Positions 1-64,000 of a DNA stretch of 64,000 bases are shown one piece after another. The notes beneath the pieces are model-generated. The model saw only the letters and a list, made by a program, of their open reading frames with translations, was not told the origin of the DNA and ran no database searches. The translations under genes were made by a program, and so were the position numbers. The stretch lies in the NCBI GenBank assembly GCA_018673925.1, contig JABHBL010000102.1, positions 62,001-126,000 on the forward strand, written 5' to 3'. Each line of letters begins with the position of its first letter. Positions within the stretch are counted from its first letter, which is position 1. Source of the DNA: Fidelibacterota bacterium (GTDB lineage: Bacteria > Fidelibacterota > UBA8477 > JABMPR01).

Positions 1-1235
1 ATAATGAACTCTCTCAGTGCACCTAGCATACGGTCCATGGCTTCTTCCCGATCTCGGCCTGTTGCCACCAATTTTGCTAGCATAGAGTCATAGTGCGGGG
101 GAATTTGATAGCCACTGTAGATATGACTATCTACTCTTACCCCGCGACCTCCTGGGAAATGTACACTTTGGATAAGAAGAGGCGAGGGTCGGAAATTCAT
201 AGCGGGGTCTTCAGCATTGATGCGACATTCAATAGAATGTCCCCTTAATTTCATGTTACCAATCCAGTCTGGTAATTTCCCACCAGCATGGCAGCTGATT
301 TGCTCTTTGACGATATCAATTCCCGTCACTTCTTCTGAGACAGTATGTTCAACCTGAATACGGGTATTCATTTCCATGAAATAAAATTTACCATGTTTAT
401 CCAGCAAAAATTCAATGGTTCCAGCACCGATATAGTTTACACGTTTTGCACCGGCAACGGCTGCTTCACCCATTTCCCGTCTTAATGCTTCAGATACAAC
501 AGGGGATGGAGATTCTTCTAATAATTTTTGGTGACGCCTCTGGATAGAACATTCACGTTCACCCAGGGAATACACATTGCCATGTGAATCACCCAAGAGC
601 TGGACTTCGATGTGACGGGGATTTTCAATGTATTTTTCCAGATATAACCCATCATTGCCAAATGCTGTACCAGACTCTGCTTGCGCCATACCATAAAACT
701 TGGCAACATCTTCAGATCTGTAAACAACACGCATTCCTCGCCCACCACCACCGGCAGTGGCCTTGAGGATAACAGGATAGCCCATTTCATCAGCCATATC
801 TCTAGCTGCGCCTGCAGAGCCCAATATTCCCTTGCTACCAGGAATCACAGGAACTCCAGCTGCTTTCATGGTTTCTTTGGCAGAGGCTTTATCACCCATT
901 GCATCGATCATCCCACCATCGGGACCAATAAAATCGATATTGTGCTTCTTACACATATTGGCAAAATCAGCGCTTTCAGCAAGGAATCCATATCCAGGAT
1001 GAATGGCATCAGCATTGGTTACTTCTGCAGCAGTGAGAATAGCTTGTGTATTCAAATAGCTAAGATTGGATGGTCCTGGACCAATACATACGGCCTCATC
1101 TGCAAATTTTGTGTGGAGTGAAAGTTCATCAGCTTCGGAATAAACAGCCACGCTTTTAATACCCATTTCACGACAGGCACGAATCACGCGTAAGGCGATT
1201 TCACCACGGTTGGCGATGAGTATTTTTTTATACAT
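1..1235 (-). CDS. accC: Acetyl-CoA carboxylase biotin carboxylase subunit (3' end outside window)
   Basis: ATP-dependent carboxylation of biotin on BCCP, the first half-reaction of acetyl-CoA carboxylase, in the cytoplasm. Absent from the ORF track because the stop lies beyond the left edge. Translation from the ATG at 1235 begins [20 protein letters not shown], the family N-terminus. It continues through the ATP-grasp glycine loop ([11 protein letters not shown]) and the catalytic [10 protein letters not shown] segment. About 411 codons are present of the usual 445-450, so only the C-terminal tail is missing. It lies 9 bp downstream of accB, in the order efp-accB-accC. The short N-terminus and separate accB argue against a pyruvate carboxylase fusion. 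Confidence 0.97.
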
Positions 1236-1244
1236 AATTTTTTA

Positions 1245-1694
1245 TCAAGGTTCTATGAGAAATAGGGTCTGGCCATACTCAACGGGCTGGGCATTCTCAA
1301 TCTGGATGTCAAGAATGACTCCTGATACTTCCGCCTCGACCTCATTCATGATTTTCATGGCTTCAATGATACAGAGCGTATCACCTTTTTTAACATGATC
1401 ACCCACTTTGACAAAGGCATCTACCTCAGGTGATGGAGACCGATAAAAGGTTCCTACCATGGGAGACTTAATAGCCAATCCTTGCTGTGAACTCTCCTCA
1501 TCTGCGGTTTCAGCGGGAGCTTGAGCCGGGGCGGCTGGTTGTGAAGGAGCTGGGACCATGCCGGAGTTCTGAACTACAACATTCCCACCTTGCCGAGAAA
1601 CACGAATCTTTTTACCCCATCTGCCAACTTCAATCTCTGAAATGGTAGATTTTTCCAGTAATTCGATGAGTTGTTCTATGTCTTTAGTATTCAA
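1245..1694 (-). CDS. accB: Biotin carboxyl carrier protein of acetyl-CoA carboxylase
   Basis: Carries biotin between the biotin carboxylase and carboxyltransferase sites for malonyl-CoA synthesis. The 149 residues have the usual layout: an N-terminal helical region (about 1-40), an Ala/Pro-rich linker (about 46-64) and a biotinyl domain (about 75-149). The biotinylation motif is EAMKIMNE with Lys114; the commoner form is AMKLMN, so Met-to-Ile at this position is a conservative change. It is transcribed after efp (13 bp gap) and before accC (9 bp gap), which points to one operon. Confidence 0.97.
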
Positions 1695-1707
1695 AATATA
1701 ATTTCTC

Positions 1708-2271
1708 CTAAACCCTCACGCGTTCCAGATAATCCCCCGTACGAGTGTCAACCTTGACTTTGTCCCCGATATTTAAAAAGAGTGGTACTGTTACTTTTAA
1801 TCCGGTCTCAAGAAATGCAGGTTTTGATCCACCAGTGGCAGTATCACCCCTCAGCCCTGGATCAGTTTCTTTTATCTCCAGGATGACATGGGGAGCAACT
1901 TCAACATCAACTGGAGTTGAATCTCTAAACAAGACTTTGATCATATCGTTTTCTTTAAGATAATCTTTAACTGATTCCATGAGCTCAGCGTCAATGGCAA
2001 TTTGCTCATAGGTTTCGTTATCCATGATATGATAATGAGATTCATCAGAATATAGATAGGTCATTTCATTGGCCAGCAATTTGACATCATCTATTTTTTC
2101 ACCTGATCGAAAGGTCTGTTCAATGACCTGGCCGCCTGGTATTTTTTTTAATTTTGTTCTGACAAAAGCATTACCCTTGCCCGGTTTAACATGAAGAAAT
2201 TCAACGACTTTCCAAAGATTGCCATTGAACTCCATCACCAAATTGTTTTTAATATCGGATGTACTACCCAT
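1708..2271 (-). CDS. efp: Translation elongation factor P
   Basis: Binds ribosomes stalled on polyproline stretches and promotes peptide bond formation. The 187 residues match the family length: KOW-like N-terminal domain (1-65), OB domain (66-128) and C-terminal OB domain (130-187) ending in YLERVRV. The domain I loop is [10 protein letters not shown] with Lys32 at the position modified in many bacteria. No modification enzyme (EpmA, EarP, YmfI type) lies in the window, so the modification state is unknown. First gene of the efp-accB-accC unit. Confidence 0.97.
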
Positions 2272-2490
2272 AATACGTTACCAGACTCCTTCTTAAGTGG
2301 CGCGAAGTTAACCGGGGGCTGAAATCATGGCAAACTTTTTATACGCAGGTATTTCTCAGCGCATGTGAATTTCCCTATGGATTCCAATACGCGGCTCATC
2401 CAGAAAAAAGTCTCTTTTGGGACACATCATATGGATGATAATTCACCCTTTTTCCTTGCCTTCCTGCATTAAGATTCCTATTAATACTCA

Positions 2491-4125
2491 ATGGAAAATA
2501 CTTTCAATATCATTTCTGACAAATTGCTGGATATGGTACCCCTCATCGGTTTATATGCCGAAACTCACTTCAGATTCCGTATTCCCTTTAGTCGTTATTT
2601 CAAGCGGGAGCCAGAGCTTATTTTTGATACCCCCTGGCGATTGGAACCTAGTCAAAAACTAAGTATTTTTCTAGTGGTGAAGGATGCACATCTCTATCCT
2701 GTCAAGCTGGAATCTGTTGAAATCAAAGTTTCTCAAAATGATCAAAAACTGTGTTCTCAGAATTGGGTTTTAAACCGAGACTCCAAGGATAGACAGATCG
2801 ATTTTGAATTTTCCTTTGATGATTGCGAACTTCCATTTGGTGAAGTTGAAATTTTCCCCACACTGACTTACTCCATTTCGGGAAAGAAGCGCCATATGCA
2901 GATTGATAATTATCGTGGAACCCGTAAAAATCCATTGAGGGTAACCATTGCCAACCAGGGTTTACCAAAACTCACGGGATGGCAAACAGGTGATACTCAT
3001 CTTCACAGTTCACTGACCAATGATCAGATCGAATTTGGCGCCTCGCTGGAGCAGACCCGCAAGGCGGCTCAGTTGCTGGGATTGGATTTTATCACTGCTA
3101 CCGATCATTCCTACGATCTCGATGATCAACCTGATGACTATTTGATGAATGATCCAGAGTTGGAAAAGTGGAAGCAAAGTCGCGAGCATATCACAACATT
3201 AAATAAGCAAAATCATATCAACATTATCCCTGGAGAAGAGATCAGTGTCGCCAATGCCAGAGGTGCTACGGTCCACCTACTCCATTTTAATGACCCGGTA
3301 TACTTCCCAGGAAGTGGTGATAGTGGTGAGGACTGGCCTAAACTCAGGTCCCAGCTAAGCATCGATGATGTGTTGGCGCGTCGTTCTCCACAAACACTTT
3401 CTGTAGGGGCTCACACCGCATATAAGTTCCCATTGTTCCAGCGGGTGCTTCTTAAGCGCGGGTTCTGGGAATCTCAGGACCACCTCAACCCAGAACTTGA
3501 TGGTGTGCAAATATTATGTGGCACACCAGCCTACGATGCCTTTCATACCTCAAGACAACTTTGGATTGATGCCCTGCTAAAGGGTCGCAAACTGGGTGTA
3601 TATGGTGGTAGCGATGGTCATGGCAATTTCAATAGAAATTGGCATGTCACACTACCTATGTGGTCATTGGGAACCCATGAAGATCAGATTTTTGCGCAAT
3701 CAAGGACGCTTGTTAAATGCGATAGTGCTGACCCGTTAAATCTTGTTGATGCCATGAAACATCGTCGCACTGCCCTTTCAACAGGTCCGGTCGGAGATCT
3801 CACAATCACCTCTGGAGAAACATCCTATAGCGTTGGTGACATTATTGTGGCTAAGAAAAATGATACACTTAAAATAATTTGTGCAGGTCTTTGTACTGAA
3901 GAGTTTGGATCACTAATGGATGTTTCGCTTTATTTAGGAAACCTTGACACCCAGAAAGAGACGCTTCTTTTTCACGATTCCGAGATATTAGAAAAATGTG
4001 AGTTCACTCAGGAATTCACTGTTCGAAATAATTCCTATGTGCGTCTAGAAATCAGCAGTGATGGATCCCGCTGGCCGGGGATTTATGTATCCTCCCCTAT
4101 CTGGATTGAAATGCTTGAGACTTAA
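2491..4125 (+). CDS. PHP-domain (CehA/McbA-like) metal-dependent hydrolase
   Basis: Likely a phosphoesterase-type or related metallohydrolase; the substrate is unknown. The N-terminal ~165 residues are beta-rich and unassigned. The PHP-like catalytic part follows: GDTHLHSS (His170, His172), TATDHS, the GEEIS acidic motif, and YGGSDGHG near residue 375, all metal-ligand positions of the family. There is no signal peptide. The ATG at 2491 has no clear Shine-Dalgarno, so the start is uncertain; Met15 is an alternative. It is a single gene on the plus strand, transcribed away from efp and ending 2 bp from the convergent lipoprotein gene. Confidence 0.85.
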   Translation: MENTFNIISDKLLDMVPLIGLYAETHFRFRIPFSRYFKREPELIFDTPWRLEPSQKLSIFLVVKDAHLYPVKLESVEIKVSQNDQKLCSQNWVLNRDSKDRQIDFEFSFDDCELPFGEVEIFPTLTYSISGKKRHMQIDNYRGTRKNPLRVTIANQGLPKLTGWQTGDTHLHSSLTNDQIEFGASLEQTRKAAQLLGLDFITATDHSYDLDDQPDDYLMNDPELEKWKQSREHITTLNKQNHINIIPGEEISVANARGATVHLLHFNDPVYFPGSGDSGEDWPKLRSQLSIDDVLARRSPQTLSVGAHTAYKFPLFQRVLLKRGFWESQDHLNPELDGVQILCGTPAYDAFHTSRQLWIDALLKGRKLGVYGGSDGHGNFNRNWHVTLPMWSLGTHEDQIFAQSRTLVKCDSADPLNLVDAMKHRRTALSTGPVGDLTITSGETSYSVGDIIVAKKNDTLKIICAGLCTEEFGSLMDVSLYLGNLDTQKETLLFHDSEILEKCEFTQEFTVRNNSYVRLEISSDGSRWPGIYVSSPIWIEMLET

Positions 4126-4127
4126 TC

Positions 4128-4622
4128 CTATCTCTTAATTAAATGGGCATTAGCCTCGATAAATTGTTTAGCATCCATGCTGGCTGTGGCATGTACTGGA
4201 TCAGGTCCCACTCGCATCATGATGATAAATTTACCAACTGGGTTGGAAGTCACTTCCTGAGCACCAAAAGTACTTCGGACACTCGTATTGACACCCCCAG
4301 ACATGGAAGTACGCGTCTCAATAGTCAGGTCTCCATCTGCAAATTCTTTATCCGGAACGTCTTCAAAACTGGCATCTTCAACAATCAGGAAATGTGACAA
4401 TCCTTGCTCTAACGTGAGTTCAGCACAACGGAAGGTCAAATATGTCCTGACCTCATCCAGACTATTGTATTGGTTTCCTTCAAAGGTGACTTCAAAAGTA
4501 TTCTCATTTAATTGATTTTCACCATAACCACCGCTGGCATTCATGGGTCTATAGGTCACAGCACAGCCCAAGAGTAAAATGATCATTGCCAGGCTCACAA
4601 TTATTCTTAGAAATGATTTCAT
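4128..4622 (-). CDS. Small lipoprotein, CC0125/CC1285-like
   Basis: A 164-residue exported protein of unknown function. A hydrophobic signal segment ends in a lipobox (LLGC, Cys20), followed by TYRPMNASGGYGENQL, F.V.F.GN and RCAELTLEQG. This pattern resembles the CC0125/CC1285 family of small lipoproteins; the match is from memory of the pattern, not a search. It lies 22 bp downstream of the SDR gene and may be co-transcribed with it. It is predicted to be anchored in the periplasmic leaflet of the inner or outer membrane. Confidence 0.75.
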   Translation of the reverse strand: MKSFLRIIVSLAMIILLLGCAVTYRPMNASGGYGENQLNENTFEVTFEGNQYNSLDEVRTYLTFRCAELTLEQGLSHFLIVEDASFEDVPDKEFADGDLTIETRTSMSGGVNTSVRSTFGAQEVTSNPVGKFIIMMRVGPDPVHATASMDAKQFIEANAHLIKR

Positions 4623-4644
4623 GATTTCCCTCCAGATATTTTAA

Positions 4645-5499
4645 TTACTTCTTATTGGCTTTTCTGACCTGTAATTCCATGGCCTTCCATTCAGCCGGTG
4701 AAAGTACATCAAGAAAGTTGAATTCACCTGCTCCTTTTAGCCATTCCCCTCCATCAATAGTAATGACTTCACCATTGATGTATTGAGATTGATCCGAAAC
4801 CAGATAGGCAGCCAGATTGGCTAACTCGATGTGTTCACCCACTCGCTTCAACGGAATTCGGTCAATAAACTTTTTTTCCAGCCCTGGGGGTAAGAGTCGA
4901 TCCCAGGCACCCTCTGTTGGGAATGGACCTGGGGCAATGGCATTCATGGTAATCCCATACTTGGCCCACTCTACAGCCAGACTTTTTGTTAAGGTTTGGA
5001 CGCCTGCTTTCGCGATGGATGAAGGGACAACATAGCCTGATCCTGTAGTAGCATAGGTCGTGACGATATTTAATATTCGGGCTGATTGTCTTGTTTTGAT
5101 CCAATGTTTCCCGAAGGCCAGAGTAGTATTGTATGATCCCTTTAGTACTATATCGGTGATGACATCGAAAGCTTTATGACTCAATGCTTCAGTGGGACTC
5201 ACAAAATTCCCAGCAGCATTGTTTAGCAGAATGTCTACTGAACCGAAATGTTTGAGGGATTCTGCCAGAGCCTCTACAACGGCTTTGTAATCACGAACAT
5301 CCAGAGCTATGGGGAGAACTTCACCACCAGTAGCTTCACTCAACTCGGCCGCAGTCTTCTGCAGGGTATCCATTTTGCGGCTGGCAATGATAACCTTAGC
5401 CTCTAACTCCAGAAATCGTTGGGTCATGGAGCGACCCAAACCTGTGCCGCCTCCGGTGATAAATATGACCTTGCCCTTGAGTAAATCTGATTGGAACAT
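4645..5499 (-). CDS. SDR oxidoreductase, 2,4-dienoyl-CoA reductase-like
   Basis: NAD(P)-dependent short-chain dehydrogenase, 284 residues. The nucleotide motif TGGGTGLG is at 15-22 and NNAAGN marks the structural NNAG position. The active-site region reads TTYATTGSGYVVPSSIAKAG, in which the usual YxxxK is replaced by the spaced Tyr/SSxAK arrangement of dienoyl-CoA reductases. This suggests reduction of 2,4-dienoyl-CoA in unsaturated fatty acid degradation, though no other beta-oxidation gene is nearby. A good ribosome site (GGAGAACTCCCC) precedes the ATG. Other SDR activities cannot be excluded. Confidence 0.85.
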   Translation of the reverse strand: MFQSDLLKGKVIFITGGGTGLGRSMTQRFLELEAKVIIASRKMDTLQKTAAELSEATGGEVLPIALDVRDYKAVVEALAESLKHFGSVDILLNNAAGNFVSPTEALSHKAFDVITDIVLKGSYNTTLAFGKHWIKTRQSARILNIVTTYATTGSGYVVPSSIAKAGVQTLTKSLAVEWAKYGITMNAIAPGPFPTEGAWDRLLPPGLEKKFIDRIPLKRVGEHIELANLAAYLVSDQSQYINGEVITIDGGEWLKGAGEFNFLDVLSPAEWKAMELQVRKANKK

Positions 5500-5601
5500 G
5501 GGGAGTTCTCCTTTGGCAGAAACTGTTCAACTGGAAAGATTGAAGCAAGGAATATTAGATACTAACAATCACTTAATATGAAAGTTAAAATGTAGGTCAG
5601 A

Positions 5602-7761
5602 TTACTTGAGCAACATCATTTTCTGAGTAGCACTATATCCTTCAGCTTGCATCTTATAAAAATACAGACCTGAAGGTACAGAATTCCCTGAAGCGTCCAA
5701 TCCCTTCCAAGATATCGTATAGCTACCGGCAGCCTGGAAGCTATTTACCAGTGTGGCAACTTCTTGTCCCAACATATTGAAAACATCGATTGAAACATCA
5801 GATGCTGAACCCAATTCGTAGGCAATGTTGGTTACAGGGTTGAAGGGATTGGGATAGGCAGCACCCAGTCCAAATGTGTTTGGAGCTACAGGCTCGTCAC
5901 CAATACTCAAGGGCATAACATCTGGGAACCACCACAGAGATTTGGTTTGGGGTGATACAACAGAGTAACCCCACCATGTATATGGTGTGGCATTGATGCT
6001 AATTGGATCATATGTCAACACGATGATACGATCGTCGCCAACCCTTCTGTTCAAACCAATGGCCAGGGTTGATCCATCAAACTCTGTGGTCATATTAACA
6101 TCGGCACTATCCACCAGATCAAATCCATCCAACCAGTTTAGTCCACCTACCTCATATACGGGATCATAGAGGAGTGTGTCACCAAGGGCTGTGTGTGCCA
6201 AGAAAAGTTCACCGGACAATGGATTACCCGCAACAGCCTCAATAGGCGTCACATCTGCAGAGGATTCCACAATATCATTGTAGATATGAGAAATACCCAG
6301 GACATCATATTCAAATTCGCCAGGCACATAATCCTGATCTACCCACCCAGTCCAGAATCCAAAAACTTCATCACCAGCTAAAAAGTAGTTCTTATGGCCT
6401 TCTTCAAGCCATCCGGCAATAACCTCTTTATTGTCAAATTCGGGCCCGTTTGCGAAATGGGTAAATTCATATATGGTCGTATATGCAGATGCAAGCTCAC
6501 TAAAAATCTCTCCTGCCCATACATCATGGGGGAACCCTTGAACAAAATAGTATGCATAGGGATATCCAGATATTTCACCACCATTGAAAACAACTAAAGT
6601 CGGGTGAGTTGGTTGATAAATTGCATATGAGTGAGGGGTACTGCCATATGTATCACCCGAAATGTCGGTAACTTCGACCCAATATTGAATCACACTTCCT
6701 GGATCCTGACCGGGAATAACTGCTGTATACAGACTGTCCTCACCTATCATCGGCATTGAAATACCTACACTTCCGTTTACATCATACCATAACGAAACAG
6801 AATCTACGAATTCCTGGCCCCCGGACGGGTTATCATCAAGTATGATGGCAGTGACGGTACGACTCTCCGTGGAAAGGGTTGTTCCCAGGGACTCAACATC
6901 AATTGTTATACGTGGATCACTTTCGAGCTCTACATTTATGGCCCAATCCCAAACATAAGAGCGGATATGCCAGCCCCAGTCATTGGTACCACTCCGACCT
7001 TCAGGACTTGAATTGGTATTGTAGAATTTCGCACAGGGCTGCGGATCAACATGGTTGGTGGCTGAATAAAAGCCCATGCGATAAGCTTCATTATCCGTTC
7101 CCTCATCGGGAAAGCCATTGAAACGGACCACAACGATGAAGGGCTCGTTTTCTGAAATTGGGAAAGGGACCATACTCCCGCCACGTATATCAAAATTCAT
7201 CCAACCTTCATCAGCTGAATCTGGTTCGATTAACTTTGATCCTGAGCCAAATGCTGGCCAGATCTGTTCGCCCAGGGGGTCATAGGCGTAATCTGAGATA
7301 GCACCCTCCACATTGTTAATACCACCAAAAACCCAGTTATCACCTACAGGATATAAAGCAGAGTCTGCATCATAATAACCCAGATGGGAATGCGGTGCTT
7401 CATCAGCAATTTGCTCAGTATTGATCTCATCCCAGGGATAGTTTGCTTCATAGATCCAAATTGAGAGCCCAGCACCCGGATAATCAGGAAGATCAGAAAA
7501 GTTAAAATCTATGGAGTTTATATATCCATCAGCAGGTGGGACAAAGACCTGCATAAAATAGTCATCGGTCCACCCAACCACACTGGTGTTCGTAGTGAGG
7601 CCAGTAGTATTTGACAAAACGGCTTCGTATGCTGAGAGATTGCTCATCATGAGAAAAATTAATGTTAGGTATTTAAATGTCTTCCCGCCACGAAGAGGCA
7701 AGACAATGATCCCTTTAGATTCGCATTGATTATTGATATTTAAGCTCTTGTTTTCCATCAT
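5602..7761 (-). CDS. Secreted protein with T9SS type A sorting domain
   Basis: A large exported protein of unknown activity. The ORF is open to 7824, but the ATG-ATG at 7761 has a GGGGG ribosome site (AAAAGGGGGCCAAATGATG) and is the better start, giving 719 residues. A signal-type hydrophobic stretch (YLTLIFLMMSNLSA) follows about 25 residues in. The middle is beta-rich, with Ig-like segments. The C-terminal ~85 residues are a sorting domain: AYPNPFNPVTNIAYEL, FNMLGQEVATLV, SGLYFYKMQ and a final MMLLK. Secretion through T9SS and attachment at the cell surface are inferred. It is probably a single-gene unit. Confidence 0.82.
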   Translation of the reverse strand: MMENKSLNINNQCESKGIIVLPLRGGKTFKYLTLIFLMMSNLSAYEAVLSNTTGLTTNTSVVGWTDDYFMQVFVPPADGYINSIDFNFSDLPDYPGAGLSIWIYEANYPWDEINTEQIADEAPHSHLGYYDADSALYPVGDNWVFGGINNVEGAISDYAYDPLGEQIWPAFGSGSKLIEPDSADEGWMNFDIRGGSMVPFPISENEPFIVVVRFNGFPDEGTDNEAYRMGFYSATNHVDPQPCAKFYNTNSSPEGRSGTNDWGWHIRSYVWDWAINVELESDPRITIDVESLGTTLSTESRTVTAIILDDNPSGGQEFVDSVSLWYDVNGSVGISMPMIGEDSLYTAVIPGQDPGSVIQYWVEVTDISGDTYGSTPHSYAIYQPTHPTLVVFNGGEISGYPYAYYFVQGFPHDVWAGEIFSELASAYTTIYEFTHFANGPEFDNKEVIAGWLEEGHKNYFLAGDEVFGFWTGWVDQDYVPGEFEYDVLGISHIYNDIVESSADVTPIEAVAGNPLSGELFLAHTALGDTLLYDPVYEVGGLNWLDGFDLVDSADVNMTTEFDGSTLAIGLNRRVGDDRIIVLTYDPISINATPYTWWGYSVVSPQTKSLWWFPDVMPLSIGDEPVAPNTFGLGAAYPNPFNPVTNIAYELGSASDVSIDVFNMLGQEVATLVNSFQAAGSYTISWKGLDASGNSVPSGLYFYKMQAEGYSATQKMMLLK

Positions 7762-8108
7762 TTGGCCCCCTTTTGAGCAAATCCTGTTTTCTGATGGATG
7801 AATGATAAGGATAATTGGAGTCAAGAGCTACAACTAAATTTTGGAGAAGGCAATGTGAATGCAGGGTTGCACTCACCTTGATTTGTGTAAACATGACATG
7901 AAAGTATATCATATTAATATGGCCTTGATTCGGAGCTAGTACGCAGAATCTATTGTCAGTACTAATATTTGATTGTGGTATACAGTTTGACGTTATTTAT
8001 CCCTGAGTATCATTAGGTTAAATAGCCTGACGAGTGAAAGAAAGAACGCTTTAAACTATACTTAGATTTTATAGAAAACATGACACCACTTAAAGGAACA
8101 GAATTAAA
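7762..8108. other. Divergent intergenic region, no gene seen
   Basis: 347 bp between the divergent T9SS protein gene and the TonB receptor gene. It should hold both promoters. AAAGGAACAGAATTAAA before 8109 is the receptor ribosome site. No RNA gene, repeat or credible ORF was recognised; the 60-residue minus-strand ORF reaching in from 7730 looks like a shadow. Confidence 0.6.
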
Positions 8109-10565
8109 ATGAAGAAAATCCTCCTCTTAATTATCATCGGGTTGAGTACCCTCACACTTCTGGCAAATGCTCCATCAGGTACATTGACCGGAACCATCAC
8201 AGATAGAGACACCAAGCATCCCCTCCCAGGAGCAAACGTGATCCTCGATGGAACCAATTTGGGTGCAGCCACTGATATGAATGGCCGATTTGAAATTAGA
8301 AACGTACCCGTTGGTAGTTATTCCATACGTGTTCATATGATTGGATACAAATCACAGGCAAGAGCCAATGTGCACTCACTAGCCAACCGTCCAGGAGTAG
8401 TAAATGTGGCGCTGGAGCCAACTGTACTCACAGGTTCAGACATTGTTGTCACCGCCGGCTATTTCGAAAAAGTTAAGGATGCTGCTACCAGCGTGAGGAG
8501 TGTTGATTTCGAGGAGATCCGCTCTGATCCGGTGGGTGCCCACGATATTCTCAGTATGATGCAATCGCTGCCCTCTGTTGTTTCTGGGGCCGATCAGACC
8601 AACGAAATCATTGTGCGTGGCGGCGCCCCCGGTGAGAATCTGTTTGTTATGGATCATCTTGATGTCCCCTACCCCGTCCATTACCCTCAACAGGGAGCTG
8701 GCGGTGGACCGGTCACCATGGTAAACACTGATTTTATTGAAAGAATCGATTTCTTTGCCGGTTCTTTCCCTGCCCGCTATGGAGATAAACTCTCCTCGGT
8801 TATGGATGTTACTGTGCGCGAGGGTAATCGTGAAAGTCATGAGTCAAAGGTGAGTTTTGATATGGCTGGCTTTGGTGCCAGCTTTGAAGGACCAATGACC
8901 CAAAAAAGCTCGTATCTATTCTCCATCAAACGCTCGTTCCTGGACTTTGTCATCCAACAGAGTGGACTCCAGGCTATACCCACCTATTGGACTTTTCAAA
9001 GCAAATTGGTCTATGACCTGAGCCCCAAGGAAAAGTTGAGTCTTAATTATCTGGGTGGAATTGATGCCATAAATATCGTTGGAGAAGACAGCCCCCAAAA
9101 TCGTGGTGCTGAAAACGTGGACTACAGCAGCCAGCAGCACACTCTGGGTTTAACATACAAAAATCTCTATTCCCGTAAGGGTTACATCCTGGCGTCCATC
9201 GGTCAAAACTATGTCACTATCAATATCGATGCCTTTCGTTCAACTGAAGAGGAGAGTCATGACACATTCTATGAAGGATTTACTATTGAGCAGGAAACCA
9301 TCGCGAAAGCTGATCTCGTTCACAAGTTCAATAAGAAAATCGAAGGGAGTTTGGGTCTTAAACTAAAAATAGCCCCCAACACATGGGATTTGATTTCCTT
9401 TGGTGATGAGCTGATATATTATGGTTATGCTGCCGATTCTCTTTCCCCTGCCTTACCCATCACAAGAGATGATTTTTATGCTAATTATTTTGGGGATAGT
9501 ACCATTGTGGTCAGACCCTTTGATACATTGGCTACATATTCTGGGAAAGACACGACCTACAAGCAAACCTATAATAGTATTGGGGTCTATGGGCAGATAA
9601 AGTACAATCCCACAGCGAGACTAGAACTAACGCTGGGCGCTCGTCTGGAATACAATGCCTATATTGAAAAGTCAAATCTATCTCCGCGACTGAACCTCAA
9701 TTATCAACTTGCTCACAATATCAAGGCAAACCTGGCTGCTGGTCGCTATTACCAGGCACCCTTTAACGCCATGCTCATCTTTGGCGGTGAAGATACCAAG
9801 GCCCTGGATTTCTATCATGCCGATCAAGTAGCTCTGGGATTGGAGTACATTCCGTTCGAGGATACCCGTATAACCCTTGAATATTATCAAAAAGAGTTCA
9901 AAGATATGCCCATGCAAGAGTTCCTGGTGGACCGAAAAGGATCTGATAGTTTGGGGGACTTCCGAAATATTGGAGCCGGCCGATCAGAAGGCATTGAGTT
10001 CTTTATCCAGAAAAAGTATTCAAACAACTGGTACAGCACATTCAGCTACAGCCATTCCGTGTCAGAGGGTATTGATCCCCGAAAATTGGAGACCGTCTAC
10101 TATCCCTGGGACTATGATTATCGCGATGTGGTGAGCCTGGTTGGTGGCTATAAAATTAGATATATGGATTATGACTGGTACAACAGGTACAAGGAAACAA
10201 AATTTGCTTCAGCAACTTCCTGGTTTCCCCTGGCACCTGCCGATGAATACGAAATAAGTTTTCGATTGCGTTATGCTGGAGGCAAACCATACACCCCAAG
10301 AAATTATGATCACAATTACAGGAAATGGTACACCAGTAGTTCTGAGGATTGGAATACTGAGCGTATGGGAGAGTACCTTCGCTTTGACATCATGCTGCTC
10401 CAGCGATTCTACTTTGAAAAGTTGAATCTGGTTGCCTTCTGGGATATCATGAATGTTTTCAATCGGGATAATCCCTGGGATTATGTATACAACGAAGATG
10501 GAACCAAAGATATCGCCCTTCAATTCAAGACCTTCCCAGTCGGTGGGATTACGCTGGAATTTTAA
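8109..10565 (+). CDS. TonB-dependent outer-membrane receptor
   Basis: Outer-membrane active transporter, 818 residues, substrate unknown. Signal peptide about 1-21; carboxypeptidase-regulatory-like domain about 25-105 (GTITDRDTKHPLPGANV); plug about 120-235 with IIVRGGAPGENLFVMD and FPARYGDKLSSVMDV; then a 22-strand-type barrel rich in aromatic residues, ending in Phe (GGITLEF). The N-terminal domain is typical of SusC-like and related FCB receptors, but no SusD gene is adjacent. The ribosome site AAAGGAACAG supports the ATG. It sits alone upstream of the ECF cassette and is separated from it by an inverted repeat. Confidence 0.93.
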   Translation: MKKILLLIIIGLSTLTLLANAPSGTLTGTITDRDTKHPLPGANVILDGTNLGAATDMNGRFEIRNVPVGSYSIRVHMIGYKSQARANVHSLANRPGVVNVALEPTVLTGSDIVVTAGYFEKVKDAATSVRSVDFEEIRSDPVGAHDILSMMQSLPSVVSGADQTNEIIVRGGAPGENLFVMDHLDVPYPVHYPQQGAGGGPVTMVNTDFIERIDFFAGSFPARYGDKLSSVMDVTVREGNRESHESKVSFDMAGFGASFEGPMTQKSSYLFSIKRSFLDFVIQQSGLQAIPTYWTFQSKLVYDLSPKEKLSLNYLGGIDAINIVGEDSPQNRGAENVDYSSQQHTLGLTYKNLYSRKGYILASIGQNYVTINIDAFRSTEEESHDTFYEGFTIEQETIAKADLVHKFNKKIEGSLGLKLKIAPNTWDLISFGDELIYYGYAADSLSPALPITRDDFYANYFGDSTIVVRPFDTLATYSGKDTTYKQTYNSIGVYGQIKYNPTARLELTLGARLEYNAYIEKSNLSPRLNLNYQLAHNIKANLAAGRYYQAPFNAMLIFGGEDTKALDFYHADQVALGLEYIPFEDTRITLEYYQKEFKDMPMQEFLVDRKGSDSLGDFRNIGAGRSEGIEFFIQKKYSNNWYSTFSYSHSVSEGIDPRKLETVYYPWDYDYRDVVSLVGGYKIRYMDYDWYNRYKETKFASATSWFPLAPADEYEISFRLRYAGGKPYTPRNYDHNYRKWYTSSSEDWNTERMGEYLRFDIMLLQRFYFEKLNLVAFWDIMNVFNRDNPWDYVYNEDGTKDIALQFKTFPVGGITLEF

Positions 10566-10588
10566 GTAAACTACACATATATAGATCA

Positions 10589-10620
10589 CACTAACATCAG
10601 ATTGAAATCTGGTGTTAGTG
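10589..10620 (+). terminator. Inverted repeat downstream of the TonB receptor, possible terminator
   Basis: CACTAACATCAGAT, loop TGAA, ATCTGGTGTTAGTG: a 14-bp stem with one T/G wobble, starting 23 bp after the receptor stop. No U-tract follows (AAATAATTG), so it may be a weak or factor-dependent terminator, or an mRNA 3' stabiliser. Confidence 0.45.
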
Positions 10621-10717
10621 AAATAATTGCATAATACCACTCCACTCAAGGTGACTTTTTGGGCACTTCAAAAATAGTATACAATATTTCTCATGTTTCA
10701 ACGTCTATATAAGTGAC

Positions 10718-11299
10718 ATGCAAAGCAAAAGATCACAAAAAGCCGAAACATCCCCTCAGCAGAGTGCACGTAGCAAGGGTACAATTGTTATTGAAGCCCG
10801 AGAATGGCTGCTCAATTCAGTCACTTCAATGGTGCCACGATATGAAGATGCTGAGGATATCGTTCAGGATGTCTTCCACCAGTTTATAGGTGCTTTTGAT
10901 GAACTACGTTCTCTGGAGGCAACCTCAGCCTGGTTGTATAAAACTGCCAGGAACAAGGTGAGTGATTTTTATCGCAAACGTGCCCGGACCATAGAGGGAA
11001 GTCACAATGCCGTTCAATCTGGTGATATTGAAGAAGGTCAGTTTTTGGAGAACCTGCTTCATGACACCGAGTTGCATAGCGCTTCACTTCTCGATCAATC
11101 TCAGCTTCAGGAACAACTTGAAGCAGCCATTGAATCACTCCCTGAACTGCAGCGGGAAGTATTTATATGGCACGAAATTGAGGGTCTGAGTTTTAAGGAA
11201 ATCGCAGAACTCACTGGAGATTCACAAAACACATTACTCTCCAGAAAGCGGTATGCTGTGTTGGCTTTGCGCAAAATACTAAAAGACATAACTATATAA
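10718..11299 (+). CDS. ECF-type RNA polymerase sigma factor
   Basis: Sigma-70 family extracytoplasmic-function sigma factor, 193 residues. Region 2 is at about 30-95 (RYEDAEDIVQDVFHQF, then AWLYKTARNKVSDFYRKR). Region 4 is at about 125-185 (LPELQREVFIWHEIEGLSFKEIAELTG, then LSRKRYAVLALRKIL). The ~25-residue basic N-terminal extension is unusual for the family. It is followed at 17 bp by a small membrane protein and then a Spy/CpxP-like lipoprotein, a set that suggests an envelope or metal stress response. No classical zinc anti-sigma gene is adjacent. Confidence 0.9.
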   Translation: MQSKRSQKAETSPQQSARSKGTIVIEAREWLLNSVTSMVPRYEDAEDIVQDVFHQFIGAFDELRSLEATSAWLYKTARNKVSDFYRKRARTIEGSHNAVQSGDIEEGQFLENLLHDTELHSASLLDQSQLQEQLEAAIESLPELQREVFIWHEIEGLSFKEIAELTGDSQNTLLSRKRYAVLALRKILKDITI

Positions 11300-11316
11300 T
11301 TGGAAAGGAATTTTTC

Positions 11317-11646
11317 ATGCATAAACCATCAATAGGAAAAATAGTAGGAATCGCCATCTTTGTTATCGGCGCAATAATTGTATTTCCATTCGTTACCATG
11401 ACACTATGGAACTGGTTGATACCTGCCCTGTTTAGTGGCCCCATCATATCATACTGGCAGGCACTGGGTCTCATTCTTCTTTCGAAGATTCTATTCTCAA
11501 GTGGCTGCGGTGGCCGTCATTCCAAACATCGGCACCATGGTCCCTGGAAATCACACCTGAGAGAGAAAATTGAATTTAAACACAATCAAGAAGTTCATAC
11601 TGATGAAGCTGCTCAATCTGAATCTGCTGAACTGGAAAAGGAATAA
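11317..11646 (+). CDS. Small His-rich membrane protein of the ECF cassette
   Basis: 109 residues with two predicted membrane helices (about 8-30 and 40-62; WNWLIPALF and QALGLILLSKILF lie in or near them), then a His/Cys-rich stretch (SGCGGRHSKHRHHGPWKSHL) and an acidic tail. I recall similar short proteins beside ECF sigma genes in other FCB genomes, but know no assigned function. The position between sigma factor and Spy-like lipoprotein makes an anti-sigma or metal-sensing role possible; this is inference. Ribosome site AAGGAATTTTTC; the next gene starts 4 bp after its stop. Confidence 0.75.
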   Translation: MHKPSIGKIVGIAIFVIGAIIVFPFVTMTLWNWLIPALFSGPIISYWQALGLILLSKILFSSGCGGRHSKHRHHGPWKSHLREKIEFKHNQEVHTDEAAQSESAELEKE

Positions 11647-11650
11647 GGAT

Positions 11651-12088
11651 ATGAAAAAAGTAAAACTGAATAAAAGAATGGGATTGGGTCTACTGGTTTT
11701 CGCGCTCATTCTCGGTATAGCTGCTTGTAGCGCTCATCATGGTCCCCATGACATGGATCAAGCCAAAATGATGAAGCGGATTACCAAGAAACTCGACTTG
11801 AACGACATGCAACAGGGCAAGCTTCAGATTGTCCTTGAAAATGCATCAGTTTTTAAAGAGGGTATGCAGGTAAATCACACTGAGCTGGGCAGTTCATTGA
11901 ATCAAAACCTCAGGACCGCTCAATTGGATGTGGATGCACTAAACATGCAATTCGATGAAATTGAAACTGAGTTTAGTGCTTTTCGTAAGGCCATGGTCTC
12001 AGATTATGCTGAATTTCACGCCAGTCTTGATGACTCTCAGCGGGAAAAATTGGCTTCCAAGTTTGAGAAGATGACTAAACGGCATTGA
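11651..12088 (+). CDS. Spy/CpxP-like periplasmic lipoprotein
   Basis: Probable periplasmic chaperone or metal sensor, 145 residues from the ATG at 11651. The track start at 11570 overlaps the previous gene and lacks a signal peptide. From 11651 the protein has a basic N-terminus, a hydrophobic segment and a lipobox (GIAAC). A HHGPHDMD segment follows the lipid Cys. The rest is all-helical, ending in an LTxxQ-like LDDSQREKL. Helical LTxxQ-type proteins include CpxP, Spy, ZraP and the CnrX sensor. Last gene of the ECF cassette, followed by a strong terminator. Confidence 0.8.
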   Translation: MKKVKLNKRMGLGLLVFALILGIAACSAHHGPHDMDQAKMMKRITKKLDLNDMQQGKLQIVLENASVFKEGMQVNHTELGSSLNQNLRTAQLDVDALNMQFDEIETEFSAFRKAMVSDYAEFHASLDDSQREKLASKFEKMTKRH

Positions 12089-12111
12089 TCTATCAGTATA
12101 AATAGCTTCAA

Positions 12112-12150
12112 AAAAAGAAGCCCCGACGATTCTGTCGGGGCTTCTTTTTT
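12112..12150. terminator. Strong bidirectional Rho-independent terminator
   Basis: Perfect 11-bp stem GAAGCCCCGAC / GTCGGGGCTTC with a 6-nt loop, an A-tract on the left and TTTTTT on the right. It can terminate both the ECF cassette (plus) and the glucan phosphorylase gene (minus), which converge here. Confidence 0.93.
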
Positions 12151-12172
12151 ACATCCAATATCTTGACAGTAC

Positions 12173-13816
12173 TTATTTGTAATATTCCTTCAAATAATCC
12201 TGAACCATACGGGTTCCAGTAAACTGAACTCCAGTTTTTATAGATTCACGGACCATACCAAGCCATTTTGCCTGATCATCATAATAGGTGGGAATAACCT
12301 GCTCTTCCAGCAATCGATAGAGGTGGTCGGCATCTGCAGCATCATTGGCATTGTCGGCATCACCAATGGCCCAGCCATTCACACCATCTTCACAAGCTTC
12401 GGCCCACCAGCCATCCAGAATCGACAGATTGGGAACCCCGTTTAGAGTAGCTTTCATACCTGAGGTACCAGATGCTTCATTAGGACGGAGTGGCGTATTT
12501 AGCCAGACATCAACACCAGCGGTGATCAGATTGCCCAGCCACATGTTATAGTTTTCAAGGAAAACAATCTTCACATCCCCCAACAACTCTTTCGCCTGAA
12601 GCACGATCTCCTTGAGAATTTCTTTGCCATGATCATCACGGGGATGGGCTTTTCCAGCAAAGATGAATTGCACCTTGCCCTTGGCCAGCTTCACCAATCT
12701 TTCTTTATCATGAAAAATCAGTCGGGCGCGTTTGTATTCGGCTGCCCTTCTGGCAAAACCAATGGTCAATGTCTTATTGGCTAGAGCTCTCTGAGACTGC
12801 GAATTTGCATAATCGAGGAGGAATTTCTTTTGGCCGCGTCTGGCAAAAAGTAATTCCTCATCAGGAACCGAATCAATTTCCAGCAGCCGAGATGGATCTT
12901 CACGCCAACCGGGTAAATTCCGATCAAATACTTCTCTAAATATTTTGCCCACCCAGAATCTATGGAATACTCCATTTGTGACATGGCCAATTTTGAAATC
13001 AGGGAACTGCTCACGGGCAACGACACCGTGTAGGTCAGAAACCCCATTGGCACTGCGGCTGAAATAGAGCCCCAGCTCAGTCATATGTACCCGACTATTA
13101 AGTACCATGGATGGCAACTTCAGATCCTTTGGCAACAGATCACCAATCAGTCGTGTGACTCTATCTGCAGCGAAGTGATCGTGACCAGCCGCTACAGGTG
13201 TGTGAGTAGTGAAATGACAGCGTTTTCGCACTTCATCTTCATCACCGTTGAATTCTTTGAGGAGTTCCAGAGTAAGAAAAGAACAGTGCCCTTCATTCAT
13301 GTGATAGGTCGAAAAATCTTTGTAACCAAGATTGCGAAGGGCACGGATGCCGGCAAATCCCAGAACTGCCTCCTGGAGGATGCGATGATCCTTACCACCA
13401 GCATAGAGTCTCAAAGTAATCCTGCGATCATCTTCCTCGTTGCAGTCTACATCAGTATCGAGCAAAAGAACATCTATGGGAGTGCCATTTATTCCCACAA
13501 AGGTGTATTTCCAGACCTCTACACAGACTTCTCTACCTCTAAGGGGGAGCGTGATGGTCCCATCTAGTTTTTCCAGAAGTGGATCCGGCTCAAATCGAGG
13601 ATAAATTTCCGTCTGATTGCCCTCTTCATCCATTCTTTGTTTGAAATAGCCCTCTTTGTACATCAGGGTGACAGCAACCATGTTTACATCTAAATCTGCG
13701 GCAGCCTTAATGTGGTCACCGGCTAATATTCCAAGTCCCCCACTATATGTGTGCAGACTTGGAGAAATCCCGATTTCTGCACTGAAATAAGCTACAGTGG
13801 CTTGAGTATTTGACAT
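12173..13816 (-). CDS. glgP: Alpha-glucan phosphorylase (GT35)
   Basis: Phosphorolysis of glycogen or maltodextrin to glucose-1-phosphate, PLP-dependent, cytoplasmic. At 547 residues it is the short bacterial/archaeal form rather than the ~800-residue animal/E. coli type. N-terminus VAYFSAEIGISPSLHTYSGG, then a GHCSFL segment, and the PLP-lysine region EASGTSGMKATLNGVPNLS near residue 455. It starts 12 bp after the GH57 gene stop, so the two are probably co-transcribed and act together on storage glucan. Ends at a shared terminator. Confidence 0.93.
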   Translation of the reverse strand: MSNTQATVAYFSAEIGISPSLHTYSGGLGILAGDHIKAAADLDVNMVAVTLMYKEGYFKQRMDEEGNQTEIYPRFEPDPLLEKLDGTITLPLRGREVCVEVWKYTFVGINGTPIDVLLLDTDVDCNEEDDRRITLRLYAGGKDHRILQEAVLGFAGIRALRNLGYKDFSTYHMNEGHCSFLTLELLKEFNGDEDEVRKRCHFTTHTPVAAGHDHFAADRVTRLIGDLLPKDLKLPSMVLNSRVHMTELGLYFSRSANGVSDLHGVVAREQFPDFKIGHVTNGVFHRFWVGKIFREVFDRNLPGWREDPSRLLEIDSVPDEELLFARRGQKKFLLDYANSQSQRALANKTLTIGFARRAAEYKRARLIFHDKERLVKLAKGKVQFIFAGKAHPRDDHGKEILKEIVLQAKELLGDVKIVFLENYNMWLGNLITAGVDVWLNTPLRPNEASGTSGMKATLNGVPNLSILDGWWAEACEDGVNGWAIGDADNANDAADADHLYRLLEEQVIPTYYDDQAKWLGMVRESIKTGVQFTGTRMVQDYLKEYYK

Positions 13817-13828
13817 TTATTCCTCGTG

Positions 13829-15898
13829 TTATTTAAATTTATTTATGTTCAGGAGGAGCCCCAATTCAAGAGACTCTCCCGGGTTAAGCTTCAATTTCCA
13901 GTGTGGCATTAAGGCAGAAGCTTGATAGACTCGCTCAAAACCAGCTTCTGACATTGAGATTGTTTCAATGGGTGAGCGCCATAATTGACACTCCTCTCCA
14001 AAGTCCATATTTATTTTGAAATTATCCCACTCATTTATGAGGGAGACATTTTGAACATCCCCGTGTTCACCATGACTATTCAGTGAGCCCACTGGTTTAC
14101 CATTTACCTGATAGTAGCGATCTGGACTATCTCCACCGAGGAGTCCGAAATTCATTTCTAGACCATAAAGCTGGTCAATGGTGGTCTCACCAGTGTTAGA
14201 AATCTTTATTTTTACTGATAAATTGTTGTGATGCAGCTCTACTTTTTTTTCGATTTGAATTTGGGACGTATCAATCTTTCCAATGCTAATGATCTGCACC
14301 CCAGCTTCATCCTGTTGGACTTGACTAGACTGGATGGCCAGGTTTTCCTGCAAATTTCCTCGATAATGCAAATCTTGAGATTGACTGCTGTCAAAAACGT
14401 GATCAATGAGTCCATGACGTCTATAGCCATCTATAAATAATTTATCCTGAAGACCTTCTTCCTTGGTCAACACAATATCATGGATGGAACCGTTGGTGTT
14501 TCCGCCATTACCGGCTAGAGCAAGTTTCTCATGATAATGTTCCGAATAGCGCTGGAGGTAATTGGTCACATTGAAATAGGCAGGAAGCCAATCGATCTCT
14601 CGGATATGACCTTTATCAGCGGAAATAAAAAGTTGGATGTTATCAGACCGGAGCCGGTATTCCTTGACCCCATCACTATCAAGATCAACCAAACCAGGTA
14701 ACTTTCCCCCTGCAGCAAGAAATTTTTCTTCAGCTTTGAGTAAGTGTTCATATATGGCATGACGAAGATGTGGAAGATATAGTCCTCCAAAGACCCCGTG
14801 CCAATATGCACAGTTGCACTGAGCACGATAAAGATCATCTCTCAGGTCTGCTGGGACTCCACCCTTACTTTCCAATTGGTCCAGATTCAGGGAAAGAAAT
14901 TGAACACGTTTCTGCATCCAGTTTGACTCGGGGTATTTGGTGAAAAAATTGCGCCACATACCACCCTTGATAAAGGGTCGACTTTCATCAGCCCTACCTT
15001 GATTTTCAAGGTCATGAACAAAATGATCCATCCGACGTCCTAGATCGGTGGGCAGTGTCCACTGAGACATCTCAAAATATGAGGATGTGGGTATATAAAC
15101 CAGGTCACGAGGGATGTGATTTGAATGATACTGTTTAAATGTTGTGGTGGTGAGCCAGTCAGAATTTTCGCTGACCAGCGTCAGAAATCTTTCCAGCCAT
15201 TTCTGGCCATAAACGGTTTCCCAGGTGCCTGGCCAGATACCAAATTTTTCCCCATCATCAGCCATAACCACCAGACTGTCACCGTCATCCGTAGCATAAC
15301 TTTTCAGGATATCAATCGCGACCTGAGGATCTTCAAAGGGCATGGCGTAGCGCATTTTTTGACTGATTGGAAATACGCTAAGAACTTTACCTTCTTGCTC
15401 GGTGTAGTAATATCCATTTAAATTTTCGGGGTCAGCGCCTGTGGTTAGAAAGTGGTAGTCATCTACTACCATATAATCAATATCGGCCTTGTTTAGGCTT
15501 TGTGCCAGGTGTGGTTCCCACACGCGTTCAGTAAGCCAGTTACCCTTAATTTCATAATCCATTCGCTGTAACGCCCAGTCGTTCATTTTCTTGATTTGAC
15601 CGACCTGATCTGCTTCAGGAATCATTGCCAGGATAGGTTCATAAAATCCGCCACCCAGTACTTCAATATTACCTCGATCTACCAGCTTTTTGAATAAACC
15701 CAAAACATCGGGACGATTTCCCTCTAGCCATTCAATGAGAGATCCACTGAAGTGAAAGGCCATACTGATATCTGGAAATTTTTCCAGTACTTGTAGAAAT
15801 GGTAAGTAGGAGCGGTCACATGCATCATGAAAGACATGATCAAAATTTCCAACGGGTTGGTGGTTATGAATTCCAAAAATAAATTGGACTTTTTTCAT
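13829..15898 (-). CDS. GH57 4-alpha-glucanotransferase / alpha-amylase
   Basis: Glycoside hydrolase family 57 enzyme acting on alpha-1,4-glucans, 689 residues, no signal peptide. The GH57 barrel starts at residue 1 (FIFGIHNHQPVGNF). The probable nucleophile is Glu124 in WLTERVWEP and the acid/base is Asp214 or Asp215 in VMADDGEKFG. The C-terminal ~300 residues form the beta-sandwich region seen in 4-alpha-glucanotransferases of the Thermococcus litoralis type (DUF1925/DUF1926). Together with the downstream phosphorylase it would remodel and degrade glycogen or maltodextrin in the cytoplasm. Hydrolase versus transferase cannot be decided from sequence alone. Confidence 0.92.
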   Translation of the reverse strand: MKKVQFIFGIHNHQPVGNFDHVFHDACDRSYLPFLQVLEKFPDISMAFHFSGSLIEWLEGNRPDVLGLFKKLVDRGNIEVLGGGFYEPILAMIPEADQVGQIKKMNDWALQRMDYEIKGNWLTERVWEPHLAQSLNKADIDYMVVDDYHFLTTGADPENLNGYYYTEQEGKVLSVFPISQKMRYAMPFEDPQVAIDILKSYATDDGDSLVVMADDGEKFGIWPGTWETVYGQKWLERFLTLVSENSDWLTTTTFKQYHSNHIPRDLVYIPTSSYFEMSQWTLPTDLGRRMDHFVHDLENQGRADESRPFIKGGMWRNFFTKYPESNWMQKRVQFLSLNLDQLESKGGVPADLRDDLYRAQCNCAYWHGVFGGLYLPHLRHAIYEHLLKAEEKFLAAGGKLPGLVDLDSDGVKEYRLRSDNIQLFISADKGHIREIDWLPAYFNVTNYLQRYSEHYHEKLALAGNGGNTNGSIHDIVLTKEEGLQDKLFIDGYRRHGLIDHVFDSSQSQDLHYRGNLQENLAIQSSQVQQDEAGVQIISIGKIDTSQIQIEKKVELHHNNLSVKIKISNTGETTIDQLYGLEMNFGLLGGDSPDRYYQVNGKPVGSLNSHGEHGDVQNVSLINEWDNFKINMDFGEECQLWRSPIETISMSEAGFERVYQASALMPHWKLKLNPGESLELGLLLNINKFK

Positions 15899-15952
15899 TC
15901 TTTACATTTCCCAGCTAAAACAGATTGAAATATTAATCTTTTTTAAATAACA

Positions 15953-15978
15953 GAGCCGGTCGTACAAACGACCGGCTC
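15953..15978 (-). terminator. Stem-loop between gap and the GH57 gene
   Basis: Perfect 11-bp stem GAGCCGGTCGT / ACGACCGGCTC with a 4-nt loop, 24 bp after the gap stop. On the minus strand it is followed only by TGTTATTTAAAA, so termination may be partial. It separates the gap pair from the glycogen pair. Confidence 0.75.
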
Positions 15979-16001
15979 CAATTATCATAAAAGGATATTA
16001 C

Positions 16002-17003
16002 TTACATACCCTTGAACAAATTGATCAAGTCAACAACACGGTTTGAATAACCCCATTCGTTGTCATACCAGTTCAATGTCTTAACAATTCGGTTGCTAAC
16101 TACTCGCGTATATGATGCATCATATATAGAGGAGTAGGGATTTCCAATGATGTCAGAAGAAACCAGATGGTTTTCGCTATACTCGAGGACATCCTTGAGA
16201 CGATCCGTTTTGGTGGCCTCAAGAACAGCGGCATTGATATCTTCAACCGTTACGTTACGGTTCAATTCAACAATGAGATCCACTACAGAACCATCCGCAA
16301 CAGGAACACGAGCTGCAATACCATCCAACTTACCCTTGAGTTCTGGGAGCACCTTGCCTACTGCACGAGCAGCGCCCGTGGTTGTAGGAATGATATTCTC
16401 AGCAGCAGCACGGCTACGACGCCAGTCTGAGTGAGGAACATCAGCAAGACGCTGATCATTGGTATAGGCATGGGTTGTAGTCATCACACCTTCAACGATA
16501 CCAAAGGCATCATTGAGCACTTTAGCCATTGGAGCTAAACAGTTGGTTGTACAACTGGCGTTGGATACAATTCTATGCTCTGGTTTCAGACCATCTTCAT
16601 TTACACCCAGAACCACTGTATAATCCACGTCATCCTTTGAAGGAACCGTCAGAATCACGCGTTTTGCACCAGCGGTTAAATGCTGAGTAAGGGATTCTTT
16701 GGTTCTAAAGACACCTGTTGCTTCAATAACAACATCGATATCCAGTTCTTTCCATGGCAAATCTGCAGGGTTACGCTCACAGATCATTTTTACAGTATCA
16801 TTTGATGTATGCAGAACATCATCTTTCAAGTGAACTGAAGCATCGCCAAAACCACCCATAACCGTGTCATATTTAAGCAAATATGCCAGGGCTTCGCGTT
16901 CGAACAAGTCATTGATGGCAACAACGTTGATATCATCACGTTTATCTAAAATACGAAATACGGAACGACCGATGCGGCCGAATCCATTAATTGCTACTCT
17001 CAT
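16002..17003 (-). CDS. gap: Glyceraldehyde-3-phosphate dehydrogenase, active form
   Basis: NAD(P)-dependent phosphorylating GAPDH of glycolysis/gluconeogenesis, 333 residues. Nucleotide motif INGFGRIGRSVFR; catalytic Cys151 in SNASCTTNCLAP; His178 in TTTHAYTND; phosphate-site TTTGAARA (207-214) and Arg232; C-terminal NWYDNEWGYSNRVVDL. All key residues are present. Its ATG overlaps the stop of the upstream GAPDH-like gene by 4 bp (ATGA), so the two are translated as a coupled pair and may be made in fixed ratio. Confidence 0.98.
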   Translation of the reverse strand: MRVAINGFGRIGRSVFRILDKRDDINVVAINDLFEREALAYLLKYDTVMGGFGDASVHLKDDVLHTSNDTVKMICERNPADLPWKELDIDVVIEATGVFRTKESLTQHLTAGAKRVILTVPSKDDVDYTVVLGVNEDGLKPEHRIVSNASCTTNCLAPMAKVLNDAFGIVEGVMTTTHAYTNDQRLADVPHSDWRRSRAAAENIIPTTTGAARAVGKVLPELKGKLDGIAARVPVADGSVVDLIVELNRNVTVEDINAAVLEATKTDRLKDVLEYSENHLVSSDIIGNPYSSIYDASYTRVVSNRIVKTLNWYDNEWGYSNRVVDLINLFKGM

Positions 17004-18016
17004 GCAGCACCTCCTTCTACCCCAAGCTTACCATAAGCAAGAGCTAGATCGACTAGACGCCCGGCCTGGCCAAGACTGTTATCATACCAACTTAGAGTCT
17101 TCACCATTCGTATACTTGATTTCATAGTACCCTTGGTATCAAAAAGCAAACTATGGGCATTACCTATCACATCACTTGAGACGATGGGATCTTCTGTAAT
17201 TTCAATATATCCAGCCAATGATTCGGCGGCTTTGCGCATGGCATCATTAACCTCTTCAGCAGTAGTCTCACCTTTGGTTAGGACACAGGTCAGATCAAGA
17301 AGTGATCCCATTGGTACGGGAACATTCAAGGCTGAGCCTTCAATTTTACCTTTAAAACGAGGTAAAATCTGCTCCATCCAATAGGGACTGATGTTGACAT
17401 TAGGAATGATGTTTTCAGCGGCTGAACGACTACGTCTAAAGTCTGAGGCAGCAGTGTCACGCAATGGCTGATCACTGGTATAAGCATGAATTGTGGTCAT
17501 CATGGCAGATTCAATACCAAATGCTTTATCAAGAATATCCAGCATCAAAGCCAGGGCATTTGTAGTAGCTGATGCGGCAGATACAAGTTTGTCGCTTGCT
17601 TTAATTGTTTCATCATTGACACCCATGACGATCACACGATCAATATCATCCAGTGGAAGTGCCCCAAGAATAACACGCTTGGCGCCTGAATCTAGGTGAG
17701 CCTGCATATTTTCACGTGTGCGGTATTTATGGGTTGAATCAATGACGATATCAACATCAAAAGCGTCCCATGGAACATCTTTTGGTGCTACACCATGGAT
17801 GAGACGAGCCTTCTGATCGCCAACAACAAGATAATTCCCCTCAAGTTCTGCGTCTACTGGATCTCTTCCATCGTTTTTTAGCAAATAGTGCAAGATATCG
17901 GATCGACCAATATCACTAATTGCTACGACTTCCATTTCAGGCTGGTTTAAGCTTAAGCGATAGACATCTCTACCGATCTCGCCAAATCCCATCAGCCCGA
18001 CTCTAATTTTACTCAT
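17000..18016 (-). CDS. GAPDH-like pseudoenzyme lacking the catalytic cysteine
   Basis: 338 residues, clearly of the GAPDH fold: GLMGFGEIGRDVYR at the N-terminus, IHAYTSDQ, RRSRSAAENIIPN, and SWYDN near the C-terminus. The catalytic site reads VSAASATTNALA where gap has VSNASCTTNCLA: Cys is Ala150 (codon GCT) and the second Cys is also Ala. The phosphate-site TTTGAARA is replaced by NVNISPYW and Arg232 by Asn231, while the active-site His is kept. Ordinary GAPDH catalysis is therefore not expected. The reading frame is intact and coupled to gap, so it is not a decayed pseudogene. A structural or regulatory subunit of GAPDH is the simplest guess. Confidence 0.93.
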   Translation of the reverse strand: MSKIRVGLMGFGEIGRDVYRLSLNQPEMEVVAISDIGRSDILHYLLKNDGRDPVDAELEGNYLVVGDQKARLIHGVAPKDVPWDAFDVDIVIDSTHKYRTRENMQAHLDSGAKRVILGALPLDDIDRVIVMGVNDETIKASDKLVSAASATTNALALMLDILDKAFGIESAMMTTIHAYTSDQPLRDTAASDFRRSRSAAENIIPNVNISPYWMEQILPRFKGKIEGSALNVPVPMGSLLDLTCVLTKGETTAEEVNDAMRKAAESLAGYIEITEDPIVSSDVIGNAHSLLFDTKGTMKSSIRMVKTLSWYDNSLGQAGRLVDLALAYGKLGVEGGAA

Positions 18017-18033
18017 AGAACGTGCCTCCGTTT

Positions 18034-18056
18034 CGATCCCTGTTCAAGAGGGAGCG
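18034..18056. promoter_or_regulatory. Imperfect inverted repeat upstream of the GAPDH-like gene
   Basis: CGATCCCT, 7-nt spacer, AGGGAGCG (7 of 8 positions pair), between the TrmB gene and the GAPDH-like gene, just upstream of the GGAGGC ribosome site. It could be an operator or an mRNA hairpin in the leader. Low certainty. Confidence 0.3.
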
Positions 18057-18086
18057 ATTGTTAAAGGTTATATATAATTTCAATTC

Positions 18087-18920
18087 TCAATGCTTCTTTA
18101 GGTGAATAATTGCTTCGTGATCTTCACTTAAAAGATCATCCAAATTGTGTATTTCTCCATGGAGCATATCCGTGATTACTGGATTCATATCGAGCTCGTA
18201 ACGCTGCCCAAAAAGTGTGAGATCCAAGATGATATAATTGAGCGCTATAGCAACAATGGCCGAATTTCTGGTCCAGGCAACCTTATTGGTTGGTAGCATT
18301 TCCACGCCACCCAGGAGTGCAGAATCATGATCAACTACCAATAATATTTTGCTGCTCCAGACGTCCTCAAGACGACGACTATCCAAATTGTAGGCGAATA
18401 CCGTCCCCACATCGATGGGAAGATCACAAAAGGAAAAAATGACTATGTTGACACCGCGTCTTTCCGCCTCCACGAGATCATCATGGAGCTTATTATACTC
18501 AGTGAGCCAGATGGACAGATAAACAGATTTTTCAGCATTTTTGATCATATGTCTCGCACGATCAATCATGCTGTCATATCCACGAATATTCCAGAGGTCT
18601 CCTACTTCAAGATCCGTATTGACATTCTTCAGGGAATCTTTAAGCGTATCCAGATTGGTGGTGAAGTTGTTCTCCAAAACATCGAAAAGATGATCAGGAG
18701 GTAGTGGGATATAACGAGTAGGGTTTGAATCCACACAACTCACCATACCTGTACTTTCCAGGCGTTTTAGGATCTCATAAATCGCCGACCGCGGAATTCC
18801 CGACTTGCCACTAATCTCATATCCAGTAGCTGGATTATTCTTTAAAAGACTTAGATAAGTTTTGGCTTCGTTGGATGTAAATCCGAATGACTTGAGGGCA
18901 GGAAGTAGCTTTTCATTCAT
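18087..18920 (-). CDS. TrmB-family transcriptional regulator
   Basis: Sugar-responsive regulator family best known from Archaea, 277 residues. The N-terminal winged helix is at about 1-75 (LKSFGFTSNEAKTYLSLL, GYEISGKSGIPRSAIYEILKRLE). The C-terminal ligand-binding, phospholipase-D-like part is at about 110-260 (NIRGYDSMIDRARHMI, SVYLSIW, ERRGVNIVIFSF). It lies 70 bp upstream of the GAPDH-like/gap pair on the same strand, with the glycogen genes beyond, so control of these sugar genes is likely. The promoter region is shared with the divergent MMPL operon. Confidence 0.88.
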   Translation of the reverse strand: MNEKLLPALKSFGFTSNEAKTYLSLLKNNPATGYEISGKSGIPRSAIYEILKRLESTGMVSCVDSNPTRYIPLPPDHLFDVLENNFTTNLDTLKDSLKNVNTDLEVGDLWNIRGYDSMIDRARHMIKNAEKSVYLSIWLTEYNKLHDDLVEAERRGVNIVIFSFCDLPIDVGTVFAYNLDSRRLEDVWSSKILLVVDHDSALLGGVEMLPTNKVAWTRNSAIVAIALNYIILDLTLFGQRYELDMNPVITDMLHGEIHNLDDLLSEDHEAIIHLKKH

Positions 18921-19068
18921 TAGCGTGTCTCACTTCTTAGTTACGCTTAATATATTCTCCAATTATGGTGTGCATAGCATTTTTTAGAGGCATAAAATTA
19001 TTTCTTCAAGAAAGCTGAATTGCTCGTTTTCCTTTCATCAGTCTGGGCAACACAATACATTGCTGGCC
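18921..19068. promoter_or_regulatory. Divergent promoter region trmB / MMPL operon, with short palindrome
   Basis: 148 bp holding both divergent starts. It contains TTTCTT-C-AAGAAA (19001-19013), a perfect 6-bp palindrome around one base, which could be an operator for TrmB or the TetR protein. No clear promoter boxes were assigned. Confidence 0.35.
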
Positions 19069-21342
19069 ATGAAAAAATTCACCACCCTCATCACACACTA
19101 TCCAAAGACCATCATATTTATAAATCTTCTGGTAATTACCCTTTTATCTCTTCCTATATATAGAATTAACATTAATCCTGATCTACAGGCCTTGATTCCC
19201 GCTGATGATCCAGATGTCATCAGGATGGAAGAACTCGAAGAAGAATTTGGTGGACTGGATGTCATTTTAATCAGCTACCATGCTGATGATGTATTTTCTG
19301 GTGAAGGTCTGGAGATGATTGACAACTTGACCTACGATCTGGAAGCCCTACCCCAAATTGATCATATCATTAGCCTGACCAATTATGAATCCATAACCAG
19401 TGATGATGAGTCCATGACTGTGGATAAATTCGTACAAGATTTTCCTCAGACTCAGACCGAGAGTGATTCACTGGCGAGAAGTGCCATTGCAGATCCTATG
19501 TTGGGCAGATTACTGGTGTCCGATGATCGTGAATATACAGCCATCATCATCTACTCAAATCCAGATGCTGATGAAGTCACAACCGTTGATACTCTGAAAA
19601 CGGTTCTACGCCCTTATCAAGAAGCGAACCATGATTTGAGATTAGGTGGTATGCCTGTCATAAGATCCCAGATATCAGAAGATATCGGCCACGATACTCG
19701 CACATTCATTCCTGCAGGCATGGTTTTGATCGCTTTGCTGCTATATTTCAGTTTCCGGTCCCGCCGCGGCGTAGCTCTACCGGTTCTTGTGGTTCTATTA
19801 TCGATTATGGGCACCCTGGGCCTCATGTCCTGGTTTGGACTCATGCTGTCTGTGATATCCAGTATTATGCCCATCATGCTCATTGCTGTAGCCAGCGCTT
19901 ACGGTATTCATATCATTACTCGCTATTTTGAAGATTGTGCTGTGTTGCCCGATGATGCAACCAACAAAGAAGTTGTGACCAGTGTCATCGAGCATATGAT
20001 GAGACCCTTGTTCCTGGCTGGTCTTACCACAGTAATTGGATTTTTATCTTTGCTCTCCCACATTTTACCCGCCTCCAGAGAGGTTGGCGTACTAACTGCC
20101 TTTGGTGTTGTGTTAGCATTTGGTATATCGATTACCTTTATCCCTGCAGTGCTGGTCCTGACCAAAAAACCAAGTTCAGATAGACAAGATAAGAATACTG
20201 CAAATCGATTACTCTCAAGAATTTTAGTAAGCATGGGACGACTGGTTTTCCATCACCGCAATATCATATTCGTAGCATTTGCTTTGATTACAATTATCGC
20301 AGCCATCGGCATTCCCAAAGTCGAGTTAGACAGTAATCCCCTCAATTATTATAGTCCGGAATCCAACGTTCGGGTGATCAACAATATCATTGAAGAACGT
20401 TTTGGTGGAAGCACCACCATGTCGGTTGTAGTTGAGGGAGACATAAAGTCCCCTGATGTGTTAAATCAGATAGATCAGATTCAAAAATTTCTTGGAGGTC
20501 GCGACGGAGTTGGCTACACGCTGGCCATTACTGATTTTGTAAAACTAATGAATCAGTCCATGAACGGTGGAGACCCTGCCTTTTATACCATTCCAGATTC
20601 CCGTCAATTGGTTTCTCAATACCTGTTATTGTACTCCTGGGAATCCAGCGATGGATATCTGGATTCTTATGTGGATTATGATTATCAGACTGCACAAATC
20701 GTGGTTCGACTGAATACCATGGATGTGTATTACATGGTGGATCTCCAGGAGGAGTTAAATCAATTCCTCAACGATAACATCCAGGTGGACAATCAGCCTA
20801 AGAGTGAGGGTTATGCTGTGCTGCTCGGGAACTTGATGCCCATGATGGTAAAGGGACAAATACGGAGTCTGGTATTGTCGGTCATCTTTGCTGCCCTAGT
20901 GACTGGTCTCGTCTTCAGATCATTATCAGCAGCGCTCATCAGTGCCATGCCCCTGGCTTTTGCTATAGCAGGCGTCTTCGGCTTGATGGGATATTTAGGG
21001 ATTTATTTGAATACGGCGACATCCATGCTTAGCTCAATTATGATCGGTATTGGCATTGATTATACTATTCACTTTTTGTTCCGCTTCAGAACTGAAATCC
21101 GCAAAGGACTCAGCGATGAAGAGGCCATTGTTAAAACCCTAAGTACTACCGGTCAGGGTATCATTATTAATGGATTCTCTGTGATGATGGGATTTGCAGT
21201 ATGCATGCTGTCTACCTTTATCCCCATATATTTCTTTGGCTGGCTGATTTCAGTCTCTATTTTCATGTGTTTGATTGCTGCTCTGACGCTGCTGCCCCTG
21301 GTGCTGATTCTTACCCGTCCGAAATTCATATTTAATAGATAA
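19069..21342 (+). CDS. MMPL/RND-family exporter (first of two)
   Basis: Large inner-membrane transporter, 757 residues from the ATG at 19069; the track start at 19060 is a TTG three codons earlier. It has two repeats of the MMPL half-module. Each half has a membrane helix, a periplasmic loop (first loop starts INPDLQALIPADDPDV) and about five helices, with the second half carrying a GIGIDYTIHFLFRFR motif. RND proteins of this type export lipids or hydrophobic compounds using proton flow. It heads an operon with a TetR regulator, a second MMPL protein, a LolA-like protein and a barrel protein, suggesting envelope lipid trafficking. Confidence 0.9.
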   Translation: MKKFTTLITHYPKTIIFINLLVITLLSLPIYRININPDLQALIPADDPDVIRMEELEEEFGGLDVILISYHADDVFSGEGLEMIDNLTYDLEALPQIDHIISLTNYESITSDDESMTVDKFVQDFPQTQTESDSLARSAIADPMLGRLLVSDDREYTAIIIYSNPDADEVTTVDTLKTVLRPYQEANHDLRLGGMPVIRSQISEDIGHDTRTFIPAGMVLIALLLYFSFRSRRGVALPVLVVLLSIMGTLGLMSWFGLMLSVISSIMPIMLIAVASAYGIHIITRYFEDCAVLPDDATNKEVVTSVIEHMMRPLFLAGLTTVIGFLSLLSHILPASREVGVLTAFGVVLAFGISITFIPAVLVLTKKPSSDRQDKNTANRLLSRILVSMGRLVFHHRNIIFVAFALITIIAAIGIPKVELDSNPLNYYSPESNVRVINNIIEERFGGSTTMSVVVEGDIKSPDVLNQIDQIQKFLGGRDGVGYTLAITDFVKLMNQSMNGGDPAFYTIPDSRQLVSQYLLLYSWESSDGYLDSYVDYDYQTAQIVVRLNTMDVYYMVDLQEELNQFLNDNIQVDNQPKSEGYAVLLGNLMPMMVKGQIRSLVLSVIFAALVTGLVFRSLSAALISAMPLAFAIAGVFGLMGYLGIYLNTATSMLSSIMIGIGIDYTIHFLFRFRTEIRKGLSDEEAIVKTLSTTGQGIIINGFSVMMGFAVCMLSTFIPIYFFGWLISVSIFMCLIAALTLLPLVLILTRPKFIFNR

Positions 21343-21381
21343 AACTCCCTAAACCTTTCCTGCTTATAGGATAATATTTTG

Positions 21382-21454
21382 GTACCCCGAGCTGAGCCAA
21401 GGGGTACAGCTTCATTCTTCGGCAAAATCAATATCCCTCGACTCCGCTGGGGAT
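21382..21454. repeat. Intergenic palindromic repeat element
   Basis: GTACCCC...GGGGTAC (arms 21382-21388 and 21401-21407) followed by ATCCC...GGGAT (21433-21454) around TCGACTCCGCT. The GAGCCAAGG and CTCGACTCCGCTGGGGATGAC wording is like short extragenic palindromes common in FCB genomes. A related element occurs near 39036. Confidence 0.6.
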
Positions 21455-21524
21455 GACGATTCTTATGATCTTTTCTTCGGATTTCTCCTTGCAACAATTC
21501 CTTCATTCGTTAGATTGGAAACGT

Positions 21525-22145
21525 ATGATACGAAAAACGTTTCCATCGAGCAGCCAACCTAAAGACCTCATTCTTGAACATGGATTTGAACTCCTCCAGC
21601 GTGATGGCATTCGCTCCTTTACGGTAGAAAACCTTGCTCAGGACCTGGGAATGAGCAAGAAGACGATCTACAAGTTTTTCCCTTCCAAAGAGCGACTTCT
21701 CGAAAAGATGTTTGAATTCGCATCGGGTCAGGTCATCTGGCATTTCCAGAAGATTATGGAGAAGGAACCTACTGCCATACATCAAATAAATCGAATCTTT
21801 GGACTGTTATCAAGCACCGCATCCAAGGTTTCCATACGGCGGCTTGGTGATATAAAAATTCGCTACCCTCAGATATGGAAACGCATGGAAGAATTCCGTC
21901 TAAACAGAAGAGATGATTTCCTGACGATCTTCGAGTTGGGCCAGGAACAAGGATTGATTAGGCAGGAATTGGATGTCGCTTTGACAGCAACCATGTTTAT
22001 GCATATTATAAACTCAACCTTTCAGCCAGAATTTTTTATTCAAAATAATTTGAACCCTACACAGGCACTTAGGGCTTTCCGAGAGATATTCCTAAGAGGC
22101 ATGCTGACCGACAAGGGGATTCAAATCCTAGAGGAGCTTACATGA
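21525..22145 (+). CDS. TetR/AcrR-family transcriptional regulator
   Basis: About 206 residues from the ATG at 21525; the track start (21453) would add codons translated through the palindromic repeat. The N-terminal HTH is clear: DLILEHGFELLQRDGIRSFT, VENLAQDLGMSKKTIYKFFPSKERLL. The rest is a helical ligand-binding domain with no recognisable substrate class. Its stop overlaps the start of the second MMPL gene by 4 bp (ATGA, ribosome site GAGGAG), so regulator and pump are translationally coupled. It probably controls this operon in response to an exported compound. Confidence 0.92.
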   Translation: MIRKTFPSSSQPKDLILEHGFELLQRDGIRSFTVENLAQDLGMSKKTIYKFFPSKERLLEKMFEFASGQVIWHFQKIMEKEPTAIHQINRIFGLLSSTASKVSIRRLGDIKIRYPQIWKRMEEFRLNRRDDFLTIFELGQEQGLIRQELDVALTATMFMHIINSTFQPEFFIQNNLNPTQALRAFREIFLRGMLTDKGIQILEELT

Positions 22146-24442
22146 AACAGTGGTTTATTAGTCAATCCGTTGATCACCCAAAACGCAGCATAGTTGTCAC
22201 CATTCTCATCACTTTGCTTATGGGGTCTGGAATCCAACATTTTGTAGTTGAAGATGACTTCCTGAAAATGCTGCCCCAGGATATCGAATCCATGGTGGCC
22301 TTGAATGAACTGAAGGATGAATTCGGTAGCACTGACCTCATGTTCCTTGGGTTCGGCAAGCGTGGTGTCGATGTTTTAAATACCGAGAGTTTGGCAATGC
22401 TGTGGGACCTCTCCCATGATCTGGAAGAAATCGATCAGGTTGATGAGATAATGTGCATCTCTACTTCCGACAAAATGGAGAGCATTGACGGATTTCTGGA
22501 AGTTTCAGCATTACAGGAATACCGTGATCTCGATGAAGAAGAAATTGCATCCCTGCGTAATTACCTGGATGAGAATTCAAAAATTAGAACCAGGAATCTG
22601 GGAGAGAATGGGGACTACTTCAATGTGATCATCCGCCCAATCGTAGGTGCAAAAGGTGATGTCTTAGTGAGCGATATGGAGCGGATTGTCGATGCGCATC
22701 TCGCAGACTATGATGTTCACTGGGGAGGGCAGGCCTATCTCACTGGCGCCTTACCTGTGATGATCCGAAATGATGTGATGGGGCTCATGCGAATTGGGTT
22801 AATTGGCATGCTGCTCATCTTGCTCTTTAGCTTGAGAAATGTTCCTGCAGTAGGAACCATTCTGGCTACTATCATCTTATCCATGGCCTTCATGTTGGGA
22901 TTTAATGGATGGATGATCTACCTGACTGAATCCGACAAATTTATGTTTGGTGTACTCAATACATCAATGCCCATCATTTTGTTGACCATCGCTAATTCAT
23001 ATGGCGTCCATGTCATTACCAAATTCTTTAGAAAAATGAGAACCAATAAAGATGCTCGAGCAGCAGTGGAGGCCAGTCTCAATTCCCTGGTGCTGCCTAT
23101 CTTCCTCACAGCACTGACAACTGTTGCGGCATTTTTATGTATGGTTTTTGCCCCACTGGAACCACTTATTGGTTACGGTTTTTCCATTTCAGCAGGAATT
23201 TTGTGGGCCTGGATCTTATCTACAGTTTTTCTTCCTTCAGTACTCGTATTGAAAAAATGGAATCCTGACTCCTCAGCCGTATCTCATCCCAGTCATTTTG
23301 AGAGATTTGTGATTGCTTTTGGTGAGCAGGTCATCAAGCGACCACGAACCGTACTAATTGGCGGTGCAGTGGTGATCGTTATCGGTATATTAGGTATCTT
23401 TAAACTCAATATCGAAGTGAATATGAAAGCATTCTTTAAACCAGAAAATCCCATTAGGGAGAGCCTGGAATTCATGGACAGCGAAATGACTGGGACCATG
23501 GATCTTCAATTACTGATCAACGCTGATTTGAAGGACCCTCAAGTTTTAACCCGGATGGAGAGCATACAGGGATTCATGGAAAAATACGAATCTGTCACTC
23601 TCTCCATATCAATTGCCGATATCATCAAGCAAATGCATCGCATGGTGAATGATGATGATCCAGCTTTTGAAACCATCCCCGATTCTCGGGATAAAGTGAA
23701 TAATCTGTTCACGATGTATTCCATGTCAGGGGATCCCGATGATTTTAGCTCTCTGGTCGACTACGAATATAAAAAGGGTCTGGCAACATCCATGATGCGA
23801 TCCATATCCACGTCTGAAATTGTTGTCCTAGTCGAAGAAATTGAGGCTTTCCTCCAGCAGGATGATTATAAGGACCTGAACATTACAATCACTGGCTTAC
23901 TCATCGTCTTCAGGGATCTGGTTGCCTTGATCATACGAAGCTCATTCATAAGCATTTTTGCCTCTATCATCATTATCGCTCTCATCGCCAGTTACTTTTT
24001 CAAACACTGGTTGTGGGGTCTTTTGGCCGTTGTTCCGCTGAGTTCAGCGGTAATATTGAACTTCGGTCTCATGGGCATATTTGGTGTTGACCTGAACCAT
24101 GTGACAGCACTTTTGTCGGCGATTATAATTGGTGTAGGGGTTGATTTTGCCATTCACTATATCAGTCAGTTCCGCAATCACCTACATACCCATGGATTGG
24201 ATGGAAAATTGAGCGAGGAAACCATGCGAGATGTAGGATTCCCTGTGATCCTGGATGCGGCTTCCAACATGGCCTTCGGAGCGCTCCTATTTTCCATGTT
24301 CATCCCCATGATTCACATGGGTGGATTGATGGTATTTGCCATGGTTTCTACCTCTACGGCAACTTTGACACTACTGGCAATACTACTTGAAATGAATAAA
24401 AAACGTTTGGCCCGTATTGAAGGTATTGCTGTCCCTGAATAA
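22142..24442 (+). CDS. MMPL/RND-family exporter (second of two)
   Basis: 766-residue inner-membrane protein with the same duplicated layout as the first exporter: N-terminal helix (SIVVTILITLLMGSG), periplasmic loop (EDDFLKMLPQDIESM), helix bundle, second loop and second bundle with GVGVDFAIHYISQFR. Sequence identity to the first exporter appears modest, so the two could form a heteromeric unit or act on different substrates. It is coupled to the TetR gene by ATGA and followed 26 bp later by the LolA-like gene. Confidence 0.9.
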   Translation: MKQWFISQSVDHPKRSIVVTILITLLMGSGIQHFVVEDDFLKMLPQDIESMVALNELKDEFGSTDLMFLGFGKRGVDVLNTESLAMLWDLSHDLEEIDQVDEIMCISTSDKMESIDGFLEVSALQEYRDLDEEEIASLRNYLDENSKIRTRNLGENGDYFNVIIRPIVGAKGDVLVSDMERIVDAHLADYDVHWGGQAYLTGALPVMIRNDVMGLMRIGLIGMLLILLFSLRNVPAVGTILATIILSMAFMLGFNGWMIYLTESDKFMFGVLNTSMPIILLTIANSYGVHVITKFFRKMRTNKDARAAVEASLNSLVLPIFLTALTTVAAFLCMVFAPLEPLIGYGFSISAGILWAWILSTVFLPSVLVLKKWNPDSSAVSHPSHFERFVIAFGEQVIKRPRTVLIGGAVVIVIGILGIFKLNIEVNMKAFFKPENPIRESLEFMDSEMTGTMDLQLLINADLKDPQVLTRMESIQGFMEKYESVTLSISIADIIKQMHRMVNDDDPAFETIPDSRDKVNNLFTMYSMSGDPDDFSSLVDYEYKKGLATSMMRSISTSEIVVLVEEIEAFLQQDDYKDLNITITGLLIVFRDLVALIIRSSFISIFASIIIIALIASYFFKHWLWGLLAVVPLSSAVILNFGLMGIFGVDLNHVTALLSAIIIGVGVDFAIHYISQFRNHLHTHGLDGKLSEETMRDVGFPVILDAASNMAFGALLFSMFIPMIHMGGLMVFAMVSTSTATLTLLAILLEMNKKRLARIEGIAVPE

Positions 24443-24468
24443 GACTTAATCAAAAAAAGGATTTTGAA

Positions 24469-25233
24469 ATGAAAACTATTACCAAACACTTTTTTAGCAC
24501 AATACTCCTCATACTGCCGATGATGCTGTTTGCTGAAACTGGATATGAATTGGCCAAGGCCATGGAAGACAAGACCGCACCAGCGGATATGAAATCAAAT
24601 ATGACCATGACCCTAACCAACAAACAGGGAAAAACCAGAGAATCTACCATCAGATCCATTACTGCAGATGACAACCGCAAGCAGATCATCTGGTTTCTTG
24701 CTCCCGCTGATGACAAAGGCGTTGCCTTTCTAAAAATTGAGCATGAGCAAAAAGATGATGAGATGCGACTCTGGTTGCCTGCCTTTAAAAAAGTTCGGCG
24801 TATCAGTTCCAAGAAAAAGGCAGACTCCTTTATGGGCTCCGACCTTAGTTATGAAGATATGACTTCCAGAGAATTGGAAGAATATACTTATGAAATCTTA
24901 GGCGAAAAAGTCGTGGAAGGCATTGATTGTCATATTCTGGAAAGCACGCCCAAAGCAGGAGTTACACGTACATATAAACGATTTGTCACATATGTCAGTA
25001 AGGCTGATTTGGTTTCCATACTCGATGAGGCATTCGATACTCGAGATAAGCTGCTAAAACGTCGAGTCATGAAATACCGCAAGGACAAAGGTTATGACCT
25101 CCCTACCGAAATATATGTAGAGAACGTTCAGAAAGGTTCCAATACGCGTCTAGTATTTAGTAGCCAGGAAATTGATACCGGTGTAAAAGCAGATCTATTT
25201 CAAGAAAAGAATTTAAAACGGATGCCCAAATAG
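24469..25233 (+). CDS. LolA-like outer-membrane lipoprotein-sorting family protein
   Basis: 254-residue periplasmic protein with a signal peptide (ILLILPMMLFAETG). The pattern is that of the LolA-like family found beside MMPL/RND pumps: MKSNMTMTLTNKQGKTRE, RKQIIWFLAPADDKGVAFL, the basic LPAFKKVRRISSKKKADSFMGSDLSYEDM segment, and a C-terminal beta half. The fold suggests a soluble carrier that binds a lipid or lipoprotein between the membranes. Ribosome site AGGATTTTGAA. Its place between pump and barrel fits a trans-envelope lipid export route. Confidence 0.87.
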   Translation: MKTITKHFFSTILLILPMMLFAETGYELAKAMEDKTAPADMKSNMTMTLTNKQGKTRESTIRSITADDNRKQIIWFLAPADDKGVAFLKIEHEQKDDEMRLWLPAFKKVRRISSKKKADSFMGSDLSYEDMTSRELEEYTYEILGEKVVEGIDCHILESTPKAGVTRTYKRFVTYVSKADLVSILDEAFDTRDKLLKRRVMKYRKDKGYDLPTEIYVENVQKGSNTRLVFSSQEIDTGVKADLFQEKNLKRMPK

Positions 25234-25242
25234 GTTTAAACA

Positions 25243-26568
25243 ATGAAGAAACTACTTCCTTTCATTTTTATACTGGTGTTGACACCTCTCGTCAGCCTTG
25301 CTCAATTCAATATTTCAGGTGAATTGACACCCGGATCCATGCTTAGAATAAGTGATGGTTCCCTCATCGATCTCCCATTCCGTTTGGGAAATATCTCACT
25401 GGATTATGCTTATGGGGATTTCGAATTTAAATCCAGCTTTTCCCTTGAGACTCGCTGGAAAAATCCTGAAATATCAGAAGACATGTTTCAATTAAGGGAA
25501 GCATATATGGTGTGGTACCCCAACTTTGGTGAGGTAAAACTGGGAAAAATGATCCATGCCTGGGGTGCTGCTGATGGAAACAATCCCACTGACAATCTCT
25601 CTCCCTATGATTTTTATTATATGTTTCTATCTGGTACGGATCGAAAATTGGGAACGCTGAGTGCCAGCAGTCTTGTTTATGTCGGTAGTTTCCAACTTCA
25701 ACTGGTTGTTTTGCCTGATTTTGTTGAAAACCGCATCCCCTACGATGAACCAGATTTTCCCATTCAGATTGAACTTCCTCCTGGTGCTGTCGTCACAGAT
25801 CCTGAAAATGCTGTTGAATGGGGGGGGAAGATTCAATACGCCATGGGTCTAGGTGACATCTCTATCTCATTGTTTGACGGTTACGATCATATGCAGAGTC
25901 CAGCTGGAATTCAGCTAGCTCTAGATCCATCAACTATGTTTCCTACGATAATTCCTCAACTAACATATAGAAAAACCCGTATGTACGGTATTGATGGCGT
26001 TGTTTTCCCAGGGAACTGGACGGTTCGTGGTGAGCTTGGCTATTTTCAGACTAAGACACCTGAGCTTGACTTAGATGCAAGTCTCCTGGTTACTGATGCC
26101 AGTTATATTCAATCAGTTCTGCAAGTTGAGTATTCTTTTTCCAACGGACTACAACTCATGGGACAGTACATCGGTACAGACTATGGCGAGATAAGCAATG
26201 AAATCAAGCCAGATATTGTCTTAGCGACTCTCCCGGATGAGATTCAACATGGTCTGTTCCAACAAATGAATAGTATGGATTTCCAGGCTGGAATGGGTAC
26301 CCCCTTCGCCATGATTGCAGAACGTGTTTTCATTGCTTCATCCATGTTTGAAACTTTGGACAACAATCTAGAGTTACGTGCAATGTTAATGGTCAATTTG
26401 GATGAGACTGGATACATGACCAATATTGGGGCGAGTTATGCACTCATCGAAGGCTTTAGTCTTGATGCAACACTTGCCTATTTCATAGGAGGAGATGAAG
26501 CAGAGAACAGCTTCAAAAAACTCGAAGATTTCTCAAACCTAAACCTAGGACTCAGCTATAGTTTTTAG
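25243..26568 (+). CDS. DUF1302-like outer-membrane beta-barrel protein
   Basis: 441 residues with a signal peptide (FIFILVLTPLVSLAQ) and alternating beta-strand pattern to a C-terminal Phe (LGLSYSF). The motif LREAYMVWYPNFGEVKLGKMIHAWGAADGNNPTDNLSPYDF is characteristic of DUF1302-type porin-like proteins, usually encoded beside MMPL exporters. It would be the outer-membrane component. It starts 9 bp after the LolA-like gene and is followed 17 bp later by an unrecognised gene. Confidence 0.85.
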   Translation: MKKLLPFIFILVLTPLVSLAQFNISGELTPGSMLRISDGSLIDLPFRLGNISLDYAYGDFEFKSSFSLETRWKNPEISEDMFQLREAYMVWYPNFGEVKLGKMIHAWGAADGNNPTDNLSPYDFYYMFLSGTDRKLGTLSASSLVYVGSFQLQLVVLPDFVENRIPYDEPDFPIQIELPPGAVVTDPENAVEWGGKIQYAMGLGDISISLFDGYDHMQSPAGIQLALDPSTMFPTIIPQLTYRKTRMYGIDGVVFPGNWTVRGELGYFQTKTPELDLDASLLVTDASYIQSVLQVEYSFSNGLQLMGQYIGTDYGEISNEIKPDIVLATLPDEIQHGLFQQMNSMDFQAGMGTPFAMIAERVFIASSMFETLDNNLELRAMLMVNLDETGYMTNIGASYALIEGFSLDATLAYFIGGDEAENSFKKLEDFSNLNLGLSYSF

Positions 26569-26585
26569 GATATTGTCCCTAATAA

Positions 26586-27500
26586 ATGAATAAGTTTGAT
26601 CGCAAATATAAAAAAATCGCCAGGAGAATATCTCCCCTGGATCTCACCAGCAATTTTTCACAGGAAGATCTGAGCTGGGATGATTTTTTTACAGACAGAT
26701 CCAGCACAAATTCTAGTTCCCTTTTCCTGGGAAAATATTCAGAGGATGGCATCAAATTTATTATGGAACGATTTGGTCTGGATCGGCAGGCTCGCCATCT
26801 TGGCCTAAGGCACCTGGCAGTCGCTGTTGATACCAGGGACCCCTATCGTCATCGGTTGACCATCTATAATGGGCGGCATCGGGATAAAGATCATATCGTT
26901 ATGGATTTTGTGGCCAAGTACCAACACCTGGTTCCAAAGGACATTGATACCGAAAATGAGTATAGCCGCCAGTTGAAGGTGTTAATGGTTGAATGGCTTC
27001 TGCTACAGAATCCAATGACTGAATTTTCACATCGAAGAGGTCCCCTTCCTGGTCAGAGATACCCGGGGCTCGGTCTGGGGGATCAATTGATGGCTCTATT
27101 TACACTTATGGGTCGTCATCTTCAGGTTGATGGGATTATTAACGTACCAGAGTACTTTCACACTGGTCTCATCTTCAGCAGACGTTTCGTCTTTTTAAGC
27201 CCGTATGTCCAGGCTCATGTTCAACAAGTTGCTCAGGATTTATGGAAGAAATATCGCCTTGCTGTGATAGCATGGGCCAGTGCCACGGAGAGCATCATTA
27301 ATATTGAGACTGGAAAACCGCAAATCTGGGAACCACGTCGACAAATCATTCCCATTCAAACCCAGTTGAGGCAATATTTTAAATCAGATGAATATGTTGG
27401 TATAGCTCAGCGAGTGCAGCAAGAAAAAGTCTTCACTCTGGACGAAGAAAAGCTTCGGGAAGCCCTTTCCAAAATGGAACAGGCTCCCTTTCAGTTTTAA
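26586..27500 (+). CDS. Unrecognised soluble protein of the MMPL operon
   Basis: 304 residues, no signal peptide or membrane helix, so cytoplasmic. I do not recognise the family. Visible features: a basic N-terminus, a central His/Arg-rich part (DTRDPYRHRLTIYNGRHRDKDHI), a Pro/Gly segment (RGPLPGQRYPGLGLGDQL), then PEYFHTGLIFSRRFVFLSP. The spaced His residues could bind metal or substrate, but this is only a suggestion. It is the last gene of the MMPL operon (17 bp after the barrel gene) and so may modify or supply the exported compound. Confidence 0.7.
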   Translation: MNKFDRKYKKIARRISPLDLTSNFSQEDLSWDDFFTDRSSTNSSSLFLGKYSEDGIKFIMERFGLDRQARHLGLRHLAVAVDTRDPYRHRLTIYNGRHRDKDHIVMDFVAKYQHLVPKDIDTENEYSRQLKVLMVEWLLLQNPMTEFSHRRGPLPGQRYPGLGLGDQLMALFTLMGRHLQVDGIINVPEYFHTGLIFSRRFVFLSPYVQAHVQQVAQDLWKKYRLAVIAWASATESIINIETGKPQIWEPRRQIIPIQTQLRQYFKSDEYVGIAQRVQQEKVFTLDEEKLREALSKMEQAPFQF

Positions 27501-27516
27501 ATCTTCTCTACAATAT

Positions 27517-27693
27517 TTACGGTAATTTAACCACAGAAGATTCCCAGGTCGTCTTCTGTGTTTGGGAGTTGTCTCCCTTGACATCTGTTGGTACAAAATT
27601 TATCAGCAACATAAATGTCAACAGCACCAGCACAGTCAATAGGACTTGAACTGATGCATTCTTCCTTTGTCTTTCCCCACGAAATGATTTCAT
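27517..27693 (-). CDS. 58-residue single-pass membrane peptide (not in ORF track)
   Basis: Found by reading the minus strand after the TatT-like gene. ATG at 27693 overlaps that gene's stop as ATGA. The product has a basic N-terminus (MKSFRGERQRKNAS), one hydrophobic helix of about 20 residues (VLLTVLVLLTFMLLINFV) and a short polar tail ending VVKLP. The coupling overlap and clean topology support a real gene below the 60-residue limit of the track. Function unknown; no homologue recognised. Confidence 0.6.
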   Translation of the reverse strand: MKSFRGERQRKNASVQVLLTVLVLLTFMLLINFVPTDVKGDNSQTQKTTWESSVVKLP

Positions 27694-28544
27694 AGATTAA
27701 ACCAGTTTTCCTTTTCTGCTTTGATCATCAATCTTTCAGCCACAGTCTTTTCATAGACATTTTCAGGATAATATGGCAACTCTGGATCTGGTGTAGTCGT
27801 TACTACCTTTGTCAAAAGGCTATAAAAGAGATTTTTATCTTGAGCCAGAGGACAATAATGTTGAGCCATAAGCGTATAGTTACCCAAATAGTCTGGGGAA
27901 ACTCGGATCGCTTCATCAAAGGCTTCACGTATGCCCGTTGTATCGTTCTCTGTTTGTGGATCACGTCCTAACAAAGCACCCTTATACCGATAGTAAGCTC
28001 CATAGTAAAAGACGGAATCCAGATCATGTATATGTTCCAGCGTTGTCCAAATGAGTTCCCGTTGTCCCATGCGAATCAGATTACTTTTCGTAGCCAGCCA
28101 TTGTCCATAATTGGCCATTCCCCAGTAAAGCGCTTCCAGGGAAGTTTGGTCAAGACCACGAACAGCCATACTCTCATCCCCCGTCGAAAACAGCAGGTTT
28201 CGGTATTCACTATTTTGCTTGAGAACAGTTTGACTGACGCCATAACCCAGAAGGAATAGACTATCCTGCACCTGTGGGGATTGGGTCAAATATTGACCGC
28301 AAAAATAATAGGCTCTTGAGAGTTTCGCCCAGAGTTGAATCGATGTTGAATCCAATTCTGCAAGCTGTTGATAAACGACCAGAGCGGCCTGGGCATTTGC
28401 CTTGTCAGCTCTCAGCGACCAGAGGCTATCTGCATTTTCAATATTGATTTCTAATGGATTTGTTGAAACAGGCGTGACAGGTATATCTGTTGATGTACAA
28501 GATATAAGAATGGTTGATAAAAATATAAAAACAAATTGTCGCAA
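27690..28544 (-). CDS. TatT-like helical-repeat lipoprotein (TRAP T-component family)
   Basis: 284 residues. Signal segment with lipobox (LISC, Cys16). The body is all-helical and TPR-like: ALVVYQQLAELDSTSIQLWAKLSRAYYF, EALYWGMANYGQWLATKSN, YRYKGALLGRDP, IREAFDEAIRVSPDYLGN. This fits the TatT-type TRAP T-component family, periplasmic TPR proteins linked to TRAP transporters in Treponema, but no TRAP permease is nearby. The only start in frame is a TTG at 28544, preceded by GGAAGG. It is coupled by ATGA to the 58-residue membrane peptide. Confidence 0.72.
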   Translation of the reverse strand: MRQFVFIFLSTILISCTSTDIPVTPVSTNPLEINIENADSLWSLRADKANAQAALVVYQQLAELDSTSIQLWAKLSRAYYFCGQYLTQSPQVQDSLFLLGYGVSQTVLKQNSEYRNLLFSTGDESMAVRGLDQTSLEALYWGMANYGQWLATKSNLIRMGQRELIWTTLEHIHDLDSVFYYGAYYRYKGALLGRDPQTENDTTGIREAFDEAIRVSPDYLGNYTLMAQHYCPLAQDKNLFYSLLTKVVTTTPDPELPYYPENVYEKTVAERLMIKAEKENWFNL

Positions 28545-28703
28545 AGCGTCAGAGCCTTCCCCATTCGAGTTAACCCCCCCTCCTGAAAATCGGCCAAATA
28601 TAGCTTGCAGAACTCAACTATTACAAATGCTGTTTAACCCAATTTCGATTTTTGTTTTAGGGGTCTCGTAATAGCAAAGACAATGTGCTAGACGTAATTA
28701 TAC

Positions 28704-30953
28704 CTATTGTTCAAGTATCAGTTCGACCAGAATAACCAGGTCCCGGATGTCAATCAAGGTATCCTGATTAGTATCAGCCAGTTGTGCCAGGTCAGCCTCC
28801 AGCTCAAGGTTTGATATGATTGATTCTAGAAGAAAGACAGCATCGGATACATTGATTTCACCGTCTTGAGTAACGTCCCCCAGCATGAAGCCTGAGCCCC
28901 ATCCCAAAACAGCAATGTTGTCAACTTGAAATCCATCACCTTCATAATAAGTATCACTTATCAATTCAAATGCCAACATAAGAGAGGATGACTGGCTAAA
29001 ATTCTCCAGAGAGACTTGTTCTGCTATCCATGCCTGCGTCCCATGATACCCAGGTTCTCCAAGAGGTTGAACCGAACTACCATTTCCAAGTTCTGTAAAC
29101 TGGCCACTAAGCGCTACCCAGTTATCGCCTGCATCATCTGATGCGAGTACCTGACAAAAATCCCAGTTGAACTCAATATCCCAACTGGCATCAAATCGAA
29201 GTATTGGATTACTATACCCGCGTAAATCAAGAGGTACATCCAGAAAAACTGTGGAAACAACATCTGGTTGGTAGTCACCCAAAGGAGAATCTGTCAAATA
29301 TTGCTCCCCAGCAGGGCCAAGCTCCAACCCCCACGACCCTGAACTCCACATTTGGGAGCCAGTTTCGAAATCGTCAAAAAATATCGTATCCGGTACACCA
29401 ACTATCCATTTCAATGTATCAACTTGAGTTTCATACCCGGACATTTCCATGCTAAGTACAAGCTGAGCCACTTCGCCATATTGAGAATTAATCTCGAAGC
29501 TCAAACCTTCGGTTCCATAGTCATGATAGGCCTGTGATGCCAAACCTGAGACATCCAGGGAACTAAGTGATGGGGTGATGCTGCTATCTGGCGAGTGTAA
29601 ATATAGGATAGCTTCTGTGTTCTCTGAACCAAGGCCCTTGTTCATGACGCCAAGCTCACAGCCCACAATTTCACCAGATTCCAAGGGACCATCTGAGCTA
29701 AACTCAAAACTTTCTACTTCTATCCAACTCCCCGCACAACCGGCAAGATGAATATTCATATCGATATTGCCCTCTGCCATTTCAAATATCAATTCTGTAG
29801 GTGGCCAAAATGCTCCATCCGATCCAGCGCCGACTTCTGGTGTAAAATTTATTATTCCTAATTCACCATACATATAATCAACGGCATCTCCATTCACCGT
29901 ATATCCTACGGTCTCAGTTCCCGTTCCATACAGATAATCATTTTCTTCAACAAGATCTGGACCCATTTGGGCATAGATATCGTTATCGGGCGTGGGTAGC
30001 TCAACCGATTCATCATAACCGAAGGGTTTTATGAGTAAATTTCCGTAGCTGTGATAGTTGAATATGGTCTTAAAATCGTGGGCTAGCACAAAAGTACTAA
30101 TCACTTGTGTTTCTGGTTCAGAGAAGGCAGCAGTTCCTCGGTATGTGGCATCGCATGGATCAGGGCTAGAGCCCTCATCGTTAAACCCCCACTGAAAGCC
30201 CCAATTTCTATTCAGGTCGACTCCTGGTGAACTGGTGCATCCTGGATGTCGATTCTTGCGGTGCATTCCACCACCACCTGGATCGGTGAGTTGGTTGTAG
30301 ACATATCCATCTGGATTAATTACAGGGACAAACCAAATTTCTCTCTCATTTACCAGATAAGTCATGGTTGGATCCTGGTTGTATTCCTCCGCCAGAGACC
30401 AGGCAAAATGCATCAAAGTCATCATGGCTGCAGGTTCACGCGCGTGGATGAGAGAAGTGTAAAGAACCTGGGGATCACCATCTGGTAAACCCTGGGCATC
30501 AGATATCTTAAAAGCCCAAATCTCCCTTCCCTCATAGCTCTGACCAATGCTCATTTTGGCAGAAACAATTTCTGGAAAACCTGCATGCAGCGAATCCATA
30601 CTGTTCACGATCTCATCAAAGGTTAAATAACCACCCATACTCCCATAACCCAATTCTCGGGATGCACCCTGACTTAGGCGGGATGCATAATAGGCACTCA
30701 GATCAAGAATCAATTCTTCTGTGGCGAATCCCAGACTTTCTACATCCAGCTTTTCGTACTGACTAACAATAGCATCAACATAGACACCGGGTCTAACATC
30801 GAACCCTTCAGGGTCTATTCCCAGTACTTGCAATTCAGATATGATCTCATTGGTATTATCGGACCAGATTCTGATTTTATCGTAGGTTGACTGAGCCATC
30901 CCCAGTTGGAATAAAAATAGGAAGACAAGCAGAGAAGTGAATTTTTTGATCAT
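28704..30953 (-). CDS. Secreted M14 zinc carboxypeptidase with dockerin-like tail
   Basis: 749 residues, signal peptide ending LGMAQ. Peptidase M14 domain about 110-420. Zinc ligands are in HAREPAAM (H and E) and FNYHSYGN (H); DLNRNW is the substrate-binding segment; the catalytic Glu is in NFTPEVG. The middle is Ig-like and jellyroll (about 425-680). The C-terminal ~60 residues hold two dockerin/EF-hand-like repeats (GDVTQDGEINVSDAV, ADTNQDTLIDIRDLV). No T9SS sorting tail. It probably digests extracellular or periplasmic peptides, and may be co-transcribed with the adjacent M1 peptidase gene (19 bp gap). Confidence 0.88.
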   Translation of the reverse strand: MIKKFTSLLVFLFLFQLGMAQSTYDKIRIWSDNTNEIISELQVLGIDPEGFDVRPGVYVDAIVSQYEKLDVESLGFATEELILDLSAYYASRLSQGASRELGYGSMGGYLTFDEIVNSMDSLHAGFPEIVSAKMSIGQSYEGREIWAFKISDAQGLPDGDPQVLYTSLIHAREPAAMMTLMHFAWSLAEEYNQDPTMTYLVNEREIWFVPVINPDGYVYNQLTDPGGGGMHRKNRHPGCTSSPGVDLNRNWGFQWGFNDEGSSPDPCDATYRGTAAFSEPETQVISTFVLAHDFKTIFNYHSYGNLLIKPFGYDESVELPTPDNDIYAQMGPDLVEENDYLYGTGTETVGYTVNGDAVDYMYGELGIINFTPEVGAGSDGAFWPPTELIFEMAEGNIDMNIHLAGCAGSWIEVESFEFSSDGPLESGEIVGCELGVMNKGLGSENTEAILYLHSPDSSITPSLSSLDVSGLASQAYHDYGTEGLSFEINSQYGEVAQLVLSMEMSGYETQVDTLKWIVGVPDTIFFDDFETGSQMWSSGSWGLELGPAGEQYLTDSPLGDYQPDVVSTVFLDVPLDLRGYSNPILRFDASWDIEFNWDFCQVLASDDAGDNWVALSGQFTELGNGSSVQPLGEPGYHGTQAWIAEQVSLENFSQSSSLMLAFELISDTYYEGDGFQVDNIAVLGWGSGFMLGDVTQDGEINVSDAVFLLESIISNLELEADLAQLADTNQDTLIDIRDLVILVELILEQ

Positions 30954-30972
30954 TTATGGTTCCATTCAAACA

Positions 30973-33900
30973 TTAATTAGAAATTGTAAAAAGCCATTGA
31001 TTCGAGTCGATTGCATTGACCCATTCAGAATCTTCATACCTTAAAATACTTAGCTCGAATTTCATGTGAAAGGGACGAAAGAGTGTCGAAATCCAATTTG
31101 TGCGGTCCCAAGAAGGCTTATAATTGACTGCAAATCCCAGGTCACTCACACCGGTCCAGTTTTGAGCATCGTCAGATATTTGTCCAACATCGAAGAAAAA
31201 CCCAAGATCTAACGTGTGCGGAATGTGGGGTATGGATCGAAATGTCAGATCCAGGTTGTTGGACCAAATATAATTCAGGGGCTGATCCAGAGAATCAGCA
31301 TACCCCCTCATACGTCCACCGCCTTTTAAATAATAATGGGACCCAATCAGTTCAGCATCTTTAATCCTATAAAGACTCGAAGCGCCCCTATCCAAATAGA
31401 TAGATCGTAAATCCTGAGATGCAACTCGGCTCTTTATCAGATTGGGGGTTGCGCTTGAATTGGCCAGGATATTTGAGCGATTATTCAAGTGAAAATACTT
31501 AAACTGCTTATCCCAACTGCTCATCAGGCTTAGCTGGCTAAAATCCTTTGCATAGCTCCCTAAACTGGCTGGAGACATATCGAACCTCAGGCTAAGGCCA
31601 TAGTTTCCGGAGAACAAAATTTCCTGTAATTCATATTGAACAGCCAGCCGAGTGAATTCAATTTGGTCATTTTGAGCAACTGCGGCATGTTTTGCATCTG
31701 TCTTTTCAATTTTTAAGGTCAGGAAGTGAAGTGGGTTCCTCCAATATTTCCTGGCCCAATTCATCTCATAGGCCAGAGAGCTAAATACCATTGAGCGCCA
31801 GATTTTTGCTGTGCCGGACCAGGTGGACTTGAATGGAGGACCGACTTGAAGGTTGCTGAAACTTAAGGAGACATCAGGATTACCCGATTCCAGGTTATGG
31901 TCGAGAGTGAGCTGTGCAAAATTCCCAGTATTTCGATACACACGCTTGATATTTAAACCCAAACCCACTCCTGCAGAATCACTGTAGCCAAAGCTTGGTT
32001 TCCAGAGATAGAGATTCCTATCATCAGGGTAGGCATCCCAACCTTTATAATCATAACGAAAAGTACGTTTGCGTTGACTATCATTATTGCGTCGGTCGTG
32101 GTCAAAGAAAGTATTTTCCGCATCTAGATAGACGCGAACCGGACGAAATTTGGATTCTACCATAATTGTACCTGATGAACGGTGGCGAAACTCTTTTAGT
32201 GGAGCAGAGACTGTTTCACCTGTTTCGCTATAAATTGTTGCTGTGATGGGTACAAACATTCCACCCTTATTATCAACATTTACTTTGGTCGTAAAATGAT
32301 TCTGCTCACGGGCTTCAACAGACCAATCAACCAATTTATAGTCCACATAATGGGTGGTGCGGAGCCATTGATCAAAGAACCAATCCAATTCTTCTCCACA
32401 ACCATCCTCCATTGCTTTGATAAATCGGTCTTCATTTACATGCTTTAGAGCCCAGCGAGAGAAGTAAAGTCTCATGCCGGCTAAAAAACGTTCTTCTCCC
32501 AGATAATTTTTCAGCATGGCAAGCATGATAGAACCTTTATCATACGAGTTACTACTGTAAGACCCATAGTAATCATAATCAAAACTCGCGGTAGCCATGG
32601 GCTCATTTGCAGTAGAAAGAACATACCGAAGTGCTGATTTTAGCTCAGCCTCCTCATACATTTGCCGATGTAAATGATCTGATTCAAATTGTGTGATATA
32701 TTCTCGGGAAAGTGCGTATCCATTATTAGGATAGTGATGCTCTATATACCATCTAGTTTGAAACGTGGTGAAGCCCTCGTCAAGCCAGGGATCATCTAAT
32801 TCATCATTCCCAAAAATTCCGTAGAACCAATTGTGACCCACTTCATGGACGGCTAATCCTTCACTACTAGTGTAATCCAACACAATCATGGGGTATTCCA
32901 TACCACCCGTTCCCAGGGATTTTGCGAGCGTCATCTGTGGCCAGGTATACATTCCAAATTTTCCGGACAACCACTCAAGAGATCTCTCTCCCCACCTAAC
33001 CATATCTTTCGTCCATGATTCGCCAACTTCAGTGGTAAATACGGCATGTACATCAATCCCATTCCATTGTCCATGCTCATAAACAAAATCTGGTGAGCAT
33101 ATCCATGCAAAGTCATGTACATTTTCAGCCTGAAAGCTCACTTGACGCCTTGCAGTGCTATCCAGATCAGCCAGGTAAGTATCTCTTCCCTCTTTAAACT
33201 CCTCGACCCAATCCTCCCATGCTTGTGAGGTATCAACTCTCACAGAATCCCAACCAGGGTCACCATCAATAACAATGCCTGTAGCGGCCACAATTTGAGA
33301 TTCAGGAAGGTCAAGATTCACCGTATATTTTCCAAACTCACCATAGAACTCACCCCAGTCACCAAAGGGATCGTCGTGCCACCCATTCTCATCAAATACA
33401 ACAAATTTTGGATACCATTGGGTGAAGTCAAATTGGTTCTCTTCCCACCCACCGCGACCGATAAGTGGATGAATTATGGATAGCCAGTCCAGAGTGAATA
33501 GGAGTGTGTCACCAGGAAAAAGCTGCTCATTGAGTGTTATTTCTAAAATAGTGTCATCTCGAATATCAAAGGCAAGGTCTATGGAATCGCTGACCATTTT
33601 TTGAATGCTGATACCAGTCCAATCCTTATCATCATTAAAGGATTGACCGTACTCACCCCACACTTCTTCCGCGATGGTGCCCTCATTGAAGGCGTTGGGG
33701 TAGAGATGCATGAGGATTTGATCGAGGGTATCAGGAGAGTGATTCACATAGAGCAGATCTGAGGTTGCTTCTAAGGTTTTCTGCTCTGAGTCAAAATATA
33801 CATCCATATTATACTCGACATATTGCTGCCAGTACTCACCGAAGAGCGGCATGGTAACAATTGTAAATAACAGAATAAGCTGTATGGATTTGCGTCTCAT
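30973..33900 (-). CDS. M1 metallopeptidase fused to an Omp85-like C-terminal barrel
   Basis: 975 residues with a signal peptide (LILLFTIVTMPLFG). Gluzincin M1 core about 25-600: GTGGMEYPM substrate motif and HEVGHNWFYG with the third ligand 18 residues on in WLDEGFTTF. After about residue 625 the sequence becomes beta-barrel-like. It has a GGGRMRGY segment similar to the conserved (V/L)RG(Y/F) loop of Omp85/BamA barrels, then TLDLGFFFDVGQ, ending WLFTISN. This suggests an outer-membrane-anchored peptidase displayed on one side of the membrane. The fusion is seen; the barrel assignment and side of display are inferred. It lacks a T9SS tail. Confidence 0.85.
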   Translation of the reverse strand: MRRKSIQLILLFTIVTMPLFGEYWQQYVEYNMDVYFDSEQKTLEATSDLLYVNHSPDTLDQILMHLYPNAFNEGTIAEEVWGEYGQSFNDDKDWTGISIQKMVSDSIDLAFDIRDDTILEITLNEQLFPGDTLLFTLDWLSIIHPLIGRGGWEENQFDFTQWYPKFVVFDENGWHDDPFGDWGEFYGEFGKYTVNLDLPESQIVAATGIVIDGDPGWDSVRVDTSQAWEDWVEEFKEGRDTYLADLDSTARRQVSFQAENVHDFAWICSPDFVYEHGQWNGIDVHAVFTTEVGESWTKDMVRWGERSLEWLSGKFGMYTWPQMTLAKSLGTGGMEYPMIVLDYTSSEGLAVHEVGHNWFYGIFGNDELDDPWLDEGFTTFQTRWYIEHHYPNNGYALSREYITQFESDHLHRQMYEEAELKSALRYVLSTANEPMATASFDYDYYGSYSSNSYDKGSIMLAMLKNYLGEERFLAGMRLYFSRWALKHVNEDRFIKAMEDGCGEELDWFFDQWLRTTHYVDYKLVDWSVEAREQNHFTTKVNVDNKGGMFVPITATIYSETGETVSAPLKEFRHRSSGTIMVESKFRPVRVYLDAENTFFDHDRRNNDSQRKRTFRYDYKGWDAYPDDRNLYLWKPSFGYSDSAGVGLGLNIKRVYRNTGNFAQLTLDHNLESGNPDVSLSFSNLQVGPPFKSTWSGTAKIWRSMVFSSLAYEMNWARKYWRNPLHFLTLKIEKTDAKHAAVAQNDQIEFTRLAVQYELQEILFSGNYGLSLRFDMSPASLGSYAKDFSQLSLMSSWDKQFKYFHLNNRSNILANSSATPNLIKSRVASQDLRSIYLDRGASSLYRIKDAELIGSHYYLKGGGRMRGYADSLDQPLNYIWSNNLDLTFRSIPHIPHTLDLGFFFDVGQISDDAQNWTGVSDLGFAVNYKPSWDRTNWISTLFRPFHMKFELSILRYEDSEWVNAIDSNQWLFTISN

Positions 33901-34042
33901 TGAACTATCCTTTGAACATCAATTAGTCAAAAATATGGTGATTAATTCCTTTGATTGATGAATCTATTCAAGACCCACCTGAAATGTTAGGATAATTCAA
34001 ACAATTTTGCAGAACTGTTAGTAGTGCCTCTAGCTTGTTGAA

Positions 34043-35812
34043 TTACTCAACTAACTTGATGTGAAGTTCTTTGAGTTGTTGAGTATCAACCAGAGAGGGA
34101 GCCTCATCCATCAAGGAAGAAGCCGAGGTCGTCTTGGGAAAAGCGATGACGTCACGGATATTCTCTGTACCAGCCAGTAGCATAATCAGGCGATCAAACC
34201 CAAAGGCAATCCCGCCATGAGGTGGTGCACCGTACTTGAAGGCTTTGAGGAGAAATCCAAATCTAGCTTGAGCTTCTGCTTCATCCATACCAATGAGCTC
34301 GAACATGCGGCTTTGCATTTCGCCGGTGTGAATCCTGATAGATCCGCCAGCTACTTCATAACCATTGATCACCAGATCATAAGCTTGAGCCCTCACCTCG
34401 CCTGGGGCTGTCTGCATTAATTCAACATCTTCGGGATTGGGAGATGTGAAGGGATGATGCATGGCGATATAGCGTTTGCTATCCTCATCCCAGTCCAATA
34501 AGGGGAAATCCAACACGAAGAGCGGTTTGATAACCCCGGCTGGGATTAGATTTTCACGTTTCGCCAACTCTATACGCAGTGCACCCAGAGACTGGAGTGT
34601 TTTGGCCTGGGTATCAGACACAAAAAACATGATATCATTATGTTCTAAACCAAGGTCATTGATCACTTTTGCCTGGAGTTCTTCCGGGAAAAATTTGCTG
34701 ATGCCAGCACTGAATGCGGTCTGATCCATTTTCACAAATGCCAGACCTTTTAAACCATAATAAGTGCGTAGCCATTCGGTTAGACCGTCAGTAGCTTTAC
34801 GTGAATATTTATCAGCAGCATTCTTCAAAACCAATGCTTTAACCCGTCCACCTGCGGCCAGATTGTCTTTGAAAACACCAAACTCCGTTTTTTCGGCATA
34901 ATCGGCGAACTCCACCAGAGGTAGGTCAAAGCGGGTATCCGGCTTGTCACTGCCGTACATTTCCATGGCATCTTTGTATTTCATGGTGGGAAATGTTTCA
35001 GGCAATTCATAATCAAGAATATCTTTAAAAACTCCTCGTGCGAGCCTGGTTGCTATACCGAGGACATCATCCTGGTCAACAAAGGACATTTCAATATCTA
35101 TCTGCGTAAATTCTGGCTGACGATCAGCTCGTAAATCTTCATCTCTGAAACACTTTACGATTTGGAAATATTTATCGAATCCTGAAATCATAAGCAATTG
35201 TTTATAAGTCTGTGGAGATTGAGGAAGGGCATAAAACTTACCCTTGTGGATTCGACTCGGAACGAGGTAATCCCTGGCGCCTTCAGGAGTAGATTTCATA
35301 AGCACAGGGGTTTCAAACTCCATAAAACCTTCAGCGTTTAATCTGCTGCGAGCGCTCTGATAGGTTTTGGATCTAATGGTCATTAATTTTTGCAGCTCAG
35401 CTGTACGTAATTCAAGATAGCGGTATTCAAGACGGAGATCTTCGCTACCACTTTCACGGTCTGAGACCAGAAATGGTAGGGGTTGTGCCTCATTCAAAAC
35501 TTCAAGTTCTGTTGCCACAACTTCAATGCTGCCAGTTGGCATATTGGGATTCACATTTCCATCAGGGCGGAGTTGGACGGTTCCTCGAACTGCAACTACA
35601 TCTTCCATACCCAGTCGTTTGGCCTCAGCGGCAATGTCTCCATCCAAATCTGGATTAAAGGTTACCTGGGTTTTGCCATAACGATCACGAAGATCCAGAA
35701 AAATCACACCACCATGATCTCTATTTTTGGCTATCCATCCATTGAGGATGACTTCTTCGTTCACGTTTTCAGCTGTAAGTTGACCACAGGTTGTTGTTCG
35801 TTTCAGTCGCAT
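34043..35812 (-). CDS. aspS: Aspartyl-tRNA synthetase
   Basis: Class II synthetase charging tRNA-Asp, 589 residues, the usual bacterial length with the GAD insertion. N-terminal OB anticodon domain (LNGWIAKNRDHGGVIFLDLRDR); motif 2 FRDEDLRADRQPEFTQID; HHPFTSP; motif 3 GIAFGFDRLIMLLAG. It cannot be decided by eye whether it also charges tRNA-Asn; no gatCAB genes are in the window. It is flanked by about 110-140 bp noncoding stretches on both sides, so it is likely monocistronic. Confidence 0.97.
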   Translation of the reverse strand: MRLKRTTTCGQLTAENVNEEVILNGWIAKNRDHGGVIFLDLRDRYGKTQVTFNPDLDGDIAAEAKRLGMEDVVAVRGTVQLRPDGNVNPNMPTGSIEVVATELEVLNEAQPLPFLVSDRESGSEDLRLEYRYLELRTAELQKLMTIRSKTYQSARSRLNAEGFMEFETPVLMKSTPEGARDYLVPSRIHKGKFYALPQSPQTYKQLLMISGFDKYFQIVKCFRDEDLRADRQPEFTQIDIEMSFVDQDDVLGIATRLARGVFKDILDYELPETFPTMKYKDAMEMYGSDKPDTRFDLPLVEFADYAEKTEFGVFKDNLAAGGRVKALVLKNAADKYSRKATDGLTEWLRTYYGLKGLAFVKMDQTAFSAGISKFFPEELQAKVINDLGLEHNDIMFFVSDTQAKTLQSLGALRIELAKRENLIPAGVIKPLFVLDFPLLDWDEDSKRYIAMHHPFTSPNPEDVELMQTAPGEVRAQAYDLVINGYEVAGGSIRIHTGEMQSRMFELIGMDEAEAQARFGFLLKAFKYGAPPHGGIAFGFDRLIMLLAGTENIRDVIAFPKTTSASSLMDEAPSLVDTQQLKELHIKLVE

Positions 35813-35925
35813 GCTCGCTCCATAGTTTAAAATCGAGGCAATGTAAACCCCAATAGGGGCACATCAATAACTGACATCTATGTTTGAGGGGGAATCTTTA
35901 ATACTCTTTGGTGTCGGTGGTAATG

Positions 35926-36309
35926 CTACTTCCGGCGGAGTCGCTGGATGAGGGGTAATACATCTTCCTGTTCTTTTTGGAGAGGTTCGGTAGTGTCCAC
36001 CCATTGCTGGTCTACAGGTTCTACTATTGGATCAGGTACTTCTTCCAGCTCTTCATCCACTTCATCTGGCTCAACTACCGCCGGGTCTGCGACATCATTA
36101 AACATGCTGCCTTTGCCCAAAATCAACCAATTAAAATCGAGGTCATACTCTTCTGATAGGGGCACTAGTTTAGTACACTTGATTTCCCGGTCACCCATTT
36201 CCCAATAGATGATGGTGCGTTTTCCAAGTCCACAAAGACTAGCCACTTCCCGCTGGGTAAGACCAACAGCTGCTCGAAATTCCCTTAATCGCTCTGCTAC
36301 AGGTGACAT
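35926..36309 (-). CDS. XRE-type HTH protein with long acidic tail
   Basis: 127 residues from the ATG at 36309, which has an AGGGGAATC ribosome site; the track start (36333) would place that site inside the gene. HTH domain about 1-65 (RLREFRAAVGLTQREVASLCGLGKRTIIYWEMGDREIK). The last ~55 residues are Pro/Glu/Asp-rich (DPAVVEPDEVDEELEEVPDP), ending in a basic cluster (LIQRLRRK). Such a tail is unusual for a small XRE protein and may mediate protein contacts. Target unknown. Confidence 0.82.
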   Translation of the reverse strand: MSPVAERLREFRAAVGLTQREVASLCGLGKRTIIYWEMGDREIKCTKLVPLSEEYDLDFNWLILGKGSMFNDVADPAVVEPDEVDEELEEVPDPIVEPVDQQWVDTTEPLQKEQEDVLPLIQRLRRK

Positions 36310-36498
36310 GATTCCCCTAAATTTGAACTGCAATAATATGCACCCTGAATCCTGTGAACAAAAAAGGAAAATGGGGCATATTTGAATTGATTCATGAAAA
36401 TCTTCTCCTCTCAGAGGGCGAGCTTGAGATTAAAACAAATTGGTCTCTTTCCCAACTTAGTATTGAATCTCAAATGATGGTTCCCATATTCACTGTAT

Positions 36499-39015
36499 AT
36501 GAAAGAACTTCGAATTCTCGTTCAGATTATCTTGTTGCTCTCCTTGTTTTCCGTGACTCTTGCCGAACAAAATGTACATGGATTTATCCGTGAAAATGAG
36601 ACTGGTGAACCACTACCCTATGCCAATGTAATTTTGCCAGAATTAAATCGCGGTGCCACATCCAATGTGGAAGGCTATTTCGTTGTTGGTGATCTTCCCG
36701 TTGGGACCCACAAACTGATTGTGTCCATCATTGGTTATTCCAAATATGAACAGACTATTGAATTACCTGCAGACTTGAATCTACGCCTAGATATCAGATT
36801 GGAGCAAGCCATTATTGAGGGCCAGTCAATCGAAGTCAGTGCTGAAAGAGAGAAGTTCAAGGAACTGGTTAGCACCAGCACGGTAACACTTGACCGTCGA
36901 GCTATCGAGGTTGCCCCTTCCTTTGTGGAGGCAGATGTCTTCCGCGCGTTGCAATTGCTACCCGGGGTACAATCACTCAATGATTTTTCTTCAGCTCTTT
37001 ATGTCCGTGGTTCTACACCTGATCAAAACCTGATTATGCTTGATGGTATCACTGTCTATAATCCCATGCACCTCGGTGGAATTTTTTCAACCTTTAACAC
37101 AGATGCCATCAAAGAGGCAGACTTCCATGCAGGAGGTTTCCCCGCTCAGTATGGTGGACGTCTCGGATCAATTCTCAATATTGTAAACCGAGAAGGAAAT
37201 ACGGAGGAGTTGACCGGGAGCGCGAATATTTCTCTCATATCAAGTAAAGCGCTGATTGAGGGACCCTTGCCTACCTTTGGTTCCGAATTGCTAAAAGGCT
37301 CGTGGATGATTGCTGGTCGACGCACATATTTTGATGTTGTTGCCAATGCATTCTATAAGCATATCATTTTACCGCGTCTTGATACCGATGACCAGGAAGG
37401 TTCTCCTGAAAATGTATTCCCTTATTATTTTTATGATTTCCAGGGCAAGGTAAATCTGGATGTAGGTAGTGACCATCGGTTTACCTGGAGCTCATTTCAT
37501 GGAGATGATGTCCTGAACTGGGATTACCAGGATGACTATTCATCAGATGATTGGCTGGATGAAGGATGGGATAGTGGGGATGACTACTATGAAGGAAGTG
37601 ATAGCAGTGTCTTTGATTGGCGTTGGGGCAATTTCACCAACAGCCTGAGTTGGCGCTGGATCATTTCGCCAAAACTAATTGCACGAACTTTTGTCGCCAA
37701 TAGTCGCTTCAGATTTGCTGTGGATTTTGACTATGCAGATGAGAGTTACTCTCGAAGTGAATATGACACATCAAGCTATCGATCGGCCTTTGGCTTTGAT
37801 CTATTTGATCGCATTAATGACAACAGCATTGAATCCAATTTAACCTGGCTGGCAAACGAATCTCACAATGTGCTCGCTGGCTTCCAGCATAAAGAAGTAC
37901 ATTTCCAGTTGGGAATGATACTTGGGGCGGAAGAAACCTATAATGGTGATAAAGAGACTTTTCGCGATACCATGATGTGGATGGAATCCAAACCAGCTGA
38001 GTCTGCCTTCTATATTCAGGATCGATGGGATATGAGTCCACTCCTTTCCCTGCAAACTGGTTTACGTGTCGCCAGCTATTCTTTACATGACACGACTTAT
38101 TTTGAACCACGTCTGGGTCTCAAATATTTTCTTTCAGAGAAGGTTTCACTCAAGGGCTCTATTGGTCGATATCATCAATTTCTGACTGTGGCCAACCCTC
38201 CTGATGAAAACCTGAGGTTTCTGGATATCTGGTTTGGTATTCCCCAGGATCGTCCAGCCCCCCAATCTGATCACTATATCTTTGGAGTCGAGTATTTGAG
38301 TGATTCTGATATTCTTGTTCGTACTGAGGCCTATTATAAATCATTTGATAATCTACTGACCCTCCAACCCACTGAACTTCTGGCTGTGAACGAAGAAGGT
38401 CACTTAAGAATTGATCCATTTAATAAATTCTGGGATACTGATGGTTATGCCCAGGGTATGGAAATTCTGGTAAAAAAACTTTCGGGAAAGGTCCGTGGAT
38501 GGGCTGGTTATACCTATGCCCAAACCAAGCGCAAGTATGAGGGTCAAGATTGGTATTTCCCAAAATATGACAGAACACATACACTCAATGTTGTGGCGGA
38601 TTGGGCTCTCAATGATGCCCTCCACTTTAGTACCGCCATTACTTATTCAAGTGGCAATCCCTATACGGCTGTCATTGGTAGAACAGAGACCTGGGAAGAT
38701 GGCTCCTGGGATCTAGACAACTCATGGTATAACCGGGAGAATTTTCTATATGGTGATAAACATGGGGTGCGCTATCCAGGATACTTCCGTTGGGATGTAA
38801 GTTTTAAGAAGCGGAAACCCTTTCTCAATGGACACCGTGAATGGTATTTGCAGGTATTGAATGTGACGAATCACTTAAATGTGTTTAGCTATCTCTATCG
38901 GAATCATGGAGCGTACAATTATAGAACCTATGAGTACGAGAATAAAGGTGTGCAAAGATTTGGTATTCCCATGTTTCCATTTTTACCAACATTTGGGGTG
39001 AAATTTGAATTCTAA
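36499..39015 (+). CDS. TonB-dependent outer-membrane receptor
   Basis: 838 residues. Signal peptide to about 22 (LLLSLFSVTLAEQ); carboxypeptidase-regulatory-like domain about 25-110 (HGFIRENETGEPLPYANVIL); plug about 120-230 (VFRALQLLPGVQSLNDF, ALYVRGSTPDQNLIMLDG, FPAQYGGRLGSILNI); barrel to the C-terminal Phe (PTFGVKFEF). The first extracellular part is very acidic (DDYSSDDWLDEGWDSGDDYYE). The 3' end overlaps or abuts a DUF4249-like lipoprotein gene, a pairing common in Bacteroidetes, where the lipoprotein is thought to be a surface accessory. Substrate unknown. No obvious ribosome site. Confidence 0.93.
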   Translation: MKELRILVQIILLLSLFSVTLAEQNVHGFIRENETGEPLPYANVILPELNRGATSNVEGYFVVGDLPVGTHKLIVSIIGYSKYEQTIELPADLNLRLDIRLEQAIIEGQSIEVSAEREKFKELVSTSTVTLDRRAIEVAPSFVEADVFRALQLLPGVQSLNDFSSALYVRGSTPDQNLIMLDGITVYNPMHLGGIFSTFNTDAIKEADFHAGGFPAQYGGRLGSILNIVNREGNTEELTGSANISLISSKALIEGPLPTFGSELLKGSWMIAGRRTYFDVVANAFYKHIILPRLDTDDQEGSPENVFPYYFYDFQGKVNLDVGSDHRFTWSSFHGDDVLNWDYQDDYSSDDWLDEGWDSGDDYYEGSDSSVFDWRWGNFTNSLSWRWIISPKLIARTFVANSRFRFAVDFDYADESYSRSEYDTSSYRSAFGFDLFDRINDNSIESNLTWLANESHNVLAGFQHKEVHFQLGMILGAEETYNGDKETFRDTMMWMESKPAESAFYIQDRWDMSPLLSLQTGLRVASYSLHDTTYFEPRLGLKYFLSEKVSLKGSIGRYHQFLTVANPPDENLRFLDIWFGIPQDRPAPQSDHYIFGVEYLSDSDILVRTEAYYKSFDNLLTLQPTELLAVNEEGHLRIDPFNKFWDTDGYAQGMEILVKKLSGKVRGWAGYTYAQTKRKYEGQDWYFPKYDRTHTLNVVADWALNDALHFSTAITYSSGNPYTAVIGRTETWEDGSWDLDNSWYNRENFLYGDKHGVRYPGYFRWDVSFKKRKPFLNGHREWYLQVLNVTNHLNVFSYLYRNHGAYNYRTYEYENKGVQRFGIPMFPFLPTFGVKFEF

Positions 39016-39035
39016 TCGACTGCAACCTTGCACCC

Positions 39036-39100
39036 TGGACATTGAGCCAGTCGAAATGTCCGGTGTCTACGAGAGAAGACTTCGACAAGCTCAGTCGTCG
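39036..39100. repeat. Palindromic repeat overlapping the 5' end of a lipoprotein gene
   Basis: GGACAT...ATGTCC (39037-39042 / 39056-39061) enclosing TGAGCCAGTCGAA, then ACTTCGACAAGCTCAG (from about 39079). TGAGCCAGTCGAAAT and the reverse complement of the second block agree at 12 of 15 positions, so the whole is an imperfect palindrome. This GAGC...GTCGAA type of repeat is usually extragenic in FCB genomes. Confidence 0.6.
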
Positions 39101-40105
39101 GAGCACGTTCATGTTAAATACATTTTTAGATTGGCACTGGGCATATTTAGTCTCTTGGTAATCATCTCCTGCGGAAACTGGGGCTGGGAAGCTATTGACA
39201 CTGACAATGAAGAAAAGCTGAACGTATTTGGGCTTATCAGTCTGGATGATTCCGTATCCAGCTTTATAGTCGTCCATAAAACTCTCGATACTGCGGGACC
39301 TGATGAGGAAATAGTCGGGTATGACACCATTTATTACGATGCTTATGAATACTATAATTACGATACAGGCTTGTTTGAACAGGATACTTTCTGGTACGAC
39401 CCTCCGTATATCAGAACCTTGAATGAATCACTTTACAATGTGAAGGATGCGACGGTCACTATTTCAGATGGATCGCAGACTTATTCATTCATAAGGAGTC
39501 CCCAGGATCGTAACGATCAGAATTACTGGTATCGCGATATTTTCAGTGATCCTAGCATATATCTGAACACAGATGGTAGTTTTAATCCCCTTCCCAATAC
39601 ACAATACACTCTGGCTATTACAACTCCAGGGGGACATAATCTCACAGGTGCTCTGATCACCCCTGCAGTCCCCAGAATTAGAAGCAGTGAATTAGCAGAT
39701 ACCGTTTCAATCAAAAGTCTATTTAATGTGAGCTGGAACTATGATGGTGATTTTAATTCAACCATTACCACTGGATTAGCCGTACAAGATTGGGAGCGAT
39801 CTGTTTGCGGGATCGGGCAGTTTGGACTGATGGAACCGGGAGATACTACCTGGACATCCTCAGTTGACTCTTGGTGTCTTGAATCCACTCAAGATGAGGA
39901 TATGGTCTCCCAGATAGGTATTCGGCTACGCTATCTGGATGAAAACTACTATCGATACTTCCTAGCAAGTGATTCCGAATTGGAAGCTATTTCAAATTTT
40001 CTCATCGGTGAAGGCAGTGTTGGCACAGCCTATGGGGTTGAAGGTGGATTCGGTGTATTTGGGGCGATGAGTGCCGATTGGGTCAGTCGTTACGCAACAC
40101 CTTAA
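39056..40105 (+). CDS. DUF4249-like lipoprotein partnered with TonB receptor
   Basis: About 349 residues from the ATG at 39056. The track start at 39005 is a TTG overlapping the receptor gene by 11 bp, with GGGGTG upstream. The recognisable lipoprotein signal (FRLALGIFSLLVIISCGNWG, Cys in VIISC) begins only about 25 residues after the ATG, and the preceding codons come from a palindromic repeat. The body is beta-rich: KLNVFGLISLDDSVSSFIV, VKDATVTISDG, PNTQYTLAITTPGG, as in DUF4249 proteins encoded beside TonB receptors. Probably a surface or periplasmic accessory lipoprotein. Start uncertain. Confidence 0.78.
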   Translation: MSGVYERRLRQAQSSEHVHVKYIFRLALGIFSLLVIISCGNWGWEAIDTDNEEKLNVFGLISLDDSVSSFIVVHKTLDTAGPDEEIVGYDTIYYDAYEYYNYDTGLFEQDTFWYDPPYIRTLNESLYNVKDATVTISDGSQTYSFIRSPQDRNDQNYWYRDIFSDPSIYLNTDGSFNPLPNTQYTLAITTPGGHNLTGALITPAVPRIRSSELADTVSIKSLFNVSWNYDGDFNSTITTGLAVQDWERSVCGIGQFGLMEPGDTTWTSSVDSWCLESTQDEDMVSQIGIRLRYLDENYYRYFLASDSELEAISNFLIGEGSVGTAYGVEGGFGVFGAMSADWVSRYATP

Positions 40106-40106
40106 A

Positions 40107-42035
40107 CTATTTCAACAAGACTATCTTAGAATCAGCATGTTGTGCAAGTTTAGAGCTGGTCTCTCTGAATTCTACATGTACCAGATAAATTCCTGCCTCA
40201 AGATTACGTCCAATTGAATCTTTACCATCCCAGCTGAATTCATATAAACCGCTGACCTGATTGAATTTTTGAATTTCAATCACTTGTTTACCCTGTAAAT
40301 CATAGATGCTCAAATTGATATTTCCATCTGCTGGAAGTGAAATCTGAATATTGGTTTCAGGGTTAAAGGGGTTGGGGAATGCCTGCACCAAGAGCTGAGA
40401 TTCAGGAGCTTGAGTGGTATTTCCACTTAAAGAGATTGTATAGCCTGCAATAGCAATGGGGATAGGTGATAGATCCATTTGATCATAATAGGATTGAAAT
40501 TCATCAACTTCGGGCAGGTCGTACTCAAATAAATCCCCAGCAAAACGTGGAGCTATTGTCTGATAGTTCATGGTAGCACGAATGTAATAAGAAGCATCTG
40601 GATTAAGTCCGCCCACCCTATAGTGTATTTTATCGCTCCCAGTACCCTCTTCGAGGCCGTTCCGATTGAAATCGGGGTCTTGGGTCGCTAAACCTGTAAT
40701 TCTTGTAGAATCCGCTGCTACACCATCTGACAGGTATCCTACTGGAGGTATTCTATTGTCTTTTAGATAACCTGCGATTCTCAGGAGGGTGTAGGTCTTC
40801 TCACTATTCACATCCATAGGTATGTTCTGATAAATTTGTACCTGATCCTGATCGCTGATACTCTGGTGATGCTGTTCATAGCCCGGATCCAGTCCAAAGA
40901 TTTCCCCATTTTCATCCCAAGCGCCAGAATGGAAGACTATATTCCCAGATTGATCTTCAATTTTCAGTTCTAACCAGGCTCTTCTACTGGGGTAGGCTGT
41001 AGGAAATTTATGCCCGGAAAGATTTTCTACATTTACCTCGATAGTCAATGAATCCGTCGATTGATTCCAATCCGTTGTAAGATTTAATCTCACGGACTGT
41101 CTCTCCAATAGTCTCATACTTCTATCAATAGTTGAATCAAAATGTGCATCTGATGCCATGACACCCAACTCAACTCTGAAATTTTTGAGCATTTTCAACA
41201 TGAACACATTTCCACCAACAAATTCATGTGTATGGAGCGGGTTACGCGATCCCAACCAGGGAGGTCGATTTGACAGAACGATATTTTCTTCGATAACAGG
41301 CATATGACAGGTCTGGCACTCAATACCCAATTCAGGAAAATCACTATTTAACCACTCCAGATAAGGCACTTGTTCAGGTGCCTCCCCGGCGACCTCGCCA
41401 TCATCATTCACATAGGGTGTAAAAAGAGTATGGCAAGTTGCGCACAATTCAGAATCGGAGATATGAGGACTCATGGTTGGCGTGTAATTGGCCATGGTTG
41501 TCATGGGTCCAACGACTGGATTACTAAAAGGACCATAAATGAGTCGACTATCATCGATGGTAAAATGACCTGAAAAGCTCTCGCCCTGACCCAGATCTTG
41601 ATCCTGTATCTGGTGACAGACTGCGCAGCTCACTCCATCCATACCAAGAGGATTCTCCAGCATTTCAGAGATTGTATAGTCTGACTGTCCATCATATGCA
41701 GCCTGGGTGTTTCCCATAGGGGCATGACAACTTGTACATTTATCTTCAATAACGCTTTGCAGTTGAGGGTTTGCAGCTATTTCAGCCTGCACTTTAGCCT
41801 GCCAGAGAGGATCAATGGCTGAATTCGCCATCATAGTTGATCGCCAGTATGTGGTTGGGGATACATCTTTCCCATGGCTGTCTTGCAAGGCTGCAGTATT
41901 GGGTCCCGCCTGTGTATGACAAACAGCACAAGTACCTGAACCCGAGAACAACGTGCTGGTTTCAGTTGGCAATGTTTGGGCGATTAAACCTGAAACACTG
42001 ACTAACAGGATTAAGATTTTATTGATAAGATGCAT
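40107..42035 (-). CDS. Five-haem cytochrome c with T9SS sorting domain
   Basis: 642 residues. Signal peptide to about 20 (ILLVSVSGLIAQ). Five CxxCH haem motifs: CAVCH (36-40), CTSCH (100-104), CAVCH (137-141), CATCH (198-202), CQTCH (240-244). A beta-rich middle follows (about 300-560), then a T9SS type A tail (AFPNPFNPETNIQISL, IYDLQGKQVIEI, GIYLVHVEF, end KIVLLK). Export through T9SS would put a multihaem electron carrier on the cell surface or outside. The gene converges with the lipoprotein gene (1 bp apart) and lies beyond a terminator, so it has its own promoter. Confidence 0.88.
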   Translation of the reverse strand: MHLINKILILLVSVSGLIAQTLPTETSTLFSGSGTCAVCHTQAGPNTAALQDSHGKDVSPTTYWRSTMMANSAIDPLWQAKVQAEIAANPQLQSVIEDKCTSCHAPMGNTQAAYDGQSDYTISEMLENPLGMDGVSCAVCHQIQDQDLGQGESFSGHFTIDDSRLIYGPFSNPVVGPMTTMANYTPTMSPHISDSELCATCHTLFTPYVNDDGEVAGEAPEQVPYLEWLNSDFPELGIECQTCHMPVIEENIVLSNRPPWLGSRNPLHTHEFVGGNVFMLKMLKNFRVELGVMASDAHFDSTIDRSMRLLERQSVRLNLTTDWNQSTDSLTIEVNVENLSGHKFPTAYPSRRAWLELKIEDQSGNIVFHSGAWDENGEIFGLDPGYEQHHQSISDQDQVQIYQNIPMDVNSEKTYTLLRIAGYLKDNRIPPVGYLSDGVAADSTRITGLATQDPDFNRNGLEEGTGSDKIHYRVGGLNPDASYYIRATMNYQTIAPRFAGDLFEYDLPEVDEFQSYYDQMDLSPIPIAIAGYTISLSGNTTQAPESQLLVQAFPNPFNPETNIQISLPADGNINLSIYDLQGKQVIEIQKFNQVSGLYEFSWDGKDSIGRNLEAGIYLVHVEFRETSSKLAQHADSKIVLLK

Positions 42036-42084
42036 ATTCTCTCAACTTTTGATTCAAGGCGGCTAGAATAATCCTCCATAGGAT

Positions 42085-42120
42085 AATTAAAAGCACGAGC
42101 CCCAGTTATAACTGGAGCTC
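42085..42120 (-). terminator. Terminator after the Spy-like gene
   Basis: On the minus strand GAGCTCCAGTT-AT-AACTGGGGCTC pairs over 11 bp with one U/G wobble and is followed by GTGCTTTTAATT. It would end the 44421-42165 operon before the cytochrome gene. Confidence 0.65.
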
Positions 42121-42164
42121 ATGTACAGGGAGGAAGTCCTCAATAAAGGACAATAACTAACGAC

Positions 42165-42644
42165 CTATGGTCTATTACCTCTACCAGGACGGTTCCCTCG
42201 ACGTCCACCGCCCATTTCATCATTTCCACCACGAGGTCCTCTGTGTCCACGACGGCCTTCACGGGGTCCAAATTCATGCTGATCAAAAATCAATTGTTGA
42301 TCTGGTGTCAGCAGAGATCTGATCTGGGTTCTGTGCGCTCCCATGAGAGACTCAACAGCTGTCCGGTTGGCTTCAATAGCCGCTTCAAGTTCGGCAATCC
42401 TATCCGTATCAGGATTTTCACTGTTATTGAGCAGTCTCAGCTCTTGTTCAAGGGAACGGGTGGTTTGACGAATTTCCTGCATGGCAGGCTGCATACTCTC
42501 ACGGAGGGCTGTAATCTGCTGCATCTGTTCAGTCGTTAAATTTAAGCTTTCATCCCAGGTCATTTGCGAACCGCCACCACGACGGCCCTGACCCATTACG
42601 ATTGTCATAGAAAGTATAATGAGAATAAATAGTTTTTGTTTCAT
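42165..42644 (-). CDS. Spy/ZraP-like periplasmic protein
   Basis: 159 residues, signal peptide ending about MGQG. The helical middle carries two LTxxQ-type motifs (LTTEQMQQI near 37 and LTPDQQLIF near 112), the mark of the CpxP/Spy/ZraP family of periplasmic chaperones. The tail is Arg/Gly-rich (RRGHRGPRGGNDEMGGGRRGNRP). It starts 12 bp after the barrel gene and is the last gene before a terminator. With the sigma54-type two-component system upstream, the setting resembles ZraP-ZraSR. Confidence 0.82.
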   Translation of the reverse strand: MKQKLFILIILSMTIVMGQGRRGGGSQMTWDESLNLTTEQMQQITALRESMQPAMQEIRQTTRSLEQELRLLNNSENPDTDRIAELEAAIEANRTAVESLMGAHRTQIRSLLTPDQQLIFDQHEFGPREGRRGHRGPRGGNDEMGGGRRGNRPGRGNRP

Positions 42645-42656
42645 GCTACTTCTCCT

Positions 42657-43862
42657 TTAGTTATTAATGTTTAGAGTAATTCCATAGTTCATACTCTTAT
42701 AGTCATACAGGGGATCATTGGAAACATTCTGAGTCCACCCTGTATTCACGAGCATTTCAATATCTGAAAACCAGGCACTCTGATCTTGACCCAAATCCAG
42801 ACTCCAACTCACTTGAACCTTTTGCTTTTTATCTGAGCGGTCAAAACCAAGATCACTATATGTGTCATTCTCAATGACGTAGTTCATAGCCTCAAAATCA
42901 AACTCATACACAGGGACATCCCTGTATTTTTTTTCGTCAAAAGCATAAATCAGCTTTAGTTTCTGCCTGCCACCCATTCGGTACAATAAGCGCAAGGATG
43001 CAGAAGGACCTTCACTCCTGAACCTATCGATAAATGGATTGTTTAATCCATCCTGTAAGGCCAGAGCGCTGGCATCTTCGTTGATAAGAGTTTGATAGTT
43101 CAGCCACAGCGTTGCACCGAGTTTAGGCCCAAGAGCCTGGCTAAGTCGAAGCTCAGTTTTAATAAGATAATTATCAGGTATGGAGTCCACTTCGACTGCC
43201 CGGGTAAACCTGCCTGGAAGTTGATCATCTATGACGACTTGTGGCCAAAAATTTTGATAAGCCAGGGAAGTCCTGATATTTACTGAGGTCTTTGTGTTAA
43301 AGGACTGGTTATAAGTTAGATATATCTCATGATCAGTATTTGAGGCTTCGGTAACTTCCTCAAAGCGATTAAAATTCAAATCATAACCACTAATAAACAG
43401 CTGTGAAGCCTTGAGGTAGTATTTCCATTTTAAATACATGCCAAAGCCGCTGCTGTTGTAGTAGCTGTAGCTGTCATGGAAACGGCTTAAATAAGCGAAT
43501 AGACCTGCAAAGATCTGGTTATCCTTGATATCAAGATAGCGAAGTTGAAGACCAAGCTCTGCGTCGGTACTGGAGTATTCAGCATATGGATATATCTGTG
43601 AATGTGAAATATCTATATAAGCCCTTGAATTGTCTGAGAGAACTGAGCTGAGAGAGAATGCGCTTGAGCTATACGAAGCATCAGGCACCAATTTACTTCC
43701 TAATAGATAGTCAGCAGTTCCAACTGAATTGTCAAAAGTGTAAGTGAGTTCACCTGCTATTACTGGACTGCTTAATAAATAGATGATTACAGCTGTTAAG
43801 ATTGCTGAGAAATTGATTCGCTCTGGAGTGTTCGTTAACATAGTCTGATTCGGAATTTTCAT
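42657..43862 (-). CDS. Predicted outer-membrane beta-barrel protein
   Basis: 401 residues; a signal-type segment at about 20-36 (ILTAVIIYLLSSPVIAG). The rest alternates hydrophobic and polar residues with many Tyr/Ser/Leu, consistent with a ~14-18-stranded barrel (LGLQLRYLDIKDNQIFAGLFAYL, YHDSY-like aromatic turns), ending YGITLNINN. No family was recognised. Met8 (43841) is an alternative start; neither has a good ribosome site. It lies between the calcium-repeat protein gene (hairpin in the 43-bp gap) and the Spy-like gene. Confidence 0.72.
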   Translation of the reverse strand: MKIPNQTMLTNTPERINFSAILTAVIIYLLSSPVIAGELTYTFDNSVGTADYLLGSKLVPDASYSSSAFSLSSVLSDNSRAYIDISHSQIYPYAEYSSTDAELGLQLRYLDIKDNQIFAGLFAYLSRFHDSYSYYNSSGFGMYLKWKYYLKASQLFISGYDLNFNRFEEVTEASNTDHEIYLTYNQSFNTKTSVNIRTSLAYQNFWPQVVIDDQLPGRFTRAVEVDSIPDNYLIKTELRLSQALGPKLGATLWLNYQTLINEDASALALQDGLNNPFIDRFRSEGPSASLRLLYRMGGRQKLKLIYAFDEKKYRDVPVYEFDFEAMNYVIENDTYSDLGFDRSDKKQKVQVSWSLDLGQDQSAWFSDIEMLVNTGWTQNVSNDPLYDYKSMNYGITLNINN

Positions 43863-43869
43863 AGAAGTT

Positions 43870-43892
43870 GGGGGAGGAAAAATTCCTCCCCC
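43870..43892 (-). promoter_or_regulatory. Perfect G/C-rich hairpin between two operon genes
   Basis: GGGGGAGGAA-AAA-TTCCTCCCCC, a 10-bp perfect stem with a 3-nt loop, 13 bp after the stop of the repeat protein gene and 7 bp before the barrel gene ATG. No U-tract follows, so processing, 3' stabilisation of the first cistron or translational attenuation of the second is more likely than termination. Confidence 0.55.
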
Positions 43893-43905
43893 TTCATCAG
43901 ATCAA

Positions 43906-44421
43906 TTAGTTCGCGTTTTTCACTTTGCTGGTGGATTTTTTACGTGCCCCTGGGTCTGGGAGACAATCACCTGATCCAGGACCATTACCGCCACCAAAAC
44001 CGGGTCTTCCACCACCGTGACCACGTCCACCACCATCGTGTGGCGGTACAAAATCATCATCAGCATAATTTGGAATGCCATCACCATCGTCATCGGGGGC
44101 ATTGTCGTTATATCCATCACCATCTTCATCTACGAAACCACCAGCACCAGCACCGGGACCATTCCCACCACCTTGACCACCTTCTGGTGGTACATAATCT
44201 TCATCAGCATAATTAGGGATGCCATCGCCATCATCATCTGGTGCTAAATCATTGTATCCATCGCCGTCTTCATCAATAAATTCACCAGGTCCATTTCCAC
44301 CACCACCGAAATTACCATGACCATTTCCATTCTGACCACCTTGGGCATAGACAGGGCTGGCAATTGCGAATAGACTAATCGCTACTGCCATCATCATCAC
44401 CGTTAAGAGTTGCTTTTTCAT
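43906..44421 (-). CDS. Secreted Gly-rich protein with two Asp-rich calcium-type repeats
   Basis: 171 residues, signal peptide ending SPVYAQ. Two near-identical ~32-residue units (residues 48-79 and 96-127), each with DEDGDGYND and DDDGDGIPNYAD. These are the calcium-binding DxDxDG pattern of thrombospondin type 3 repeats. They are separated and flanked by GGGNGPG linkers. The C-terminus is basic (ARKKSTSKVKNAN) with a single Cys. The strong ribosome site AAGGAGAAACGAT and a candidate sigma54 promoter precede it. First gene of the predicted regulon of the adjacent two-component system. Role unknown; calcium or metal binding is inferred from the motif. Confidence 0.82.
   Translation of the reverse strand: MKKQLLTVMMMAVAISLFAIASPVYAQGGQNGNGHGNFGGGGNGPGEFIDEDGDGYNDLAPDDDGDGIPNYADEDYVPPEGGQGGGNGPGAGAGGFVDEDGDGYNDNAPDDDGDGIPNYADDDFVPPHDGGGRGHGGGRPGFGGGNGPGSGDCLPDPGARKKSTSKVKNAN
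44041..44136 (-). repeat. Second copy of internal calcium-type repeat
   Basis: Encodes residues 96-127 of the Gly-rich secreted protein (FVDEDGDGYNDNAPDDDGDG and following), nearly identical to the unit at 44185-44280. Confidence 0.8.
44185..44280 (-). repeat. First copy of internal calcium-type repeat
   Basis: Encodes residues 48-79 of the Gly-rich secreted protein (FIDEDGDGYNDLAPDDDGDG and following). The high nucleotide similarity to the second copy suggests recent duplication or gene conversion. Confidence 0.8.
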
Positions 44422-44473
44422 ATCGTTTCTCCTTTGTAAATTTTTTCTGTTTCAAAAAAGCTGCTCTCTATAG

Positions 44474-44489
44474 TCCAATCTCTGTGCCA
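44474..44489 (-). promoter_or_regulatory. Candidate sigma54 (-24/-12) promoter
   Basis: Minus strand reads TGGCAC-AGAGA-TTGGA, matching TGGCAC-N5-TTGCW with one mismatch (C to G in the -12 box). The implied start site is near 44463, about 42 bp upstream of the ATG at 44421. The neighbouring regulator carries the GAFTGA sigma54-contact loop. Confidence 0.55.
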
Positions 44490-44566
44490 GTTATCACCCA
44501 TCAAGTAAAACTATGATATATATTGTTGTTATTCATAGATTTACCTATGCGCATACGATTAATTCG

Positions 44567-44614
44567 TTTGTCAATATGCTCGACAAAACACGTTGAATTC
44601 GACAAAATTGTCGA
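44567..44614 (-). promoter_or_regulatory. Candidate enhancer sites for the NtrC-type regulator
   Basis: TTTGTC-N9-GACAAA (44567-44587) and TCGACAA-AA-TTGTCGA (44599-44614). The 9-mer TCGACAAAA occurs twice, 19 bp apart. The sites lie about 105-150 bp upstream of the predicted start site, the usual distance for sigma54 enhancers, in the gap between the regulator gene and the target operon. Confidence 0.55.
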
Positions 44615-44669
44615 GAAACTATTGTATCAAGTCCTTGGGATTGTCACCCCTTGGGAGAAAGATTAATTA

Positions 44670-46001
44670 TTATTTGAGGTTATACTTTTGGAGTTTGTAG
44701 CGGAGAACACGTTCACTGATTCCCAGACGTCGAGCACATTCACTCTGATTCCCACCTGCTTCCTCAAGGGTGTTTTTAATCAGATCAACTTCCAGACCAC
44801 CAACAGAATCCTTTAGCTTCCCCGAAGTGATCTTCTCGTCAGCCTTTGTCTGCAGCTTAAGTCCTTCTGCTAAAATCTCGGGACCCTGACATAGCAGGAC
44901 GGCACGTTCAAGCAGGTTCCCCAGTTCACGGACATTCCCAGGGAAGTAATATGTCTCTAGAGCCGCCATGGCTTTACTAGAGAGAATCATTTCAGATCGA
45001 CCTTCTCTGGCAGCAAATTTTGCAAGAAAATATTCTGACAATACTTGGATATCATCAGGTCTACTTCTCAGAGGTGGTATCTCAAGATTGATTACATTCA
45101 ATCGATAATATAGATCTTCCCTAAACTCACCTAACTCAATGGCGTGGAGCAAATCCACATTGGTGGCGGCTATCACTCGGACATCTGATTTGAGGACCTT
45201 GTTTTCCCCAATTCTTTGGAACTCCCCACTTTGAAGAAAACGTAAGAGCTTGGTTTGCATGTCCAGTGGGAGATCACCAATCTCATCCAGAAAAAGAGTT
45301 CCTGTATGCGCTTCCTCAAAGCGACCAACTCTGGCAGCGGTTGCTCCCGTGAAAGCGCCTTTCTCATGCCCGAACAGCTCACTCTCAATTAGATGGCTAG
45401 GTAGGGCAGCGCAGTTCACAGCAACCATAGGCTCATTACCCCGTGGAGAATGCTGATGTATATACTCAGCCAGAACTTCCTTGCCGACACCGGTTTCTCC
45501 TGTAATAAGGACAGTAACCTGACTATCAGCCACCCGCTTAGCCTGCTGGAGTAAACCTAACATCACCGCGTCCCTGGCCAGGAAACCCACCTCCCCTGAA
45601 TCGTGTTCCAGGGAGATATTTTGTGGATGTTGTGAGCTCCGGATGTGATCCTCAATGCCCTTGATAAGAAGTTCAAGTTGATCAAGGTCAACGGGTTTGG
45701 TTAAGAAATCCCAGGCACCTGATTTCATGGCATCTACGGCAATATCCACAGTTCCGAAAGCAGTAATCAGGACCAGAATCACATCGGGATGGCGCGATTT
45801 AACTTCCTTTAAGAGATCAGCACCTGTCATATAGGGCATTTTGTAATCGGACAATACAATGTCAACTGGATGCTTATACATGTGGGCCAATGCAGTTTGA
45901 GCAGACTCAGCTGTACTCACATCATATCCAATTTTCTTTAAAAATCCTGCGAGGGACTCCCGTTGGATTTGTTCATCATCGACGATAAGTATTCTGGTCA
46001 T
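44670..46001 (-). CDS. NtrC/ZraR-type sigma54-dependent response regulator
   Basis: 443 residues in three parts. Receiver: 1-120, phospho-acceptor Asp52 in IVLSDYKMPYMTG. AAA+ domain: about 145-370, Walker A GETGVGKE, GAFTGA loop, Walker B TLFLDEIGDL. Fis-type HTH: about 400-443, NQSECARRLGISERVLRYKL. GAFTGA shows direct use of sigma54. Its ATG overlaps the kinase stop by 4 bp (ATGA), so kinase and regulator are made together. The 248-bp gap downstream holds its likely operators and target promoter. Confidence 0.95.
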   Translation of the reverse strand: MTRILIVDDEQIQRESLAGFLKKIGYDVSTAESAQTALAHMYKHPVDIVLSDYKMPYMTGADLLKEVKSRHPDVILVLITAFGTVDIAVDAMKSGAWDFLTKPVDLDQLELLIKGIEDHIRSSQHPQNISLEHDSGEVGFLARDAVMLGLLQQAKRVADSQVTVLITGETGVGKEVLAEYIHQHSPRGNEPMVAVNCAALPSHLIESELFGHEKGAFTGATAARVGRFEEAHTGTLFLDEIGDLPLDMQTKLLRFLQSGEFQRIGENKVLKSDVRVIAATNVDLLHAIELGEFREDLYYRLNVINLEIPPLRSRPDDIQVLSEYFLAKFAAREGRSEMILSSKAMAALETYYFPGNVRELGNLLERAVLLCQGPEILAEGLKLQTKADEKITSGKLKDSVGGLEVDLIKNTLEEAGGNQSECARRLGISERVLRYKLQKYNLK

Positions 46002-47710
46002 TGTTTTACCGGTAATTCAATTTCAAAGGTTGTCCCTTCACCTGGACGACTCATCACTTCTATCGTGCCATGGTGGTCTGCTATTATTTTATGCGTCAAG
46101 GCCAACCCTACACCTGTCCCCATGTCCTTGGTTGTATAATACAAATCGAAAATACGACTGAGTTGATCCTCAGCAATACCTGCACCAGTATCCTTGATGT
46201 TTACAATTATTAGATCACCTTGTTTCTGACCACTCAGTGTGATGCTGGCTCCAGACTCACAGGCATCCAAGGCGTTTCGAACCAGGTTCGAAATTGCCTG
46301 TCTTAAATATCCAGCGTCACCATCAAATTGAAGGGTACCTGCCTGTACGGTGAGGGTTATCTGTTGTTCCATGGCCTCTGATTTATATAAATCCTGAATG
46401 CTGTTTAAAAAACCGACCAGATCGAGAGATGAAATATTAAGGGGGGTCGGTCTGGTGTATTCCAGGAAATCCTGAAGAGATTCATTAATACGTGAAATTT
46501 CTGAGACCATGGTGCCGGTAAGTGATTCAAATTCTAGCTGATCTTTACCAGTTGAAAATTCTCGTTTCAGTCGCTGTGCAACAATTCCAATGGCGTTCAG
46601 CGGATTGCGTATTTCGTGAGCAACACCAGCAGCAAGCTCCCCTACAGCCGCCTGCTTCTCACGAAGTCGATTTAATTTCTCTAGCCGGTACACCTCTGCT
46701 TCAATGCGCTTCTTCTCTTCTTCCAGCAATGCTGCATTTCGTCGAACCAATAGAAAAATAAGCAACACAAAGGCCAACAGTGTAAAGAGAGTTGTACGAA
46801 TGAGAATTTGATAGACGATTTGACCTTTTAGACTCAACAGTGTATCCGCTTTGAATCCAATGCGAACTTCACCCAGACTTGAATTAAAAAATACAGGACG
46901 TACCACTTCCAGCAAACTGCTGTCCCCTTTGGAAACCTTAAAGAGGATATCAGCCAGGGGCTCACGGGTCCAGGAATCGTCAACCATTATACCAGACTTT
47001 GTGACATAGTATGGCTCACGGTCATCGAGAGCCAACTTCAAATATTGTAATCCATTTACATGTAGGAGTTCTTCCAGGGCGGACTCCATGGCCGTGAGAT
47101 ATTTAAAATTCTGCTCTGCCTCCAACGATAACTGGCACGTGATTACACCCCCCCGATCTCTGGGGATTGCGACTAAAAATTGATCTGCAATGCTATCATG
47201 AGGTGTGAAAATAGACTCCCCCTGATCAACTCCCACAATGATGAGCTCAGATTTTTTGGATAAAATCGGCTGTAGCTGATTTTGGAGCCACGTATTGTCT
47301 TCCGTTAATTCGGCCTCGGTATTTTTTGAAACGGTTCCAAAGCCGCCATCCTTTTTCCCGTCACTGTCATAGGTGGTGATAGACATGATGGTTTCATCAT
47401 TCACCCATTTGTTTAGATCACTTCTTGATAATTTCTGAGCTTGATCTATTTGGTTCAGGATACTGAGCATATCTATGGCTCTATCGATATAGGACCGTTT
47501 TAATTCCTCAGTGAGATATGCCTGACCACTACCACTCTGGGCGATCACTGCAGCGGTCATGGAAGACTGATCCTGGATGAGCTGCAGAACGTTACGATAT
47601 CTAGACTTATACTCAAGGTAGCTGGATAGCATGAGGAGGATCAGAACAACAATATAGAGACCTATGTACCAGGGATTTAGTTTTAAGATGTTTTTTACAG
47701 CTCTGAGCAA
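45998..47710 (-). CDS. Membrane sensor histidine kinase
   Basis: 570 residues. First membrane helix about 16-33 (IGLYIVVLILLMLS), a periplasmic sensor region of ~260 residues (DIDSIPD-like acidic, cache-type pattern), second helix about 295-317 (TLFTLLAFVLLIFLLV), coiled coil, dimerisation domain with phospho-His in AHEIRNPLNAIG, and ATPase boxes NLVRNALDAC, DTGAGI and GTGVGLALTHKI. The track start is a TTG (47710), preceded by AGGGGA at good distance; the next in-frame ATG lies inside the first helix. ZraS/AtoS-like layout. Signal unknown. Confidence 0.93.
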   Translation of the reverse strand: MLRAVKNILKLNPWYIGLYIVVLILLMLSSYLEYKSRYRNVLQLIQDQSSMTAAVIAQSGSGQAYLTEELKRSYIDRAIDMLSILNQIDQAQKLSRSDLNKWVNDETIMSITTYDSDGKKDGGFGTVSKNTEAELTEDNTWLQNQLQPILSKKSELIIVGVDQGESIFTPHDSIADQFLVAIPRDRGGVITCQLSLEAEQNFKYLTAMESALEELLHVNGLQYLKLALDDREPYYVTKSGIMVDDSWTREPLADILFKVSKGDSSLLEVVRPVFFNSSLGEVRIGFKADTLLSLKGQIVYQILIRTTLFTLLAFVLLIFLLVRRNAALLEEEKKRIEAEVYRLEKLNRLREKQAAVGELAAGVAHEIRNPLNAIGIVAQRLKREFSTGKDQLEFESLTGTMVSEISRINESLQDFLEYTRPTPLNISSLDLVGFLNSIQDLYKSEAMEQQITLTVQAGTLQFDGDAGYLRQAISNLVRNALDACESGASITLSGQKQGDLIIVNIKDTGAGIAEDQLSRIFDLYYTTKDMGTGVGLALTHKIIADHHGTIEVMSRPGEGTTFEIELPVKQ

Positions 47711-47819
47711 GTCGGTCCCCTAATCATTCGTTTTAACTGGATTAAAAAATAGATATAGTTGGAACAAGACCTAAATAAATCTGAAAATATGAATTTGCTT
47801 TGGGATAGGAATGAAACAA

Positions 47820-47861
47820 AAATGCCCCGGTTCCTTCGATAAACTCTGGAACCGGGGCATT
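47820..47861 (-). terminator. Terminator of the ATP synthase operon
   Basis: Stem AATGCCCCGGTTCC / GGAACCGGGGCATT (14 bp, perfect) with a 13-nt loop, followed on the minus strand by TTTTGTTTC. It starts 22 bp after the atpC stop. Confidence 0.9.
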
Positions 47862-47883
47862 TGAAGATTAATGTGAAGTAGCT

Positions 47884-48291
47884 TTATTTCTTTTCGGCAA
47901 CCTTTAGTCGATTCATGGAACGTTCCAATGCTCTCAGCGCTCTCAGTTCGTCCTCCATCTCATCCTGTTTCCTGGTGAGATGTTCTTTGGCACGATCAAA
48001 AGCTTCCTGTGCACGGGTTAGGTCGATATCATCCTGTGGTTCAGCTGATTCTACCAATAACTGCACACCATTATGGGTGATTTCTGCAAAACCTTTAGCA
48101 GAGGCATAGGTCTTTTCTACTGAACCCTTGACAACTTTGATTTCACCGATGGCTAATGCCATAATGGACTCAGTATGTCCTGCCAGGACACCGAATGCAC
48201 CATCAACACCTGGGGCACGGAGGTAATCTACCTCACCCTCATCATACACCTTTGTTGGTGTAACGATTTCTAGATGAAATTGGCCTGCCAT
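47884..48291 (-). CDS. atpC: F1 ATP synthase epsilon subunit
   Basis: Central stalk subunit linking F1 rotation to the c-ring and regulating ATPase activity. 135 residues: N-terminal beta-sandwich (FHLEIVTPTKVYDEGEVDYLRAPGVDGAFGVLAGH) and a C-terminal two-helix part (DLTRAQEAFDRAKEHLTRK). Last gene of the operon, 6 bp after atpD and directly before the terminator. Confidence 0.96.
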   Translation of the reverse strand: MAGQFHLEIVTPTKVYDEGEVDYLRAPGVDGAFGVLAGHTESIMALAIGEIKVVKGSVEKTYASAKGFAEITHNGVQLLVESAEPQDDIDLTRAQEAFDRAKEHLTRKQDEMEDELRALRALERSMNRLKVAEKK

Positions 48292-48297
48292 TTTTAT

Positions 48298-50560
<2,263 letters not shown>

Positions 50561-50572
50561 AGCGATCCTGTA

Positions 50573-52108
50573 TTAGGCTACGAACCCCTTAACGAAGTCC
50601 GAAACAGTCTTATTCAAAGCAGCATCAATTTCTTCAGTCAGCTTGCCTTCAGCAGCAATCTTCTTCAGGAGATCTGACGCGGTGGCTTCCATATTGCTCA
50701 GGAATTCACTCTCAAACCGTCGCACATCTGAAGGATCGATCTCATCCAGGAAACCCCTTGCAGCAGCATAGAAAATGGCAATCTGCTTTTCCACAACCAT
50801 GGGAACAAACTGATTCTGTTTCAATACTTCGTAGAGAATTTTTCCACGGGTCAACTGTTTTTGAGTTTCAGGATCCAGGTCAGAACCGAACTGAGCAAAA
50901 GCTGCCAGTTCACGATATTGAGCCAAATCAAGTCTCATTCCACCAGCAACCTTTTTCATGGCGCCGATCTGAGCGTTTCCACCTACACGAGATACCGAGA
51001 TACCCACATTCAATGCGGGACGTTGCCCACTGTTGAAAAGATCCGTTTCCAAAAAGATCTGACCATCAGTAATGGAGATCACATTGGTAGGGATATAGGC
51101 AGATACATCTCCCATTTGTGTTTCAATGATGGGTAGAGCGGTGAGTGAACCACCACCTAAATCTTTATTCAGTTTAGAGGAACGTTCCAGTAGACGACTG
51201 TGGAGATAGAATACATCTCCTGGATAGGCTTCACGACCTGGAGGTCTTCTCAGTAGTAGAGACATCTGGCGATAAGCCACAGCATGCTTTGAAAGATCAT
51301 CATAAATGATGAGAGCATGTTTGCCATTATCACGAAAATATTCACCTATAGTAGCACCGGTGTAGGGTGCGAGAAATTGTAGTGGAGCTGGATCAGAAGC
51401 ATTTGCAGCCACAACAGTTGTATACTCCATAGCACCCTGAGCTTCAAGCTCAGCCACCACGCGGGCAACAGTTGAGGCCTTCTGGCCAATGGCTACATAG
51501 ATACAATAAACTGGATCGTCTGGTGTCTCTGCACTATGGGTATATTTCTGATTCACGATGGTATCAAGAGCCACAGCGGTCTTACCCGTCTGGCCATCGC
51601 CAATGATCAACTCACGCTGACCACGACCAATGGGAATCATACTATCAATAGCTTTGATGCCTGTTTGCAGTGGCTCGTTTACCGGACTTCTGGCCAACAC
51701 CCCGAGAGCTTTGCGTTCAACGGGCATGGTTGAATCTGGTTTGATATCGCCTTTGCCATCCATGGCAGCACCAATAGGGCTGATCACGCGACCAATAACC
51801 GCATCTCCAACACCAACGGAAACAACTTTTCCTGTACGTTTGGCCTGGTCACCCTCTTTCACAAGAGAGGTATTACCAAATAGAACCAGTCCAACTTCGT
51901 CCTCTTCAAGGTTCATAGCCATACCCACAACACCGTTGGGGAGCTCAATCAGCTCAGAGGCCATAACATTTTCCAGTCCACTGACACGGGCAATACCGTC
52001 ACCAACCATGATGACTTCACCAATCTCGGCTACATCAATAGAGAGATCTAATTTGCCCAGTTCTTCCTGGAGTAATTTTGTGATTTCGTCTGTTCGAATA
52101 TCTGTCAT
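50573..52108 (-). CDS. atpA: F1 ATP synthase alpha subunit
   Basis: Regulatory nucleotide-binding subunit, 511 residues. P-loop [65 protein letters not shown]; arginine finger region [14 protein letters not shown]. It is preceded by atpH (15 bp gap) and followed by atpG. Confidence 0.99.
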
Positions 52109-52123
52109 ATTCTTGTCTTTCCT

Positions 52124-52660
52124 TTAGGACTGAATCAGTGTTTGTCTGATACGTGCTAGTTTACTGGAGAGGGAGGCATCCAAAATGGTATTGCCAACTC
52201 GTAATGTTAAACCACCTAGAATATCCTGATTTACTTCTGCAGTAAAATCAGCTTTCGAGGCTGTGACTGTTTGTACAGCCTGGCGAATGCGATCAATAGT
52301 TGAATCTGCTAATTTGCTGGTACTGACGGCATGCACCTTCACCTGATCACTACGAGTATAAAAAGCAGTTTCCAGGCTATGCATGATCATTCCCAACAAT
52401 TTCATATCCCGTTCATCACCTAATTGGGCAATAAATGCCTGATTGATGGGATGCAGATCAGGATACACTTTGCCAAGCAGTTGAATTTTATCGGCGGCTT
52501 CAACTTTGGTCGAGGCCAAAAATGCCTTCAGCGCCGGTTCCTGCCGATATCTGCCATAGAACGATTTCATTGAGCGATATACTGGCTCAAGAGCATCCTT
52601 CATTTCAGCGATATTTAATAGTAGGTTGGCGTACTGACGGCTTTTTGCTGATGTGCGCAT
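52124..52660 (-). CDS. atpH: F1 ATP synthase delta subunit
   Basis: Peripheral-stalk connector (OSCP-like), 178 residues. Helical N-terminal domain (AKSRQYANLLLNIAEMKDALEPVYRSM) and the C-terminal signature ILGGLTLRVGNTILDASLSSKLARI. Its ATG shares one base with the atpF stop (TAATG), which implies coupled translation. Confidence 0.95.
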   Translation of the reverse strand: MRTSAKSRQYANLLLNIAEMKDALEPVYRSMKSFYGRYRQEPALKAFLASTKVEAADKIQLLGKVYPDLHPINQAFIAQLGDERDMKLLGMIMHSLETAFYTRSDQVKVHAVSTSKLADSTIDRIRQAVQTVTASKADFTAEVNQDILGGLTLRVGNTILDASLSSKLARIRQTLIQS

Positions 52661-53154
52661 TAATTCTTTCCGTAATCCTTGAGAGCATCTTCTATGAGAC
52701 GTTCGTTGTCTTCCACAGTAAGTGATTTTGCGACAATCTTTTCAGCAGCAGCCATTGAAATATCCACAATCTGAGTCCGGATTTCAGCAATCGCTTTTTC
52801 GCGTTCTGCGACAATCTGAACTTCAGCCTGTTTAAGAATCCCGGCAGATTTGTCCTGAGCTTCATTGAGAATTTCAGTTTTCATCCGCTCAGCGGTTTCT
52901 TTACCAGCAGCCACAATGTTTTGGGCTTCCTGTCGAGCTTTGGCTACCATCGCTTCATATTCACCGGCAACCTTATCAGCTTCTTTACGAGCTGCTTCAG
53001 CTTCCTCAAGTGATTCACGTATGAAATTTTCGCGACTTTCCAGCGCTTTGATCATGGGTTTCCAGGCTTTGGTACCGAGGATCACCAACACAGCAATGAA
53101 GGTGATCCAGGTCCAAATCATTAAGCCTGTGTCAAACCGTAGCAGGTTTTCCAT
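52660..53154 (-). CDS. atpF: Fo ATP synthase subunit b
   Basis: Peripheral stalk, 164 residues. One N-terminal membrane helix (TGLMIWTWITFIAVLVILG), then a long Ala/Glu/Lys-rich coiled coil (ESLEEAEAARKEADKVAGEYEAM). Only one b-type gene is present, so a homodimeric stalk is expected. It lies 31 bp after atpE. Confidence 0.95.
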   Translation of the reverse strand: MENLLRFDTGLMIWTWITFIAVLVILGTKAWKPMIKALESRENFIRESLEEAEAARKEADKVAGEYEAMVAKARQEAQNIVAAGKETAERMKTEILNEAQDKSAGILKQAEVQIVAEREKAIAEIRTQIVDISMAAAEKIVAKSLTVEDNERLIEDALKDYGKN

Positions 53155-53185
53155 AGTTCCTCCGAAGGAGAGTTTTCAGGCTTTC

Positions 53186-53404
53186 TTATTTCAGAGCGAT
53201 GAGGAGAGCTACAACCTCACCGATAATTGCAACACCTTCAAGCAGGAAGAGTGGCAAGTTTACGGCACCAGTAATACTGGCAGCGGCTTCAGGCTGACGA
53301 GCAATACCTGCAGCAGCGGCTGCGGCCAATTTTCCAATTCCAAGGCCTGCGCCAATAACGATCATACCTGCACCAATTGCGGCACCTAGATAAGCAAATT
53401 CCAT
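53186..53404 (-). CDS. atpE: Fo ATP synthase subunit c
   Basis: Proton-translocating ring subunit, 72 residues, two helices joined by the RQPEA loop. By counting 18 residues from the loop Pro, the ion-binding carboxylate is Glu56 (FLLEGVAI). The surroundings (EGV, no ES/ET) and the Gly-rich first helix favour protons over sodium, an inference. A second Glu63 sits seven residues on in the same helix (IIGEVVALL), which is unusual. Strong ribosome site AAGGAGTTTTAAA. It lies 138 bp downstream of atpB, the largest gap in the operon. Confidence 0.97.
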   Translation of the reverse strand: MEFAYLGAAIGAGMIVIGAGLGIGKLAAAAAAGIARQPEAAASITGAVNLPLFLLEGVAIIGEVVALLIALK

Positions 53405-53542
53405 TTTAAAACTCCTTCGTGTGTGTTTCTACCAGCATAGTCTCACTGCTACATACATGTCTCATATCCCTGAACTGAGTATGAGCATTTAGAGCATAGT
53501 TGATAGAAGGTTTATATTTTTTGTTGTTAAAGATCAAAACTA
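53405..53542 (-). other. Intra-operon gap atpB-atpE
   Basis: 138 bp without an ORF; it holds the atpE ribosome site. It could contain a secondary promoter or leader that raises atpE expression, since the c subunit is needed in excess. No clear hairpin was seen. Confidence 0.4.
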
Positions 53543-54361
53543 TTAATGATGTGGGTGAATTGACTGACCAATGAACACAGATGAAAGCAATGTGAACACG
53601 TAGGCCTGAACAATACTCACGATAATCTCTAAAAAGGTAATACCCACATTCAAAGCGACGGAAGCAACGCCCACATAGGCATTGTGAAGTAGAAATATGG
53701 GCGCAAAAATAGCCAGCATGGCAATATGTCCTGCAGTCATGTTAGCAGCCAGTCGCATGGTCAATGCGAAGGGTCTCACAAACATACTCAAAATCTCAAT
53801 TGGTATCAGAATGATGTACACGGCTTTTGGTAGACCACCAGGAACCAGATTTTTCCAATGCTTAAAGAAGCCATGTTCCAGGATGCCTGCAACAATAATG
53901 GCTATGAATGTGATTAAAGCCAGGGAGGCCGTCACATTGATATTGCCAGTTGCAGTAGTTCCACCATGTCCATGATTGATATAATTAAAGAAGGGCATGA
54001 GACCGAGAAAATTCATAGTCAGGATAAGAAAGAAAAAGGACATCACTAGAGGTCCCCATTTTAATACATGATTCTTTCCGACGGTAGGAATGAGAATCCC
54101 AGTCCTGACAAAGTCGACGACATACTCAAAAGCATTTGAAAAACCACTGGGAACTGGACGCGCTTCTTTACGATACCGTCTGGTTGCGTAGAGGGCAGCT
54201 GAAACGAGCAAGCCAGCAGCAATCCAGAGCATGATAACGTGTTTGGTGATAGAAAGATCAACACCGAAAAGTTCAAAATGAATCATCACATCGCTGTTAG
54301 CGACATGCTCAATGATTTTATCCCCAATATTGTTACTGGTTCCGTGGCCAGGTGCAGCCAT
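53543..54361 (-). CDS. atpB: Fo ATP synthase subunit a
   Basis: Stator half-channel subunit, 272 residues from the ATG at 54361; the track start (54436) lies inside the upstream gene. The ATG overlaps the previous stop as TGATG and has GGGGAG 10 bp upstream. Several membrane helices are visible. The essential Arg is in ALTMRLAANMTAGHIAML. The motif MNFLGLMPFFNYINHGHG and a His-rich C-terminus (GQSIHPHH) are present. Normal for a bacterial a subunit. Confidence 0.96.
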   Translation of the reverse strand: MAAPGHGTSNNIGDKIIEHVANSDVMIHFELFGVDLSITKHVIMLWIAAGLLVSAALYATRRYRKEARPVPSGFSNAFEYVVDFVRTGILIPTVGKNHVLKWGPLVMSFFFLILTMNFLGLMPFFNYINHGHGGTTATGNINVTASLALITFIAIIVAGILEHGFFKHWKNLVPGGLPKAVYIILIPIEILSMFVRPFALTMRLAANMTAGHIAMLAIFAPIFLLHNAYVGVASVALNVGITFLEIIVSIVQAYVFTLLSSVFIGQSIHPHH

Positions 54362-54753
54362 CAAGAATTCTCCCCTGTTTTTTGTGCGCTTCTTGCCATA
54401 AAAAGCGGCCAATAATAAGCTTCGACCCCATGCCACGCAAGAAAGTTTATAACTAATGTTACAATAAATGTCACATTATCTAAAGTCCCTGCTTTCACGA
54501 GGATAGCTGACCATATCCCCAGCAGAATAACCTTAAAGAAAAAGCCCACAATATTTATTTTTTGAAGGTTTTGAGCATCATTTGTTTTTGAATATTCTGC
54601 CCAGAGCAAAAGTCCGCCACTTATCAGCACTGGAATAATGGCCCCTGCGAGCACGGATTTCACTAATTCGGGATGTCCAACGAAGAGCAAAGCCAGGAGT
54701 GCTAAACCATTTAAAATCAGGGCTGAAACCCCTAATATCTGCCAAGCTTTCAT
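54361..54753 (-). CDS. AtpI-like Fo-associated membrane protein
   Basis: 130 residues with four predicted membrane helices (LILNGLALLALLFVG, VLAGAIIPVLISGGLLLW, IVGFFFKVILLGIWSAILV, VTFIVTLVINFLAW). Position between atpZ and atpB and the topology fit AtpI-type proteins that assist c-ring assembly or magnesium supply; sequence similarity by eye is weak. It overlaps atpZ by 4 bp (ATGA) and atpB by 1 bp, so all three are translationally coupled. Confidence 0.75.
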   Translation of the reverse strand: MKAWQILGVSALILNGLALLALLFVGHPELVKSVLAGAIIPVLISGGLLLWAEYSKTNDAQNLQKINIVGFFFKVILLGIWSAILVKAGTLDNVTFIVTLVINFLAWHGVEAYYWPLFMARSAQKTGENS

Positions 54754-54953
54754 TGATCTCCATCTTTCATATAGAGGCTCTTATAAAGCTCATACATTCC
54801 AATAACTACGCCCAATAAGGCTCCAGTAAGAACACCATACTGAGGCCAACCCATTTTTTCATCGATAAAATATCCGATAGCTCCGAGGCCCAAAACACTC
54901 CCGGTCATGGTAGAAGCCGCTGCCATATACTTTCCGGAACCGTCAGATTTCAA
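54750..54953 (-). CDS. atpZ: AtpZ/AtpI-family Fo-associated protein
   Basis: 67 residues with two membrane helices. The family pattern GYFIDEKMGWPQYGVLTGALLGVVIGMYELYK matches AtpZ, which with AtpI forms an assembly or cation-supply module of the F-type ATPase in other bacteria. It starts 6 bp after the bactofilin stop, so it joins the cytoskeletal genes to the ATP synthase genes in one transcript. Confidence 0.85.
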   Translation of the reverse strand: MKSDGSGKYMAAASTMTGSVLGLGAIGYFIDEKMGWPQYGVLTGALLGVVIGMYELYKSLYMKDGDQ

Positions 54954-54959
54954 GTGTGA

Positions 54960-55337
54960 CTAGATCTCTTCGCCGAGGGCTTCAAATTCATCAGAAGTGG
55001 AAGTTTCTGGAACCATTGAACTGCGACCATGGAAAACGGCTCCATCCTCAATGATAAGTCTGGTCGCAATAACATCGCCCTTCAGTCGCCCGGCTTTCCC
55101 CAGGGCTACCTTCCCCTTTACTTCTATATTGCCACCTACAATACCACCAATAATGGCATATTCCCCTTTGATACCCCCCTTGACAACACCTGACTCTGAA
55201 ACCGTAACAAAACCTGAAGCTTCAATGCTACCATCTACGGTCCCATTAATGTGTGCACTACCATTGATATTCATATCCCCAGAAATGTGAGTCCCCCGAC
55301 CGACAATAGTTTCAATGCGATGTATTCGATTGGCCAT
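54960..55337 (-). CDS. Bactofilin, polymer-forming cytoskeletal protein
   Basis: 125 residues from the ATG at 55337; the track start is a TTG inside the M23 gene. Repetitive right-handed beta-helix pattern typical of bactofilins: VGRGTHISGDMNINGSAHINGTVDGSIEASGFVTVSESGVVKG, EVKGKVALGKAGRLKGDV. Bactofilins form nucleotide-free filaments that scaffold cell-wall enzymes or ParABS-related proteins. It begins 1 bp after the M23 gene stop, a partnership known from other bacteria. Confidence 0.93.
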   Translation of the reverse strand: MANRIHRIETIVGRGTHISGDMNINGSAHINGTVDGSIEASGFVTVSESGVVKGGIKGEYAIIGGIVGGNIEVKGKVALGKAGRLKGDVIATRLIIEDGAVFHGRSSMVPETSTSDEFEALGEEI

Positions 55338-55338
55338 T

Positions 55339-56136
55339 CTATTTTTCCTTCTCAACAGCTGGAGCGCTTGTTTCGTTCAATTCAGTGATAAATGTGGCAG
55401 GATCAAGGGGCACCCCTTCGTACCAGATTTCAAAGTGAAGATGGGCACCTTCAGAGATGCCAGTATTGCCCATGATGGCAATAGGTTCAGCGCGATCCAC
55501 AACTTGCCTCTGGGTTACCAAATTTTGTTCATTGTGACCGTAAACAGTGAGATAGCCATTACCATGATCAATGATAATTGTATTCCCAAAGCGATAGGTC
55601 CAATCTGAGAATATCACATAGCCACGACCTGCGGCCTTTACTACCCGGTCTTCAATGGAGGACAGATCCAGTCCAAGATGATCCTGGCTAAAAAGTCCTT
55701 CTCTGACCTGAAATCCGGCATTTACAAAACCCTTAATAGGTAAGTAGGTCGGAAGGTCATCTAGTAAACCCATGGTTTCAAAAGGCGAGAGCTCCCAATT
55801 GTCCTCAAAGGAGGCACTGTCCCCTGCATCTGCACGGAGGTTATAATGACTCCCCAGGGTACTTTCTATGAAATGATTGATCTCTTCAATGCGTTTGGCA
55901 TTCTTTAATAATCCAGCAACTTCCTGTCTTTCACTAAGGAGATAATCATTTTCTCGCTTAATCTCCCGATACTCCAGTGCTTTGGGTAGGTAATAGGTCG
56001 AAAATAGGATAATACCGGCCAAAAGCACAAGAATGAGCAATTTGAGGATATTAACTGCATTCGCCGTGATTGAATAGGTTTTGCCATTGGTTTCGTTATC
56101 CGGTAGGATGAGTATGGTATATTTTTCGTGCTTCAT
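55339..56136 (-). CDS. Membrane-anchored M23 (LytM) peptidase, bactofilin partner
   Basis: 265 residues. Short cytoplasmic N-terminus, one membrane helix (about 30-50, LKLLILVLLAGIILFSTYYL), a coiled coil (YREIKRENDYLLSERQEVAGLL) and a C-terminal M23 domain. The metal ligands are visible in QDHLGLDLSS and GAHLHFEIWYEG, so it should be an active glycyl/DD-endopeptidase on peptidoglycan. The adjoining bactofilin gene suggests local cell-wall remodelling guided by the filament, as with LmdC-type partners. Confidence 0.92.
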   Translation of the reverse strand: MKHEKYTILILPDNETNGKTYSITANAVNILKLLILVLLAGIILFSTYYLPKALEYREIKRENDYLLSERQEVAGLLKNAKRIEEINHFIESTLGSHYNLRADAGDSASFEDNWELSPFETMGLLDDLPTYLPIKGFVNAGFQVREGLFSQDHLGLDLSSIEDRVVKAAGRGYVIFSDWTYRFGNTIIIDHGNGYLTVYGHNEQNLVTQRQVVDRAEPIAIMGNTGISEGAHLHFEIWYEGVPLDPATFITELNETSAPAVEKEK

Positions 56137-56190
56137 GATTTCTTGTTTCTATCTATTCCTGTTGGTGGGGATTGTTCCGGATACAGATTT

Positions 56191-57078
56191 CTATTTTTTC
56201 ATAGACTCGAACAGTTCCAGTAACCGCTCAAGATCTTCATCACCAAAATACTCGACTTCAATAATCCCCTTCTTAGGACCCGCCTTAATCTGTACACGAG
56301 TTCCCAGAACTGTCATGAGGGATTCTTCACTTCGAGTTAAAAAAACTGATTTTTTAGGGGGAGATTTCTTTTTTTTCGCTTTAACAGGAGTTTTATCCTT
56401 AAGCTTTTTGACATAGTTTTCAGTTTCGCGAACACTCATGTTGTTCCTGCGAACCTGTTGGAAGATGTGAATCATTTCTTTTTCTGAATCAAGCCCAAGA
56501 AGTGCTCTGGCATGACCGGCTGATACGACCAGGTTTTTTAAGGCAACTTTAATTTCTGCAGGTAGCTTCAAGAGGCGCATCGCGTTGGTGACCGCTGCCC
56601 GGCTTTTGCCAATATTTTCGGCAATTTCCTCGTGTGAGAGATCGTACTTTTCGGATAGAAGTGAGTAAGCTTCAGCCTCTTCAAGGGGATTCAAGTTGTC
56701 CCTTTGTAAATTTTCAATGAGAGCTAATTCCATCATATCCACATCTTTTTCCACTGTAAGAATGTGAATTGGAATTGTCTCTAAACCCAATTCCTGGCAA
56801 GCTCTCAGACGTCTTTCCCCGGCGATGAGTTCATATTCACCATTGACTTCGCGAACTGTGATGGGCTGTATCAGACCTTTGGATTTAATTGATGCTTTGA
56901 GATCCTCAAATGCCTGAACTGCTTTTTCTGAATCAAAATCTTTTCTCGGTTGAAAAGGATTTGGTCGAATATCGTTAGGCGAAACTGAGAGGGAGGAAAC
57001 AGATGATTCTTCAGGTGCACCGAGGGAATCAAGAATTGCATCCAGACCCCGTCCAAGTCTTTTTGGGACTTCAGGCAT
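56191..57078 (-). CDS. parB: Chromosome partitioning protein ParB
   Basis: About 295 residues from the ATG at 57078 (ribosome site GAGGTG); the track start is a TTG two codons earlier. ParB/Srx nucleotide (CTPase) domain ([39 protein letters not shown]), the HTH ([28 protein letters not shown]), a basic linker (KKKSPPKK) and a C-terminal dimer domain. It overlaps parA by 8 bp. No parS site (TGTTTCACGTGAAACA type) was seen nearby. Confidence 0.96.
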
Positions 57079-57832
57079 TTTCAAGCACCTCTTCTACCAG
57101 ATTCATATAGTTAGCAGCACCGACAGAATTAGCATCGTACAACATAATGGGTTTTCCATAACTCGGTGATTCACTCAAGCGAACATTACGGTTGATATAC
57201 GTCTTGTAAACTCGTTCCTTAAAATAGGTTTTTACTTCTTCAACAACCTGCTTACTCAAATTGAGTCGACTATCATACATGGTCATCAGGACACCTTCAA
57301 TAACCAGCGCTTTATTGATTGTCTTTTGAACGCGGCGTACAGTGTTCAGAAGCTGACCCAGGCCCTCAAGGGCATAATATTCACATTGAATTGGAATCAG
57401 AATTGAATGAGCAGCGGTAAGTGCGTTTAATGTGAGTAGACCGAGAGAAGGTGGACAATCAATAATGATGAAATCATAATTCTCTTCAATTTCAGCAACT
57501 GCCTCTTTCAGAATGCGTTCCCTGGCGATGGCCGAAACCAGTTCAACTTCTGCACCAACCAGCGAAGGGCTTGATGGCACAAGATCCAGAAATGGTAATT
57601 CGCTTTTATGCATGATATCAATAATAGTTGCCTGATTAAGCAACACTTGATAGATGCTCTGACCATCCACCCGCACGGGGTGTCCAAGTCCAGCCGTAGA
57701 GTTTGCCTGGGGGTCTAAATCGATAAGTAGGGTCTTTTTCTCAGTTACAGCCAAACCTGCAGCCAGGTTGACTGAAGTTGTCGTTTTCCCCACACCCCCC
57801 TTTTGATTCACGATGGCTATTATTTTTGCCAT
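57071..57832 (-). CDS. parA: Chromosome partitioning ATPase ParA
   Basis: 253 residues. Deviant Walker [15 protein letters not shown] at 10-23, [32 protein letters not shown] (Walker B), C-terminal ...[23 protein letters not shown] Soj/ParA of the chromosomal type, with no N-terminal HTH. First gene of the long minus-strand parAB-M23-bactofilin-atp run. Confidence 0.97.
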
Positions 57833-57921
57833 AAGATATTGTTTTTTAAAGACCTTTAGTAATTATGTTCAGGCTTTGAATATAGTTGGCCTGTATCCTA
57901 AAAACAACGTGTAGCTGAGTA

Positions 57922-58818
57922 TCAATCTGCATTAGAATTGAAAACCCTCTTCCTCAATATTTCAGGCATCGAAACTGAGAGAATAATTATCACAGCACCA
58001 GTTAATGCAGCGCTTGATAGTTCTTCTCCCAGGAGTACCCACCCCCAAATGCTTGCTAAGATTGGAATGAGAAATGTTGTGTAGCTCATTTTTACAATTG
58101 GGACCCGCTTAACCAACCAGAAATACATGGTAAACCCAATGGCGGAACCGAAAATTGCGAGATAGGCTGTGGCTCCCACGGTGACGACATCCAATACCAC
58201 ATGCTCCCAGGGTTCAACAATAAGGCCAGTGATAAGCAGCAAAGTCGCTCCGATGAGCATGGCCGATGCATTCGCAGCTACGGGATCAAGATTATTCCCT
58301 TCCCTTTTGAACAATACATTGGGATATGCTGCTGCCAGGATGGAAAGCAAGATGACCACCATGCCTTTCGCCGTCTGTGGATCGAAGTCTGCCCCCTTGA
58401 GATCAAAAATAAATAATGTGCCTATGATTGATCCAACGAGGCTAAATATGCTCGAAGCATTAATTTTTTCATTCACCAGCATCCGATGAGCGAATACAGC
58501 TATCATTACAGGTAAGGTCGCCCAAAGGATTGAAGTGATATTGCTATCAACAAATTGCATCCCCCAATAGGTCAGGCCATATCCAAAAAAGAAGTTACCT
58601 ATCCCCAGGGTCAGAATGACATGTCTATCCTCCCGTCGAGGCAAAATCGGCCTCTTGCGCCATTTCTGAAACAGGACCAGAACCAGACCTGCCAGCAGGA
58701 ACCTTATAGAAGCCATTAGAAATGGCGTATCACCAACACTCACTTTGATGGCGATCCAGGTACTGCCCCAGATCAGAACGAGAGTAATGTATAAAAAGGG
58801 AACGATATAAGAGGACAT
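57922..58818 (-). CDS. EamA/DMT-family permease
   Basis: About 298 residues from the ATG at 58818; the track start is a GTG two codons upstream. Ten predicted membrane helices in two EamA repeats (SSYIVPFLYITLVLIWGSTWIAIK; VAANASAMLIGATLLLITGLIV; SYTTFLIPILASIWGWVLLGEELS). Exports small metabolites such as amino acids in characterised relatives; the substrate here is unknown. It lies 90 bp upstream of parA on the same strand and is probably a separate unit. Confidence 0.9.
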   Translation of the reverse strand: MSSYIVPFLYITLVLIWGSTWIAIKVSVGDTPFLMASIRFLLAGLVLVLFQKWRKRPILPRREDRHVILTLGIGNFFFGYGLTYWGMQFVDSNITSILWATLPVMIAVFAHRMLVNEKINASSIFSLVGSIIGTLFIFDLKGADFDPQTAKGMVVILLSILAAAYPNVLFKREGNNLDPVAANASAMLIGATLLLITGLIVEPWEHVVLDVVTVGATAYLAIFGSAIGFTMYFWLVKRVPIVKMSYTTFLIPILASIWGWVLLGEELSSAALTGAVIIILSVSMPEILRKRVFNSNAD

Positions 58819-59230
58819 TTTCACGCGGAGAAATTAGCGTGGTTCTGTCTTTTGACTATGTAAATGTTTGGGTATACCAAGATTTGCAGCTGGTTTCTCA
58901 ATCAAAGGATTCAGCCTTTCCAAATCTGGGAAGAGCTGCCGATGTATTCAATTATTTATCAGGATTTTCAACTCATGAATCATCATTTTTTAATTTTTCA
59001 GGAAGAAGATTCCCAAAATATTTTGCTGAGTTTGTTGATGAAATTTAAAGCTTCAACACAGGTTCAAATATCCCAACTCCTTACAGACAAAGGTCTACGT
59101 GTAATTCTCGTTCATTATATGCTACTATTAACTTCTATTAGTAAACACTACTAACACTATGTGCTTTTAATATTTCTCACTCATTTCGGCATGTATATCG
59201 CAAAGCTAGATTTTGAAATATAGATTTGTT
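58819..59230. other. Intergenic region upstream of the sulfur-reductase operon
   Basis: 412 bp between the divergent EamA and MerR genes. Two overlapping plus-strand ORFs (58839-59048, 58864-59154) look non-coding. AT-rich; it should contain both promoters. A short inverted repeat lies at 59138-59154. No RNA gene recognised. Confidence 0.5.
59138..59154. promoter_or_regulatory. Possible operator upstream of the MerR gene
   Basis: TTAGTA-AACAC-TACTAA, perfect 6-bp arms, 77 bp before the MerR ATG, with further TACTA/TAGTA words just upstream (from about 59123). A candidate binding site for autoregulation; no proof. Confidence 0.3.
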
Positions 59231-59695
59231 ATGAATGCAATAGACATAAAAGAGCGCCTCTCAGATAAAACCAGACCGGTATTCGCTATTGGTGTGGCTG
59301 CCGACCTGGTGGGTGTTTCTGTCCACACCTTGCGAATGTACGAGACTGCAGGTCTTATCATTCCACAACGTACAAAATCCAAACGCCGTCTCTATTCCCA
59401 ATCAGATATCGAAAGACTTCAATGCATCCGCGTCATGATCGAAGATCGCGGATTCAATCTGGCAGGGATTAAAGGGATGATGTCCATGGCTCCCTGCTGG
59501 GAGATCAAAGGTTGCAGTGAGGCAGATCGTGCCTCCTGCGATGCATACAAATCATCATTAGAACCATGTTGGATGGTAAAGTCGACAACTTCAGCATGTC
59601 AGGACGAAGAATGTTCTGAATGCCCTGTTTATCGTGAGGTAACGACCTGTCATAACATGAAATCCTATTTACAAGAACATTGGAAGAACGCATGA
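59231..59695 (+). CDS. MerR-family regulator with Cys-rich C-terminal domain
   Basis: 154 residues from the ATG at 59231; the track start (59213) is a TTG. MerR/HspR-type HTH about 20-90 (IGVAADLVGVSVHTLRMYETAGLI, RRLYSQSDIERLQCIRVMI). The C-terminal ~60 residues hold nine or more Cys, including two CW pairs (PCWEIKGC, EPCWMVKS, CQDEECSECPVY), which could bind a metal, an Fe-S cluster or sense sulfane sulfur. The stop overlaps the reductase start (ATGA), so it probably regulates the downstream sulfur operon by redox state or sulfur ligand. Confidence 0.87.
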   Translation: MNAIDIKERLSDKTRPVFAIGVAADLVGVSVHTLRMYETAGLIIPQRTKSKRRLYSQSDIERLQCIRVMIEDRGFNLAGIKGMMSMAPCWEIKGCSEADRASCDAYKSSLEPCWMVKSTTSACQDEECSECPVYREVTTCHNMKSYLQEHWKNA

Positions 59696-61935
59696 GTACT
59701 AACATGAATCGCCGCGATTTTATAAAAGTCGCAGGTATGGGTGCCGGAAGCCTGGCCTTTGCCACACCCCTGTTTGATTTCTCCAAGGGAGAAATCTTAG
59801 CTCCTGACACAGTTCCCGGCATGTATGCCAAAAGAACTCCTACCTACTGTGAGATATGTTTCTGGAAGTGTGCAGGTTGGGTACATACCAATGAAGAGGG
59901 TAAGATCTGGAAGGTCACTGGCCATGAAGATGATCCCCATTCGAATGGTCGACTGTGCCCCCGTGGTACAGGTGGTGTGGGTATGTACAACGATGAAGAC
60001 CGTTTAAAAACACCCCTCATCCGAACAGAAGTTGGCGGTGTTCAGACATTTCGTGAAGCATCATGGGATGAAGCATTCACCTATATCGCTGACGGGTTGA
60101 AAAAAGTTGCCAAGGAGCATGGACCTGAATGTACGGCCCTCTTCTCCCACGGTTCAGGTGGCAAATATTTTGGTGACCTGTTAAAAGCCTTTGGATCCAA
60201 TAATATTACAGCGCCTTCCTACGCCCAGTGTCGTGGACCTAGAGAGGTTGGCTTTTTTGCCACTTATGGTGAAGGTGTTGGATCACCAGAGCGGGTAGAT
60301 ATCAGGGATACGCGTTGTTTGGTTCTTATTGGTTCACATTTTGGCGAAAACATGCACAATGGCCCAGTTCAGGAGATCGCTCAGGCAACGGCCAAAGGTG
60401 CTTCCATTATTACTGTAGATCCACGCTTTTCCACGGTGGCTAGTAAATCAAAATTCTGGCTGCCTATCAAACCAGCCACAGACATGGCACTCCTACTGGC
60501 CTGGATGCACGTCATTATCAATGAAGGTCTTTATGATAAAGACTATGTTGAAAAGTATACCTATGGTTTTGATGATCTAAAAGCTCACGTCGCTACTATG
60601 ACGCCTGAATGGGCCTATGGACTCACCACCATCAAACCAGAAACCATACGTGAGACTGCCCGGGAAATGGCCAATGCCAGCCCACGGGTTATCATTCACC
60701 CCGGACGTCACGTCACCTGGTATGGTGATGATACTCAGCGATTAAGAGCAGTGGCTATGCTAAACGCACTGTTGGGTTCATGGGGACGTAGAGGTGGTTA
60801 TTACAACCCTGAAAAAGTAAAATTCAAAAGCTATCCACATCCTCCCTTCCCCAAGCCAACCCGAACCTGGAAAGATGCCTTCCCTGGAAAATACAAGTTG
60901 GCTGGATTGTCTCTCGCTTCGGGAATTTGTGATGCAACAATTCCTACTGTAGAGCGGGATTGTTCATTTAAAGCCTGGATTGTCAATGGCACCAATTTGA
61001 TCCATACCTTACCCAACCAGGCCAATACCATTAAAGCCATTCAATCTCTTGACCTGATGGTAGTTGTTGATACAATGCCAATGGAAATCACTGGTTATGC
61101 AGATGTGATTTTACCTGAATGTACCTACCTGGAACGCTATGATAACATTCGTGTAAGTCCACACCGGGAGCCTACCCTGGCTCTACGTATGCCAGCAGCT
61201 GAACCAAAACACAATACCAAACCAGCTTGGTGGATGGCCAAAGGTATTGCTGATAAAATGGGTCTGGGTCATTTCTTTCCATGGAATGATATCGAAGAGA
61301 AATTGGATTGGGAATTGAAGCAGGTAGGTTCCTCTCTGGAAGAAATGAAGCGTTTGGGAGTTAAGAAACTGGACCGTTCCTATGACGATCTCTATCCCAT
61401 GGAAAATCTCGAAGATTTTGAATTCAATACCAACACCGGTAAAATTGAGCTTTACTCAACGGCAATGGAAGATGAGGGCTATGATCCTCTGCCAAAATAT
61501 AAAGCACATGAAGAGCCACCAGAAGGCTACTATCGCCTCATTTATGGTCGCGCTCCTATGCACACTTTTAGTCGCACTGCCAACAACCCAAATCTTACTG
61601 ATCTCATGGATGAGAACAGTGTCTGGGTAAATCCAAAGGTTGCCAAAGAATGGGATCTGAAAAATGATCAGTATTTGTGGCTGGAAAACCAGGATGGCGT
61701 TGTCAGCAAGACCCCCATCAAGGTGCGGGTCACGGAACGTATCCGCTTTGATAGTGTGTACATGGTTCATGGTTTTGGACATACCAATAAAAAACTAACC
61801 CGGGCACACGGTCGTGGTGCCAGTGATGCTGATTTGATCACACGAGTACATATTGATCCTGAAATGGGTGGCACAGGTATGCGGGGTAATTTCGTCACCT
61901 TCCGTTTTGAAGCTGGAGAGGAGGTGTCATCATGA
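59692..61935 (+). CDS. Molybdopterin polysulfide/thiosulfate reductase-type catalytic subunit
   Basis: 747 residues from the ATG at 59692. Tat signal with NRRDFIK. An N-terminal 4Fe-4S site Cys53-x2-Cys56-x3-Cys60-x28-Cys89 (YCEICFWKC, LCPRG). The probable Mo ligand is Cys180 in SYAQCRGPRE, as in PsrA/PhsA-type enzymes (formate dehydrogenases use Sec or Cys too, but the subunit set differs). C-terminal molybdopterin-binding domain from about 620. Exported and folded by Tat to the outer face of the membrane. Next gene is coupled by ATGA. Polysulfide, thiosulfate or tetrathionate is the likely acceptor; arsenate reductase is a less likely alternative. Confidence 0.9.
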   Translation: MSTNMNRRDFIKVAGMGAGSLAFATPLFDFSKGEILAPDTVPGMYAKRTPTYCEICFWKCAGWVHTNEEGKIWKVTGHEDDPHSNGRLCPRGTGGVGMYNDEDRLKTPLIRTEVGGVQTFREASWDEAFTYIADGLKKVAKEHGPECTALFSHGSGGKYFGDLLKAFGSNNITAPSYAQCRGPREVGFFATYGEGVGSPERVDIRDTRCLVLIGSHFGENMHNGPVQEIAQATAKGASIITVDPRFSTVASKSKFWLPIKPATDMALLLAWMHVIINEGLYDKDYVEKYTYGFDDLKAHVATMTPEWAYGLTTIKPETIRETAREMANASPRVIIHPGRHVTWYGDDTQRLRAVAMLNALLGSWGRRGGYYNPEKVKFKSYPHPPFPKPTRTWKDAFPGKYKLAGLSLASGICDATIPTVERDCSFKAWIVNGTNLIHTLPNQANTIKAIQSLDLMVVVDTMPMEITGYADVILPECTYLERYDNIRVSPHREPTLALRMPAAEPKHNTKPAWWMAKGIADKMGLGHFFPWNDIEEKLDWELKQVGSSLEEMKRLGVKKLDRSYDDLYPMENLEDFEFNTNTGKIELYSTAMEDEGYDPLPKYKAHEEPPEGYYRLIYGRAPMHTFSRTANNPNLTDLMDENSVWVNPKVAKEWDLKNDQYLWLENQDGVVSKTPIKVRVTERIRFDSVYMVHGFGHTNKKLTRAHGRGASDADLITRVHIDPEMGGTGMRGNFVTFRFEAGEEVSS

Positions 61936-62465
61936 GATATGCTATGGCTGTAGACACCCTTAAATGCGTGGGTTGTAGCGATTGTGTCGTAGCCTGCCAG
62001 ACTGAAAATGATGTTCCCATTGGTCACTGTCGGGATTGGATTGTCGAAAAGACCACCGGTACTTATCCAGAGCTCCAGTTGGAGATTCGCTCCGAACGTT
62101 GTAATCATTGTGCCAATGCTCCCTGTGTGAGGACTTGTCCCACAGAGGCCAGTCATTATGCCGAGGGTGGCATCGTGCTGGTTGAAGAAAGCGAATGTAT
62201 CGGTTGTAAGGCTTGTATCACATCCTGTCCTTACGATGCTCGCTTTATTCATCCAGAAGGCTATGTCGATAAATGTACATTTTGCATCCACAGGGTTGAG
62301 AAAGGCCAGAATCCAGCTTGCGTCTCTGTCTGTCCCACCCACGCCATGATCTTTGGTGATCTGGATGACCCAAACAGCGACATTTCTCGAGCAATGGCTA
62401 CTCGCAAATGGAAATCACTCATTCCCGAAGCTGGGACTGACCCCAAAGTATTCTACCTGATATAG
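61932..62465 (+). CDS. Four-cluster Fe-S electron-transfer subunit (PsrB/NrfC-like)
   Basis: 177 residues with four ferredoxin-type Cys groups: CVGCSDCVVAC, CNHCANAPCVRTCP, CIGCKACITSCP, CTFCIHR with CVSVCP. It carries electrons between the quinol-oxidising membrane subunit and the molybdenum subunit. It has no Tat signal of its own, so it is likely exported with the catalytic subunit. Strong ribosome site GGAGAGGAGGTG inside the end of the previous gene; ATGA overlap. Confidence 0.95.
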   Translation: MRYAMAVDTLKCVGCSDCVVACQTENDVPIGHCRDWIVEKTTGTYPELQLEIRSERCNHCANAPCVRTCPTEASHYAEGGIVLVEESECIGCKACITSCPYDARFIHPEGYVDKCTFCIHRVEKGQNPACVSVCPTHAMIFGDLDDPNSDISRAMATRKWKSLIPEAGTDPKVFYLI

Positions 62466-62473
62466 AGGTTTTT

Positions 62474-63415
62474 ATGATTGAAGAAATTATCACCAGTGGA
62501 CGTATGAACCCCGAGATTGACCCCATCCTCCATGTTTGGGGTGGGGAAATTCCCTTTTATCTCTTCCTGGGTGGAATCTCAGCGGGAATCTTGATATTCT
62601 CAGCTTATTTCACTCTACGAGGAAGGCAGGAAGAGCTACCAGTTGCGGTAAAATGGATGCCCCTGGCAGTCCCTTTTCTGATCGGGATTGGCTTGATTGC
62701 TCTCTTGATGGATCTTTCCCATGTTCTCTATTTCTGGCAACTATTTACCAATATTCGATGGGAATCACCCATGTCCTGGGGGGCTTGGACGCTGGGTATC
62801 ATCATGCCGCTGTCCATAGCCTGGATTGCCACCTGGGTTGAGGATATTTTTCCAAAATGGGATTGGAAGTTTGACGAAGTTAAAACGGCCATAGAGTGGC
62901 TCAAAAATTATCGTCGATATATGGCTCAAATTCTCATTCTGTTATCCGTTATACTAGGAATGTACACAGGGATTCTGTTGTCAGCTTTTAACGCGAGACC
63001 ATTCTGGAATACAAGTATTCTGGGGCCACTATTTTTGGCTTCCGGTCTTTCAGCCAGTGCTGCCTTGGTTTCTTTCTTTTCGAAATCAGAAGTGGAGAAA
63101 CGCTTGTTTACGCGTATCGATATCATTTTAATCGGAATCGAATTATTCATGATCGTCCATTTATTTATGGGCCATCTCGCTGGTACTCAGGTTCACATTC
63201 AAGCCGCTCAGATGTTCCTTGGTGGTGCCTTTACGGTTCCATTCTGGGTGTTTGTTGTAGGTCTTGGATTGTTACTACCTGTGGTGCTGGAAATTCTTGA
63301 ACTAAAACATAAATTTATCCCAGCCATTGTGCCTGTTGTGCTCATCGTTGCCGGGAATCTCATGCTGCGCTTTATTGTGGTAAACGCCGGTCAAGCCAGC
63401 CGCTGGTTGTATTAA
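62474..63415 (+). CDS. NrfD/PsrC-type membrane anchor
   Basis: 313 residues with about eight to nine membrane helices. Family marks: VWGGEIPFYLFLGGISAG at the start, LLMDLSHVLYFWQLFTN, WESPMSWGAWTLG, and FNARPFWNTSILGPLFLASGLSAS. It binds quinol and passes electrons to the Fe-S subunit, completing a three-subunit respiratory complex. No haem motifs. Starts 8 bp after the Fe-S gene, ribosome site AGAGG. Confidence 0.94.
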   Translation: MIEEIITSGRMNPEIDPILHVWGGEIPFYLFLGGISAGILIFSAYFTLRGRQEELPVAVKWMPLAVPFLIGIGLIALLMDLSHVLYFWQLFTNIRWESPMSWGAWTLGIIMPLSIAWIATWVEDIFPKWDWKFDEVKTAIEWLKNYRRYMAQILILLSVILGMYTGILLSAFNARPFWNTSILGPLFLASGLSASAALVSFFSKSEVEKRLFTRIDIILIGIELFMIVHLFMGHLAGTQVHIQAAQMFLGGAFTVPFWVFVVGLGLLLPVVLEILELKHKFIPAIVPVVLIVAGNLMLRFIVVNAGQASRWLY

Positions 63416-63440
63416 AGCTTAAATATTATAAGGGTTATTG

Positions 63441-63953
63441 ATGATGAATACGAAGTACATGAATCCATACCTGGCAGGTGTCTTGTTGGGATTGGTTCTA
63501 CTCATGGCATTTTTCTTTTCGGGCCGAGGTCTGGGGGCGAGTGGAGCCGTGAAATCAACAGTGGTAACTGTGGTCAGCACTATTGCACCTGAACACGCTG
63601 CCAACTCACCTTTCTACAGCAAGTATATTGGTGAAGGTAAAAGTCCAATGAAATCCTGGTTGGTATTTGAGATCATGGGTGTATTGGTAGGTGGTTTTTT
63701 ATCGGGAGCGCTGGCTGGAAGACTAAAACTCAAAATTGAACATTTTCCAGGAATCTCGGCGAATCGACGTCTCATTTTCGCCATGATCGGTGGTATTCTT
63801 TTTGGGTTTGGTTCACAATTGGGTCGTGGATGTGCCAGTGGCTCAGCTCTAACTGGAATGGCTGTTCTTTCACTCAGTGGTTTTATCAGTATGGCAACAA
63901 TGTTTGGGACTGCTTTTGCCCTGGCATATTTTTTTAGAAAAAATTGGATATAG
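63441..63953 (+). CDS. YeeE/YedE-family sulfur-compound transporter
   Basis: 170 residues from the ATG at 63441 (AAGGG upstream); the track start is a TTG one codon earlier. About four membrane helices. The conserved family segment is FGFGSQLGRGCASGSALTGMA, with the Cys thought to take part in thiosulfate or sulfane transfer in YeeE/TsuA proteins. It is the short half-type form, and a second family member starts right after it. Its place after a polysulfide-type reductase supports uptake of the sulfur substrate or sulfur handling. Confidence 0.88.
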   Translation: MMNTKYMNPYLAGVLLGLVLLMAFFFSGRGLGASGAVKSTVVTVVSTIAPEHAANSPFYSKYIGEGKSPMKSWLVFEIMGVLVGGFLSGALAGRLKLKIEHFPGISANRRLIFAMIGGILFGFGSQLGRGCASGSALTGMAVLSLSGFISMATMFGTAFALAYFFRKNWI

Positions 63954-63962
63954 GGGGCTATC

Positions 63963-64000
63963 ATGGGACCACTCATACCACAGGAAATTATCGGGCAAGA
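63963..64000 (+). CDS. Start of a second YeeE/YedE-family protein (cut by window end)
   Basis: ATG at 63963, 9 bp after the previous stop, with the short translation MGPLIPQEIIGQ before the edge. This opening is typical of the larger YeeE/YedE partner, but only 12 residues are visible, so the assignment rests mostly on the neighbour. Confidence 0.6.
   Translation, partial: MGPLIPQEIIGQ

Follow-up and report, generated by a model that had tools for sequence, protein, structure and literature searches.

A predicted M1 aminopeptidase carrying its own Omp85-type barrel in a marine "Candidatus Neomarinimicrobiota" genome

To our knowledge, Omp85 proteins are the universal insertion and translocation barrels of outer membranes, and almost all of those that have been studied depend on POTRA domains. 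In 2014, Heinz and Lithgow divided Omp85 proteins into ten subfamilies, which comprise POTRA, patatin, WD40, "Metallo" (PF00149), lipoprotein, and bare-barrel forms but no form with an M1 domain; POTRA domains are usual in Omp85 proteins, but subfamilies such as noNterm lack them (PMC4104836). In PlpD, a type Vd protein and the most thoroughly studied fusion of an enzyme with an Omp85 barrel, the enzyme domain stays in the periplasm (PMC11116518). The Omp85 lid lock was defined by Maier et al. in 2015 as a (V/I)RG(Y/F) motif at the tip of loop L6 and an (F/G)xDxG motif on strand 13, joined through an Arg-Asp salt bridge, with FxDxG tied to the kidney-shaped barrel of TamA and BamA and GxDxG tied to the wider barrel of FhaC (PMC4490367).

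The window analyzed here (the whole 64,000-nucleotide stretch of DNA) comes from a metagenome-assembled genome of a marine bacterium of "Candidatus Neomarinimicrobiota," and all features described below lie on the minus strand. An intact open reading frame (ORF) of 975 amino acids with an ATG start (positions 30973 to 33900) was predicted to encode a signal peptide, an M1 zinc aminopeptidase, and an Omp85-type 16-stranded barrel, based on the ORF itself, AlphaFold2 models, and orthologues of approximately 975 to 1060 amino acids. The full-length AlphaFold2 model, built with 47 aligned sequences (pLDDT 88.3, pTM 0.84), contained a helix at residues 2 to 21, M1 domains I, II, and III, a linker, and sixteen strands across residues 629 to 974. 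The helix overlaps a predicted Sec signal peptide without a lipobox cysteine (residues 1 to 21, positions 33838 to 33900), which was read from the sequence as MRRKSIQLILLFTIVTMPLFG. Scans for promoters and terminators returned signals at chance level.

Domain I, a β saddle (residues ~23 to 290, with approximate boundaries; positions 33031 to 33834), was assigned from its mostly β structure in the model and a Foldseek M1 match of approximately 625 columns. Catalytic domain II (residues ~291 to 515, positions 32356 to 33030) was assigned from a match to Peptidase_M1 (PF01433; residues 344 to 512, E = 4.8e-22, single-sequence Pfam search) and from residues M334, E335, Y336, H352, E353, H356, E375, and Y453, which were invariant among 47 homologues. 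The original prediction had named a complete gluzincin core, and this was confirmed: GGMEY occupies residues 332 to 336, the zinc-binding HEVGH occupies residues 352 to 356 (positions 32833 to 32847), and E375, 18 residues on, completes the M1 HExxH-x18-E zinc site, with Y453 also in domain II. The exopeptidase motif G-x-MEN takes the form GGMEY, in which the glutamate (E335) is kept and tyrosine stands for asparagine. A sub-branch of relatives (L211, L213, and L215 to L219) keeps HExxH-E and carries alanine, serine, or threonine at the position of this glutamate, hinting at a changed specificity in those sequences.

Domain III (residues ~520 to 595, positions 32116 to 32343) was modeled as a β sandwich of six strands with no helix, and homologues that lack a barrel (L022 to L025 and L058) end near its end. 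A POTRA domain hidden in residues 520 to 595 was considered and rejected, since this all-β domain leads directly to the barrel in the models; neither a POTRA domain nor the helical M1 domain IV was found between domain III and the barrel in either model. Both models also placed a linker at residues 596 to 628 (positions 32017 to 32115), between domain III and barrel strand 1. Searched with Foldseek, the full-length model matched IRAP (E = 1e-24) and ERAP1 (E = 1e-23). Because only M1 enzymes were among the matches listed, a separate model and search were made for the barrel.

Modeled alone (residues 598 to 975), the C-terminal part gave the identical 16 strands (pLDDT 86.9, pTM 0.83) over residues 629 to 974 (positions 30979 to 32016). 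A barrel after the M1 core had been proposed originally, with a soluble β sandwich as the opposing outcome; the outcome favored the barrel, with 16 strands in both models, and the best 50 PDB chains in the barrel-only Foldseek search were all TamA or BamA (top match 4c00, E = 1.6e-9, TM-score 0.50). The TM-scores were moderate (approximately 0.5, with rmsd of 7 to 10 Å), as for a divergent barrel of the Omp85 type. The proposed kinship also held in profile comparisons (hhalign), in which the barrel family matched TamA-like Omp85 barrels of the same phylum at 94% probability (E = 1e-7). A BamA-only profile comparison was weak (5 to 12%, versus 92 to 94% for the TamA-like profile), and the positive control, TamA-like versus BamA, gave 100%. 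TonB-type and FadL-type barrels were rejected at profile probabilities under 1%, both controls giving 0.2%. The Bacteroidota subset alone gave no direct Omp85 signal in hhalign and matched the other M1-Omp85 barrels at 97 to 98%. Hydrophobic alternation was no stronger in the barrel strands than in the M1 strands and was thus nondiscriminating.

Database models were less informative for this region. The C-terminal 378 residues had no Pfam or NCBIfam match in a single-sequence scan, the Omp85 model PF01103 left the window protein unmatched and was touched only by relatives (best L026, 22.4 bits versus a cutoff of 24), and a profile search of the PDB that took the alignment of the barrels as its query returned no match. 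These silent searches would be expected if the C terminus were a soluble β-rich domain or a non-Omp85 barrel in which the RGY and FxDxG motifs are coincidental, but two high-confidence models with Omp85-only structural matches, together with the conservation across phyla of the motifs at L6 and strand 13, largely refute that reading, which we regard as highly improbable.

Both halves of the lid lock were located where Omp85 proteins carry them. Loop L6 (residues 815 to 876, positions 31273 to 31458) is a 62-residue loop with short helices between strands 11 and 12 in both models, and it contains GGGRMRGY (residues 860 to 867, positions 31300 to 31323), which the original prediction had likened to the Omp85 RGY/RGF loop. 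Within it, MRGY (residues 864 to 867, including R865) has methionine for the valine or isoleucine of the published L6 signature (PMC4490367). The LGFFFDVGQ segment noted at the outset proved to hold the second signature, FFDVG (residues 902 to 906, positions 31183 to 31197, including D904), on strand 13 (residues 897 to 909 in the model), in the FxDxG form of TamA and BamA and not the GxDxG form of FhaC (PMC4490367). When the C-terminal 378 residues were shuffled 20,000 times, the pattern [VILM]RG[YFW] followed by FxDxG arose in 8 cases. Both motifs recur at homologous positions across at least three phyla, and the lid-lock arginine and aspartate were both present in 29 of 46 aligned barrels.

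The positions of these elements bear on the side of the membrane on which the enzyme would lie. In the model, with 16 strands and L6 between strands 11 and 12, the M1 domain and the C terminus are on the same side, opposite L6. Known Omp85 proteins have the periplasm on that side. This placement and the periplasmic location of the PlpD enzyme favor a periplasmic M1 domain; the variability of loop lengths by side fits the assigned sidedness only loosely, leaning in the expected direction. Our favored reading (probability approximately 0.62) is therefore that the protein is a periplasmic M1 aminopeptidase kept at the outer membrane by an Omp85-family barrel of its own, for which we infer membrane insertion, side, and activity. 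The protein would be exported by Sec, and its C-terminal 16-stranded barrel would be inserted in the outer membrane, so that the M1 enzyme would hang right under the barrel in the position taken by POTRA domains in other Omp85 proteins. There it could trim N-terminal amino acids off peptides that reach or cross the outer membrane.

Display of the M1 domain at the cell surface, with the barrel itself as the exit route in the manner initially suggested for type Vd proteins, was weighed against this placement and is considered unlikely. An autotransporter barrel holds the M28 aminopeptidase AaaA on the outside of the cell (PMC3426542), PlpD and FplA are classed as autotransporters in reviews of type Vd (PMC6555100), and the linker at residues 596 to 628 would be long enough for threading through a barrel. 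Against these points, later work on PlpD assigns the enzyme domain to the periplasm (PMC11116518), the FxDxG form on strand 13 marks the kidney-shaped barrel type instead of the wider FhaC barrel (PMC4490367), and the 62-residue L6 would probably fill the lumen.

Genes near the M1-Omp85 gene were examined for functional context. A gene 19 nucleotides downstream (positions 28704 to 30953) was annotated from Pfam and synteny as encoding an M14 zinc carboxypeptidase that also carries an InhA-like MAM domain and a weak dockerin-like repeat, and it is followed by a gene for a TAtT (TRAP T-component) family protein (positions 27690 to 28544; PF16811, E = 4.1e-13; also supported by synteny). Upstream, across a 142-nucleotide gap, lies a gene for aspartyl-tRNA synthetase (aspS; positions 34043 to 35812; Pfam and synteny). 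Most members of the genus share the arrangement aspS, M1-Omp85, M14, TAtT, and that of the last three genes reaches the level of the taxonomic order; the M14 neighbor is missing in two close relatives (L007 and L018) and outside the order. Adjacent aminopeptidase and carboxypeptidase genes suggest peptide use, as gene context and not as proof, and in this genus the M14 enzyme could work on the opposite end of the peptides trimmed by the tethered M1 domain. The dockerin-like C-terminal repeat of the M14 protein is possibly a sorting or docking tag, and the M14 gene is duplicated in L002.

One scan of a genome collection and a search of 60 relatives yielded approximately 100 loci of the family. 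Full-length homologues of approximately 975 to 1110 amino acids were found in Neomarinimicrobiota, KSB1, Calditrichota, Kryptonia, and many Bacteroidota. The part of the protein beyond the catalytic domain was bimodal in length, with 442 to 533 residues in complete barrel forms and 60 to 132 residues in barrel-less forms. The latter included Gemmatimonadota homologues, which end directly after domain III, and two Bacteroidota homologues. Three Hermodarchaeota homologues (L059, L060, and L063) and one from Fraserbacteria (L052) have a C-terminal hydrophobic helix in place of the barrel, as if the anchor had been swapped; the Hermodarchaeota helix was counted in favor of an anchoring role. Mapped on a tree quickly built from the M1 region, presence of the barrel required 3 changes (versus 12.2 in shuffles), which fits one gain with later losses or a few gains; trees of the family came from quick searches and contain some long branches.

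Catalytic residues and lid lock were lost in different branches. The main Bacteroidota branch keeps all catalytic residues and has lost the lid lock. A Neomarinimicrobiota branch, first met as L195 and found in 23 of 149 genomes by a search that also catches some catalytic relatives, includes members from which both HExxH and the third ligand of the zinc are gone, and all 10 of the distinct sequences covering the barrel keep MRGY and FxDxG. The relatives with a dead peptidase were L195, L198 to L203, L206, and L208 to L210, of which L195 and L198 are one gene. With the motif columns left out of tree building, loss of catalysis required 4 changes. These opposite losses suggest that selection acts in part separately on catalysis and on the barrel.

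The retention of motifs where catalysis is gone could also point to an assembly or translocation factor, in which the barrel would insert or translocate proteins as an Omp85 machine, and client polypeptides would be bound or trimmed by the M1 domain instead of POTRA domains. The window protein has both members of the lid-lock pair, as do the ten catalytically dead relatives; the loss of the lid lock in the fully catalytic Bacteroidota branch, the lack of a POTRA domain, and the fact that the same genome encodes a distinct BamA-like protein as well as further Omp85 proteins count against such a function, which appears quite improbable. For the tethered periplasmic aminopeptidase, a point against a pure anchor is that the catalytically dead branch keeps its lid lock, which anchoring leaves unexplained; the barrel may be more than an anchor. 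A bolder and rather doubtful proposal is that M1-Omp85 proteins form an unrecognized Omp85 subfamily whose barrel would be a working protein-handling machine, with a peptidase fold replacing the POTRA domains. Some lineages would retain catalysis, others would use the dead fold as a scaffold that binds clients, and in Bacteroidota no more than a plain anchor would be left.

Searches of the open-access literature yielded no account of an M1-Omp85 protein or of an M1 domain joined to an outer-membrane barrel, although prior database annotation is possible. The original view that the family was not known as described stood in part: the combination was not found in that literature and is not among the ten Omp85 subfamilies (PMC4104836), and enzyme-on-barrel precedents exist. 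Its view of an own barrel as an unusual anchor for an aminopeptidase must likewise be softened, as PlpD and AaaA make the arrangement less unprecedented. M1-Omp85 is a large, widespread, and apparently undescribed family, not a single oddity. It shows how an enzyme that trims peptides could be stationed at the outer membrane, and it may explain many proteins that are likely annotated merely as M1 family metallopeptidases. Its natural variants lacking catalysis or the lid lock provide a direct route to finding which part of an Omp85 barrel serves what.

Other Omp85 fusions were also encountered. A second zinc-peptidase fusion, Peptidase_MA_2 with HExxH followed by a PD40 propeller, was found in L188 (same genome), L189, and L194; PF01103 matches the C terminus of L188 in a Pfam scan, and L189 and L194 were found via PF01103 matches in a genome search. 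The WD40-Omp85 subfamily may therefore contain an overlooked peptidase domain. Three proteins from the same genus were PlpD-like, with patatin, POTRA, and Omp85 domains identified by Pfam in L190 and an N-terminal patatin-like motif as in L190, plus Omp85 matches, in L191 and L193.

Compared with known systems, the M1-Omp85 protein shares domains I to III and the catalytic machinery with the soluble or single-helix M1 aminopeptidases ERAP, IRAP, PepN, F3, and ColAP, and differs in having a barrel in place of helical domain IV and GGMEY versus G-x-MEN. TamA and BamA, the best structural matches, share its 16 strands, the L6 RGY, and the strand-13 FxDxG lid lock, but they carry POTRA domains without an enzyme, and their sequence identity to the present barrel in structural alignments is only ~10%. 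The "Metallo" and WD40 subfamilies likewise join an Omp85 barrel to a non-POTRA N-terminal domain (PMC4104836), which is PF00149 or a β propeller instead of M1. The type Vd proteins PlpD and FplA also place an N-terminal enzyme before a C-terminal 16-strand Omp85 barrel, but with a patatin phospholipase and one POTRA domain; membership in type Vd was rejected because M1 replaces patatin and the POTRA domain is absent. AaaA of Pseudomonas aeruginosa resembles the protein proposed here in being an aminopeptidase that a C-terminal barrel of its own keeps at the outer membrane (PMC3426542), but it combines M28 with an autotransporter barrel, was shown at the cell surface, and is unrelated to M1-Omp85 in both halves.
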